A program made the position numbers and the translations under genes. Below the pieces are notes generated by a model. The model was not told where the DNA came from, made no database searches, and saw only the letters and a program-made list of their open reading frames with translations. A DNA stretch of 64,000 bases, taken from NCBI GenBank assembly GCA_000310025.1, contig FN649731.1:348564-412563 (forward strand), given 5' to 3'. Positions 1 to 64,000 of this stretch are shown here, piece after piece. This stretch comes from Ectocarpus siliculosus. Taxonomy: Eukaryota > Sar > Phaeophyceae > Ectocarpales > Ectocarpaceae. The first letter of the stretch is position 1. The number at the start of each line of letters is the position of its first letter.

Positions 1-778
1 GGGGGGGGGGGGGGGGGGGGGGGGGGTCGTGAATGCAAACACCACGTACACATGCGGTGAAAAAAGTGCCGCTTCGTTGACTGCGTAGGCCTCGGCCCCC
101 GGGAGTTTGACCTCAACACGCAAATCGGTCAAGACGGGGCGCCGCTCTCAGCCCCGCTTCAATAGGTCGGCATGGCAAGCATTCTCGGGAAAGGGCATCA
201 ACGGGACGGTTCCAACGCCGCCATGATCGGCACCGTCACTACATTTCTCCTTTCCAGCGAAACCGAGCTTTGAAAACTGGTCCACGGTCAACCCACGTTC
301 ACACGCACAACAGAGAAGAAAATTAGTTGTTCCTTGTTGAGGCACCAGGTGTGGAACCATAAACGCAAGCGCACACTACACACCCACACAACAAACAACA
401 AACAATTGTTCATTTCTTAGGCACGGGGGTGCGGTACTTCGCCCAACATGGAAAACTAGTTCATAATGGTATAATTTTGGAAGACAACTCTTCTCGCATA
501 AAAAATGGAAGGCAAAGCACCTCAGGAGGGGGTGGGTAGGGGACCTCAGGTAGAGGAACCCTTCTGTGTGACCGCGGGTTGGAGTATACACTGCGCAAAT
601 GCTGTGAGCGCAAATTTGAAATCAAGACAATTAAAAAAAAGGAAAAGGTGTGGCATATTTCGCAGCCTCTACCCTACACGCACACAACATATAGAAGAAA
701 TTCGGAAGGCAACCATCCCACCTTCTCTTACACGCGCACACACAACACAAACGAGCGTATCAAGGTATCCACCCCCAC
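1..778. other. Contig edge and DNA downstream of the last visible bZIP exon
   Basis: The window opens with 26 consecutive G, probably an assembly edge or homopolymer. On the minus strand this stretch follows the donor of the bZIP exon at 779, so it should be intron and possibly later exons. I found no in-frame continuation of the leucine zipper here. Part of it (about 505-640) resembles the 3' half of the poly-A SINE at 26337-26629. Confidence 0.5.
505..640 (+). mobile_element. Degenerate 3' part of the tRNA-derived SINE
   Basis: The stretch shares several blocks in the same order with 26520-26625: an A-rich block followed by GAAGG, a G-rich block, the block TCTGTGTGACC(A/G)CGGG, and an A-rich tail. 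The tRNA-like head is not recognisable, so this is either a truncated copy or a diverged family member. It sits in the presumed last visible intron of the bZIP gene. Confidence 0.45.
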
Positions 779-2088
779 CTTCTCCTCCAGCAGCTCGAGG
801 TGCTCCTTCTTGCGGCGTCGTGACTGCCTCGCGCTCTCACGGTTCCTTGCCAGCCGCTTCTGCCGCCTCTCGTCCTGTCGCAACGAAAAAAAACAAAACA
901 AAAAAAGAAACATACAAATACACAAGGCGTTTAGAATGGAATGTGTGTACAAGTCCTGTCGCCACGAAAAACAGAAGACACAAAAAAGACACATACATAA
1001 GGCGTTTAGAGTGGAATGTGTGTACAAGTCCTGTCGCAACGCAAAAAAAGCACAAAAAGGCACATAAATAAGGCGTTTAGAATGGAATGTGTGTACAAGT
1101 CCTATCGCAACCAAAAAATGTCGGAACGAAAAAAAAGCTACACAAGACACACACGGCGTTTGGTGTACAAAGCTAGACCTGCGTGCGCACGAGGAAGAAG
1201 GCAGGAGAATGACATCAGGCACGCGTGTAGTTTTGCCTTCTGAGACACTGCTGCTGCTGAACAACCCATGTAAAACACCACGAACAGCAAAACTGCGTAG
1301 ACCTACAGGTACGCGAAATAAGCGAGATACCAACATCGAGAGAATCCGTTGCCATGTATGCTCATGGCCATCACCATTTCTACACGGCACAAGACCATTC
1401 TCGCTTGAGACGGGACAAGCATAACGGGAGAGATGATGGATTCAGCAACGCGTGAGAACATGCTGGGTGCTCGTCGTCGATTCAAAACTATGTTCGTTAC
1501 TAGAAAATCGACCAACGCTCCCAAAACAGAGCTTGCCCCGGATTATTGTTGCAGCGAACAAAATGCGACATCTACACCAAGACCCATTCAGCAGGCTTTG
1601 AGAGGGAGAGGGATGGTACTTGCACTGACGCCTACGGTCGCCGCAGCTTGTGCTTGCGAAAGCTACTTGGGGCTTTACAATCGATACAATCCTCGTGGCT
1701 TCGGCATCTCGAAGGAAATGTCAGGATTTTTCTTGCGAACAAGCTGCACCGCAAATTCTGGCAAACACAACTCAGGATGTGCTGTATCATGAGCTGTGAT
1801 ACTGTCCTTTTTGTTGGGTAACCGCCCTTGACTCATGGGATTTCGTTGCTTCGCCTTAGAGAACGGTAGTAATCGTACAAGGAGGTGCTGGAGGACCTCT
1901 GCATGACGTAGCGTGATAACAACAGCAACTACAGCAACAACGATGGCATCAACAAAAACAACTACAAGAAAAAAAGCATCGTCAACAACAACTTGGGAGC
2001 AACAGCAAACACACTCTGTGGGCCCCCACCTGAGTGCCGCCCCCTAGCCCCGAAGACTCAACCGCGTTTCGCTGTTGTTGTTGCTGCA

Positions 2089-2133
<45 letters not shown>

Positions 2134-2525
2134 AGTGACCACGAAAGCAGTGCCAGCAAAAACACACCCGACGGACAAAGAAGACACAAAAAGCGCCCCG
2201 TCTTTCGTTTAGATTCACCATCAAGATTAAAAAAACAAAATTCGATTGTGTACAGGCAAGTGTCGGGTCTTAACGGCGCGCTTCTCCGCTCATTGCTTTT
2301 CTTGTCACTCGGCCATTGGTCAACACGTCCCCTCTTTCTCGAGAGAGAGGGAGGGGAAGCGATTCCCACACAGAGATAGCGTGAGCATCCGGGTGCTCTC
2401 GACGACCTGTTCGCTAGCGTGCGGGATGCTGCCTACCAAAACGAGCAATAAATCTCACAAAACCGAAGTAACCAGTGCACGCATGCAGAAACTTGGGGTC
2501 GTGTGTAGGACTTCGGTGTATCATG

Positions 2526-2571
<46 letters not shown>

Positions 2572-4672
2572 CACCAGCAAGGGCACGACACAGCAGCGCG
2601 CTTGGAACGGCGGACGCACACGGTGCTCACCCCCAACGTTGTACCCCCGTGGGGGGGCGACAACCGACGCCCCATCGGCGTAACGCCAGCGGGGGGATGG
2701 GTAGCAGAAAAGCCCGCAGCAGCACCGCTAGCAGCAAGACCGGCAGCGCCGGGGCTCCGCGGTAGCCCCTCTACCCCACCCCCAGGCACGCCTGACAGGC
2801 TTGATGCCCTTCCGTGGCGCGGCATGACCCCGCCGATCCAACCCCCCCCGCCGTCCCCGCCGCTGGCCGCGCCCCCCCCGATGGTGGATTCGAACCTACT
2901 AGGCTTGTCTGAGGCGAGCGGGCGGGGGGGGGGAGGGGGGGGTACTCATGTTTTGCATGCCGTAGTTGTTAGACCATAGGCCTCGCATCCCGACAAAGCC
3001 GGGACGGAGCACGCCGGGCTCTCACCGGACCAGGCTCTCTCATCACCAAGCGCGAGGCGCCGTGAGGTATTCGACGAGTCGCATGAAGGGTGCGCTGCAT
3101 CCTACGAAGGGTGTTCGGCATCTTGTGCTTACTTCCTTGCGTACGGATGACAGCTGCGTATAACTTAATTTATTTTCTGGTGCTTTCATTTCCAGAGACA
3201 GTTGTAAGCACTGTGTAACTGCCTCGAGGATGCTTGACCATTTTAACACAACGTGGTGCGATCATCCCCCTTGCGCGGAGTGAGGGTTCTCGACCCCGCA
3301 CAACATGATCTACTCGACCACCATTATGGTTACCGCAAAAAATAACAAACAGAGGCAAAAAAAAAATGGGGGGGGGGGATCATTGAAACCGGTCCCCGAA
3401 AAATGGGAATTAATTAATTCGCCCGTCTGTGTGTGTGTTTCCGTGGAGAATGTTGTCTGAAGGTTGCCGGTATGCGAAGCCCGTCCAAACTAAAGGAACC
3501 CCCGCTTCTCTGCCAACGACGGACCAAAAAATGCCGACGCGAGCAGCAGGAGCGGGTGTAAGCATGGACAACGAGCGCACAAGCAGCAGCGGCACCAGCA
3601 CGCCCTACACAGTGGTGCTCACCTTCAACCCCTTCCATTGCTTCAACCCCGGATGCGTTTCCTATGCCGCGGGGCCGCGGGCCTAGCAACTTCTTGGGCA
3701 TGCCGGCATGAGCTCCTCCTCCCCCTCTCTCCACAGCAACCGCAGCAGCCGCAGCCGCAGCAGCAGCAGCATTCCCGAAGTTCTCCGACAGGCTCGGTAT
3801 GCTGCCGCTGTTACTCGTGTTTCTGGAAGAAAGCCGTGCGGGAATTTCCCCCGAAAAAGCAGCAGCAGCAGCCGCGCCCGGTAGCAGTCCCGCCATCGAT
3901 GGCAGCGGTGACGCTGGCGCTGCTGCTGCTGCTTGTTGTGTTATCGTTTCCAGGGCCGGGTTGTACGACGAGCGGTACTGTTGCTGTTGCTGCTGCTGCT
4001 GTTGCTGCAGCCCTCCACGCCGTTGAGTTGCCGTCACCGCAGACGGTAGGTCGGGGGGGGACGACGAGCGACGAGAGTCGCTGACGACGACAAGCACGCG
4101 GCAACAGCAAATCGGACGAGGGCGTGGCACAGGACACAGGAAGAGGCAGAGCACCAGTACGTCAGGGTCACCAGGCAGGTACTCGGCGAAAAAATCATCT
4201 GAAGAAGAGGGGTTTCTTGAACGGTCCCGAATCGAGTCTTTTCGCACGACAGCTGACATTGACCAGTTTCCGCGTGTCGACAGAAGCAACACGGCTGAGA
4301 CTATTGTAATACCGCTCACTTCTGTATCGTGATATCGTGTTGAGTGAACCAGGAACGGGCACAGTCCAAGTGACGCGCTACTGCACACGAAACTGGCTGC
4401 TTTCAAAAGCATGTGTGTGTGCGTGCGCGCGATAAACTTCGTTCATTAAGTCCACAATCGTCGGGATCATACATACATACCTGACTCCGCCGCCGCCAAC
4501 GCCGCCGCCGCCGCTGCTGTTGCGCGACCGGGTGGTCATGCCACCACCACCACCACCGCCATCGGCAGGGGGAGGCGAGCAGATGATGTCGTTGGTGGTG
4601 TCCGATGCCGTTGTCGTGGTAGTCTCGAGTCCATCCGGCGAAAGGAAGAAGCTCAGCAGGTCTTGATCGTCC

Positions 4673-4709
<37 letters not shown>

Positions 4710-6382
4710 TTATTACCATCGACCACGCCAACCGGCTGACCAATGAAAAAAATTAAAAGCGCCGCTGAACAATGAAAGCACTTCGAAAAGGCCATGATCT
4801 GGGGCCCCGTGTGAGTGCGTCGTCATTGGACAGGCTAGGCGATAAAATGACATGTGTTTGTGTGTGTGTTTTTAGCCTAACGACTGCGGTATTGTTGTCA
4901 GCGCTGCTTGCAGCAGCGTTTGGTTTCAGCAGGGCATGAGCACGAAAGAGACACACAGCACAAGCATAAATCGAAGACAGACCACACACATTGCCCCGTC
5001 AACGTGTGTTTGCATTCCACAGGCCATGGGGGAGCAAAAAGACGGCAACAGATGGAGGCAAATCAACGCAGGTTGTCTACCGAGGTTTACTCGTGTTCTG
5101 TTGGCTCCCTCGTTGTCTTGTTGCGGGCGCTATCATCCTCCTTGGTTTCCGTGTTATCATCCTCGTTTGTATTATGCAAAAAGCGTCTACAAGACATGTA
5201 TTTCTTCTACTCGTATATGGTAACCCCAAAAGCGACAAATAGGTTTCAGTATGGTACTCGACACTGAGCACATGTTCTTACGTTCAAGGTCTTAAGTTTT
5301 CTTAAGGTCCCTCAGGTTCTTGAGAGCGGTGAAGTCTTGGGTAAAATCTTGGCGTGTTCTGTCCTTCCGGTGTTTCCATGGGTGGAAGGAATGGGCTGGT
5401 AATGGAACGCGTGGAGAGATGAGCAGGGTTGAAACTCTGCACCTCTTGCTCTCTGCCGCACCCCCTCCTCCACCTTCGTTACTGCTCCACCACTCTCTCC
5501 TCTTCTCTTTCGTCAAATCATTGGTTTCCTCCGTGCCACACCATCATGCTCCTTTTTTCACCAGCGCTCCGCCCTCCTTTCCGTGTACTCCTCCATCATA
5601 CTGCTGTACCCCCTCTTCAAAACCACTTCGGCGTATTCTCCTACCTCCTACCCTTTCCCGTCGCACCAACATCAGCATGAACCCCCAGCAGCCAGTTGGC
5701 TCTGGCGGGGCTCGATCCACTACTACCCCACTGCCTCTGTGTGTTTGCCGTTGTCGCAGCAACGCCGGTGCCCACACGCGAGAGTGTAAGCAACAATGAC
5801 AACAAAGCACGACGGCACTTGAAATAAACGCCGCAACAGTCCTGATACGGCAGGTACCGGCAACGGCAACGGCGGCTCTACATCACGATTATTGCGGCCG
5901 GCAGCCTTGGATTGCAGGTCCAGCTGCAGTGCAAGCTTTTGGCTGTGTCGACTCCACGTTACATACACCGCTACACCCATCGTGTACAAGGGGTCATGTG
6001 TGGGGCAACACCACCCACCTGCTCCTGTGTGTTCCGAGTGTACATGTATTTTGCATCAGTACAAATGTAGGTGTAACCAGGGAGGGGGCAACCAACGCGT
6101 GTTGAAGATCGGTGCATATGGCCGGGAAGCACAAGACATACACGCCACCCAGCCCTAGATGCAAGCCGGCCGCGTCGCAGCCCGACTGGACAGCCACGCA
6201 GCAGTGGAACCCCAACCTATTGTCAATCGAGAGACATCTTTTTCTGCAAAGGCGGCGGCGGCTGGTGCTGGTGCTGGTGCTGTGTACATACATCGAAGGC
6301 AACGACAAACCAAACAAACCTGGTCGGGGGGTTGAAGGATAGCATCGAACAAGTCCTCCTCGTCCTCCCCGTCCACGTCCAT
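779..6382 (-). CDS. bZIP transcription factor, five exons, 3' incomplete
   Basis: Exons (minus): 6382-6320, 4671-4481, 4080-3623, 2908-2631, 874-779, with phases 0/0, 0/2, 2/1, 1/0 and 0/0, which all agree. The start ATG at 6382 has an in-frame TAG three codons upstream. The protein opens with an acidic stretch (MDVDGEDEEDLFDAIL), then Thr/Gly-rich, poly-Gln, poly-Ala and Gly-rich segments typical of activation regions. The last visible exon encodes a bZIP basic region with the N-x7-R signature (NRESARQSR) running into the first zipper residues (HLELLEEK). About 362 codons are visible. A nuclear DNA-binding role follows from the family; target genes are unknown. The rest of the zipper must lie beyond 778 or outside the window. 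A (CA)n tract and a G-headed repeat sit directly against two of its splice acceptors. Confidence 0.8.
875..1170 (-). repeat. Minisatellite (71-75 bp) that copies a splice acceptor
   Basis: Units begin near 924, 999 and 1070, with a partial copy near 1154. Each full unit carries GGCGTTTAGA, TGTGTACAAGTCCT and a GTCGC-plus-poly-A block. On the minus strand that last block reads poly-T, GCGACAG, GAC: the same sequence that forms the acceptor of the bZIP exon at 874. The third copy has CTATCG and so loses the CAG. Confidence 0.85.
2071..2133. repeat. (GCT/AGC)n microsatellite
   Basis: About 17 tandem GCT triplets after a short GTT block, in the bZIP intron between 874 and 2631. Open frames through it are only homopolymer runs (poly-Ala, poly-Leu) and are not taken as coding. 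Confidence 0.9.
2526..2571. repeat. (CAG)n microsatellite
   Basis: About 15 CAG triplets in the same bZIP intron, some 60 bases past the donor at 2630. Apparent poly-Gln and poly-Ser frames here are not joined to any exon. Confidence 0.9.
2927..3064 (+). mobile_element. G-headed tRNA-like repeat, copy 1
   Basis: A run of G is followed by TACTCATG, a tRNA D-arm-like core (GCCGTAGTTGTTAGACC), CCTCGCATCCC, then GCCGGGACGGAGCACGCCGG and a TCTCACCGGACC block. The same order of blocks recurs at 15868-16020 and 22766-22880. The core resembles a tRNA A box (TRGCNNAGYNGG), while the B box is poor. I take it as a tRNA-related SINE. Its G-rich head abuts the acceptor of the bZIP exon at 2908. Confidence 0.6.
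4676..4706. repeat. (GT/CA)n microsatellite at a splice acceptor
   Basis: About 14 GT dinucleotides. Read on the minus strand it is (CA)n running to within a few bases of the CAG acceptor of the bZIP exon at 4671, in the place of a normal polypyrimidine tract. Confidence 0.85.
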
Positions 6383-9300
6383 CCGATCCTAACACCGAAC
6401 CGACAACAGGAAACTCGTCGTGCCGCTCCCTGTTGACGCTCTCGTCAGAGTTGGTGCTCCGCGTCCGCGCCCCCGACTTCACTTCACTCGGCAGACGTTG
6501 TGGATGTAGGTGCTGTAGGGCGCATGGGGGAGTTCGACAAGAATTTTCATGCCGTTTTATCGAGGGGTTGCTGCTCATGTTTCTTTCTTGGCAAAGCAGC
6601 CGGCAACAGCCGGCGCCTGTCTCCGGGGGGTATGAAGGACCAATCGGTGCGTGCCTCTCAATCGCTAACCATCGCATCGACCGGCAGGTGCTACCATGCG
6701 ATATTTCGATATAGAAAAGCATTTGTAGTGTAAGTATATACCTGTAGCACACGGCAGTAAAACGCTGACCAGTTGTTGTGCACGACGTACATAGGGTACA
6801 TACAGTACAGCAGTATAGTCAGTACTGCGGCGATTGATGCCGCTCTCGCGAAGAAAAACAATCGGTATGTGCATATGCATACGCAATGCCGCGCATATTT
6901 TGTAGAAGGGACAGCAGAACAGGGGAACGGGGTGTTTCATTCCGGCAGGCGGCTTTGTTTTCAATCAGCAAGAGACTAAAGGGATCCTGTGGTTTTAACC
7001 TGTGGGACACAAAATTTTCCCGCATCCAATCCGTTGACGGGTGACTACCGTATATGACACAAAAGAACACACCCCCTGGACCAATTTTCAAAGCTCAATT
7101 ACGCCACGACGAAGTGGATGTGTAAATGAAACAATCGAGACAGCTTCAACGCCACCGTTTTCGGCGCTGTGACTCTTTCTGGTGTTGAGAAATCGAGATT
7201 TGAAAATCGGTCCGGGGTGTGTGTCATCTTGTGTCATTTACGGTACTCCGCAGGTTGCGCAACAAATAAAGTCAACTGATCACTGAAATAAAGTAGTCGT
7301 GACCCCCTGTATATTTGTTATTTTGCATGGAGGGTGCGCATTGAGAAAGAAGGGAAGCGAGGCACACACTACTACACACACTCGCGACCGAAAGCTGTGG
7401 CCGAAAGCTGTGGCATTCAGCGTCTGTCTGTCTGTGAGAGCAACAACTCGTGAGAAAAATGTCGGACAAAATGTCTTCCTGTGGTCGGTTTTTACATATT
7501 TTTTGCGAGTCCGCAGCAGCAATCGATCGGGAGACCAACCACATCACTGCAAGATCCAAACCTGTAACGTCCGGGAGCACCAAGAGGTTACCCGTCAAGC
7601 TAGACGTGGTCGAATGTGAAATCCTACACCTCTTCCCTGTGTGTCATGTGGTCGGCTCTGTCGACATTGTCTCTCCCGCCCTGAATCACAACATCGCCTG
7701 TCCCCACCCTACCACACCTGACCTACCTCCTGCGCTGCGATCTTGAGACTTCCATCCAGCCGAAGAGAACAACGTGGTGAGTGTTTCTTCTTACCCAGAT
7801 ATATTCAGTTCCCATGAACGCTTTACAGCAGTACTGTAGGCACTTCGTCGTGATGCTTTCCATCCCGAAGGGGTATGCTTTTTCCTTGTGGACCTTTGCG
7901 TGTACCTTGCCACAGCAATGCCCTTCTTTCAACGCGTAGAGGTGATGATGCTCGCCTGATCCCGGCTCTGTTTCAATAGCTTTTTTTTTGTGTTATTTCT
8001 TGGCGTCGCTGCTTCATGATCGCTTTCTGTTCGGTTTTATACGAGTTCTTTTGTGGTTTTAGATTGTTTCCGCGGAAGAACCGTACGACTGTGGAAGCCA
8101 TCATGAAGTACCATGTACTATTTCTCTGGTGTGTAAATGCACAACCGGAAATCGCGTATATGTAAAGGTATCATGCGAGATGGGATCAAAGACATCCAGT
8201 TCCACTACTACATGCTGTTGTTTTGCGTGAACATTCTTTCACGCGACACACCACAAACAGGGTGGGTTCGGTTGTAGAGTCGGCTTACCTGCTGCCAACG
8301 TAGGAAACTGCCCATTTGCCAAGGAAAAGCGTAGAGCAGCAGACCTACCGACGGGTACTCTTTAACTGCGGGGCTGCGGTCGAACCGGTAAAGTATGCAT
8401 CCCTCCTCCCAGAGTTGAACGCCGCGCCAGGACTGTGGACGTTACCATCATCGTGAAATGGTTATTTTTCTTCCTTCCCCGTTGATGGCGGCTTTCTGTC
8501 ATCAGTAACTGTCGAGAGAGATCTTGCTCAGTCAAGTTACTTGCTCAACATGCCTCCCTGTGGGCCCTCCCAAAAGCGAGCACCACCCCAGACACAAAGG
8601 CTGACACAAATATTGTGGACATTGGCCAACTTGGGCGCACAAACGCCGGTAGATCGATCGGCAGGGTGTGTCTCCCAACACCTGAAGAAAGCACTTTCGA
8701 CCATGCACACGCACGTCTCCTTCTCTGGCGTGAGACCGAATGTCGTACAAGACTGGTCTGTCGCTGGCCTACAGTCCCAGGTGCTTGAGACTGGAAAAGT
8801 GGCGGGGGGGCTCCACCAGATAGATGCTGAGTCGTTATTGTTGCCTCTCAGTCTTCTCTACTGGATGGAGTGGCCGAGACAATACTGGGGTAGGGAACAG
8901 TGGATACAAATACTGACAACAAGCATTGCTTGGGTAACTTGTCCCATCTTGCAAAAATGTTACTGTACTCTGGTGGGAATCAGTCGGCGTTGAACAAGGC
9001 AGTGACAACCGCTGCGACGGGTTGAAACGTTTGGAAACCTCCGTGAGGGGCAGAAAGGAAACAGATTCCTCGCACTGCCACAAACTGCAGCTCAAAGCTA
9101 CTTGTCCTCTGTGCATGTTTTGTGGAGGACATGGAATAGAAAGAACTGGATGCAAACAAGAAGACATAGTGAGACGGAATCGTCCCGGGCACTCCACAAG
9201 CGCCAACACATGCAACAAAAAAATGAATAGAACAAGCCTGTAGGGGGCAAGGGCGTGGTCTATGCCTAACATACACCAATGACCTGCTGTACATCGGAAC

Positions 9301-9419
9301 AACGAAAGATAACAACACGACAGGACGAGCAGACTATTGATAACAACTGCTGTACACGCTAATGGCCAGAATCAGCCAACATCCACCTCCTCCCCCGTCA
9401 CACCCAACTAAACCAGCAG
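6383..9419. other. Intergenic region, no supported gene
   Basis: Lies between the bZIP start (6382) and the stop of the glycosyltransferase-like gene (9420). It should hold the bZIP promoter and the 3' UTR of the neighbour, but I see no convincing signals. It contains a small inverted-repeat element (7037-7247). A short plus-strand frame at 9022-9243 has clustered Cys/His (CPLCMFCGGHG) and could be a relic of a transposon zinc-binding protein, but nothing joins it to other exons. Confidence 0.5.
7037..7247. mobile_element. Small inverted-repeat (MITE-like) element
   Basis: The arms at about 7037-7102 and 7187-7247 are near-complementary. The left arm reads ACCGTATATGACACAAAAG then CCTGGACCAATTTTCAAAGC; the right arm reads the complement (TTTGAAAATCGGTCCGG, then GTGTCAT, then TTACGGTA). 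The interior of about 85 bp has no frame. A motif like the inner arm (GAGCTTTGAAAACTGGTCC) also occurs near 264-282. No clear target duplication was seen. Confidence 0.6.
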
Positions 9420-12400
9420 TCATGCGTCTTCAGGTCTAAAGTCGATTTGCCCGTTCGAGCACGTCCCTCCCTTCGAGAAAAAGTCAAGGCCATCCTGCAA
9501 AACCTGCGCCACTTCGAAACTGCTTCTTCCGCCCCGTGTGGGTCCAGCGGAGTCGTGGTTGCGCAGTAGCGCCGGGTCCACGGCGCATGTAAACCGTGGC
9601 TTGACCAGAGGGATGTCCCATATCGACACTTCCTTGAAGAGATACTCGGAAATCCATGCCTGTGGATCGAGGAACCACACCCCTTCCGGCTGTCGGGAGT
9701 ATTGGAGGGCTGCAAGGGCCTGGGGAAAAAGAGGATACGCAGAAAGAGAGGCAGGGGAAAACGTACTGGTGAGATTTGTCTCCAAGACAGGCTTGACGCA
9801 GACATGGTAGAGCTTGCGTCACGAAATATCGTGGAGGAGCACCAGAGGTCTATCATTTGGAAAACGGAGTGCTGGGCAGTTTTCTGAAGGCTATCGTCAA
9901 CCGGTTTGGGATGTTGTATGAGAATTATCATTCCGATGAAGAGGGGGCACAACCAATGGTGGGATACAACGGCCTCCTTTTATGTGTCGTACAGCAAGCA
10001 GCTTAGAATTGTCTTGAAGTTCTGACGATGTACCGCTCAGTCTTGGCCTTCGCCCTATTTTCCGGACGAAGTGCTCCTAGCGGGTTGGACACTTGGAAAA
10101 TTCCTTTCGCGGTGCCTGCCTAACCTAACACACGCCCACCCATCATCGCATGGGCGAGACGACGCGGAAACAAACGCTCGCCGCACCTGAGGAACCGCAG
10201 CGAGATCGTCGAGGCCCGCCAGGGTTTGCACGGCCTGCTGGAAGGCCGCCTTGTCGCCCTTAGACGCGAACAGGTCCCGCAGGTCCGCGTTGGCACCAAC
10301 CGGCAGCATCAGGTCCGTGCCGAACGTGAACGACGGCGGAAGCGGCACGGTCGGTGGCGCCGCGCTGCCCTCGGACAACGCCAGCACGGAGGCCGTCTGC
10401 TTCGCCAGCTGCGCGACGTGGTGGCTCGCCCTCGCGCTGCTGCTGTGCGCGACCAGGAGGTCCCCCCTCGGGGAGTGGGTGTCTTTCGAGGTTAAGGGGC
10501 GCGAGAAGGTGGAGCCTCGGGTGACGTACATGATGAGGCTAGTGGCCTTGGTGCCGCCGCAGTACCTGTCGGCGTAGAGACTCGCCGTCAGGGCGCTGGG
10601 GGTGCTGGCCACTGTGACGCCCGGAAGAGAGCCGACCGCCCTGCCGCGATGGAGAGGTGGGCGAGGCGAGGGGGAGGGGCAGAGGGAGAGGGAGAGAGGG
10701 AAGGAGGGAGGGAGGGAGGGAGAGAGAGCGAGAGAGAGAGAGAGAGAGGGAGAGAGAGAGAGAGATAAATTTTTGCAGAGGTGAGAGCGAGGATGAGGTA
10801 GGAAACAAGAATGCTAACCGTAGCACAGCGTGAACCCCAACAACAATATCGGGATGCGCACAACAACACCAAGTAGACACAAACGAACGACGACAAGAGA
10901 GAAAACCACGACCATGAGGAGACGGCAAGAAAGGTGCGTCTGGAGAGATACACATAGCTCATGGCAAGGCACAACACGTACCATTCACCACGTTCACGGC
11001 CGACGCGTACTTTCTCACCATTCGTACAGATGCACCGCGTCTTCTTCCGCCGCCACGGCAACCCTCATGCCAGGGGCGAACTTCTGGATGCTCGACACCG
11101 TCACGGCCCACTCGTCCACCTCGCCCGCGCGCCCGGCGATGAAAGCGCACAGGGAGCCGTACGCGACGTCCTCGGTGAACGGACTCTTGGCCGCCTGGGC
11201 GAACGCGAGCGCCTGCTTGTCGGTCGCGCCGGAGGGGGCGGAGTGCCGTGCCGACGAAGGCAAAGCCCCCGTCGATGCGCGGGGAGCGCTAGCCATCGCC
11301 TCGGGGGAGTCGGCCAGGCGGCGCGAGTACACGTCGACCGGCAGCGACTCGTCGACCAGGCGGCGTGAGTACACGTCGACGGGCAGCGACGAGTCGACCA
11401 GGCGGCGCGAGTAGACGTCGACCGGCAGCGACGAGTCGACCAAGCGGCGTGAGTACACGTCGACGGACACCGACGAGTCGACCAGGCGACGTGAGTACAC
11501 GTCGATGGACAGCGACGAGTCGACCAGGCGACGTGAGTTCACGTCGACGGGCAGCAACGTGTCGCACCTGCCATGCCGTGTTGGTTCAGGAGCGGAGGTT
11601 CGAGGCAGGTCGAACAAGCAGAGGGAGCGAGATATTGTTTTCTTCCGCCACACCTCTTTTGAGTTTCCCTCAAGAGTTAATGAAACTCTTGTGCACGTGT
11701 GGTGTTTTTCTGATTTTCACTTCTTGACAGAATCAGCGCCGCGTTGCGCACTGCTCTGGCAGGAACCTGTGGCAGCCGCTAGAGGCTCACACAGAAAAAC
11801 TATGGCCCGCCGGTGGTCGCGCGGGACATATGGTCGGCATCAATGCGAGGGGTGCAGGTAGGGGGCCACAGAAGGGTAACGCTGTGGGCTACAGTAGGTC
11901 TCGAGGGCGGCGACGTCCGCGAAAGTGATGGAAGGGAGTCGAGCGAATGTTGTTTTGGCGAGATATACTCGAGAAAGGCGTGTTTGGCCCTTTTCGCAGG
12001 GTAACAACGTGACTTCCCCCGTGACCACGTGCTCGGGCCCCATTCGCAACAGCAAGAACCTTTCGTCGAAGCACGCAACATCTGTTTTCCTTTGGGGGTC
12101 GGGATGCCGCGCGCAAGCGGCCCCTGTTGTCGTGTGCTTTTTGCGTCAGACAATAAAAGTTCTCTCACATGATGGCGCGGTTGTCTTGTGCGTCGAATTT
12201 GAGAGCACTGTCGACGTCATTGAAGCAGTATCGGCAGTTGCCCCCGTACTGTCCGTCCTCGGTATCGCAACCAAGGAAGCCGTAGGGGTTGCCATCCTCG
12301 CACGTGTCGTCGCACACGCGCCCAGTGGTCCCGTCGTTGCTGGTGTACTCGCAGGAATCATCGCAGCTGTCACGCCATCATAACAGCAGGGGTAGGTAGT

Positions 12401-14513
12401 GGACCGCATGTGCGAACGGGTTGTCGTTAGGTTTCGCGCGCGGGTTAAACGAGTGAGCGAACGGTCGAAGGCGTTGCCTGTCGTCTGACGAGACAGTCGT
12501 GATAAGTGAAAGTACGGGTTTGGGCACCCTTCTCTTCCTCCTGGTCCCAACCTCTATCCCCTCCAGAGAGAGAGAGAGAGAGATTCGCGCCATCATACGC
12601 CTTGACCGACCGATCGCGTTGTGCGTGGATCCAAGGGAAACAACTTACTCGGAAGGCTCGTCGCCTGCTGAGGAGGTCGTGCGCAAGACCCGTCGCCCCT
12701 GCTTTACACCACGAGCAGCAGGAACATCATTTTTCTTGGGAGCAGGCCGGGCCGACTCTGGTGAAGTTCGGGCCCCCACCGGCAGCATCGTTGAGCACCT
12801 GGACGATCGTTACGGCGGGCCCCGAAGAATGGGGCAGAGAGCGCACGGGCAGCACACGGGAAGTGAGAGGACGGAGGAATATCGCCGCCGACAGGCGCAA
12901 GACACGTTGCGTCGTCCCGTTCCATCGATGACAAGACCTTGTCGGCGTTCAGCCGAGAGATTTTGCTCGGAATGCAGTATGAAAACACGAGCTTCTCAAG
13001 AAACAAGTAGGGCAGAGAGCAGGTTTCTTGAGAGGTGATGGCGAAAACGAACGGTTGCGTTGTACGGAACCCACATTGGCACTGCCACGGAATTTTATTT
13101 TTTCAATGGCGTTTTTTGCTTATGTTGTTGCCTATGTTCGCGACGGACTCTCGTGGCAACTCGCCGTCGACCGACGTGAGCCCGTCGCATCAAACACGCC
13201 ATGGCTTGCGCAGGGTTCCGCCAAAAGCCTTGCTGCGAAAAACATATTCTTGTCCGTGAATGCATTATTGTGCATCCTTCGCAAGGATGCAGTTCTCACA
13301 TGATGGCGCGGTTCTTGGGCGTGTCTCTCATCAAGGCCGTGTCGACGTCGTTGAAGCAAGTCCGGCAGTGCGGGCCGTACTTTCCGCCCTTGGCGGAGCA
13401 GCCCAGGTCGCCGTAGGGGTGGCCGTTCTCGCACGTCGAGTCGCAGACCCGCCCCCTGGTGCCATCGTTGCTCGTGTGCTCGCACTTGGCCATGCAGCTG
13501 CTGGGGCCGTGCAACAAGCATTCGGGTGAGTTGGTTGGTTTGTTTGTTGGTTGGTTGGTTGGTGCTGTTGTGGTTGTGATGGTTGTGCAATAGTATGGGT
13601 GACGGTCTCTGCTCCGAAGCTTGGTAGCAGTCGTGCTAGTCCCCTGCTGACGCGATAGTGATGCTAGGGGATTGCGTTTTGATGCCGATCTCCTCGCCCA
13701 CCGCTCGCTGCACGACCAAATTTGCCTCAACCCCACCTCTCTCAAGAGAAATGAAATCTTCTTTTCATTCGTGTCCACCTCGAGCTGATACCCAACGTTC
13801 TCTCGACTTCGAACTGTGAGTGTGCAAAGGAGGCTTTCGGCGAAGAAGAAACACACGAACATCACGCGCAAATCACGGACACGTTCGAAAAAAAACGCGG
13901 ATACATGCACAGTGGGGCGTCCTCAACAGCGTTTCCCTCGATTTCACGTTACAAAATTTGACGGTTTGTTTAAAGGAGAACATACACACCTGCACCCGCA
14001 CCCGCACACTGCCACGTGCACACACACACATCATGGTTACACTCGCAGAAAAAAGGCTACGATACGTCAACGACATCCGTTGCGCGTCCTCGAAGAACCA
14101 TGTAGTAACCGGTTTTCGTGTGACCTCCTCCGTGCATGCATATTGATGAATTGCGGCAACTAAAAAAAACGAGAAATAAACGAAGACGGGGCACTTACTC
14201 GGAGCCGTAGTCGAACCTCTTCCACTTCCTCTCGGTCTGCCACTCGGGCCCCTCCTCGAGCTCGCGGTCTTCGCCCCACCTGCGGAAAGAACGCCGCTCA
14301 ATCGGAAGCCCCGTGTTGCCGCCCTTGAGCCTCCGCCTAGCGGGCGACGCCTCTTGTGGAACAGCCTCCGGCGTTGCTGCCACTTCTTCCTCTTCCCGGC
14401 GGGCGGCGACGTGACGCTCCGGGGTTTCCAGCCTGGAGAAGGGCCGTTCGGAGCGCATGCGGAGTCTGCGGTCACAAGAAACTAGAGCTTTTCCCATTGC
14501 GCTTTGGTGTTGA

Positions 14514-14552
<39 letters not shown>

Positions 14553-17500
14553 GGTCTTCAGATTAAAATTCGTTCCGTTCTCTCTACGCAGTACCTTCTC
14601 CTGTCCGTCCTAGTCTAACACTTGACGCGGTCGATTCCCGTGGTCACAAAAAGGAATACGAAATGAAAATGGACCGGAAGGGTCCGCAAGTCAATATAAA
14701 TCAACAACAAATGTAGTCTAGGACACTCCGCTCGCCTCTACACGCTATGCGAGTACCCATAGACTGGAAAAAAGAAAGAATAACAAAGCAAATTACATAG
14801 CATGAACAACATCAACTGATGTTGAGTGATGTTGGAATTTTGGAAAATTTGGGCTTATCTTGAGCACAATATGCCGAATCTAGCAAAAATTGGAAAAAAA
14901 ACGATCCAGGCAGACAGAATATGGCATGTTTTGGAGCACGATTGGTCCAAACCAAAGCATGCGCACCTGCTGGGCTCGGAGGCGGACTCGCTTGTCCCCG
15001 CTGCCGCCGCGGCCACGGCCGCCGTCGGCTTCCTTTTCCTCCTTCTCTGCTGCTGCCGCTCGCCGCCGTGCTTGCCGCCGGCTTGCTTGAGGCTGCGCTG
15101 GCGGCGCTCGGCCTCGGCAGTCTTGCCGTTGGGGGTGGGTGGCGGGAGCTTCTTCTTCTTCTCCTTCCTCGCTGCTGCCGTCTCCTTAATGGAGGCCCCG
15201 CTGCCCTCGTCAACCCTGCTGCCGTGGATGAAGAGCGTCTGCCCGGCGATGGCGTCCGACACCGTGTCGTGATCGACGTGCTCGTAGCCGACGTAGGAAA
15301 TCTGTTGGTGTGGTTCCGGCAGGGAGGGAAGAAGGCGTGGGGGGGTGATGGGTACTATTCACATGGTGAGTAGAAAAATCTGCAATGACGTTTAGGTAAA
15401 ATGAACGTGGTGTGTATCTCGAGGATCCCCAGGGCAGAGGTGCCATTGTCATCATGAGTGAACGAATCTGGAATGACGTTTAGGTGCAATGGGCGTGGTT
15501 GTTAGCGTGCGACCGGAGAAGCATGCCCAGCGACGTGACTCCCTGGTTTTCTTACCCCCCCCCCCCCCCCCCCNNNNNNNNNNNNNNNNNNNNNNNNNNN
15601 NNNNNNNNNNNNNNNNNNNNNNNNNNNNNNNNNNNNNNNNNNNNNNNNNNNNNNNNNNNNNNNNNNNNNNNNNGCCAGGGGGTTTTGGAAAAAAAGAAGG
15701 GTGGGTTTTTCCGGGGGCCCCCCGGGGGGGGGGGCCCTTTTCTTTTGGGGGAAAGAATTTGGGAAAGGTCTTTTGGGCCAAAGGGGGGGGTTTTTACGGG
15801 GCCCCCGGAAAAACTTCCCCCGGGGGGTGCCCCCCTGTTTTTTTTCCCCCCCCCCCCCCCCCCCCCGATTAAGTCACGGCGCTTCGCGCTTGGTCATGTG
15901 CGAGCCTGGTCCGGTGAGAACCCGGCGTGCTCCGTCCCGGCGTGGTAGGGATGCGAGGTCAATGCTCTAACGATTACGGCATGCACGACTATGAGTACAC
16001 CCCCTCCCCCCCCCCGCCCCCCTCTTTTGCATGTTTCTTCCTGTGCTGCTAAGTCGATATCCAAGTGTTGCTCCATCTCACCAGGTTGGTGGTGACGAAC
16101 TTTCTCGAGTATCGTTGGTAGAGGGGCCAGCTGTACGGGAAGTCCGAGATGGTGAGCCAGAGAGCGACGTCGTAAGGGTACCGGTACTTGAACCGGGCGC
16201 GGGTGTAGTCCACGTACTCGGCAAACGCCGGGTCGTTGTTGTTGTAGATGGCGTTCCCGTTAATGTGACCCATCACCCTCCACATGTCCGTCACGTCAGC
16301 GCTGGAGTGGAAGTTCGTGCCCTCGAGGTTGCTGCCCTTGACCCAGAACTCCTCATTCACCCGGAATGCCGCGTGGTAGAGCTCCTCGAACGACCGGTCG
16401 GTGGCGACCAGCACGTCCCATTCGATGATGGCGAGGGCGTCGTACTCCGAGAGCTCGGCATGGACGCCCTCGTCCAGAAACATCTTGAAAAACATCACCG
16501 AGGGACCTTTCGGGTACACGTCCTCCTGATGTTGTTATTTTGTGGCAGGGGTGGCACGGTATCAGACGTTTTGGGGCAACGGAGTTCAGGGAGAAACCAT
16601 CATTGTTCTGTTGGAAGTTGTGTGAAATATTCACTCTACAGATCAATTGGTGTGTCGAGGTCGATGTCGTCATCTGGACTCATTAGTCTCTTTCAGGCGC
16701 TCGTGAGCTGGCTGTAGGATGCTTCCGTGACGGGATAGACCGAAGAAGAGTCGCCCACCGAGGTTTGTTTTCTTTAGCTTTCGAAACAGTTATTTCCGAG
16801 AATGTTCACTTCAGTATATGTTGTGTACATGCATATAGGTAGACTTCGTACCAGGTATGTATTTGGCGATTGCTTTAATGCCCACAATATATTTTGAATT
16901 TTGAATTTTTTGTAGGCCAGTGCCGTTGGCGTCCCCCGTGTATCCCGATCGGAGTAGTATCCAACGGCCACCAACCCGTTGGCATCCCAGCATGACTATC
17001 CACGACCACAGATGTGAGACCAAAACAATTAAGCATGAAGAATTTTCTTTTTCCACACTGCAGATTCCGCCCAAACGTACAAAACGCGTCAGTTCGGAGA
17101 TCCGCTAATACTCCGGTCGCGTGTGTGCCATGGTATGGTATCGTACATACGAATGTTCCGCCGCCATTTTCACCTCGTTTTCTGTGATTGTTCTCTGATA
17201 TTTGTTTCAAATTTCGCCTCCTCTGTATTGAATAGATTTTTCATATGCATACATTCGTGGTGCGGACAGGATGCGTATCGCGCCGCGGCAATGACAAACG
17301 CGTAGTAGTCCAGCTCTAGTCTTCAAGTACAGCGTAGTTCCTGGGTATTTCGTTTTTCACTCACTCCGCAACAATCAATGTAGATATGTCATGTAGTTCA
17401 CTCTTTCTTGTTCTCGGTTGTTTCGCACGTTTTCATCCGAACCCATTCCCGACACAAAAAAAGGAAACTCGAAGCTACATATGCATATCTCCGTACGTTG

Positions 17501-18334
17501 CTGTTGTGAGGATGCTTCGCATCGCTACCAGTTGTGGAACGCGTGCGAGCAAGGGCGACCTCTCACAGCCAACGGTCATTAGAGACCACCTCATGTTTTT
17601 TTGTGGATGTCATTTTCTTTTTCTCCGATGCATGTGTCGTCCACTCTGTGACGGCGAACGAGACAAAATAATCCACACTACCACCTGCCCCTGGTGGACA
17701 TTGCTTGTATTCCGAGAGCTCAACCATGTGTTGCTCCGGCGGGCTCCTAGTTTACACATACGATGACTAGTATAAACGATGCCTACGCCCCGAAAGGAAC
17801 ATCCTTCCGTGTTGTGAGAGGCATTTATTTGCGACGGTCCTCCCCGTCGACGATCTTTCTCTACATATGTGGGTCTTCGTACCATGCACGAAGTTTGCGG
17901 CTCCTGTGAAAAGAATTGCAATAATCTCTCACCTCTTGTTCTAGATGCGCGTACACGGTGCGAACATCAGCGAAGCAGCGGCCGGCGGTGGCAGCGATGA
18001 CCTCCGCCGCTGCCCCCACGGCCTCGCTGTCCTCCTCTCCCTCCGCGTAGTACAGCACGAGATCCACGTTCTGGACGGTTAAGGGTGAGCAGTCGGTAGG
18101 CCACCGCCCGAGGGACGCAACCGCGCGATCGAGATCCCCGTTGTACGCTGGAACAACAACCGCAAGCTTGTTGTCCTTCTCCGGCCGTTGCTGCTCATCT
18201 GCGGGCATGGCATATCCTGCTGTCAGTAGTTTTGAGTCCCCCGTAGGAGACGAGAATGTGTCATGCGACGCGCCCGCGAGAAAGGCCAAGGCCGCCAGTG
18301 GCAGGCACGTGGCTACTGCTGTGTGACCTCGCAT
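9420..18334 (-). CDS. Large glycosyltransferase-like secretory protein with duplicated Cys-rich modules
   Basis: Nine exons (minus): 18334-17933, 16525-16082, 15301-14967, 14465-14199, 13500-13300, 12366-12169, 11567-11019, 10640-10187, 9719-9420; 1049 aa, all phases agree. Residues 1-25 form a signal peptide or anchor (LPLAALAFLAGA). A GT-A-like region follows: VVVPAYNGD near the N-terminus, then IIEWDVLVA, WVKGSNLEGTNF and GHINGNAIY in exon 2. A Lys/Arg/Glu-rich linker leads to two seven-Cys modules (about 483-616), a 14-aa repeat tract, and a conserved C-terminal region (DEWAVTVSSIQKF, TSKDTHSPRGDLL, EGVWFLDPQAWISEYLF). Golgi or secreted carbohydrate transfer is inferred; no family was confirmed and a clean DxD is not seen. 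The first ATG at 18481 in the same frame is an alternative start; 18334 was chosen because the hydrophobic segment then sits at the N-terminus. Confidence 0.75.
10690..10766. repeat. (GA)n / (GGGA)n microsatellite
   Basis: A purine tract in the intron between exons 8 and 7 of the glycosyltransferase-like gene. On the minus strand it is a CT-rich tract upstream of the acceptor at 10641. Confidence 0.85.
11310..11567 (-). repeat. Coding minisatellite, 42-bp unit (14 aa)
   Basis: About six tandem 42-bp units inside exon 7 (11567-11019). Each encodes a variant of SSLPVDVYSRRLVD. The unit length is a multiple of three, so copy-number change keeps the frame. It lies between the Cys-rich modules and the C-terminal conserved region and probably acts as a linker. 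Confidence 0.9.
14514..14552. repeat. (TTG/CAA)n microsatellite
   Basis: About 12 GTT triplets in the intron just upstream (minus strand) of the exon starting at 14465. Confidence 0.9.
15574..15673. other. Scaffold gap (100 N)
   Basis: Exactly 100 N within the intron 15302-16081 of the glycosyltransferase-like gene. Left of it is a run of C. Confidence 0.99.
15674..15867. other. Low-quality sequence at a gap edge
   Basis: The stretch is almost only runs of G, C, T and A two to eighteen long, unlike anything else in the window. It looks like miscalled bases at the end of a sequencing read. It should not be interpreted biologically. Confidence 0.75.
15868..16020 (-). mobile_element. G-headed tRNA-like repeat, copy 2
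   Basis: Reverse-oriented copy: GCGAGCCTGGTCCGGTGAGA, CCCGGCGTGCTCCGTCCCGG, GGGATGCGAGGTCAATGCTC, TAACGATTACGGCATGC, then TGAGTACACC and a C run. The block GCTCTAACGATTACG is what a reversed tRNA D-arm looks like. It ends about 60 bases from the donor at 16081. Confidence 0.65.
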
Positions 18335-20944
18335 TACGCGCAGGACGTGACCTACTGCTGTATAGCCAACCCTCTCGCGAATGCGCCTGTCTTGGTCTCG
18401 AAGGAAATGCGCCTGGTGAGCAGGTATCACAGAAGAAGTGAGAGGGCGGGATCTGGATGGATAGATAAATGGGTGGGTCACACGGTTAAATGCTGAACAT
18501 TCTCAGAGAGGGAACATGGAACAGCGTTGTTTAGCAATAAGTTGTCTGATTGTGGTCAACAACGCCAAGAAATTACCCCGAAAATTTCAAAATCTTGGAA
18601 CCTTCAAATGGGAGAAGGAGACACTTGGCACCGTTCGAACGGTCTCATCGGATGATTATGGTGGGTCAAGAGTAGGCTAAATGTTGAAAATTCTTGAGAT
18701 ATGGAACTCTGGAACACAGCAGCAGCAGCAGCAGCACCACTGCTAGCGCTAAGTTGTCTGATGATAGTGGTCAACGACGCGGACCGTTCTCGTAAAGATC
18801 TGTACATGTCAAGAATGGGTGAAGGAGGCAAGTCGCACCAAGTTGGCTCGCAGGTCACAGCAGAGTAAATGTCGAAACTTCTCATATATCTAGGGAACCA
18901 ACACGAACGAACACGGAACAGCAGCGGCAGTACAAGTACAGCATCGAACGGTACTGTGCAGTCTGATTTGTGCTCGAGAACGATATGAATCCTTCTCGTA
19001 AAGATCTGCAACTCTGAATACCATCGTATGGATGAAGGAGACAAAAATTTCACCAAGTTGGGACCGGCTCATCGGATGGTGATGCATGCTCAGGTGGTGT
19101 AGTCTATGGGTTGACACCATGTTGTCTGACACCGTTCAGTTCGCGGTCCGCAAACAAGAAGCGGTTGGTGCAGAAAAATCGGTTCATCAAAAGTCCACCT
19201 TTAGACTACGAAAATAAAAGAAGTAAATAACGAACGGTGAGAGGGGTGACTAAAATGGCTGAGCTGCGGCTAGTCTAGGCTTCATAGAATAGTCTCGTCA
19301 GTAATCGCAGACTTGACAAACAGATTCTACAGCAGTAGTCTACATGTACGTGCATAGGCGAGTCAAAGCCTGGATAATGGTGATGAGCTATTCGCAATTC
19401 ATTTCACCTTCGAAGACATCTGCGGCGAGGCACGACTGCCTGTTCTGAACGAACCACGACGACGGTCTTCTCACGCAGTTTTTTCGGGTAAATTTCAATG
19501 CGTGTGTGCGACGCGTTGTCTCCGACATTTCTGTAGATTACTGCTGTAGATTGGCATGAAATCTGTTTGGAAGCGGCCACCATACAACGAACTGATGAAT
19601 CCTCAAGTCGTCCTCGTACATGGAGCAGAGCACCAATCAATCCATACGGACAGCGAACAAGAAGTGCGACGAAAACCAAAACTCAATCCTCGTGTTTACA
19701 ATGCGTAATGAACGTATCCCGTGTGTGCCGCGAATGTTTTCTTCCCAATATTCTGGGGACAGTCTACAGCACTAGTTCGCGTGAAAAGGGAAGATTGTGA
19801 TGTTTTTGCGTGGCTTCAAATACCCCATTTTCGTGGGAACAAGGTCAGGCTTGGTTTATTTTTTAGGGCGAAATAGGTTACATTGTTCTCGGGCATTGCC
19901 GCCGGGCAAGTATAGTAAGCTCTACACTCATCACGGTTAGCGCCGTAACACTCACGCAATCAGTCACAGGGATGGCCGCGATGAAGCTATAACAATAGAA
20001 ATATCAATCCCCATGGCGCAAAGGGCAGGCGGACAACAATCAAACCGGTACAGGGCCGTGTGTGGTGCTAGCATTGTAGAACGAGATGATGCAGCAACAA
20101 TGCTGCCTGGTGGTATTGAGCCTGCTCCTTGGACTTCAGAAGCTGGACACTGTCGTCCAATTTCTGCATCCCCGCTGTCGGTAGAACCATATAATTAAAG
20201 CGTGGTCGCGTTTCTTAAGATTGACGTGTTTTCATTGGTGAGCCGTGCGGTCGATGCCAATTCAAACACACCCGGGTAACGGATTTACTTGATCGACCTG
20301 CAACCAATCAGCAGGGCACCACAGATTTCACACCGGAATGAGGAACTATATCTGACCAACGAACCAACTACCGAACGAGCCATGCATACCACGTGCGAAC
20401 GCGGCCACATTGCACTACAAAAAAACTGTCCGAAATAAGAACTTGACCGAAAAACACTCGCTCAATTTCGAAGCGCCAGATGGTGCAAGAACTCGCCGTT
20501 GAGATGCACACCTGACCACGGGAGCCCCACCATTTGGCTCCCGGCCGTGTGTTTGTGGCGCGGGGGGTGAAGCCCCCAACAACGAAGCTCGCGAGGAGGG
20601 GTTGCCTCGACTAACCTACACACGCCGTGCGCGCCCAGAATGGCCTGCGAGTTCACTCTGCTCGTTCCTTTTCAAGAAACGCGGGTTCGACAGTTTGCTT
20701 GGTGGCGACAAGATCAATGCCACAAAGGAAGCCAACGCCAACATGATCGTTATTCCGAGGAGCATGCAGAAAGGAAGGCCCCCCATCCACGCACCGACAA
20801 GATTTTCGGGGAGAGACGAAAAAGGAACGACCGCAGAAACATCACCACCATCACCACTACTTTTCTACCACCGCACTGACAAGCTCCGTGTTTACAAAAA
20901 GCCATTTTTTGCCCAACAACTCCTTGCCGCCCGCCGCCATTCAT
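18335..20944. other. Intergenic region with degenerate tandem repeats
   Basis: Lies between the start of the glycosyltransferase-like gene and the stop of the TtcA-like gene. About 18493-19080 is a threefold repeat. From 19.1 to 20.9 kb I see no gene, only short unsupported frames. Confidence 0.5.
18493..19080. repeat. Three degenerate tandem units of about 180-200 bp
   Basis: Units begin near 18493, 18680 and 18868. Shared blocks in order: AATGTTGAAAATTCT-like, GGAACAC(A/G)GAACAGC, AGTTGTCTGAT, TTCTCGTAAAGATCTG, GGAGA(C/A)AA, CACCAAGTTGG, CTCATCGGATG. The middle unit also carries a short (AGC)n run. It lies upstream of the glycosyltransferase-like gene start. Confidence 0.7.
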
Positions 20945-23900
20945 TTACACGATTTCAAAGCACGGCATGCAAACGCCCCCGTTCTTCTGCTCACAGGCAC
21001 CCCGGGCATCAGCGCCAACCACGGCACCCCCGTCGAAAACGCTGCGCCGTCGTGCCAACTCCTGCTCCAGCGACTCATCGCTGAACTCCGCCAAACACGC
21101 CGCAGTCCCCCGCCGCCCCTCTCCGATATCATCAGTCCCAGCCGTCCCCTGCACCCCAGAGTCGTCCTCCAGAGCGGCGGCAGCGGTTCTATCAGGGGAT
21201 GCTGTAGCCCCATCCCCGGCTTTTCTCGTTTCCGTCGACGCCACCGCCGTCGTGGGGGCGGTGAGAGGGGACGATTCTGCTGCATCCCCGGGGTTTCGAC
21301 CGCCGGCCTGGTCGCCTTTTTTTCTTCGAGTCGGCGGGCGGCTACGTCGCTCCAGTTGCCTCGCTGCAACCTGAACATGAAGAAGCGTGTTCAACAAGCG
21401 GGGGGTGGGGGGAAGCCCGTCAGCAAGTGGCCTTTTCATCTATAAGGTCATAGGGGACAGTATCTACACATACTCAGGATCAATGGGGGCGGCATATTCT
21501 TCAGAACAAAAACTACTGCGCCTTGACGAGCAGAATCACAGCGCCCAACAAAAAGTATGCATCGCGACTTGTGCTAGTCATGGAAACGCGCGTACAAAAT
21601 TTTTCAGCACTCGCATACTCAAGATCTTGGTGACAACGTCACAGTTGGAACACCCTCATCCACGGCACGCTACCAACCCACTTTGTTTCCGTGCCCGGCA
21701 TTCTAGTGAAACAAGGATACAACCGACACGGCGACTGCAACGGACCGACTATTTCTTCTGCCACGACAAATCTCGAATCGTGGCCTGTTCCCCCCTCCCT
21801 CTACGCTTGACTTGAGTTTCGTGGGAGATCGAACGTACAGCTCTCGAAATAACGTTAATTGTTTTTCGCCTGCCCTTATCGCTCCGTCCCGGTAGCGTTG
21901 GGATTCGAGGTCAACGGTCTACCATGGCATGCGGGCACATGAGTGCACCCCCTTCTCTTCCCGTACGTCCTCAAAGACGAGGGTGCATCTCAGGCTCCGT
22001 AATCGAACATGTGGTGTGTGGTACGGCTCAATCCCGCCACCCTCGTCTTCCTCCTCCCTCCAAAGGAAACCTCTGGATTGCCGACACACACGGACGTAGG
22101 AGCAGCAGACCTCGCGGAACGCTTCCCGCGTTCCCACGCGAGTGTTCAGAAGGGGGCCGCGGGGTATGAAAAACACACCCTTTTTTACCACATCTTGCTT
22201 GGCATTACACAGGGCACCATGGTTCTGAAAATAATGCCGTTTATACTTATATAGAACATCGAGGGCGACCCTACCGCCGTCACGTTCCCGGCCTTCCCTC
22301 TTTCACAAGCTGAAAATTAAAGAGGAAAACTGCATGCGGCAGATACGCCTTCGTAGGTTTTGGCATATGATGGAAACACATTGGACAAAGCATACAATCT
22401 TGGAATTTGGGTTGGGGTTGGGGTTGGGGAATAGGATCCGCGTCTCCTCTCCTGTTCTATTCTCTCAAAAACTTACTAATCGCGCGAAGGCGATCCGGCA
22501 GATACCACAATAGAAAATACAAGCTAACTACTGTACGTCAGATAATCCCCCCCCCTCCCCCCCCAAGGTCACCTCGGAGGAAGTCTTGTCCATGCTCGCG
22601 TAGACCTCGTCGTCCATGAGCGGCACCAACGCCTTCCTCAGGTTCGCGTACATGCTCGGAAACAGCGACTCTTCCTTCGCCAGCATCTGCGGCAACCGTG
22701 CACAAACCAAGAACCGGGCGGGCAAGGTTTTCAGGGGGGTTCAGTCCCAAGATATCCAGCGGGGGCGGGGGGGGGGGTGTACTCATAGTCGTGCATGCCG
22801 TAATCGTTAGACCATTGACCTCGCATCCCTACAAAGCCGGGACGGAGCACGCCGGGTTCTCACCGGACCAGGGGGGGGGGGGGGGGTACACACGAACACG
22901 TACGCCCTTGTCATTCGGCCGTAGACGTCGCATCCCTAATACGTAAACGCCGACACGGTGCACTCCGCGGGGATTCATTACGAAAGGATTTCATTGCACC
23001 CATGTACCATTTAGCGCAGGTTCCAATTAGGAGGAGTAAGTACGAGATCCAAGGCACTTCCTAAGGCGATGATCGTGGATGAAACTCTACTATGGGGCGG
23101 TGTGAACGCTGTGGTGGCCGGCAACAAAATCGCCTCGGGTAAAAAAACAAAAAAAATACTTCACGCCATGCCAGCAGTTCTATGTAGATGATCACGACGG
23201 GTGCGGCGGATCGAGGAAAGGGTGCTGGACGTTGTTCACGTCGACTTGCTATTGGTCTGACGGTACTAGTCCCGTTACCTCCCGTAGGCGCTTGTTCGGC
23301 TTTAGCGATGCAGCCGTTGCTAGAGTCTGTTCCTTGTGCGACATAGTCGGCGTAACTTCAGACACCTTGAAACAAGAGAAGAATAGACTACACACAGTGA
23401 TAAGTTGATCGCACAGAAGACTTCACCTCCCTGAAGGCCTTCGCATCCCTCAAAAACACAGAAGAGAGGAAAACAACTACAATCTACCGTAGATAGAAAA
23501 AGCCGCTGGTCGCACAGAGCGCTTCACCTCCCTGAAGCCCTCCTCAACCCTCAAAAACACTCAGAAGAGAGAGAAGAGAGAGAAGAGAGAGAAAAACAAC
23601 GATCATCTCTACGCAGAAAATGACAGGTAACGGTATGTGCGTACAACGGAATGTTGGGTAGGTCCGCTAGCCGGGGGCTGCTGTACAAGCAAGGCACAAC
23701 AGGGCGTCGCTTCCCAGGCGGTAGGGACACCGCAGAAAATACACCTACATACCCCCCCCCACCTTCTTGACACGGTGCCGCTCTTTGGGCTCCTCGAAGC
23801 AGGCCGGGCAGTTCTCGTTCACCAGGGGAAGGCGGTTGGTCCTCGCGAAGTCCTTCGTCAGCGCCTCCCTAGCGTAGCACAGGGGCCGTATCACCCGGAC

Positions 23901-25560
23901 GTCGCCGGCCTCGATCTTGTAGTTGGCCTTCATCGTGCGGACCTGATAACAAAAAACACGTCGCGGGTGAGTGCGTACGTATGCAGCAAGCGCACACGAT
24001 CGTTGGTTTACTTCTACTCATAGAGGTAATGCGGGGACCTTGTGGTTGGCCTGAACATGGCGCGGACCTGAAAAAAAAAACGCAGCGAGCTCGTACGCAC
24101 ATACCTGTGCACCCAAGGCCGCCGGGGGAAGTGAGGGTGGTTGTTTATTTTCTGCATAGAGAACTCGGGGATCACGGTTATTGCGTCCACAGCGTCATCG
24201 CCACGGAAGCCGTCTGCTTCACGGATGGAACCACTTTGGATGAGCCACGGTCAATCGTTTTCCGCGGAACACTGCTGTGACGCATGCAAGCAGAATTTTC
24301 TTCCCAACCAACACACGCGCGGTGATGGGCGGCGTGCGTCGTGCTCTGCGAATGGCGACAAGGGTAGAGGTGGGCCCTTCACACGGCGGTGACGTCCCGT
24401 GTCTGTACCGCCCACTTATTTCTTTTTGACACTCCGCTACGAATCATCTCCAACGGTAGGGTTAACTCCGTCGCCGTTCGGTTTGCCAACCCGGCATAAT
24501 GCACTACGTCTTCGAGCCGTCTGGCCTTGCACGGAATATTCCTTCGGCGGGGGACAAGCTCGGATGCTCAACGTGTGTCTTTCACCTCCGCTCGGTGGTT
24601 GCTACCCGCAAGGCGGCGGCCACTACTTCGCACGGGGCGACGGGAGCAGAAACAAACACCACCCACGCCACTCGCTTGCCAGCCCACGTAGGACGACTTC
24701 GCTGTTGTCACTCTCCCACCCGGACTCACATGCATACGTACTGGTAAGAAGCCGGCATCAGACGATTGGACTACTCAGCGCTGACTAGTCTTTAGGTTTG
24801 GCTTCAGAGTGAAAGTGACGTGTCGTTGGGACCGCACGACAAAAATTTGAAAACGCCTAGACAAACCGTGAGACAGGTAAAGCGCGGACTACCCGCATGG
24901 TCTGATTTCGGCTTCTACAGTGCTTCCATATCGTTGCTTCGCGCTGTCAAGCTCTATCTACCGATTGCTTCGGCAGCACAAAAAATCCGGGGATCCAACG
25001 GGTGCGTACCTACAAGCAGAGCCGGCGGCGATCGGTGGCAGGTGCAGGTCGCGAGTCTTACCCCCCCACAGCCGTCGAAGAGAGCAACAAACCTACAGCG
25101 CAACCCAGATTGACTTCGTCTTTCCTCCCACAAGCAAGCAGACAAAGCGACCTACATGCCCGTCTCGACGAAGCCCCTCACGGCCTAGACGTAATAGCAG
25201 TACTAAGTGGCAGACTGGTCCCTGTCGCCACACATGACATCACTTCCGCGCTAGGACAGTACCTGGCCGTTGTGCAGGGCGGACATGATGAAGCTCTCTG
25301 CGAGGTCGTCGAGGTGTTGGGCGAGGACGAGCTTGTTGTAGCCCTGCTCCCGGCAGCAAGCGTACAGCAGGCCGCGTTTCATCCTGCGACATCGTGTCGT
25401 CGTCCGATGCGAGTTGCGCGTACGGGCAACACGAGAGAGCCCCCAAGATGATTTGGTTTGGCAGGAGTGATAGCAGCAGCAGCAGCAGCAGCAGCCGCAA
25501 AAGCTACAGCTGGGATGGCGAATAGTCTGGCAGTTCGTGCCTTGAACGAAACCCTCATCG

Positions 25561-25596
<36 letters not shown>

Positions 25597-28500
25597 CCAT
25601 CATCATCACAATCATAATCATCACAATCATAATCATCAGCATAATCATCATCATCATCAAGGATGACGGCTAATCTGTTAGTTCCAGCAGGGCCGGAGGT
25701 GGCGATTCCCCGAGGAGCAGGGTTGGAGGGGAGGGGGGGGAAGGGTGATCGTTCAACACTTTCTTACACCCATAGGGCATCTGAGAGACCCGGGCATTCG
25801 ACTCCAGGTAGTCTAGAGCCTGCACGCTTTCGTGGTAAAGCAAGCTTCATTTGAAGTAGGCAGGCAGCCGCAGGGACCTTGGCTTGAGGTTGGTCGGAAG
25901 TCGAAACCGGTACGAAGGCAACGACCCTTGATGTTTACAACGACGCGGGAACGGGAGAGGATGGCCGCTGGCCACCCCCGAGGTCGGCCGAGATAAAATG
26001 TAATAGAGCATGGCGTTGCGAAGGGAGGACATGGCTACCGCCAACAAGAATTAAAATAGGGAAAACGACACAACAGGGTATACCCTGGTCGAAAAGCGAC
26101 ACACCTGGGTACACAGTCATTAACAGCAGTAAATGCACTCATATCATTGGTCAGCGCCCAATTTCACCCCGATGCGTCCGAAAAGGCGCAGGGTATACCC
26201 TACCGTGACTACTTTTCTCAGCAACTGTACCCTGTTTTCGGAGATGTACCCTGACCTGACGGGAAAAAAGACCCCTTCATCAATCATTTCCCCCGCGGGA
26301 ATCTTCCCAACTCCTTTTCCCCTCCACCCATGGGATGTAAGCCGGTCGCCCCGGTGGTCTAGTTGGTAGCCTCGTAACCTTCTAGAGGTCAGGTCAGGGG
26401 TTTGAATCCCGGCGTAGGCGAGCTTTTCTTGCAAAGTGAGTTTTTCTCTCGCTTCCGTTCCTGGCCAAGTGGATAGCGCTAGTGCGTGTGTACACAGAGG
26501 GAAGAGAGTGCTGAACTCTTCTCCCATTAAAAATCGAAGGGAAAGTACCGTAGGAGGGGAGGGTAGAGAGAGGCTCTTCTGTGTGACCACGGGCTGATTT
26601 GAAGTGAAGAACAAAAAAAAAAAAAAAAAGGGATACCAAACGGCGAATCTTCCCGCCGAATAACAACCATGGCAACGGGGGGAATCAGTTTCGGCCCTGC
26701 GAAACAATACCAACCATCACCTCTTCCGCTCTATCAACAATGGCCGGGCAACACCCCAGCGTAGTTGTTCCGTTTGGAAACATGCACACATACATGCGTA
26801 CAATACCCCGTGGACTACAGTAACTGCTTGCTGCAGTCTATGTGCGAGATACACGGGTCACGCTATGAAAGCAAGACCGATCCAGCATGGTTGACATGCA
26901 TATGCATGTGTGCGGGCGTGTGTTGTCGGTTGTGTCTCAATTGCGATGTGCCGTGTGTGCGTGCGTGTGTTGTCTGTTGTGTCTCAATTGCGATGTGTTT
27001 CTTGCTTGAACTACTGCTGTAGCAGCAGCGGTCACGCTTACCAGCCAACCAAGCCGACCAATCAATCAATGTAGTAATAAGACGTCAGGCAAAAAGCGGG
27101 ATGAGACGATAAAATACAACGCGAGCACTCTTTCTTCTTTCTACCGACAGGGAGGGTGATTGAGTTGGACGACACAGCAGTGTCCTGCTGCTAGAGTAAG
27201 GATAAGACTCGTGTGTGCGTGATTGATATGTCAAGGGCATATCTGTGTGTGCTGGTCCTGCCTCTCCCCTCTACCCTCTCTGCGAGCTCGCCGCCAGCAC
27301 AGCGCCACACACTTGGCACACGCATATGCATGTCAACCATGCTGGATCGGTCTTGCTTTCATAGCGTGACCCGTGCATCTCGCACATAGACTGCATAGTT
27401 ACTGTAGTAGTCCACGGGGTATTGTACGCATGTGTGCATGTTTCCAAACGGAACAACTACGCTGGGGTGTTGCCCGGCCATTGTTGATTTAGAGCGGAAG
27501 AGGTGATGGTTGGTGTTGTTTCGGAGGGCCGAAACTGATTCCTGCCCCGTTGCCATGGTTGTTATTCGGCGGGAAGATTCGCCGTTTGGTATCCCATGGG
27601 TGGAGGGGAAAAGGAGTTGGGAAGATTCCTGCAGGGGAAATGATTGATGAAAGGGTCTTTTTCCCCGTCAGGTCAGGGTACATCTCCGAAAACAGGGTAC
27701 AGTTGCTGAGAAAAGTAGTCACGGTACGGTATACCCTGCGCCTTTTCGGACGCATCGGGGTGAAATTGGGCGCTGACCAATGATATGAGTGCATTTACTG
27801 CTGTTAATGACTGTGTACCCAGGTGTGTCGCTTTTCGACCAGGGTATACCCTGTTGTGTCGTTTTCCCATTAAAATATACGGAGTCATCCGGTACGTCGG
27901 GACCCACAGAAAAATCATATCGGCTGTTGTTTAGTGCAACGCCGACGATTCGCAGGCGTGAGAAGTCGGCAGCCTACCTGGCGCTCACGAGGAACAACAC
28001 ACGCCAGTTCGACATGCATACGATCATGTGACAGGTGAGCCGAAACAACGTCTCTGCGTGCGACACGCGGGCAAGCGAATTAATAGCCGTCCGCTGATTT
28101 GTTGAGAGGGAACGGATCGGGAAGAACGTGTATGGCGGCTACACGCTTGGTTCGTTTCCTCGCTCAGTAGAGCACACGCGACCGAAAAATGACACCGGTA
28201 TTGTAGACAACTACGTATTTTTGGGATAGGGGGGCGTCATTGTGAGCGGCACAAGGGGGGAGGATTACCGATCTGGAATCTCAAAATCGTGCATGTACTG
28301 ATAGTCTATCTCATCAATAGTCTATCTCATCATCGCATCACCGGTGGTAGCTGCGCCGGGAAATCAATGCCGTCATCCAGTTTCACAGCACCGGGCATCC
28401 CCAATGAATGATGGGGGCAAGCGGTATCCGGCAGTCGCGTGGTCGTCGACCGTCTCGAGTGCCGAGCCTGCCTCGTCGGCCTGATGGGAGATCACGCCAA

Positions 28501-29942
28501 GAGGAAACTGCAGGAACGAATAAGGCAACAAGACAAGAATCTGGTCTTCCTTGTCTTTTCTTCGTAAATTTACGTGCACTTTCCCCTTGGGGGTGATCTT
28601 CCATCAGGCCGATGAGCCAGGCTGCATTCGAAACGACACACGACTGCCGGATACCGCATACCCTCATCATGAGGGATGCCCGGTTCTGGATGACCGCATT
28701 GATTTCCCGGCGCAGCTACAACCACCGGTTGGGTGTGGCTATTTCATCGAGCGTTGGTCGAAGAGTAGCGCTAGTCCCTCACGAGAGAGGAGGTAACGTA
28801 CAAGCCGAAAAAGCAATCTTGGGGTCGAAGTAACGCTCCCATCGTTGCCCTCTGTGGGACTTGTCTTCCACGTCCTTTCACGGGACTGTTCAACGCTCTC
28901 ATCATCATCATCATCATCATCATCATCGTCATCATCGTCATCGTCATCATCATCATCGTCATCAGCAGCAGCAGCAGCAGCAGGAAGGATGCCGGCTAAT
29001 CTGTTAGCTCGTGTCTTGAACGAAGCCCTTGTACGGCGGGAGCACGAGAGAGAGAGACGCCGCAGGTCTCTCTCGAACGCGCATCAGTTCATGGTGCGCG
29101 CACGAAGAAAAAAGCGACCACGACAATGGCCATCACTCAACATAACTACATATCATACCTCGCGCAGAAGGCACACAGGCTGTCTCCCTGCATGGACGTC
29201 TTGGCCTGCTCGATGATGGGCGAGCTGATGTAGTGCAGCTTCACCCCGAGGCGTTCGAGGTAGGGGATGAGGGGGGATGGGTCGAAGGACGGAGTCTGTG
29301 GGTCCACCGTAGCGCACGCCACCTCAAACCTGTAAAAAAGGCCAAGAGCATGAAAACCATGGTGTGTACGAGGAACGATAGTTCATACGAGTAGCTCGCG
29401 ACGGCACGTATATATGCTACACAGGCAGGCGTTAGATCATTTGCCTTCGTAAAAAAAAAAAACGCGGTGGAAGCGAGGCTTCCACCAATGCCTCTAGCAT
29501 GATCAAGGTTCCGCTCCTGGGTGGCACAACCTACACGCGTCAATCATCAACTTTCATGGTGTGCGAAAATGCATTCCTTTGTCTCGCCCGCGCGGTCGGA
29601 CATTCAACAAGCCTGCGGCATCAAACATGTTCAACTGTGCCCAGTCCACGAGCGGCAACATATCGAGGGGAAAAAATGCTGCATACTTGCGCAGGTTCCA
29701 TCGCCTGAGAGCTGTCTCAAGGAGCTTCCCGTGCACGACAACAAGTTCACTGGTGAAACACGGCGAAACACGGTAAGCGGAAAAGATGATGCGGTGGGAG
29801 CAAGGCCCGTATCTCGGTGGGTCTCTCACGTGATCGGGGCCCGCTTCTGGAGGTGGAGCAGGACGTGCAGCAGGGTCATGGAGTCCTTCCCCCCCGAGAG
29901 ACCGAGGCAGAGCCTGTCCCCGTCCTCGATCATTCTCCACGC
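20945..29942 (-). CDS. TtcA-like PP-loop tRNA thiolation enzyme, 5' exon not found
   Basis: Exons (minus): 29942-29830, 29329-29159, 25383-25263, 23942-23763, 22686-22573, 21370-20945 (stop at 20945); phases 0/2, 2/2, 2/0, 0/0, 0/0, 0/end all agree. The first visible exon carries the ATP-binding P-loop SGGKDS in [19 protein letters not shown]. The exon 2/3 junction builds CAFCARMKRG, followed by [13 protein letters not shown]. Exon 4 has VRVIRPL and [13 protein letters not shown]. The CxxC pair plus the later Cys match the Fe-S ligands of bacterial TtcA, which makes 2-thiocytidine in tRNA. Exon 6 is a low-complexity tail ending in a Cys-containing stretch ([16 protein letters not shown]). The N-terminal exon should lie between 29943 and about 30400. 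Ctu1/Ncs6 is the other possible relative, but the motifs fit TtcA better. Confidence 0.8.
21888..21955 (-). mobile_element. Fragment of the G-headed tRNA-like repeat
   Basis: Reads CCGTCCCGGTAGCGTTGGGA, TTCGAGGTCAACGGTCTACC, ATGGCATGC, then GAGTGCACCCCC, in the same block order as 15868-16020. Diverged, in the intron before the last exon of the TtcA-like gene. Confidence 0.5.
22766..22880 (+). mobile_element. G-headed tRNA-like repeat, copy 3
   Basis: G run, TGTACTCATAGTCGTGCATG, CCGTAATCGTTAGACCATTG, ACCTCGCATCCCTACAAAGC, CGGGACGGAGCACGCCGGG, TTCTCACCGGACCAG. Very close to copies 1 and 2. It ends in a second G run. Confidence 0.7.
22872..22976 (+). mobile_element. Diverged adjacent copy of the G-headed repeat
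   Basis: A fresh G run, TACACACGAACACG, a CGTCGCATCCCTAA block and CGACACGGTGCACTCCGCGG follow copy 3 in the same order. It looks like a second, older insertion into or next to copy 3. Confidence 0.45.
23404..23625. repeat. Two tandem units of about 105 bp
   Basis: Each unit has CGCACAGA, CTTCACCTCCCTGAAG, CCTCAAAAACAC and a GAGA-rich segment. The second carries an extra AGAGAGAAG triplication. In the intron upstream (minus strand) of the exon starting at 22686. Confidence 0.75.
25556..25660. repeat. (ATC/ATA-rich) trinucleotide microsatellite
   Basis: About 35 triplets, mostly ATC with some ACA and ATA. The flanks (GTGCCTTGAACGAA on the left, GGCTAATCTGTTAG on the right) recur around a similar tract at 28900-29030, so a larger segment was duplicated on both sides of the long-TIR element. 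Confidence 0.85.
26050..27877. mobile_element. Long-TIR, MULE-like non-autonomous element with 9-bp target duplications
   Basis: The element is 26059-27868 (1810 bp), flanked by perfect 9-bp direct repeats ATTAAAATA at 26050-26058 and 27869-27877. Its ends are GGGAAAACGACACAACAGGG and the complement. The inverted arms run to about 26913 (left) and 27320 (right) and are almost identical apart from a SINE in the left arm. The core of about 400 bp has no transposase frame; it holds a twofold repeat (about 26911-27000). Long terminal inverted repeats with 9-bp duplications are typical of Mutator-like elements; that assignment is inferred. It lies in the large intron of the TtcA-like gene. Confidence 0.85.
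26337..26629 (+). mobile_element. Poly-A-tailed, tRNA-derived SINE nested in the long-TIR element
   Basis: 293 bp, flanked by 5-bp repeats GGGAT (26332-26336 and 26630-26634). The other arm of the host element has the uninterrupted site (CATGGGATACCAAAC), which fixes the boundaries. The head has a tRNA-like A box (TGGTCTAGTTGGTAGCC) and B box (GGTTTGAATCC); a second A-box-like stretch (TGGCCAAGTGGATAGCG) at about 26463 suggests a dimeric tRNA origin. The tail is about 17 A. Confidence 0.85.
28341..28728. mobile_element. Compact hairpin (foldback) element, about 390 bp
   Basis: Two near-complementary arms of about 190 bp meet near 28545 with almost no loop. The outer ends are CCGGTGGTAGCTGCGCCGGG and its complement; shared inner blocks include GAAATCAATGC, CGGTATCCGGCAGTCG and CATCGGCCTGATGG. 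No frame is supported. In the large TtcA-like intron, about 430 bp before the acceptor-side exon at 29159. Confidence 0.8.
28900..28981. repeat. (ATC)n-(GTC)-(AGC)n compound microsatellite
   Basis: Begins AACGCTCTCATCATC and ends in (AGC)n. The flanks resemble those of 25490-25670 (GGCTAATCTGTTAG; CTTGAACGAA), pointing to a shared duplicated segment. Confidence 0.85.
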
Positions 29943-30135
29943 CTGGTTTCGGTTGCCGCCATGGAGCCAGACCAACAGAACCCGCCAAAATCGACAGCAG
30001 TGGCGCGCGGGGGCAGGTTCAGGTGTGTCTTCGCGAAGAAGCGGTTGTCAGCGTGGCACATTAACCACCACGATTCGTCCCATGAGAGACCGAAGACGCG
30101 TGTGGCACCCCGTTGTGCGGCGTCGGGCGAACAAG

Positions 30136-30192
<57 letters not shown>

Positions 30193-30420
30193 TGCATTTT
30201 GGCCGCAAAAAAAAGGGCGGCATCTGCGTTCGTTGGAGGCCTTCCTTTCGGCGCAAGAGCGGCTGAATCGGCCGTCAAGCCAAAAAGACATGGCATGGCG
30301 GGGATTTGAGACTTTAGGAATTTGTATCCTTGTTGTACATATATTAAAAGCGTGCCGTTGAAAACGCGATAGCGTCAAGAGGACAGCAACAGCACTACCA
30401 TTTTTCTTGGAATGACACGT
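29943..30420. other. Gap between the TtcA-like and class V genes
   Basis: This should contain the missing first exon(s) of the TtcA-like gene, because both genes run on the minus strand and the class V gene stops at 30421. The frame of the P-loop exon stays open upstream to a TGA near 30055 but without a credible ATG. A (CT)n tract fills 30139-30193. Confidence 0.5.
30139..30193. repeat. (CT)n microsatellite
   Basis: About 26 CT dinucleotides with one interruption, between the TtcA-like and class V genes. Confidence 0.95.
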
Positions 30421-33400
30421 TCAGTTGTTACAGTGGCAAGCGAAGAGACGGCGACTAGGAAGCAACCCAAACACGTTCATACCGGCGAGGCTGGCGTTAA
30501 CAAATACTCTTTTTCTCAGGGCTTCAGAATCATCCCCCACCTGCACCGCTTGTCCTACGGCCCTCATGATTTTCTTCCCGGGTGTCGGAAACAGCCTAGA
30601 CTCGGCCGACCCCGCCCCCAGCTTCCCCAGCGCGGACATGTGCCCCTCGTACCCCTTCAGCTTACCGCCGCCGCTTTCGATACCTTCGCCGTTGGCACCT
30701 TGCGGCACGCTACCGTTTTCGCCACCGCCGTTGCCGGTGCCACCGGCGACTGCGGCGCTACCGGTGCCGTTCGCGGCGGGAGAAGATGCTAGGAACGCGG
30801 GCGTCTCCGCTGCCAGCGAAAGACCGCCTGTCTGGCCGCCGCCGCTGTCGCGGTTGGCTTGTCGAAGAGGGTACTTGTGGCTGTCGTCCGGCTGCCTGTT
30901 CCGGTGCTTGGCGGGGTTGCTATCGCCGCCGATGTCGGTCCGCGGAGATGCAGCATCACCATTATCATTCCCAGCAGCAGAACCAGCAGCAGCCGCAGCG
31001 GCAGCCGCAGCAGTAGCAGCAACAGTAGTAGCAGACTCATCTTCAGCATGTTGCTCTTCCCCGTTACCTCCCGGAGGAGAAGGACGCGGGGGGACCGGCT
31101 CGACGGCCCCAACCGCCGCCGCCGCCCCGTCGCCGTCACCGCTGCCATTGGTGCCACCCTCGTGCGGAGGAGGCGGAACCACCCCTGTTCCTCTCTCTGC
31201 CGCGGCCGCCGCCTTGACAAAAACCGGATCGCTCCGTGCCGCTGCCTTACGTCCGTTCTCTTGGCCTACCCGGGCAGCCCCTGGAGTTGCCGCCGTTGCT
31301 ACGGCCTCGCCGCTACGGCCCCCATCTTCTTCGAGCGAAGCGCCAGACACCGTCGCCCCCGCCGCCGCGTCAGCGGCAACGCTGCCGTACACCTTGGGCT
31401 TGACGATGCACCCTCTGCTCTCTAGTGTTGTTGCGCCGCCGTCGGAAAAGGGGACGCCACCGTTGCCGCCTTCCCAGGGGTATAGAAACCAGCGGAGTGC
31501 TTCGCCTTCGGGCCCGAGTACGTCGTCCGACCTGGTAGACACGAAATCATTGTCGAAAAAAAGTGAAACCGATACAACAAAAAAGTTTTACAATAGCCAA
31601 AATGAAACGGAAAATCGTGCTTCTCGGAACAAAGAAACCGTGAGGCCAAAAAAAGGAACGGTTCCGGCACAATTTAGATAGCATTCTTTGCCAAGAGACA
31701 ACTCGAACAATGACACCAGAATCAAACGCCAACGTTTTGCCAGAACGGCATCAAAACCATGTAATCGTGGTGTTGGCAGTAGCGGTTCATGCGGGGACGA
31801 CCCCATAAAAAGGTTAGGTGTGAACCGCCCCCACATCTCTCGTCGTCCGCGACTCAAGATGCCGATATGGGGAGATAAGAATGATCAACGCAAAGCTCGG
31901 CGGGAACAGTTCACGGGTCGGGTGCGTGCTTTCTCACTTAATCTCCATCTCCATCTCCGCCTCCCTCTCCCGTGCAACTTCTCCCTCCGGAACCTCCCCC
32001 GTGCGGGAAAAAAAAATAACCCTATCGAGAGAAAACCAGCAACCTTATCTCAACAGACTGCGGTGCCTTCCCCACATCGAGACGCTTACTTACCCTTGCC
32101 ACCTCTCTTCGCCGACGCGGGCCTCCGCCTCTTTCAGGTGCCGTTCCGCGTCCTCGAACACGCCTTCCATCTCCATCTCCATCTCCGCCTCCCTCTCCCG
32201 TGCAGCTTCTCCCTCCTGCTCCTCCTCCTCCTCAGTCGCCGCCGCCGACGGCCTCTTCGGCGTCACCGCAAGGGTTGCGGCGACACCGCTGCCGTTTGAG
32301 ACAGTCCCTCTCCTGGGAGCGAACCCGTAGTCGCAGTTCCCCAGCCATCTGGGGATCGTGTGTGCGTGGGGCGATGTAAGCAAACGAGGATGCGGGAGCT
32401 TTCACAGGGCAAGGTTTTCTCCGTCTTGCTTTTTATCATGGTGGGTGGCAAGCGCAGAGTCGGTTTTCGGCTAGGATTGGAGAGGAAGAAGCACCGAATA
32501 CGATAACAACAGCACCAGCACCAGCACCAGCACCAGCACCAGAACAAACCTCCTCTCAGGGAAGCGGGTGAACCTCGTCTTGTGCTTCCACTCCCCGGTC
32601 TTGTAGTTGACACGGTAATACGGCAGGAAAGACGCCCCATGGTCGGCCACGAACAACACCGCATCCAGAATGTACTTTGCCTGTGGAAGGAAGGAACCGA
32701 GTGGAAAAAAAGGTTCTTGCGTCGCAGCGACAACAACGACATGTACTGTGTCCACAGCTAGAGTGTCGGAGAGGAGCAGCACCCAACGATTGTACCAGCA
32801 ACAATCGAACCGCGCTTCCTTCCTTTTCCTCTAATAATAGTGGTACTTGCTTGCGCTCCTTTCCTTTCTTTTCTTTCTCGCAAAAACCAAACTTGTTTTT
32901 GTTGGGTCACCTCTCTGTCGGAGTTGACGAACGACAGGCTGAGCCTCGAGAACCCCGGCCGCAGCAGCTCGTGCTTGCGCAGCAGCTCCGCCTCCACGGC
33001 CCGCGTGTCCGGGAGGGACAGCCCCAGCAGCAGCTGGCTGTAGGGACCCGCGCACTGGCAACCCCCCCTCGACTGGACGCCGAACAGGTCGTTCAGGAGC
33101 GCGCACACAAAGTTGTAATGGAGGAACCTACTTTGGCGTAGATAGAGCACGCAAGAGGTTGGTTGCGGGGGAAATGAGCGCCGTGACTTTTTGCGCGGCC
33201 AGCACGCATGTGCGCGTGAGGGATGGGAGGGGGTGTGTGCAGATTCACGGACCGTGCGAGTCGTAAGTTTTCTGTCACGAAAAACCTTGCGCCTCTACCA
33301 CGCTGGCACGGGGGGAGGACGGCGGGGTTCCGCCAAATAGGCCCTGGTAGCACGTGCGTCAAGGGAGGGTACACTATCCTAAAGGAGGAGGGTGTGTGTC

Positions 33401-36400
33401 AAAATGTGCCAGAGGCTTCATCATGCCAAACACATGTTAAAAACGATCTTGATAACTCCTTGTGTCGAGAAGGACGTTTGAGCGCGGGCGGGGGGGGGGG
33501 GGTGCAGTGGTGCCTGAAGCGGGCCAATCAAGAGCCTGTTGGTGGAGGAACAAGGAGGAACCTTGATTGATGGGCAGCAAGGAGGGAGCGGAAAAGGGCC
33601 GGGTATTGCGTTTTTGATGTAGCTGCAAAAGCGCATCCCAGACAAAAATATGCGCCCAACAGCAGTCGAGCGGGGGGGGGGGGGTTGGTTCGCACCTGCC
33701 ACTGCTGCTAGCTGTCCTGACGAGGAACGAGAATATGGGGAGGCGTTTCTTGCCCGAGTCCCCAAGGACGACGATACCCTTGTGCGCCCGCAGGGTACTC
33801 AGGCCGAGCTCCGCCAGCGCTTCCTCCCGCCCCTTGAGAGTCAAAATACGACAGGAGTGTTGCGTGTCAATGGCAGCAGCAGCAGCAACACCAACACCAG
33901 CAATCGTAACGACGAGGGTGGTGGGTAGTGTTCCGTACAAAATCATGATATTTTACTCCTTACGAAATATTCGAAATAGTACAATAGTGCGCGAAATACG
34001 TGCGTGTCATGAGCTGAGTTTTGCGAGGGTGCACGGCACCCCGTACTTTTTAGCTCTCGGGCTTCTAGGGGTGCCACACGCAGGCCGACAGGCAGGTGCA
34101 TGCCATGGAGTTTCACCGACAAGGCGAGACGACAAGACCGCAATATTGACGCCCTGCTTCTTCTCAACCCCGAGGGTGTCTTTCGTGGAGATAGATCTTG
34201 GACGTTTCACGAGTACAAGCACGATTAAGTGTGTCCGCATAAGACGAGACGACTACGTTAGCGAAGCTCTGTTTCTTGTCGACGTCACGGGCGTCCGTGG
34301 AGATAGACCGTGGACCTCTGTTAAGGTGGCGTTTCGCCGGTGCAAGCACGATTGAGCGGTGTCCGCCAATCGGGTATTCCAAAGGATTCCTGCAGGACGA
34401 GCGTTGCAAGTTGCTTCTGCGTTTGGGTCCATGGGGGTGGCTTTCTCCCCCCCGATTCGGGGTCCGCGTTGCCAAATACATTGACGGGCGCCTCGAGCAA
34501 CATCTGCGGCTACCGCCGGGTTGCTTATTTCTTGAAACCCCCCCCGCTTGGGGCAGCACGCTAACCACGCCAACTTTTCTTGCCTGCAGCCCCCGCCTGC
34601 CCATGCTCTCCTTCATCTGAACCGCAAGCCCCAGGCGAATAGAGCCCAGGATGTCCGGGGTCCCACCCTCTTCCCGTTCCTCCTTATTGCTGGAGGGGAA
34701 CAGTTAAAAGGGGAAATGAATACCCACCGACCGTAAGCCGACAACAAATCAGACGATAAGAAACAGATCAGCGTGGCGTAACTATCCGCATGCCGTAAGA
34801 GAACGTCCGCGCAACACAGCTTCAAACGACATGAAAACAAAGCATCGACAACAACCACAAAATAAGAGGCTTACAATCGGTAACCGAGTGCAAGCGGGGC
34901 CAAGCCCGTGAAAAAGAAAGGAAAAGTCTGGAGTGTACATACATGTAGTGAACATGAGGATTGCCATCCACATCTCCTGGACAGTCGTTTAGGGGGGAGA
35001 TTGGGGGTGCGATATCTTGCTGCAGTCTGGCACCTTGGTGCTGTTTCCACCGATCCTAGCAGTGCATTGTTTCAGCAAAGCAGTGAATATCGTTTCATAA
35101 ATCTCCTGAAACAACGTCAGCCTTGGCAACAAGCCCTCCCTCCAAGCGGATCCGTCAAGTACCAAAAAAAAAAAAAAACGCACCTAAGGTAGCGGTGGTC
35201 CTTCTCCGTCACGAAGAACACGGTGCCGCCGCCGACGGTGCCCGGGACGGCGTTGCAGAGGAGGCGTTTCTTCACCACGAGCACCCCGGGGGTGCCCGGC
35301 CCCCCCACGAACTTGTGCCCGGAGAAAAATATGGCGTCCTTAGCCACCAAGGCCTGTACTTTGTTTTGGTTTGATTCGACAACAACGATGGGCGTTGAAA
35401 AAAAAATGCGTACGCGGCGGAAGGTCATCTCTAGTAGGGAGGTTGCGAGGGGTGGATGTGTGCGCGGACAGCGCCAGATAGTTTAGAGAGGCGTGTTATG
35501 TGGGAGGGGCGCGGGGGGCGTCCTCATGGCTTGCATGCCCTAGCTGTTAGACCATTGGCCACGCGTCCTCGCCATGGGGCATTGTTCCCACAGGACCGAC
35601 CACCGATGGCCAATCGTTTCTTTTTATTGGCAGGGAGGGGGGAGGGGTGCGCGGGGTATTTGTGTGCCTCCTCCCTTCTACCTCAGACGGCAGCGTTGGA
35701 AGACAAAAAAAACGTCGATGAAACAAGCAACAAGCAGTAGTCTTTCTTTCTTCTACCTGGTCGTCCTCGAGGCCAGAGGCGGAAGGGTTCATGTCCACGT
35801 GCACGTAGGGGGCGGCGGTGGCGTAGTCCCAGAGTGCCAACGCCCCCGCCCGGTGCAGGGTGGCCGTCACCTTGTCCACATCTTCCAGGAGGCCGGTAAC
35901 GTTGGAGGCCGCGGAGAACGCGCCTGAGAACGGTTCCGATGGCGTCGTCGTCGTCGTTGTTGTTGTTGTTGCTATTGTTGTCTTCACAATAAAAGCAGTT
36001 CCGCTCTCCGCTCAGAGGGTACCTTAAGAATATCCGCACTGGTCCAACTGAGCGGACGCCTTCCGTGGCCACAGGCCGTGCAAACGGTGGGTGCCCTTTT
36101 TCTAATGCTGTGGAAAAGAGAAAATGGGAGGAATGATCCTGTACACGCTCCATTGCGTTTCACGAGGCGCATCGATCATCAGTCATTTCCTCATTCCATC
36201 AGCGAATCACGACCTCACACCCTCGCTGGCCACACACCAATCTTCTCCTCGCGTCGAGACGCAGAGACAGCGCATATTCCGTTGGTAACATGCACAGCAC
36301 ACCGGTAGCAAAACCCAAACCATCACGGCGGGTGCCCCAAGCCCGAAGAGAAAAATGACGAAACCTTGACTTCGAAAGCATGAACGTACACACGTGGAAT

Positions 36401-38691
36401 AAACTCATGAAAATATGTGTGCGCGTCCCCAGCGGGAGGGAGGGAGAGAGAGAGAGAGAAGATATTGCGTTCGCACGTACACACCCACGTGAACGTGCAC
36501 GAATGCTGCATACAAAAATGTCATCGTCCTACGTATCTGGCCACACCACACCTGTCATACACACACACCTATTTTCAGTCTCCGGCTCGCGAACCGCCGA
36601 AGCTGTTCCTCCAAGTGGGCGAGATCGACCCCTCCCGAAGAAGGGTTCTCCCGAACCGTCACCACCTCCCCGCAGCTTTCCCTCCAGGGGAGCAGGTTAG
36701 AGTGGTGCTCCAAGGGGCCCACGAATATCACTGGCCTATTCGAGAAACAGCGGAGGGAGCGACGGGGATTGGTTGGGGGTCCAGGAAAGAAAAACACGGG
36801 GGGGGGGGGGCATAATGAACTGGTGCGAGGGGTGGATAACACGTGGCACAGGCTGTAGTAGACCTGCGTCCTCTGCTCTTGCTTTGGGTCTTACCGATCG
36901 TCGGGGTTCCAACCAGGGGGGAGCGGGACCGCGAGTCCGAGCGCAGACACGAGCTTGGCCACCGCAGCCGTGGCTCCCGTCCCGGTGAAGAGAACCACGT
37001 CTTCCGCTGCCCGCCCAGTCACCTAAACGGCAGAAGTTTTCACAAGAGGAGGAAGGGGATCGTATTGATGTTAAACCAGTTGTAAGAGAGATCTCGATGA
37101 GAGGGTCGCAGCAATCCACGCGGTAAGATATTTTACCCGAAGTTTGATGCAGAAAAGGCAGGAAAAATACGACGAACCACGCAAGGGTAAAACTAGGCGG
37201 GTGTCACCGACAGGGATGACGAAGAATGCCCTTTCGTCAGCGGTGAGTCGCCCACACACCTTTGCGTTGACTGCTTGAGCGATGATCTGCCTGGCTTCGT
37301 GCCGGAAGCAGCTGGTCTGCGCTCCCGTGATCGAAGTGGCCGTGTGGGTGTTCCCGAACAGCGGCACCACCCGGTCCGCTAGATACGTCTGCAGCCGCAG
37401 CAGCCGCAGCAGCCCCAGCACCGGCGAAGGATAGTCCGGGTGGGTCAAGGTAAATTAACCATGCTCGAGAACAATCCATGTTTGATGCGTACGCCCGCTG
37501 TTTTGAAAATGTGTTGGCACATGAAGGTTTTTGAGGTACATGATGGTTATTCCATAACCTCATCGACCAAAATGTTGTGTTGCGATATATACAGCGCCAG
37601 CACCCAGACAGCATAACATCTTCAAATAACCCCCAAATCTTTCGTGCAAACTTACACCCCGAAATAGATCGTCCCCACCCCGAAATAGATCCTCGTCACT
37701 CTCCCGCCCACAGGGCTTGTTCTGGGGGTAACGCCACTACGTGCCCTCTGGCAGCCACGGTTGAGGGTATTCTACTGGGGTATATATGGTACTGACGACG
37801 TCGAACTTTCCAGCCAACACTGGTGTGGTTGGAAGATCAGCAACCACCGTTTCCAAACAAAGACACACACATGATGCGGGACGCAGCAGAAGGTTGCTGT
37901 AATAGCTGGCGAACCTCGACGACATGGACGATGGACTATCCAGGCGCCGCTCTAGTCTCTCCGCAGATAAACCAAACAAGACACAGCAGCTGGCACTGAA
38001 TGATAGGGCACTCTGTCGTTGGGAACCTATTACGCGCCCAGCAGTACCGAACGCAGTTGTGACACCCCTTTGAGGGCTGGCCGATGGCTACGGTGCTCGG
38101 CACAGGACATGAAAACAGAGCCCAGTGGTGCAGTTGGAGGGCCCGCAGCTGCCGCAACGTCACCCAAAGTGCAATGGCTTGGACAACCATTCCATCAAGA
38201 GCTTCAAACCATATGATGTCGTGCTCTGCGCGCACCGGAGCAACTGCCGAGGACATTGCGTATTGTTGTGTGCCTCGTATGTACGCTGATGTCCATACCT
38301 CGATGGACGCAACCGCTCGACCGGTGGCTGTCCAGTCGGAGTACACGAGAGGCTTCATCCCGTATGGCGTTCGAAACGGCGTGTTCCTGCCCAGCAGACC
38401 TCGGCGTACGCTCGCAGCAGCACCCTCAAAGCTCTTTGATGCTGCATCTGTTGCTGTACTTTCCCTGCCCCCTCCTTGGCTCCTCGAATCACCCGGCACG
38501 CTGGCGGTTGTCTGTGCTGCAGGTGTTGCTGCCAATGTTGCTGGCCGGGGTGCACCATCTTCAAACAAGTCGATGAAGCTGCGGTGAGCGTCCTGCGTTG
38601 GCCCAGACGAAAGGTCATCAACCTGACATGGTTCCAGGGTACTGGTCTCAGCAGCGGTGGAGAGCATAGCGTACCCTCTGCTGGACAGCAC
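30421..38691 (-). CDS. Class V aminotransferase, cysteine-desulfurase-like, complete
   Basis: Twelve exons (minus): 38691-38299, 37388-37260, 37022-36895, 36735-36569, 35923-35757, 35353-35184, 34689-34584, 33832-33696, 33127-32911, 32680-32550, 32348-32094, 31531-30421; 3111 nt, 1036 aa, all phases agree. Family marks in order: PLVYSDWTATGR and FGNTHTATS (131-150), FTGTGATAAV, GPLEHHSNLLPWRE (His227/228), LALWDYATAAPYV (Asp305), the PLP lysine in FFSGHKFVGGPGTPG (Lys342), GVQSRGGCQCAGPY (Cys489/491). The fold-type I PLP core ends near residue 600. An acidic/Glu-rich exon and a 370-aa Ala/Gly/Pro-rich exon follow, with a short conserved-looking start (EALRWFLYPWEGG). Family members remove sulfur from cysteine or act on related substrates; the true substrate is not shown. 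The intron after 34584 has a GC donor. Residue numbers assume the ATG at 38691. Confidence 0.88.
34578..34690 (-). other. Exon with GC-AG splice junction
   Basis: The exon 34689-34584 ends CTGCAG followed by GCAAGAAAAG, the usual form of a GC donor. The reading phase (0) matches the next exon (33832). The nearest GT lies eight bases downstream and would break the frame. The acceptor side (CCCCTCCAG) is normal. Confidence 0.8.
35506..35575 (+). mobile_element. Fragment of the G-headed tRNA-like repeat
   Basis: Reads GGGGGGCGTCCTCATGG, TTGCATGCCCTAGCTGTTAG, ACCATTGGCCACGCGTCC: the head and D-arm-like core of the family, cut before the GCCGGGACGG block. In an intron of the class V aminotransferase gene. 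Confidence 0.55.
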
Positions 38692-38884
38692 GGAAGCTGG
38701 CTGTGCTGGGTGCTTGCTAGCGTGTCACCGCAACCGAGCAGTTTGATCGGGGGGCCCGCAAGCTGCTCTGGTTCGTTGGGTAGGATCAGATGCGGTTCGC
38801 GACCGAACCAATCCCGACACGTAGTCACACCGCATTTTAACAGACCGCCGTGTGGAAGAGATACTGTTTGAGGTTGTGTCTTCA

Positions 38885-39433
38885 TGTCTTCTTGCGGAGG
38901 GGTGGTGCGTGAAGACGGTGTTGACATGAAAGCAATAAGTAAGGACAGGCAGCGATTCACCCGATGTGCAAGAGAGTATGACAGGCACGATGAAGCTCTG
39001 CACACACAATCGATCCTGAGTGTCGTCGGAGTGAGTGCATGCCTACATACAGCAGTAGTAACTCTGTTGCATCACACGACGTTCAATGTTCTGTTGCATC
39101 ACACGACGTTCAATGTCAACAAAGGATGAACGCGCCGTCCACGGCCGCACGATCCAGGAGTGATACCCTCCGAGAAAAGAGATACTTCGTATGTTGTGTG
39201 AGCCGTGTCTTGTCATGCGGAGGGGTGTGGAGGATGACGACGGTGTTGACATGAAATCGGTAAGTAAGGACAGACAACGATTCAACCGAGCACGCATAAT
39301 CAATCTTGAGTGTCGTCGGAGTGAGCATGCCTACAACAAGTAAATCTGGTTGCATCACACAGCGTTCAGTGTCAGCAAAGGATGAACGCGCCGTCCACGG
39401 GCTCACAATCAAGGAACGATACCCTCCGAGCAA
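38885..39433. repeat. Tandem duplication, unit about 280-330 bp
   Basis: Two copies (about 38890-39175 and 39216-39433) share GCGGAGGGGTG, ACGGTGTTGACATGAAA, GTAAGTAAGGACAG, TGAGTGTCGTCGGAGTGAG, GTTGCATCACAC, CAAAGGATGAACGCGCCGTC and GATACCCTCCGAG in the same order. The first copy also has an internal doubling of GTTGCATCACACGACGTTCA. Confidence 0.85.
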
Positions 39434-39961
39434 CGTCCCTTAAAATCATTGGAATATAGGTTCCCGAGCCGTTCAACACCCATCTCGCATCGACAGGGAG
39501 GGGTGACAGCTTGCCGTTCTCTGCAGCAAAGGCCTCTTGTTAATGTAGGGGAACGCTTTTCACCAAAGCTGCCACAGGGCTCGGGGGAGAATGGCTTCTC
39601 CCTGGTCGTCGAGGTCTAGCATTTGCTTCGACACACCGAAAAGCCGAGTCATTCACTCTGTTCGGTGTGCGTGTTCGCAATATTGCACCGCCGTTCCAGG
39701 ATGTTGCTATCTGGCGTGCTGTCTTTGTTTCTGCATATATATTCAGGCGCACCTAGACGCCCTTGCCTGCAATCATCGTTGCTGCCCACCATTTTTTTTG
39801 GTAGACGAGGGTGACGTTCGTATCGTTCGTGGAGGAGCCGTTGGACGTTCAATAAAGTGATGGATAGGAGACACAGCCTCAGATCACTCAGCAGTCGACT
39901 ACACACAAGGGGGAAAGGGGCTGCACCGTCATTCACCATCTTCTCAGCTGAGAATTCAAAT

Positions 39962-40933
39962 CAGTCGGGGTCCCTCTATAGTGCGTGTATGTGCCAAGCG
40001 GAATGGCCCACACTATAGTGGGCACCCGCACTATGTGATTTCGCGCCTGAATAGTGCGGGAAAGCGCACTTCAGGATCCTCAGAACCCTGTACAGTGCGG
40101 GAGGCGCACTATTCGCGATATCACTAGGATACGGTACTGTACGGGTTGTGTAAGCCAACAACAAGGGGAATGAAGGTAGCACAGCGGTAGTGTGCGCAAC
40201 AAGTGAGGGAACAGAATAAGATGTCAAATTTCTAGGGTAAACGCCTGCGTTCGTTCGTGGGTGAGACTAGAACACACTGCGCAGCGGTAAAACGACATCT
40301 GTCCACGATAGAACAGATCACACCATACACTGGATCCATGACATGTAGTGCAGAGTATGCTGAGTGAAAAAGTTGTGTCTCAGCCCGTGTTGTTGCCCCA
40401 ATCCATTGTGCGTTGACTCCCCTTAAATATTATTAAATTATTGAGAGGACAATGTCTACGAGCCAAATGGAACACGTCCGCATCCATCCTCACACACAAC
40501 CGAGGAACGTCTTCGAAAAATAACCTTCAAAACCACTCCAGAGTAACCCACAGATGCGAAAAGCAAAGGGGGGAACACTCCAAAAGCAAAGACGACACAG
40601 GCAAAGACTCTGCTTCTCAGTTTCTTTCACAAAACGTCACTACGCAAAGCAACACCATTTTTTCGGGGGCTACTGTAGGTGGGGTGAACGCACGAAGAAA
40701 AAAAAACTGACGAACACCCGCAATAAACTGACCCACATTCCACACACGATACAAAAAAACACATTCGATACAAAAAAACAAAAAACGAAGAAATGTCAGA
40801 ACCCGTACTATCGAGGGTCTGGAGAGGGATCAAACCCGCACTATAGAGGGGTTCAAGTTGTGCCAAGCGATTCCACCCGCACTATAGCGGGCACCCGCAC
40901 TATATAACCCGCACTGTAGAGGGACCCCGACTG
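39962..40933. mobile_element. TIR element A (non-autonomous, about 970 bp)
   Basis: The outer inverted repeats begin CAGTCGGGGTCCCTCTATAG at the left and its complement (one mismatch) at the right. Subterminal copies of CCCGCACTATA occur many times near both ends. The interior has no transposase frame. No convincing target duplication: the left flank is AAAT, the right flank TAAG. Confidence 0.75.
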
Positions 40934-41469
40934 TAAGCTGGTCACCCATCGTGTGCACCCTCTCTCCTCGAAGATGATCGTGAATCATGGCGTGTGCTCT
41001 ACGAAAAAGGTATTGCTTCTGTTTGTGAATGATAAACAGCCATTCACGGTGATACCGTATACAACGAAAACTGCACCCAACTAAACGTTGCTCTAATCTT
41101 TCAACATCCCATACAACAGTACCATTATAACCACGAACGTACAAACTTCAATACGAAATTTTAAGTACTACGAGTCGTCAGAATCCGCAACGAAAGCGAG
41201 GATACGCACAAAGAGCGTATCCAAAATGAGTAACACGACTCTCGCCCCTACACAAGTTTGCTCTAACGATCTTGTCCGACATCACCAGTCACGAAAACAC
41301 ACAGTTAGTTGACCTTTGCGGCAAGAGCGAGATGGCCCTAACGAACATCCGCTAATACTGCTACAACACTTCAAACGAACGATGACAAAGCGATACATCC
41401 AACTCACCATCTAGGGCCAACCGCAGACGGTGCTCAAAGGGACCACGGAACCGAACCAAGCGCCCGGCA

Positions 41470-44211
41470 TTAATGGCAAACAGACCAACTATCGGCGCGT
41501 TCATGTTCACGGAGTTCCAAGAAATCTTTAAAGCCCTGGATGAAACGATAAAAATAACTCAGGATGAAGCGGGACCACCGAGAGCGGGCGACGACGTCTT
41601 TGGACCTCACTCGGTTGAAAACCTCGAAAATGTGAAAGAGTTTCACACAGGCTACCCTGACCATTATTGCCAGCAGAGTCACCGAAAACACTAGCATCAA
41701 CCCGCGCCAGGTTCTCTCGCAACGGATTCGGAAGGCCACGATAGTGACGACAAGAACCACCGCCAGAATTCCTACAAAGCTTTCGTGGTGTCCTAACACT
41801 GTGAAAGAGCACAGCAGGAGGAGAGTCCACGCGGCCACGCAACAGACGCAACGCAAGCACTCGAAAGCCTTGTCGGCCCACGTGGTGGAACCGCTACTTC
41901 CATTGTCTTGCGCCGATGTGACAGCCTCACGCACAGTTTGTTGCATGAGGTGCGTGGTGCACACACTCGTCGCCGACGCCTTCAGCAGGAACACCAGCCA
42001 TTCCGTGCAATCCTCTGGCCACGAGCATACTGTGCGGTACGTGACCCAGAGCAGGAGGGTGGGCAGTAGGACGGGAGACCATACACGCCGCATTGGCCCT
42101 GAAGTGAACCAAGTAACGACACCTTGCAGAGAAACGTCTTGAGTCGAGCAGGGTGTTTCCTGCGTCTCTGGCCGCCCCTCGCGGAGCGCCAGGCGCATTT
42201 CTTGGAAAGCGGTCCACGCAGCCCCGGCTATCTCAAGCCCGAGTAATAATCCACCGCCTGGAGGCGTCACGGAGAAAAGGCACAGGAGAGCATCGAGAGG
42301 GGCAAAGACATCGTTTGATCGGTGTTATGGTGCATGCAGCGTTACAGATGGGGCCTGCAATTAAGAAAAATCTGTCAAGAAAAAAAGGCTCAAATTTTAA
42401 TGGAAAAAAAGAAAAAAGGGCTAAGAAACACAGCTCAATTTCGGCCGTAACATAAGAAACGCCCCAATCATAAGACACATGATCGATCGTGCGATACCCA
42501 GACAAAAGGAACAAAGGGTACAAGTTGGGGGGGGGCGTGTCCATTAAGAAACGCCCCACTGCTGCTGCTGCTGCCATGCTCCCATCTCCTACCTAGCTCA
42601 TGTCATGTTACTTTATGGTAAGGGGGAGAAGGTTATTTTCGTGGCGCCCCTCGTGCCCCAGCGCCGTCGCGGGCTGCGCCACCCACTGCTGCTGTACTGC
42701 CACAACCCCCAATGTTCGCCACACCGAGCTGTTGCTTTACTTGTGCATGACAGATTGGTGTGTTTTTGTTTTCTTCGCCAGAAATATAAACAAAATATAA
42801 AATCACCAGGATTCGACAGCCCAAAGGAATAAGAAACCCGTTTTAAGAAGTTGGACGACTTCGGCTGGTCCTTCTGCCTAGAATAAGAAATTGAGGCTCG
42901 ACCCATTTTTGACGTTTGTTTTCTCCGGGCCCTATCTGTATACAGTCTATCTCGGTAGCCTGCACTGTACGTCAAACAGGAGTGGTCTGTGCCGAATAAC
43001 TTCTACATGCAGTCCAGAACACGTGGGTGTCACCACGACGACACAGGACGTCCCAGAAGTTGATGGTGTTCTTCTCAGGATAACCTCTTTCGGCCCCATC
43101 ACACGTGCTGAACACACGTGCTGATCATGCGTAAGGTTGTTTTAACTCAGTCATGCTGCAGAACACGTCGTTTCAACTTTCGCCACTTTTACAACATCGA
43201 CTGGCCCTAATAGTCCCTCCTGCTCGTTTCACGGCGAACACAACAGTACCAACCCACCTGTCACGAAGGTGGCCGCAGTAGACAGCAAGACGCCAACGGC
43301 GGTGGGGATGCACTTTTTAACGGCTTTCCAAATCCGCTTCCGAAAAGGAAGGCTGTGACCACCATCACTGCCCTGGGCTGGCCGAGGAGATACCCCGCCT
43401 TCCGGTTGGTGACCGCCGAGAAGCGGTGCAACCTGATAAACGAGGAAGCCACAGGAAAGCACAGCGAGAGAAGACCGGAGGTCCCCTATTCTGCTCCACA
43501 CGCCCTGCGTGACTACCACCACTACTATTACGAAGGACGCCATGTACCTGCCAGGGAGAGCCGAGTGAGATAGGTCGGTCGGGGGTGATTAACTCGAAGT
43601 ATCGGACATGTTCTTGGCATTTTCTTGGCTTCGGAAATAGGTTTGATATATGAACTTGCGACAGCGAGGCTTTCCACCAAAACTGCTGTACAACGTTCCT
43701 GTTTTCGGAAAACCAGCGCACGCCATCCCATACGGGTCAGCTTGGGGCCCAAGGGCGAAAGCGACGGGCGGAATTTGACCTCTCTCCCCGAGAAAAGCAA
43801 TTCCACTTGCGGACTGGTGGCTTCTGTGGCAGGCACGCAGACGATTGAGCAGCGGTGGCGATATTTTCTGGAAACAGAGAGAGCAGCAGCGCAAACTCAC
43901 GTGGAAGCGTCGGCCCTGAAGTGAGCGACAGCCGGGTGCACGCCCCCAAACCTTTTGATGGCACTTTCGGCGGCTTCGACCAAGACCACTCCACCAATGT
44001 AGCACAGCAGCACGAGGAGCACTCGATCATCGTGGGGCCATTCTACCACGAAAAAAGAGAACAGGCAGTAGAGGCCAAGCAGCACAGCACCGCTAACGGC
44101 AAGAGGAAGAAGCCATTGCAATAGCGGTTTAAGTTGCTGTCGCTGATTGTTTTGCGCCGCTGAGACCTTTGCTTTTTTCCCGTGCCACGGCCATGACTGA
44201 CGTTTCGAGGG
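41470..44211 (-). CDS. Multi-pass membrane protein of unknown function, 5' incomplete
   Basis: Three exons (minus) join in phase: 44211-43901 (0/2), 43547-43258 (2/1), 42257-41470 (1/stop). They give about 462 residues with at least seven hydrophobic stretches, for example LLPLAVSGAVLLGLYCLFSF, VLLVLLCYIGGVVLV, SFVIVVVVVTQGVW, AVGVLLSTAATFV, ILAVVLVVTIVAF and LMLVFSVTLLAIMVRVACV. A Cys-rich segment (CLRCVCC) sits between two of them. I recognise no family. The first exon has no in-frame ATG, so at least one upstream exon is missing. A candidate is 44737-44602, which is open in the phase needed on its 3' side. Location in a membrane is inferred from hydrophobicity only. Confidence 0.65.
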
Positions 44212-44601
44212 CTGGGGGGGTACGTCGGGAACAACGGCATGTTGATGGAGAATAAGTCACACCGCATACAAAAAATCAATCCAATTTTTGCGTGAATGAA
44301 AAGGAAGAAATTCCCGCCCACGATGAGCTTCGGCAGCTGGGAGAAATCCGACTGTGCAGCCTTGCTGCGATGTTTCCGCCCACTTCATATCTCGATCCGG
44401 GGCAGTGTCACAGGCTCACAGCACGTCTTCTCTCCTAAGCAAAACCGCAAAACATTAGCAAAGTCTCTGGTCTTCTTCGAAGAACCTACCTAGCCACGGG
44501 CGGCCTATGGCTATGTGACTGACACCCAGGCGTTAAACAGTGTGAAATGATGGAGGAGGGTAAAAAAAGGCGAGTCACAACGTGTGGAGCAAGTGGGTTA
44601 C

Positions 44602-44737
44602 CTGCTTTGAGACGACTGGTCTGCTTCGAATGCGAGTATGCACTACTATGTAAAAGGCTGCACAGCGGGGGCACAGCGGTACGTGCGGCGAGGGGAGTAA
44701 CCAGAGTTGCAGGCCTACTTGTAGTCTCCTCGTACAT
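44602..44737 (-). CDS. Candidate upstream exon of the membrane-protein gene
   Basis: Acceptor CATCAACAG and donor CAAAGCAG/GTAACC bound 136 bases. Read in phase 2 it is open and ends in phase 0, as the exon at 44211 requires. The protein segment (LQVGLQLWLLPSPHV and onward) is weakly hydrophobic. Not supported by any recognised domain. Confidence 0.3.
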
Positions 44738-45610
44738 CTGTTGATGTCGGGGAATGGGGATCAACTTATTTCGCTTGCTTCGAGTTATCGAACTTCGAAT
44801 ACGTATCTAGGTGACCGTACGAAGAGAGGGAAGCCGTTGCCGGCAACTTAACAGACTGCTCTACGCATGACATAGTGACAACACCGCAACTGTGCAAAAG
44901 GTGGTACAGGGAGAGTGCAATCGGGTTAGCTTTTTCTTGGCAAATCAGTACGACCTCTCCGACCAGTACTATCTCTGATCCCGATGCGGAAATATAATCG
45001 CTTCTGTCGTAGCTTGCAGGGCACGCCGGTGGTGCGATCTCTCAGATGATTGGGATTGTCGAATACATATACACGCCGGCAGTACGTACTGCGGTGCTGA
45101 GTGGTGCCATCTCTCCGATCTCGGTCCGGAAATACAACCAAATCAGCTGAATCATGCCGTTCTTGCTTTTTCTTTCATGCGCACCACGGTCCTAGGTGGG
45201 TATCGCTCTCCCTGCTCTGCCCCCCCCCCTTCTTGCCGTCCCCAACCCACCTGTGAGCAAGCCGCTGTTGATCCGTTCCGCGGCATCGGAGGACGAGCTT
45301 GAAGGACCACCAGATCCGAACGCAATAATCCCCATTTTGGGCGGGGAATTGTGAGAGTGAGGTGTGTGGCGCAGGCGCGCGAACAGAGCGGGCGCTTTCG
45401 TGTTTCCGCGGGTCGTTCCGTCCTACCGGCGGGCCGTTCTTCGTGGCAAGCACTGCTCTCTTCGTCCAACTCCTCTGTTCTTTGTTTCAGATAGCAATTG
45501 TAAGCAGGTCCAAGTCACAGAAAATTATCTTGCGTGCTCATGTGTCGGCAGCTTGCCAGCCAGGTGAACAGCAGTAGTTGTGGATCTCTATTTTTTATTC
45601 TTTTCTTAGG

Positions 45611-46117
45611 CCCATGTTTATGGTTTCCAAATCTTTATCTTCCTTTCTTTGGACAAATGTTGACTTTTTCGACCTTTTGGGCAGTCTGCCTCCCGAACGA
45701 ATGCGAATCAGCTGTCTGTTCGACCTTTGAGAATAGTCACAGCTTTGGCTGAGATGTCTACAGATCGCCTATTTATTTCGCCAGGGCCCACGTTTGATTT
45801 TTTCAAGATGCACAATTTTCAATCAAGATTTTTCCAACACCAGAGCTTTTGGACAGATCTTGGCCCAACATTTGCTCCGAGGTGGTCTTTGGGCCGAATC
45901 TTGCACATCTTGAACTGCTGGAAAAAAATCAAACGTGGACCCTGGCAAAACAAATAGGCGGCCTGTATACATCTCGGGCAAAGCTGTGACTATTCTCAAG
46001 GTCGAACAGCTGATTCGCATTCATTCGGGAGGCAGACTGCCCAAAAGGTCGAAAAAGTCAGCATTTGTCCAAAGAAATGAAGATGATAAAGATTTGGAAA
46101 CCATAAACAAACATGGG
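45611..46117. mobile_element. Long hairpin (foldback) element, about 500 bp
   Basis: The arms of about 200 bp are largely complementary: CCCATGTTTATGGTTTCCAA on the left, its near-complement at 46095-46117 on the right. Shared inner blocks include GAATAGTCACAGCTTTG, CGACCTTTTGGGCAGTCTGC and GCCAGGGCCCACGTTTGA. The loop itself is partly self-complementary. Beyond the arms the flanks do not match. Confidence 0.85.
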
Positions 46118-48967
46118 TCTCATTATTTATTTTTTCCTGTGGATAGAACGGAGCTGGGTGATTCTGTCAGCGCACAACAGAGCAGAGTGGGGAGTAATAG
46201 GCGTTGCGCTGATGGGGTGCCGCAGCTTTCTGGCCGTAATCGGAAGGACCATCACCTGGTGAAGAAAAGCCGTTTTGTTGTGCGGCTCTACGCAACACTC
46301 TCTCTCCTGTTGTGCCGCAACACCTCAACAGTTTTTCGCCGAAGGTCGAAGGTCCGAAGTCAGAAGTTCGAAGGTAAAAAAAATGTTGCGCCTACAGCAG
46401 TACAATATATTCTGCTCCCGGAAATCCGTGAACTGCTGTACTGTAGCCCACGCCTCAGTCCATGCCTCAGCCCATGCGGGGGCTGCAATGCCGCTCTCCG
46501 CTCCCGGCGTATTGTTGCGCAAACTTGTGTTTTCCTCAACACTGGGCTGCCCCCTATTTCTCGCCCTCGCTGAGGCAGCATGGCAGTGATGGGGGGGCTC
46601 GCAGGCCGCGCTGGTTCTCTTTTCGACCGTCAACCAATCACCAACTAACTACCCGACAACGGCCCGGTCCAAGCAGTCACGCCGCATATCAACCATCAGG
46701 TCTTTGAACAGTAGTGCCGTGAGCGTGAGCGGTACGTTGTAGACTGTAGACAGACGCGTTGCTGGCCTAGAGCGTACCGCCGTACACAGAGGCTGCGCGC
46801 TACCTTACCCCTGGTCTTGGAACTTGGAATGGCAGTGGCCACCGGCTTGCTCAACCATTGTTCATTTATAGGTGAGAGAGAGTGGGAGGTGACGTCGTCA
46901 TCTGTGCGTTTTTGATGCCGCTGTTTTGCCCCACCTTGCCTGTGTAGCGCACAGGCCCTTGTTGGGGTGTGATTGGATTTGGCGCGCGCTGCTGCGGATG
47001 TTAACCCACAGCTATCGTCTTCGTCTACCTTTCCCGCTGCAGTAATGATCTCTTGTTTGGTGTTTTTCTGTTTATCCAAACCTGGTCACCTTTTTCCACT
47101 ACTGCTGTCTTGTGTGTGCGAAAGCTGAGGGCCGGGACTTGTTGTGTAGGGCATGCCTTGTGCGTGTAGCGCACGGCCCTGGTTGAAGGCAGGACTGATG
47201 TATTGCTGCGGTACTACATTATGATTGTAGTCTGAACTCCGCGAGCGAAGGAAACAAAGGAACACATTCTGTGGTCCGCTTTCCCAGGGTGCAACATACA
47301 GAATAACCAACACCCTATACTCCTCTCTCAACATCTTCCGCTACACGTTCTCCTCCTCTTATGCACGGTCTGCATTTTGTCTGAAAACCGCAGAGTCAGA
47401 TGGAAACTCCGAAATTCCCAGGCCAACACAACAGAGAGCAGCGTGAGATCAACCCTAAAAAAATATTGGCTTTGACTTGACAGACCACCAACTGACGGTT
47501 GATCCTTTCGAACCACCACATACGACCGACATCATCAGCAGCGACTACGCCCTAGGATTGGGAGGGAGGATACACACACCTACCTACCTGCTCTGCGTTA
47601 GTGAGCAGCATCACATCATCATCAATCAGCGCATATCAAGCAAATAGGCAACGGCCGGTTGTGGAGTTGCAAATGAGAGCATGCAGCAGCAGCGACACCA
47701 TGATCTATCTACTGCGCGCCCTTTTTTTCGTTTGATAAAAGGAAGGGTGTGTGTCGTCTTTGCCTCTCTCCACCAACTGCTCTCCACACAATCCTGTCTC
47801 GTGGACATGTTGTCGATTGGTGGATGTTGTATTCAAGATCAGCACAGACGTCCAACATGTGATCTGTATAAATATGGTGACATCTACCTACTACACGCGG
47901 TGAAAGTGCAAACAAAGTGCTTTTGGTGCCGCGTGCGCGCAACAACGCGAGCTTAACGGCATCAAACCCAATTCTCAGCCGAAAAATCGAAAATCCGGTA
48001 GTTTTACCGTCTGTATGTGACTCTTCCTATCTACGCGGTTTTACGCCCTCTGATTGGTCGGACGTTGGTTCCTATGTATTTCCTAGCCATGACCCTCTCC
48101 AGCGCCCTCTCACCGTTCCGCATTCCTAGAACGCGTCGCAGCCGCGTTCTCACCCAGTTCGCGGCCGCTCCTAGAGAGCTCGTGAGTTGGCCGTGGGTGA
48201 GAGTTAAGGTTGGGTTAGTTCGTCCACGGTGTGTGTCTCATTTAAGGTGCGAGCCTAGCCTTCAACATTCGGTTAGACCTACTTGTAAAGAGTAACTAAA
48301 AATCTCGCTGGGATTTGGGCCTCCAAATCGCAGGGCGTAAGGCGATTCCGGAGTGGTATGTCCTGTCGGGGCTCACTACAAACCCAAATCTCAGGTACTG
48401 CTCCGGACCTTCCATAACAGTTGGTCAGCATAGCTTGTCAGCATAACTTGGTCAGATGATGGCCGCCAAACTGTCTTGTTGATCCTGTTATCCACAGTGG
48501 AGATATTGCTGTAGACTATCATGCTCGGGGAATCGTGGAGAACAGGTCGGTAATCACATTTGCTAAATCGATAGAACCGGCTGATCCCGGACTCTTACCT
48601 GTCGAAGAGATGATTTTGTTGACCTTTTGGTACCTACCGCGCTGCTCGCGTGTGTGGGAACGTGCGTGTGGGTGTTGCGCAGGAGTCAAAAGCGTCCTGG
48701 TCATGCAAAGATGATTACATGCAATGTGTTTCCTAGGAAGTTTTTTTCGGTTCGGAATGCCCCGCGAAAAAGAGCCAGTCAGGGCGATATATAAGGCGTT
48801 GATTACACGTGCCACGGATGGCTGACCGTCCTAGGGCGCCCGGTAATGCACCGACGAGACCAGTGCATGCCCCTGAGAAAGAAGCGTGAGAACAGAATCG
48901 CTGCCAAGAGGAAGTTGTGCCGAGGCACGAGAAAACATCGCATGTTCACTTCTACTTACATACTCGA

Positions 48968-50011
48968 GTGGAGGTCCCTGTTTAGGGCCGGTTGAATAAT
49001 GCCGGTTGCCGGTTTAGTGCCAGTCAAATTTCGGCGAACAGGCAGAGACCTGATTAGTGCCAGACCGGAACTGGTGAGGGCTGCCCACGAAAGTTCCAGT
49101 TCGAGCACCACTGAACCCCAAAATAGTGCCGGTGTAAGCACGCATGCAAACAGTTTTCAATCGCACGTAGACTGACGTCTTTTCCTTGGTCAACCTGTTG
49201 GCGCGGTCGATGCCACATAGTAAGAAAAACACACCCAAAGCAAGAAGCACACACAGAGAAGAGAGTACACGTGCTGCTGCAGACCCGAGAAGCTCTACGC
49301 TGAGGCGCACCATGCCATGCGCGGAAGGTGAACTGTGCTACATACAGGACATAACACCGCACGCCCCGAATCGCCATGTCTGCAAGGGAGGATGCGGCGG
49401 GCGGCCCAACGGCGAATGCGGAAGCGTGTTTTGACGACAGCGAGTTTCACAAACATTTTTCGCCAAAGATGCATCTAGTGCATGATTGTCTTCCAGTCGC
49501 TGTCGAGGCGTGATTTTGAGGTTACGCGAATGGTTTGATCCGTTTAAGGCCAGTGTGATGGCTCTCATGCCCGCAAAACATTGAACAGCTGTGACACCTG
49601 TGCGATATTCATGTAAAGGTTTTCAGTTGAAGGGTTTCAGTACGTTTGCTGAGGCAGGTAGAGCAAAACGGTGCAACATGTTTGTCCCGTCCAGTTAACT
49701 TTCTACAGCAAAATCAGCGTCTTCCACAGGGTAGGAACCAGACGTATCGTGGCAAAGTCTGCCCACGCCGCCCACGCCCAAATCTCACCATTTACGGTTC
49801 ATTGTTCTCTGTTGGCCCCGCAAAGCGTAAGCGCTGCACTCTGAAATCAAACAGTTCGTCAATAGTGCCGGTCTGGCACTATTGAGAGTTTTTTAGACCC
49901 TGCATGATACCGGTTTGGCACTATTCAGGCACTCTACGCAAGAGTGCCGGTGTCCGGTTTAGTGCCGGTGAAATCTCAGCGCACACCCCGGCACTAAGCA
50001 GGGGCCTCCAC
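48968..50011. mobile_element. TIR element B (non-autonomous, about 1.04 kb)
   Basis: The left end GTGGAGGTCCCTGTTTAGGG and the right end (complement of GTGGAGGCCCCTGCTTAGTG) form imperfect inverted repeats. Copies of TAGTGCCGGT cluster near both ends. No transposase frame inside. No clear target duplication. The end sequences share the core GG-CCCT--TTAGTGC with TIR element A. Confidence 0.7.
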
Positions 50012-50711
50012 CGCAGGTACCTATACTCGACGAAATCGGCAGGTCCTTCAACCCGATCCGACTCCTACCCAACCACAACACTGCCCAACGCGGTCCTACT
50101 TTCCAGTTCTACCCAGCCCCTGCTTTGTCATCAACCCAATCCCACCCCCATCCGACGTTCTCCCCGGGTCTTGCTCCTCACCAAGCCCGACCCAGGTCCC
50201 GAAGGCCGCACCCAACCATTACTGCAAAATATTTATAATATTCCGGCGGTCCCGCCGAACCCTGCCCCACCTCAGTCCAACGGAATTCCAACCCAACATC
50301 GGATGCCGTGGAAGGCCTCCCATCAACCCTGATTTCCTGACCTATTCTGTACAACCTAACACGCATACGCGAAACCACCTACACATCGTCTCTATCCTCA
50401 GCCTTTGGACAAACAAGCGACAGGACGTGTAGTTAGGTGGGTTTTTGTAGAGGAGCACAAACTAAATCAAACCACAAAAGAATATTCAATACTCCTTCTG
50501 ACGATCATGTGCAGCGCCGTTCGGATAAAGTGGAGGCACATTGTGCACACGAAACACGCCTATGGTGATGCATGTTTGACAGCATAATCATTTATGTTTG
50601 TGTGCCCTCGGCTGGAAACTATATCATGACGATTGCACTACCCGTCTTCATTAACTATGTTTTGACCGAACCGTTTTTTGGTTGATCAACTATCGACAGG
50701 GTTGACGCAAG

Positions 50712-53700
50712 ATGTCAGGCAACGACGCTTTCAGTAGTAGTGGAACAGCCCCGCCGGCGCTGGTCCCGTCAGGTGAGACCTCCGAGGGTCACAACAACGA
50801 AACCACCTTGATATCGGTGGCTTCGTCGTCCCCCGACAGCCGACTGGCGGCTTCACCCGAGAACTCCAGCGGTGGTGGGCGTCATGGCAGCTCGACGTTC
50901 TTTTCCTGGTCCGAAGAGCAACGAGATACGCTAACCTCCGCTTTGGAGACGCGCCACCAACAACCTGACGCTGCTGGCGCTGCCGAGGGAGGCCCGGCAA
51001 CGGCATCTGGTACATGGTTGTTGGCCGTGTCACGCGACGACGAAGGTCAATCGGAGCTCGATGGAGAAGGAAACGGAGAAAGCATTGCCGAACAAGTCGA
51101 GGAGAGACAACCCGGGCGAGGAGGGGTCAGGGAAGGATTTGCCGGCCAGACGGCAGAAGGACTTCTAGGGGTGCCCGGATCAGCAGGGGGTGACGCTATC
51201 GATGGGCCTGAGAATCGTTTCGCGGGTGCGCCAAACGACCGAACAGGAGGACAGGCGCACGGCGGCGGGGCGCGCGAGAAGCTGGCCGCCCTGGGGCCTG
51301 GCTCGCCTCGCGATGCCGAGGGAGGGCCAGTGATGGCATCCGGTAAATGGCTTTTGGCTGTGTCACGCAACGACGGAGGACAATCGGAGCTCGATGGAGA
51401 AGAAAGTGGGAGAACCATTGCCGAAGATGTCCAGGGGAGACGATCCGGTCGAGTAGAGGTCAAGGAAGGATCCGTTGGTCAGACGACAGAAGAATCTCGA
51501 GGGTTACCTGCGTCGGTGGCTGGCGCCATCGGTAGACCTGGGAAAACCTTCACGGGTGCGCCAAATGATATCATCAGCGGCCAGGTGCACGGCGGCGGGG
51601 TGCGCAAGAAGCTTTCCCCCCGGGGGACTGGCTCGGGCCGCCAAACGTCGGGAGGATCGCGAGGTGGTCCCTCTGGGGGCGAATCACGCCCGAAGCCTTC
51701 GGGTGCAGTGTCGCAGGAAAAGCGATCGATGTTCCCAGAAGGTGTGGCAGATGAAACAACCGGGGCCGATGGGACAGCAGTTGCACCTGTCGCAAACGCT
51801 AATACAAAATCAGGTTGCTGAACGATACGATTAGCGCGCGGTTTCAGTTGCAATAGGGTTTGAGTTAAGCTTTTCCCCGCCCCATTGGTTTATACAACTC
51901 GGCTGCGAGTGTAGTACTGAGTAGTTTCTGTGGGATGCTCGTGCCATTGTACTGGTGTACATCGGCGATGTATATAGTTCCACACGTCCCATTGATCTTA
52001 CCAGAATCTTCCGCTGCTCTGGTTCCTTACGCGCTACAAGAATCAACGTTGCTGGGTGCGATACGGAGTGGCCAGCCGGAGGCAGTATCGGAGGTCTTGG
52101 AAAGGATGGACCAGGCGCAGGCCACAAGGGAACTCCTTGACCCAAACCTCATTGCCCTCGCTGCTCGAGTTGGCGACTGCCAGCTTTTTGAATCGATCCT
52201 TGCTGCAATGCTGGAAACGGTCACCACGTGTGAGGTCAGCGAGAGAGTTTGTGGTTTGGAAGTGAACAAAAAGAGAGGTGCTGTTGGTGAAAAGTGGCTC
52301 ACATCTCAAATAGTTCATCAACGCGGTGTTGTTTCCTCTCGAGCCCTAGCAATGTACAGAATGACGAGCCGCTTAGCTTCATCCCCCGCCTCTCAGGTGG
52401 CGCGGCTACTAGCTGAGGCATTCAGTGTGGCCACCACGGAAGCGCAGGGTGTGCGGCATACCATCGAAGATCCTCTGCGGGGTCTATCGATGCTGCTGCA
52501 ACACGGAACAAAGCCCCACCCAACGGACCTTGTTATCTTGTGTCGCGCCATCGACTACGAGGAGCTGGACGAGTGCCTTTTTCAGGCGGTGGCTTCAGCG
52601 AAAAACTCGTTCATTCCGAGCCTAAACCTCTCGTTCGCGTTCCGCGATGCCATTAGGAGTGCCGCTTCCGAGAGGGACCGCAGGGTGCTGGCCCGCCTGC
52701 AACACGACGTGGACTCGATCCTGACGGAAACTTTGAACCGCTTGCCACAGAGTGTGTGCGGCCTCTCTGGGGGCATGGCCGCCTGCACCGCCCTTCTGGA
52801 GCCCGAGGTGGCCGACGATAGCTCCACCTACGGGGAGCGGGGCCCCTTGGCCCGGGCCTTGGGCTGTACTCACCGAATCGTTACCTTCGCTACAACTCCC
52901 CTTTGCATGAACTTCATGCTGCTGAAGTTTACCAGAGGTCTCCCAGCCCTCAAAGATGGCCATTCTGTGTTGATCCTCGAGAAGTCGAGACTCGATATCC
53001 GGGAGGAAGCCAAGGGGCACGAGAGCCTCACGGCTTTGTGCCCAGGGTCAATACTGGGTGGTTTCCTACCCAGGGTCGGCAAGCTTCTCTGGGACGATGA
53101 CCGCCTGGCACCACTGACTTTTTTTCCTGGGGCTCATTTCATCGCTACGGGTGTAGTTGCGCTGCCGAACAGCTACTACAAGGTACCGCTGATGAGGATG
53201 GCCCTTGAAGCCATGATATTCACCGCCGCCCTCGCGTTCTTCACATCTAGGGTGCTCCTTTTCGAGAAGGGACAGCTGACGATTGCGGAGGTGGCCTTCG
53301 CCATCTACGTCGTGGTAAGTGAGATATATATGTCGAGAGCCAGTTTTGATCCAGCGCGAAAGGTTGTGCCTTCGTCGATTCGGGGTTTGCCTCATCTCAC
53401 AAATCAGGATAATGAGCTTGAACTTGAGCGGTGGATGTGCATACAAGCAGGCAGCCCGAGAGCGCTGCGCGGTAGTATTCAGCCACCCTCGCAACGCGTG
53501 GTAATAGAACAAAAAGCGTAACGTCCGCATGATGTTCTTCACAACGCCAGTCGTCCAAATGATGTCTTCCTTCGTGACCCCTCCTTCGTGCCCGTCTTCT
53601 GCTGCAGGCAGCCATCATGTTAGAGGCCACGGAGATGTGGAAAGATTTGGCGGGATATCTGCTGGATCGCTGGAAAGCCCCCCACTTCTTGGCCCTAGTG

Positions 53701-54855
53701 GTGGCACTTGCGGCATTCCTCGCTAGGGCTATCGATCCCGATAGTTCGTGGGGTCGAGGACTCTACGCGGTGGGCTCACCGCTCATGTACTGGCGCCTCC
53801 TGTACTATGCTCAGGTAATTCCCTCTCAGGGGAGTACCATTCAGGTGCTGTACGGCATGGCCTCGGAGCTAGGACAGTTTTTCGTGGTAATGGGCGTCGT
53901 TATCCTGGGCTTTGCCATGTCCTTCTTCGCCCTGTTCAGAGACGTCAAGGGGGAGACCATACGGGGTGCGCTTCTCGACGCGTTTCAGGCAATGCTCGGC
54001 GAGGTAGGACTGTTTGACGATTTCGTTGGGGAGAAGCACGACTTGGCGGCTACCGTGTTGCTTGTGAGCTACTTGGTCGTCATGACCATCATGCTCTTAA
54101 ACCTGCTCATTGCTGTGCTGAGCACGGCTCACGGAAAAGTTGAGGAGGCGGTTCTCATTCGCGTGTCCAGGGCCCGCGTCTACACGCACTATCGGTGGGT
54201 CGTGGCAACCGACGCGCTGCCTGCACCGTTCAACTTGGCACAGCTGGTAGTGCTTCTTCCGTGTAAGATGGTCGATGTGTTGTTCAAGGGCAACACGTAC
54301 CCGATCGCCCGGCGAGGCGTGGGGCGAATTGTATTCTGGCTCTTATTGGGTCCTGGCGCGATCCTCGGAGGGGTTTTCGTGTGGCTGGTGTCCACCCCGA
54401 AAGCCCTGTTCGCTATCTGGGGCAAGCGGTCGCTTTCGATCGCTTCGAGACTGGGGCGGACAATGCTGTGCCTGTTGTGGATCACGCTTGGTGTACCTCT
54501 GTGCCTTGTGGTTTCGTGGGTGACCCAAGCGACGCGTGTACTCTTCGGGCGTACCTTTGGTCTTGAAGGCGCAAGATCCTCGGGGCCCATAATATACACG
54601 GTAGATGACATGCTCAGGGAGGTGACCGGGGTAGGGATGGCGGCGCTGCGGATGCACCTGAAGAACCCTGTGGCAAGCGAAAAGTGTTATGTCAGCGCAC
54701 GCGTCGAGGATCGCTTAGCTACGGTGGACCTGCAGGCCCTCCGCTTCCACGTAGAGGACATGGCCAAGGAGCACATCGAAGCAGCACACAGGAGGTTGGA
54801 GAAACAGCTCGACGAAAAGCTTGAGGGTTTCCTGGCGAAATTGTCTGCGACGTGA
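50712..54855 (+). CDS. TRP-like cation channel, three exons, complete
   Basis: Exons 50712-51813, 52005-53314 and 53608-54855 join in phase (0/1, 1/0, 0/stop) to 1219 aa. Exon 1 (about 367 aa) is Gly/Glu/Ser-rich with a 111-aa direct repeat and no known fold. Exon 2 begins with helical repeats that may be ankyrin-like (STLLGAIRSGQPEAVSEVLE) and ends with a first hydrophobic segment (MALEAMIFTAALAFFTS). Exon 3 holds further membrane helices, a pore-helix-like stretch (ALLDAFQAMLGEVGLFDDF, about 925-943) and an S6 with the TRP-like LLNLLIAVLSTAHGKVEE (about 963-982). Two more hydrophobic segments follow S6 (about 1045-1067, 1089-1111), then a C-terminal coiled-coil-like stretch. The donor of exon 1 (CAG/GTTGCT) is weak; that of exon 2 (GTG/GTAAGT) is strong. 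The role as a membrane cation channel follows from the family. Confidence 0.8.
50982..51650 (+). repeat. 111-codon direct repeat in the channel's N-terminal exon
   Basis: Two units start 333 bases apart (GCCGAGGGA at 50982 and at 51315). Both encode AEGGP, ASG(T/K)WLLAVSR, GQSELDGE, EGFAGQT or EGSVGQT, (F)AGAPND or TGAPND, and HGGG(A/V)R(E/K)KL. An internal gene duplication within one exon. Confidence 0.9.
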
Positions 54856-56063
54856 CACTGGGTGCTGAACCAGCCTTGCTCGTAGAGGAAGTGAATTTTT
54901 GCTTGCCGTTTTACATGCCTTGTGTATTTTCTTGTGACAATGAGAATGGCGTTTACTTCCCGCAGGATTTCTGTCATGCGTCGACAGGAGATGGGGCTAC
55001 TTTATAGGAGCACGATATCACAGCGAGTGGGATGGGGGATTTGTAATTTGTATCAAGATGTAGGGATGTCAAATTCTTTGATTCCTCAAGGTGCTCAGGG
55101 TAATGCGAAAGATTCAAATCCCGGTCCAGGATTGAAGAGGCGAACAAACCCAAACCCGGATTGAAACGCGGGATTTGTCTTCATGAGGAGCAGACGACCA
55201 CGAGGATATTTTCCAGAAAGATTGATTCTCTGGAAAATGCTGCGCCACAAGCCGAGAGGTCGAGTCCTCTTGTGACGTGCAATATTGCTTGGCCGGAGAG
55301 CAAAGCTTCTGTCCCAGAATGGCCAACCTTCCTCGCAACCACGCTAAACGTCTAAGAAAGGCGAGGAAAGAAAATAAACTGAGAGGGGGACATGTGGTTG
55401 TTCCTCCTTTCATTCCTGAAACCACCAATTGGTACCTAAATAAGGGGCGCTATGTAGAGACGAAGAGTCCATGACCGTTGATGCCACCATCGGTCGACCA
55501 TGAATTTTTCGACCAAACCAAGTCTCCATCCAAAACGTTTTGACCAATCAGAAAACTGCGGGCACCTTTTCTCTCTCTCTGCATTCTCCGGCGACATTCG
55601 AAGAAATTACTCCCGGTCTCTTGCTAACAGATGCAAGACCAGCCAAGCCCAAAACTGTACATCTCCTGAGTATTTGAGAGGTTCATAACAGCAACGGTCG
55701 GGAGTTCCGCAAAAACATACGCCAAACGTGGGAGGAAAAGAACATACTATAACGGACCAATGTCTTTGGCATTCCGAAGCAGATGAAAAACTGACGCAAA
55801 CCTATCCAACCTCCCGGGGATATCTACAAACACAGTTGCCTGTGGAAAGCACAGTCGCATGTGCGACCGACGACCATTGAAATAGCACACGTCATGCATT
55901 CTACCCAAAACCTACCGGAACACTACCGGGAAAATTATCTACACTTGTAGGCGCGGGACTGTTGCGAAACCAGAGCCCATTCTGTTGCAAACAGGTTGAC
56001 AACACCAAATACCACCACCACCACCACCGGCGGCGGCGGCAGCTTCGATTGCGTTTACGTGGA
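54856..56063. other. Intergenic region between convergent genes
   Basis: The TRP-like gene (plus) and the WLM protease gene (minus) end toward each other here, so this is 3' UTR plus spacer. A stretch near 55105-55125 (GATTCAAATCCCGG) looks like a tRNA B box but has no matching A box or fold. No gene seen. Confidence 0.55.
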
Positions 56064-59000
56064 CTAGACTTGACACAGTCGCTCTTGCCACGCCTCCACC
56101 GTGCTCTTGGCCAACCAGATGAGACCGGGGTCCTGCCTGCCGAGCTCCAGCTGGTCGTCGCCCCTCTCCTCGAAACCGGCCGCGAGGAGCAAGTCCACCC
56201 CTCCGGCCACGGCCCCTACAGACGCCTGGACGTGCACAAGGGCGACCACCATAAATGAAAGACCGACCACGGAGACCGCAGCGACGCGAGCAACCAAAGT
56301 TCGTCGTAAGTATGTAAAATGTGTTGAACCAACGACAAGGTATCCAACGACACAAGTGCAACAACTCTTCCACATGCGTGTCCAAGACAGTCACCCCGGA
56401 GAAAAAGAAAAGAGAGCTTCGCTGACGTCGAAAATTCGAGGTCGTCTTGGACGTCCCACCGAGAACCAGAAAATAATACTTTATCAGAAAAGCCAAATAT
56501 TTGCGAGAAAGCCACACTCTGAAGGAGTTTCCGAAGAACCACACCCAGAGGGGGGTGCATAGGGATATGAAAGGAGGGGCTAAGAGACAGAGGTGGGGGG
56601 AGGGGGAGCGAGAGAAAGACGAGAAGCCGAAAACAATACCCCTGATGGCACAGATCTCTGTTGTCCCGAAAAATACCTTCCTCATGACAGACATGAGTGA
56701 AAAATAGGTCCGGTGGTCGGTCGTTGGGTCTGGTGCAGAAGGGTGGGTGAAAATACAAAGATAGAAGTGCGAGCGATCCCATACTGCCTAAACTTGACTT
56801 TCATAGCTCGTGATGGCTCCACAACCAACGGGGCACGAAACCCGATCGATATGTGCCCTCGGCGAGGTCGTTCCAACGCAACCGTTCCCGGCATTGGCAG
56901 CCGCTGGTTGTTCGTGATTGTGGAGAAACCGAGCTGTCAAAACCGGTCTGGTGTGTGTGTGACCACTCGCACGTTCACGGCATAGATCCGTCTTGGTTTG
57001 TCCTCGTTCTCCTCACCTTGAACTTCCCGTTGGAGCGCCGGACTTTCCTGAACTTGGCCTCTTCGGGGTGTTCCATGATGTTCCGCAACACCGCCGCCAG
57101 CACGTCCAAGCACTGAGCAATCCGGTGCAATTGTACATTTTGGTGTGGTCGTTAGTGGTGGTCTTGTTTTGGTATTAGTGGTGGTCGTCGAATGCAAAAT
57201 CCCGCACGACAAGGCACGAAAAGGTCAGGCCCGTATGTACGTTGATAAACGTAACAAACATTGTAGGAAGAGATGGTGCAGGAACAGGAGCAGGGGGGTG
57301 GGGAAACGTTCTCGATCGCACTGCTAGTAGGTTCAAAAGAAGCAAACGCGCGGCTAGAAAAACACTCTTGAGCCGAGAGAACGAGGCACCTGTAGCACCA
57401 GCAATTTTCCTCACCAAACTCAACCACATTTTGTTCGTCGATCAAAGAACGCGTTCGAGGCGAAGCACTCCACCACCTCTCGGTACCATCTACATAGTCA
57501 GAAAGAACACAAACCTCCCGCTCAATAAACATTGACAACTCGTACTGCTGTGCCCCGCAGGGCAGCCCTCACCTGTACAGCCCTGGCCCTATCAGCGTGC
57601 CCGGCGACCCTGTCCGCCGCTTGCTGAAGTCTGACGTCTCGAGGCAGCCGCACCGCTCCCTCACTACCAGTATCGCGACCCGCTTCTCGACTACCCTGCG
57701 CCCCACCGCCCGCTGCCGTCATACCGACAGCTTCGCTGCTGTTGTTTCTACCCGACTCCATCATCCCTGGAGTGAGCAATCGGTACGCCGCGTCGGGTAT
57801 CGACCCTCCAGACGCAGACAACGCCTCCACAGCGGCTTCTCTAGGAAATCCCATTGCCAGGAGCTCGTCCAGGGAAGAGGATTCGGGTGTCCGTGGTGCT
57901 GGTCCTAGTTTGGTTGCTGCCGCCGCTAGTGTCTCTGGCGGCGGTGGTGGTGTTGGTGAGGGTGCTGGAGAGGCCCGTGCTACCGGGGAGGGCTCCTCGT
58001 CCATCTCCAACGGAGTGGGTGCTGCTGCCTCGAGGGGTGGCGAGTCCACCGGTTCTACGGAGATTCCGTCGCCTTCTTCTTCGGCCACATTCATCTCGCT
58101 TGCTCCCGTTAGGCGTTGCCCTCGCTCCGCTTGTCGTTCTTCACCACCTCTTGTTTTCCCGTCTGTCCCGCCGTGGTCCCCGCTTGTTGCCCCCGCTGCC
58201 GCCGACGTCAGAGCCGGGGCGACCCCGTCGTCCAAGTCATCCGACGTAACCGACATCTCCGAAACCGATGACGCCATGGCGTTGGTCTCCGCCAACCGCT
58301 CTTCTTTCTCCACCTCGGCTGCCCCAGCCGCCACCCCTCCGGACACAGCGCTCGAGCAATCAGACGGGCATTGTGCGACGGACAATCGGGTACTCGTAGC
58401 AGCAGCGGACGCAGAGGCAGCAGCCGCCGTGACGGGCGCGGCCGCGGCGGGTGTGGCAGCGGTAGCCGCAGCGGTGGCGTGTTTGTTGCCCTTGGTGTGG
58501 CCGCAGCAGTCCTCGACCTCCTGCTCTTCCGGGGTCAGTCGCTGCACGGCCGCCTGTCCCGCCATCTCTCCGGCAGAAAAGATCTGCAACCGGGTGGTTC
58601 AGCGATGCGAGGTTTCGACGGGGGGGTTGCGAATGAAATCAGTTGCCACAAGGTGGCGATTCTGAGCACCGGCGGTGGATGTTCGCGGTGGGATAACGTC
58701 GTGAGGCGCCGCACCAGTGGTTATATGATGAAGGGTGGTCCAATCGGTGAGTTTGGCCACCCAACCCAAACCAACCCGACCGAAATCACCGGTAGGGTAG
58801 CCAGAGGACGAGGTGAAGGGAGGCAGAGCCGCAACCAAACCTAAGCGTCGGTGTCCACACCAAGACTACCGTATCAACTCTCAAGTCCCACAAAAAGCAG
58901 CAGAGGGACACCTTTTTCGGCACGAGACAAACGAAACAAACAAGTGACCTGGGAGGTCTCTGCAAACCAAAGGTTTCAATTAAAAAAACAGAGTGTTTCG

Positions 59001-62000
59001 TTTTCTGTTGGTTTGTTTTGCAACACACGTCACGCTGTGCGCCGAGGCAGACCGACAAGGGGGCAAGACTCGCGTGTGCTCCAGGAGTCAATCTCAGGTG
59101 AGCACAAAATCTCGGCTTTGTAGACAAGCAAGAGAACGGCCTGCACAAGAACAAAAGGAACGCAAAACCAATTCACCTTCGTGAACGCGTTGCTGTCTCC
59201 CCCAAGCCTCCCCGAACCCCCCTCGAATGCTTCCTTGACGAGAATGAAGCCCTCACCGCCTCCCGGGAGGCCGGCCGGCTCAGCACGAGGTGCGGGTGGG
59301 CGGCCTGCGACGGTACGACCACCGGACTGCTGCATCCAGTTCAGTTCAGCCGCTTCTCGTTCCACCTTCAACAGGTTCCAGTTGGAATGAGAGTCGGGTT
59401 AAATATCAATTCGACGGTTTGCTGTTTCATCCGTCGTGGGGATCTTTTCGTTGCCTGAGGAAAAATTACACCATACAGTATGCGTAAGACGCCTCTCAAA
59501 TGCATTGTACCTGATTAATGTCTCAAACGGGCCGACCCGAAGAATAACAGAAAAAAACTACAGCATAACCCTTTGGCCTTCTTGCTATTCACTCCGTACC
59601 CCGTCGAGATGGAACACAGAGATGAGAGACGGGCCAGCAGGGGCGAAGAGTGACGCTGACAATTTCTCCCGGGGGCACTCCGGACTCCCGCATATCTGAA
59701 AACTGAGTCCATTGCCAAGGGGGACTGGCTCAATCTTCAAAAGCCGCCGGCGTCAGCAGAACACCGCTCCGCACACGACGCCTGAATGGATGGCTAGAGG
59801 CTAAACACTCAGAGAGCGACTTCTTGTCCACTCCCCGCGCCGAATATCTCACCTGTCGCATGAGCATGTAGAAGTTGTCGTCGTGGTCGCTGATATCGTT
59901 GTGTGCTAGCTCGTGGAACAGCACTTTCCGGATGGAGAGGATCTGCTCGTCAAGGACAAAACGCCGCAGGTAGGGTTGGCAAGAAAAATGAAAAGACACA
60001 AAAAACGTTGTTTGCAACCCGGCACATGATTTTCGGGTTGGTGTGCGCGGCACAATATGCATCAGCGAAAACAGTTACATGGCCTTCAGCGTTGCAAGAG
60101 GGACGAGGACGAAGCATGATGTACTCCGAGCAGCCAGTCAGCTTGAGCGACGAGGTGCAAAACGTCGACACAGGGAGTGTGGACGATACAGCCAAGTCGC
60201 GGGCAGAATCGCACCTCACAAAACAAAAGAGCACAAGAAGCAGAAAGCGGTCGTTGCACCTTGCCACTGCAAAAACAAATGATGGTTATCACTCAGTGGC
60301 CACCATCCGCAACGTACAACGCGCACCTTTCGGAACCCCCGGAGGTCGTCCGTCCTCAGGCGGAGAAAGATCTTCATGCCGTGGTTCTGGTTCAGCCCCA
60401 GGACGCACTTATCGCTCACCCCCACCTGAAAGACGCCCGGGGAGAGGGCGAGGAAACACAGTGAAACCACCTTCCGAAGAACCTCAGACTAGACGGCATC
60501 TCGGACGCGGATGGTCAAGCGGTACCGTGGCTAAGATGCAACGAGCGAGAGAACGGAAGTAATGCTGCCATATTGTGTGAAAGGTGAATCAAATACCTAC
60601 ACCCAGAGTCGTCGGTGTGCGGCCAACGGGCGGAGCTCTCAAAGCTAGAGCTAGAGCTAAAGGTGACGTTGGTGATAGCAGGTCAGAAGACCAAAAGAAA
60701 ACAAGAGCCATTCAATTAAATCCGAGAAGCGCCAACAACGTACAAAGGCGCTCCATATCTAGTCTTTGCAGTAGGCAGCGCATGACGAGAGTCACAGAAA
60801 CCCCCCAAAAATAAAAATCCGCACCTTGCCCTCCGGGTACAGCTCGCAGAGGGCGCCCACTGTCCATCGGTGCTTCTCCAGCACCGCGCGCACCCCCGGG
60901 TCCGCCGCCAACGACTCCAGAATTTTCCTGGCGGTTTCTTCCTCGGGCAGCCCAGGGAGGGTCTCGATGCGCTCGAACCTGCGGTTGTAGAAATGGAGGG
61001 GTGTCACACCGAATACAGCGCATCGAATGGGTGAAGGTATCGCACCGCCAAGCAAGGGAGGAGGAGGAGGAGGAGTAGCGGAGGATGCCCGCTACGGACG
61101 GGACGGAAGATCACGCGGCGCAGTTCCGGAACAGAAAACTATCCCTTGGTTTTCTACAATTGGACATGGCAAGCACCAATGCGACCGTCGTTCCCAAAGA
61201 CTTCCACCCCTGATGGGAGTCTTCTGGACTTCGATCGTCAACCTAGGCACCACGATGGATGCCAAGAAGGTGCACACGGACCCAAGCCGACCTCGCCCCG
61301 CCCGCCCTCACCCGGTCGATATCTGCCCGTATTTCCTTCAACGCGGAAGGTACCCTTTGTGAAAAGACAAGCGGCCCCCCGTGCACCCCTGCTGACGAGA
61401 AAACAAACGCAGGACAAGACAGCAAAAAGCGCACCACATACACCTCTCCCCCTCCCGCCCTATTCACCTGTACGGGGACAAATCCGAGGGCCCCGGGGGG
61501 TAATTGAGCGCGACCTTCTTGTAGCCCTTCGGGGTGACCTGTCCGTTGAGGTCGTTGCGAACCCTCACACGGTCTTGCTCTCTGAGGACTTCCTCCACCT
61601 CGGAAGGCTTGCTTCCGACCAGCATAAGCTTTGACTTCTGGACGAAAGTGTCGCCTTTCTCCTCGTGTCTCTCTGTTGCTGTCGTCGTAGTAGCAGTCTG
61701 CGCGGGACTTGGAACCAAGACCCCAGCCGCTTCCAGCGTGCCAGCTTCGTCGCGCAACGCCTTACCCTTCAAAATCTGAGGATAAGGGGACATTAGAACA
61801 GCAAATGCTTAGCATCATCCCGACCGCAGGGTGGCGACAGGTTGGGTGCCATTCCGGAGACATGGTTGGGGGGAAGATGGCGGCAGCGGGAGTCGGGCGT
61901 TGGCACATGATAGGAGAAACAAGACGAACAGACGAAATCAGTTCGTACAGCTTTGACTGCTGCATCTGCTGCACTGTACGACTACTTCCTCGAGACCCAG

Positions 62001-63379
62001 TGGGCGGAATCGAGAAACCCTCCGGGGTCATCTCTCAGCCAGTGACCGACTGTGGGCGAAAAACGTGGACGCACGCCACCACAGCAAATTATGTTTCCTA
62101 CAAGGTTTTGGGCGCTGCGCGCCCCCGCTTTCTTTGAAGCGATTCCAAGGCAAGGTTTTCTCTGAAAGTGGGTGTAGAATGTTGTTAAAATGAAGGTAGG
62201 CACCGATGGCAGTTAAAGTTTCCGTGAAGGTGGAGTTCCCATGATGGAGGTTCGTGTGTGATTTAAGGAGATGTAAAGGTCCATTATTTGTTTCCCATCG
62301 CCGTGCCCAGTACCCCTCCATTATCTGATACACATTCAGACCTCAGAACTGCAAAAAATTGACAAAATTGTCGGCTGAACTGCGAATGAAGAAAGGATGC
62401 TCGGGCGGGGGAGTCGTCGAAGAGATGGCGGCGAGACATGGAGTCGAAGACTACAGAAGGAATGCGAAGTAACAGAAGGAGTGCGAATAGCCGGAGTAGT
62501 TACAGAGGAGTGGGAGGAGTGGGCCGGGGTAGCCATCGAGAGCGGAGGTAGAAAGGAGTGTATTTTCGTATTCTTCGGACCTTTAGAAGGGATTATCGGA
62601 ACCGGAGCACACAACACCGTTGCCGGAATCGGAACAAACAACGGACCATTCCGACGCGAGAGCGGTGAAGAGAGAAAAGCAAAAAATTAAAGACAACGTG
62701 GATACACAGACACACACACACACCGAGAGGAGAGAGAGAGAGTAAGACACACACACACCGAGAGGAGAGAGAGAGAATACGGTACCAAGGTGATAGGAGG
62801 TGAGTGCATACCGTGTGAAGGTGTTAGAAGAAAGAAAGAAAATGTACAGCAGTAGCACACGGAATCGGAACAAACAGCAGACCATTCCGACGCGAGAGCG
62901 GTCAAGAGAGAAGGCGAAAATGAAAAGAGGATGTGGATAGACAGACCGTCAGAGACATAGAGAGACGGAGGAACGGAGGAGAAGGAGGCACACACAGAGA
63001 GGGCCGTACTTCGAGTGGAATGCGTGGTATGATGGTACAGAGCGGGGTGACAGCAGCAGGCAAGAGAGATAAAAGCGGAAGATAAAAGTGGAAAGTCCAC
63101 CAAAGTGCCTCCGTTCCAGAGGAAATTCTGCTCTGTGAGAGTCCGAGAAGACCGGAATAGGGCGCTCACAGAAGCCGAAAGAAGCGAAATGAAGCGTTCT
63201 CAGAGAAAACTTAAATTGTAAGAAGACTATACAGCAGTAGTTGCTCTCACCAGCTTTTGGTTGGCGACTGGCACCGCTGTTAGCTCTTCCAGCTTGTTCT
63301 TGAGGTTCTCGACGGCCGTCGCGTGATCAACGCCTGTCACGGTGAGCGGCTCCCCGCGGAACGAGACCTGAAGCTCCAT
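56064..63379 (-). CDS. Ubl-WLM-UBA-PUB metalloprotease (Wss1-related), complete
   Basis: Nine exons (minus): 63379-63251, 61775-61468, 60978-60825, 60425-60327, 59942-59853, 59365-59177, 58583-57573, 57112-57017, 56225-56064; 2238 nt, 745 aa, all phases agree. N-terminal ubiquitin-like domain (MELQVSFRGEPLTV to KLMLVGS). The WLM domain follows: RFERIETLPGLP, LGLNQNHGMKIFLRLRTDDL and the zinc site HELAHNDISDH (His240, Glu241, His244, His250). Then an Ala/Ser/Glu-rich linker, a UBA domain (LDELLAMGFPREAAVEAL, about 560-597) and a PUB domain (CLDVLAAVLRNIMEHPEEAK, KFRKVRRSNGKFK, GGVDLLLAAGFEE) to the C-terminus. WLM proteases related to yeast Wss1 and SPRTN cut proteins crosslinked to DNA; PUB domains bind p97/Cdc48 and UBA binds ubiquitin. 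Activity here is inferred. Confidence 0.9.
62621..62948. repeat. Repeated 90-bp block with CA/GA-rich spacers
   Basis: GGAATCGGAACAAACA, GACCATTCCGACGCGAGAGC and a GAAGAGAGAA(A/G) tail occur at about 62621-62712 and again at about 62861-62948. Between them ACACACACACCGAGAGGAG is repeated twice. In the first intron of the WLM protease gene. Confidence 0.8.
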
Positions 63380-64000
63380 CGCTTCCCCGCAAACAAGGCC
63401 ACACTAGTTGCTGCTGAAACAACAGCAGGTATTGTGCAGCGAGACAGACAGGGAGATGCGCTGAGCGCGCAGCAGCAGTTGATCAATCACACTCAAATTG
63501 CCACCACGGCATAGGAAGGAGGTTAAAGGGGTTTCACCCTGTCAGTGATTCCGGCAATGTTCACTCAGCAAGTGAGAATGTATGATTCGTTGACTCAATC
63601 GCTGAGGCTCTGCTCTGCAGAGTTCGTCGCATTGCATCCATCATCCTCACAGTCCCGCGAGCTCAGAGTGGAACCCACCTCTCGGGCTCTCACAGACGCC
63701 TGATGATCGCAGAAACCAGGAAACAATGCACCCCAGGTACGGCTGTTGTTGACTGTATACACCGTGCCGAGAGAGAACAAGTCTGGCGCTGTGAGGCGGG
63801 CGTGCTTGGCGTGTGTAAGAGCAGGTTCGAGAAAAATGCGGGGCAATGGGACAAAGGGAGATTCATTGGGAGATTTCGGAGATTCGGGGGGGGTACCTGG
63901 AAAGGAACGGCGTCGGAGACGGGACACGAGACACATCGTCAGCAGCGCGAAGGGACGTCTCTGATGTCGCTCGCTGTGCAGAAAAGCCGAATCGACGGCG
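63380..64000. other. Upstream of the WLM protease gene
   Basis: Should carry its 5' UTR and promoter. A minus-strand frame at 63936-63595 (113 codons) includes a plausible short exon bounded by ATCATCAG and GAG/GTGGG near 63665-63705, but nothing ties it to a protein family. It could be an untranslated first exon or part of the next gene. Confidence 0.35.

Follow-up and report, generated by a model that had tools for sequence, protein, structure and literature searches.

An interval of the Ectocarpus siliculosus genome carries two long inverted arms between short direct repeats, and it raises the question of what kind of mobile element this is and what could have moved it, as its core has no visible transposase. 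The window analysed here, a stretch of 64,000 nucleotides in all (G000:C6:348564-412563), was compared with the 189-Mb genome (492 contigs) from which it comes. The element is interpreted as a non-autonomous Mutator-like element (MULE) with long terminal inverted repeats (TIRs), a deletion derivative of a type of approximately 9.9 kb that was moved in trans, a reading to which a probability of about 0.93 is given.

The element and its probable intron

The original prediction described exact 9-bp duplications on both sides of inverted arms of about 550 bp, matching almost base for base around a core of some 400 bp lacking a transposase. The duplications (ATTAAAATA) were confirmed, as was the arrangement of arms and core (Table 1), with the termini GGGAAAAC...GTTTTCCC lying directly inside the duplications. 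The near-perfect match holds over the greater part of the arm but not throughout. The outer block is 26059-26336/27591-27868 (278 nt, 98%), and the inner arms are 92.7% alike with five mismatches and five gap openings over 288 aligned columns. The inner inverted-repeat blocks are 26630-26680/27545-27595 (100%), 26681-26733/27490-27542 (96%), 26733-26791/27430-27488 (100%), 26789-26818/27407-27436 (97%) and 26832-26910/27317-27395 (97%).

Table 1. Features of the element and of its surroundings in the window
Feature	Position	Strand	Remarks
Whole element	26059-27868		1,810 bp
Left target-site duplication ATTAAAATA	26050-26058	.	exact 9-bp match to right copy
Right target-site duplication ATTAAAATA	27869-27877	.	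exact 9-bp match to left copy
Outer left arm (TIR)	26059-26336	+	278 bp; 98% complementary to 27591-27868
Inner left arm	26630-26910	+	pairs with 27317-27595
Right arm (TIR)	27317-27868	-	552 bp, uninterrupted
Core	26911-27316	.	approximately 406 bp, no transposase seen
Palindrome CAGGGTATACCCTG, first GGGTAY half-site pair	26074-26087	.	candidate transposase-binding site
Further such palindrome	26189-26201		other half-sites nearby
SINE-like insert	26337-26629	+	293 bp, A17 tail, tRNA-like A and B boxes (by eye)
GGGAT, left of SINE-like insert	26332-26336	.	short repeat
GGGAT, right of SINE-like insert	26630-26634	.	short repeat
Putative host-gene open frame with PP-loop SGGKDS motif	29829-30047	-	PF01171 positions 2-26, 20.6 bits, E 4e-4; upstream of element in gene direction
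Putative host-gene open frame, next PP-loop piece	25254-25763	-	PF01171 positions 69-119, 25.4 bits, E 1.3e-5; other side of element

A 293-bp interruption of the left arm, absent from the earlier description, was identified as a SINE-like insert; with it set aside, the left arm measures 554 bp, and the uninterrupted version of the insertion site is present in the right arm. This sequence is multi-copy, with at least 40 genome matches scored among 1434 candidates (query 26337-26612), and its 39 other listed matches are 92-97% identical to it. ARAGORN identified no tRNA within the window, the A and B boxes having been recognised by eye. Removal of the insert and of one GGGAT leaves 1,512 bp, which is the size of many of the element's relatives.

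The two pieces with similarity to PF01171 (PP-loop ATPase) flank the element in profile order along the minus strand, both scoring under the Pfam curated cut-off of 27. Two further exon-like frames had no match in the same Pfam test, and a hand-assembled peptide of three pieces found no counterpart among PDB chains at E 0.001. The element most likely sits in an intron of a PP-loop ATPase gene. To that extent the proposed location within an intron of a tRNA-thiolase gene is supported, if unproved; the identity of the enzyme was not confirmed by the PDB search, and the preference for tRNA thiolase over other PP-loop enzymes is a matter of reading. Another inverted-repeat structure, an imperfect one, was observed in the same intron at 28343-28723, approximately 0.5 kb from the element; used as a genome query, its positions 28340-28480 matched only themselves and the structure's own other arm.

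Copies, target sites and a long relative

Searches of the genome with the outer arm gave at least 40 matches scored among 194 candidates, and those with the core gave 42. The terminal 27-mer, with up to three mismatches allowed, occurs 74 times in forward and 71 times in reverse orientation. A chance origin of the structure is excluded because these 145 termini stand against none in either orientation for the reversed control. The family comprises about 70 copies.

Left and right ends were joined into 43 pairings, 16 through arm matches and 27 through stretches at listed termini. The sample draws on the top-scoring arm matches and, among the 145 termini, on those listed, and it is thereby biased towards intact termini. 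No pairing was dropped, including three that are doubtful (the outer pair on contig C455, a second left end on C16 and the pair on C14), and for two (L009 and L021) one end was extrapolated from an arm match stopping short of the terminus. Exact 9-bp duplications flank 22 of the 43, where shuffled pairing gives 0.82 per 43, and 28 have duplications with at most one mismatch. Copies with such duplications elsewhere in the genome had been proposed as a check on the original prediction, and these counts provide them. Five of the 22 exact duplications are homopolymers and 17 are not; a 23rd (TAATAATTA) is gained if the C455 left end is paired with the nearer right end (L109:49-1542). The remaining 21 pairings are without an exact 9-bp duplication, among them L011, with an exact duplication of 8 bp only, and L024, whose flanks match at none of the nine positions. 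The exact 9-mers have an A/T content of 95%, as against 54% in 704 flanking bases, so that the preference is concentrated in the nine bases themselves.

In 13 copies of 1,457-1,518 bp, the aligned arm length is 542-583 columns. Two longer pairs were found, neither of which has a PF10551 match in the genome profile search. One of these, on C120 (8.1 kb), has the exact duplication TTTGTCCTT, and its right arm includes approximately 6.6 kb of foreign sequence. The other, of 6.4 kb on C455, was considered as a long element and rejected, being two separate copies. Four single-arm loci (L048-L051) have no partner within approximately 6.5 kb on one side, and two or more of these loci contain stretches of N. 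A 433-bp copy (L057, G000:C89:172320-172850) consists of an arm end of approximately 285 bp meeting an opposite one of approximately 147 bp, with no core and no exact duplication. Similar frames of 263 and 388 aa, resembling tyrosine recombinases by eye and with no significant Pfam match, were seen at L106 (C120) and L048 (C29); the former lies inside the foreign sequence in the arm of the C120 copy.

A full-length relative was identified on C27 (4263943-4273837; L053:54-9948), with 9,895 bp between the family termini, arms 98.6% identical over 663 columns and an exact 9-bp duplication of its own (AAACAAATT). Its frame 3292-3753 matches PF10551 (MULE) with 46.3 bits against a cut-off of 27.6. 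This is the one match, among 45 genome-wide, that lies inside a copy with family termini. Such a coding relative had likewise been suggested as something to look for, and the assignment to the Mutator-like group is borne out by the MULE domain between the same termini together with the 9-bp duplications of other copies. The family has a MULE-type DDE domain in its full-length relative, duplications of 9 bp, within the 8-11 bp (mostly 9) characteristic of MULEs, and long TIRs, which are usual but not universal in that group.

Merlin-type elements form 8-9 bp duplications and have termini starting with GG. The ends described here start with GGG and their duplication is of 9 bp, once of 8 bp, which would suit such an element. 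The IS1016/IS1595-type DDE transposase that it would need was not found, however, PF12762 (DDE_Tnp_IS1595) having no match in the genome against the 45 of PF10551, one of them within family termini, and a Merlin-type origin was rejected as exceedingly improbable.

Other frames on the same strand of the long copy look by eye like parts of one transposase gene. Many MULE groups have a SWIM zinc finger towards the C-terminus, and a zinc-binding DNA-binding domain at the N-terminus is a further feature of MULEs. Frame 561-1253 contains a CKTC...HVDC stretch, for which Pfam gave only HTH_Tnp_Tc3_2 at E 0.19, and frame 5747-6046 a SWIM-like ECTCSVPSRFHLLCQD (CTC...CQD) with no SWIM match in Pfam. 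NSAESS in frame 4178-4690 and the basic end of frame 7221-7784 were also recognised by eye, neither being confirmed by Pfam. The transposase exon recurs on C24 at 82% identity, in a second copy with 88-89% identity to the long copy over its inner 8 kb; this second copy has no recognisable right terminus, and its left side ends in unread bases. The last SWIM-like ligand is D, not H, in both copies. Third codon positions have no excess of substitutions between the two copies (100-bp windows, by eye), and at least one of them has probably been without coding constraint. An intact transposase gene and current activity are presumptive: because only one transposase copy was found between recognisable termini and no third-position excess was seen, neither copy may be active now. 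Each arm has an open frame, which in the long copy measures 152 and 165 aa. It was considered as a gene and rejected, as the mismatches by codon position (2.8, 2.3 and 3.4%) give no clear coding signal; the one arm frame tested, from the long copy, had no Pfam match up to E 1.

Internal deletion, arm divergence and candidate binding sites

Comparison of the long copy with a short one of 1,512 bp (L029) shows that the latter consists of long-copy positions 1-559 joined to 8951-9895. Of the long copy's TIR, the inner part (560-659) survives in L029 on the right (97%) but is missing from the left. This one-sided retention indicates an internal deletion and not an insertion into a short element. 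A single alignment spans the junction in 12 of the 20 sequences compared, L029 included; with L029 and the long copy left out, it is common to 11 of 18 short or rearranged copies, so that the window copy and 10 of the 17 other short copies compared have one internal deletion in common relative to the long copy. To the right of its SINE-like insert the window copy is 82% identical to L029 over 1,294 columns. The counterpart of its core is found in the long element's right subterminal region: element positions 889-1810 align with long-element positions 9000-9895 at 84%, and window positions 27220-27284 match a portion of the inner TIR end of that element (80% over 65 columns). Five further copies (L013, L015, L019, L022 and L024) align on both sides and break at L029 positions 611-618, approximately 50-60 bp beyond the junction; as a guess, they may have the same junction plus a further small loss. 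L046 and L106 have other sequence at this point, and the eighth sequence that fails to span the junction is the long copy.

The structure of the long copy could also be explained if its MULE transposase were a passenger, part of an unrelated element that inserted into a window-type element of another superfamily. The second transposase copy would agree with this, since it has positions 775-8820 of the long copy but not its right TIR. The TIR of the long copy, however, exceeds by approximately 100 bp the arm that precedes the junction in L029. The additional 100 bp are still present in L029 on its right side and would not have arisen by insertion into an element of that kind. Furthermore, the longest word common to the 40 bases around both breakpoints is of four bases, the ends of the would-be passenger have no inverted repeat better than E 0.6, and 9-bp duplications with long TIRs by themselves fit a MULE. 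A passenger origin is consequently considered very unlikely, and derivation of the short copies from the 9.9-kb type by deletion is preferred.

The near-identity of the arms had been attributed to a young insertion or to ongoing gene conversion between them, neither of which is supported for the window copy. Its outer arms differ at five of 276 aligned sites (1.8%), which is mid-range among 20 copies (0 to 7%, the rearranged L047 aside), with the target-site duplication (TSD) intact. Each of the five sites has one base or both unseen in the sampled arms of other copies. These arm-private bases, and a SINE-like insert confined to the left arm, give no indication that conversion followed the insertion of this copy.

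For the family as a whole, the arms might be identical through ongoing gene conversion and not through recent common origin. Several copies with near-identical arms lack a matching duplication (L019, L007, L015, L016 and L024): L019 has no difference in 280 arm positions yet four TSD mismatches, L007 and L015 have one arm difference and five TSD mismatches each, and L024 has three and nine, respectively. In addition, nine of the 20 copies, the window's included, have at least one base that is present in both arms and unseen in the other sampled copies. In the window copy, however, only one such shared base stands against the five arm-private differences and the one-sided insert, and, with 20 of about 70 copies sampled, bases of this kind may derive from source copies outside the sample. 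Arm divergence and TSD decay are uncorrelated in either direction across the 20 copies (rho -0.18, p 0.45). Family-wide homogenisation by conversion is accordingly judged improbable; conversion, recombination between copies or loss of a flank could each explain the copies with identical arms and no duplication.

Seven GGGTAY/RTACCC half-sites were identified in the first 210 bp of the outer-arm consensus (positions 18, 22, 49, 133, 137, 169 and 188), from which the rearranged arm L047_L was excluded. In 500 dinucleotide-preserving shuffles the mean was 0.37 and the maximum two. Arm mismatches amount to 0.8% inside the half-sites versus 2.7% outside. Maize MURA is described as binding a motif of approximately 32 bp in the Mu TIR (PMC3310237), and by analogy with it the half-sites are putative transposase-binding sites.

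In the preferred reading, an ancestral copy would have lost the inside of an autonomous-type element of approximately 9.9 kb in one deletion that kept both ends. The deleted form would then have depended on a full-length relative, whose MULE transposase would recognise the termini, probably through the repeated half-sites, and mobilise it in trans. After excision or copying, the element would be inserted at a 9-bp staggered cut in A/T-rich DNA, and repair of that cut would leave the 9-bp duplication behind. The window copy would have landed in the likely PP-loop ATPase intron, and the SINE-like sequence would have entered its left arm later. A bolder proposal, regarded as rather doubtful, is that brown algae have a MULE lineage of their own. 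Its transposase would bind an array of palindromic GGGTAYACCC sites within the terminal 210 bp and cut A/T 9-mers almost exclusively, one internal deletion would have founded nearly the whole non-autonomous population, and some copies would have undergone homogenisation of their arms.

Comparison with known Mutator-like elements

The kind of element is well known, and the family may be new as far as searched. The literature search, judged partly by titles, found no account of brown-algal Mutator-like elements with terminal inverted repeats. A survey of Ectocarpus lists a single DNA/MuDR family of 56 copies, 42 of them intact, making up 0.13% of the genome (PMC12477816, Table 1). That family is of the same superfamily and is known here by its description; it may or may not be that of the window, because the genome holds another, more uniform MULE family. 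The latter (L035-L045 and further places) accounts for 28 PF10551 matches, all scoring 52.1-52.6 bits; a 233-aa open frame is present in 25 of these, and the family was perhaps recently active. None of 15 MULE loci fetched with approximately 1.5 kb of flank each (L031-L045) matches the window's element.

Pattern and protein searches of viral contigs identified no relative of the element. In the same genome, EsV-1-7 cysteine-rich repeats are greatly expanded: EsV_1_7_cys has at least 150 matches, all over the cut-off, scored among 880 candidates, and was found in 0 of 14 control genomes. The EsV-1-7 domain is described as having proliferated in brown algae and as otherwise occurring mostly in giant viruses (PMC12477816), so that its abundance suits a brown-algal host.

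The family leaves existing knowledge of MULEs unchanged. What it offers is the combination, in one family, of ends, target choice, a probable master copy and candidate binding sites, which makes binding, target choice and recent movement directly testable.

Plant long-TIR MULEs (MuDR/Mu and those of tomato, rice and maize) are alike in their long TIRs, duplications of 9-11 bp and few autonomous beside many non-autonomous copies; their TIRs are said to carry transposase-binding sites, and A/T-rich duplications are listed among them (PMC3310237). Set against MuDR by description, the present family differs in belonging to another host kingdom and in its termini GGGAAAAC with GGGTATACCC palindromes. 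MULEs in general are described with TSDs of 8-11 bp and very variable TIRs (PMC6446971). Algal hosts are likewise those of MULE-Cc of red algae (groups 36 and 38) and of MULE-Diatoms (group 37), compared here by description; for MULE-Cc group 38, 9-bp duplications, TIRs of 244 and 640 bp and a SWIM motif are reported (PMC6446971). A preference for particular targets is described for MuTAnT, MULEs that favour TA microsatellites (PMC4486113), and for guayule and rice elements whose arrays were built through microsatellite targeting (PMC5907723). In contrast to these, the 22 exact sites of the present family are varied A/T-rich 9-mers, ranging from homopolymer to mixed, and not one microsatellite.
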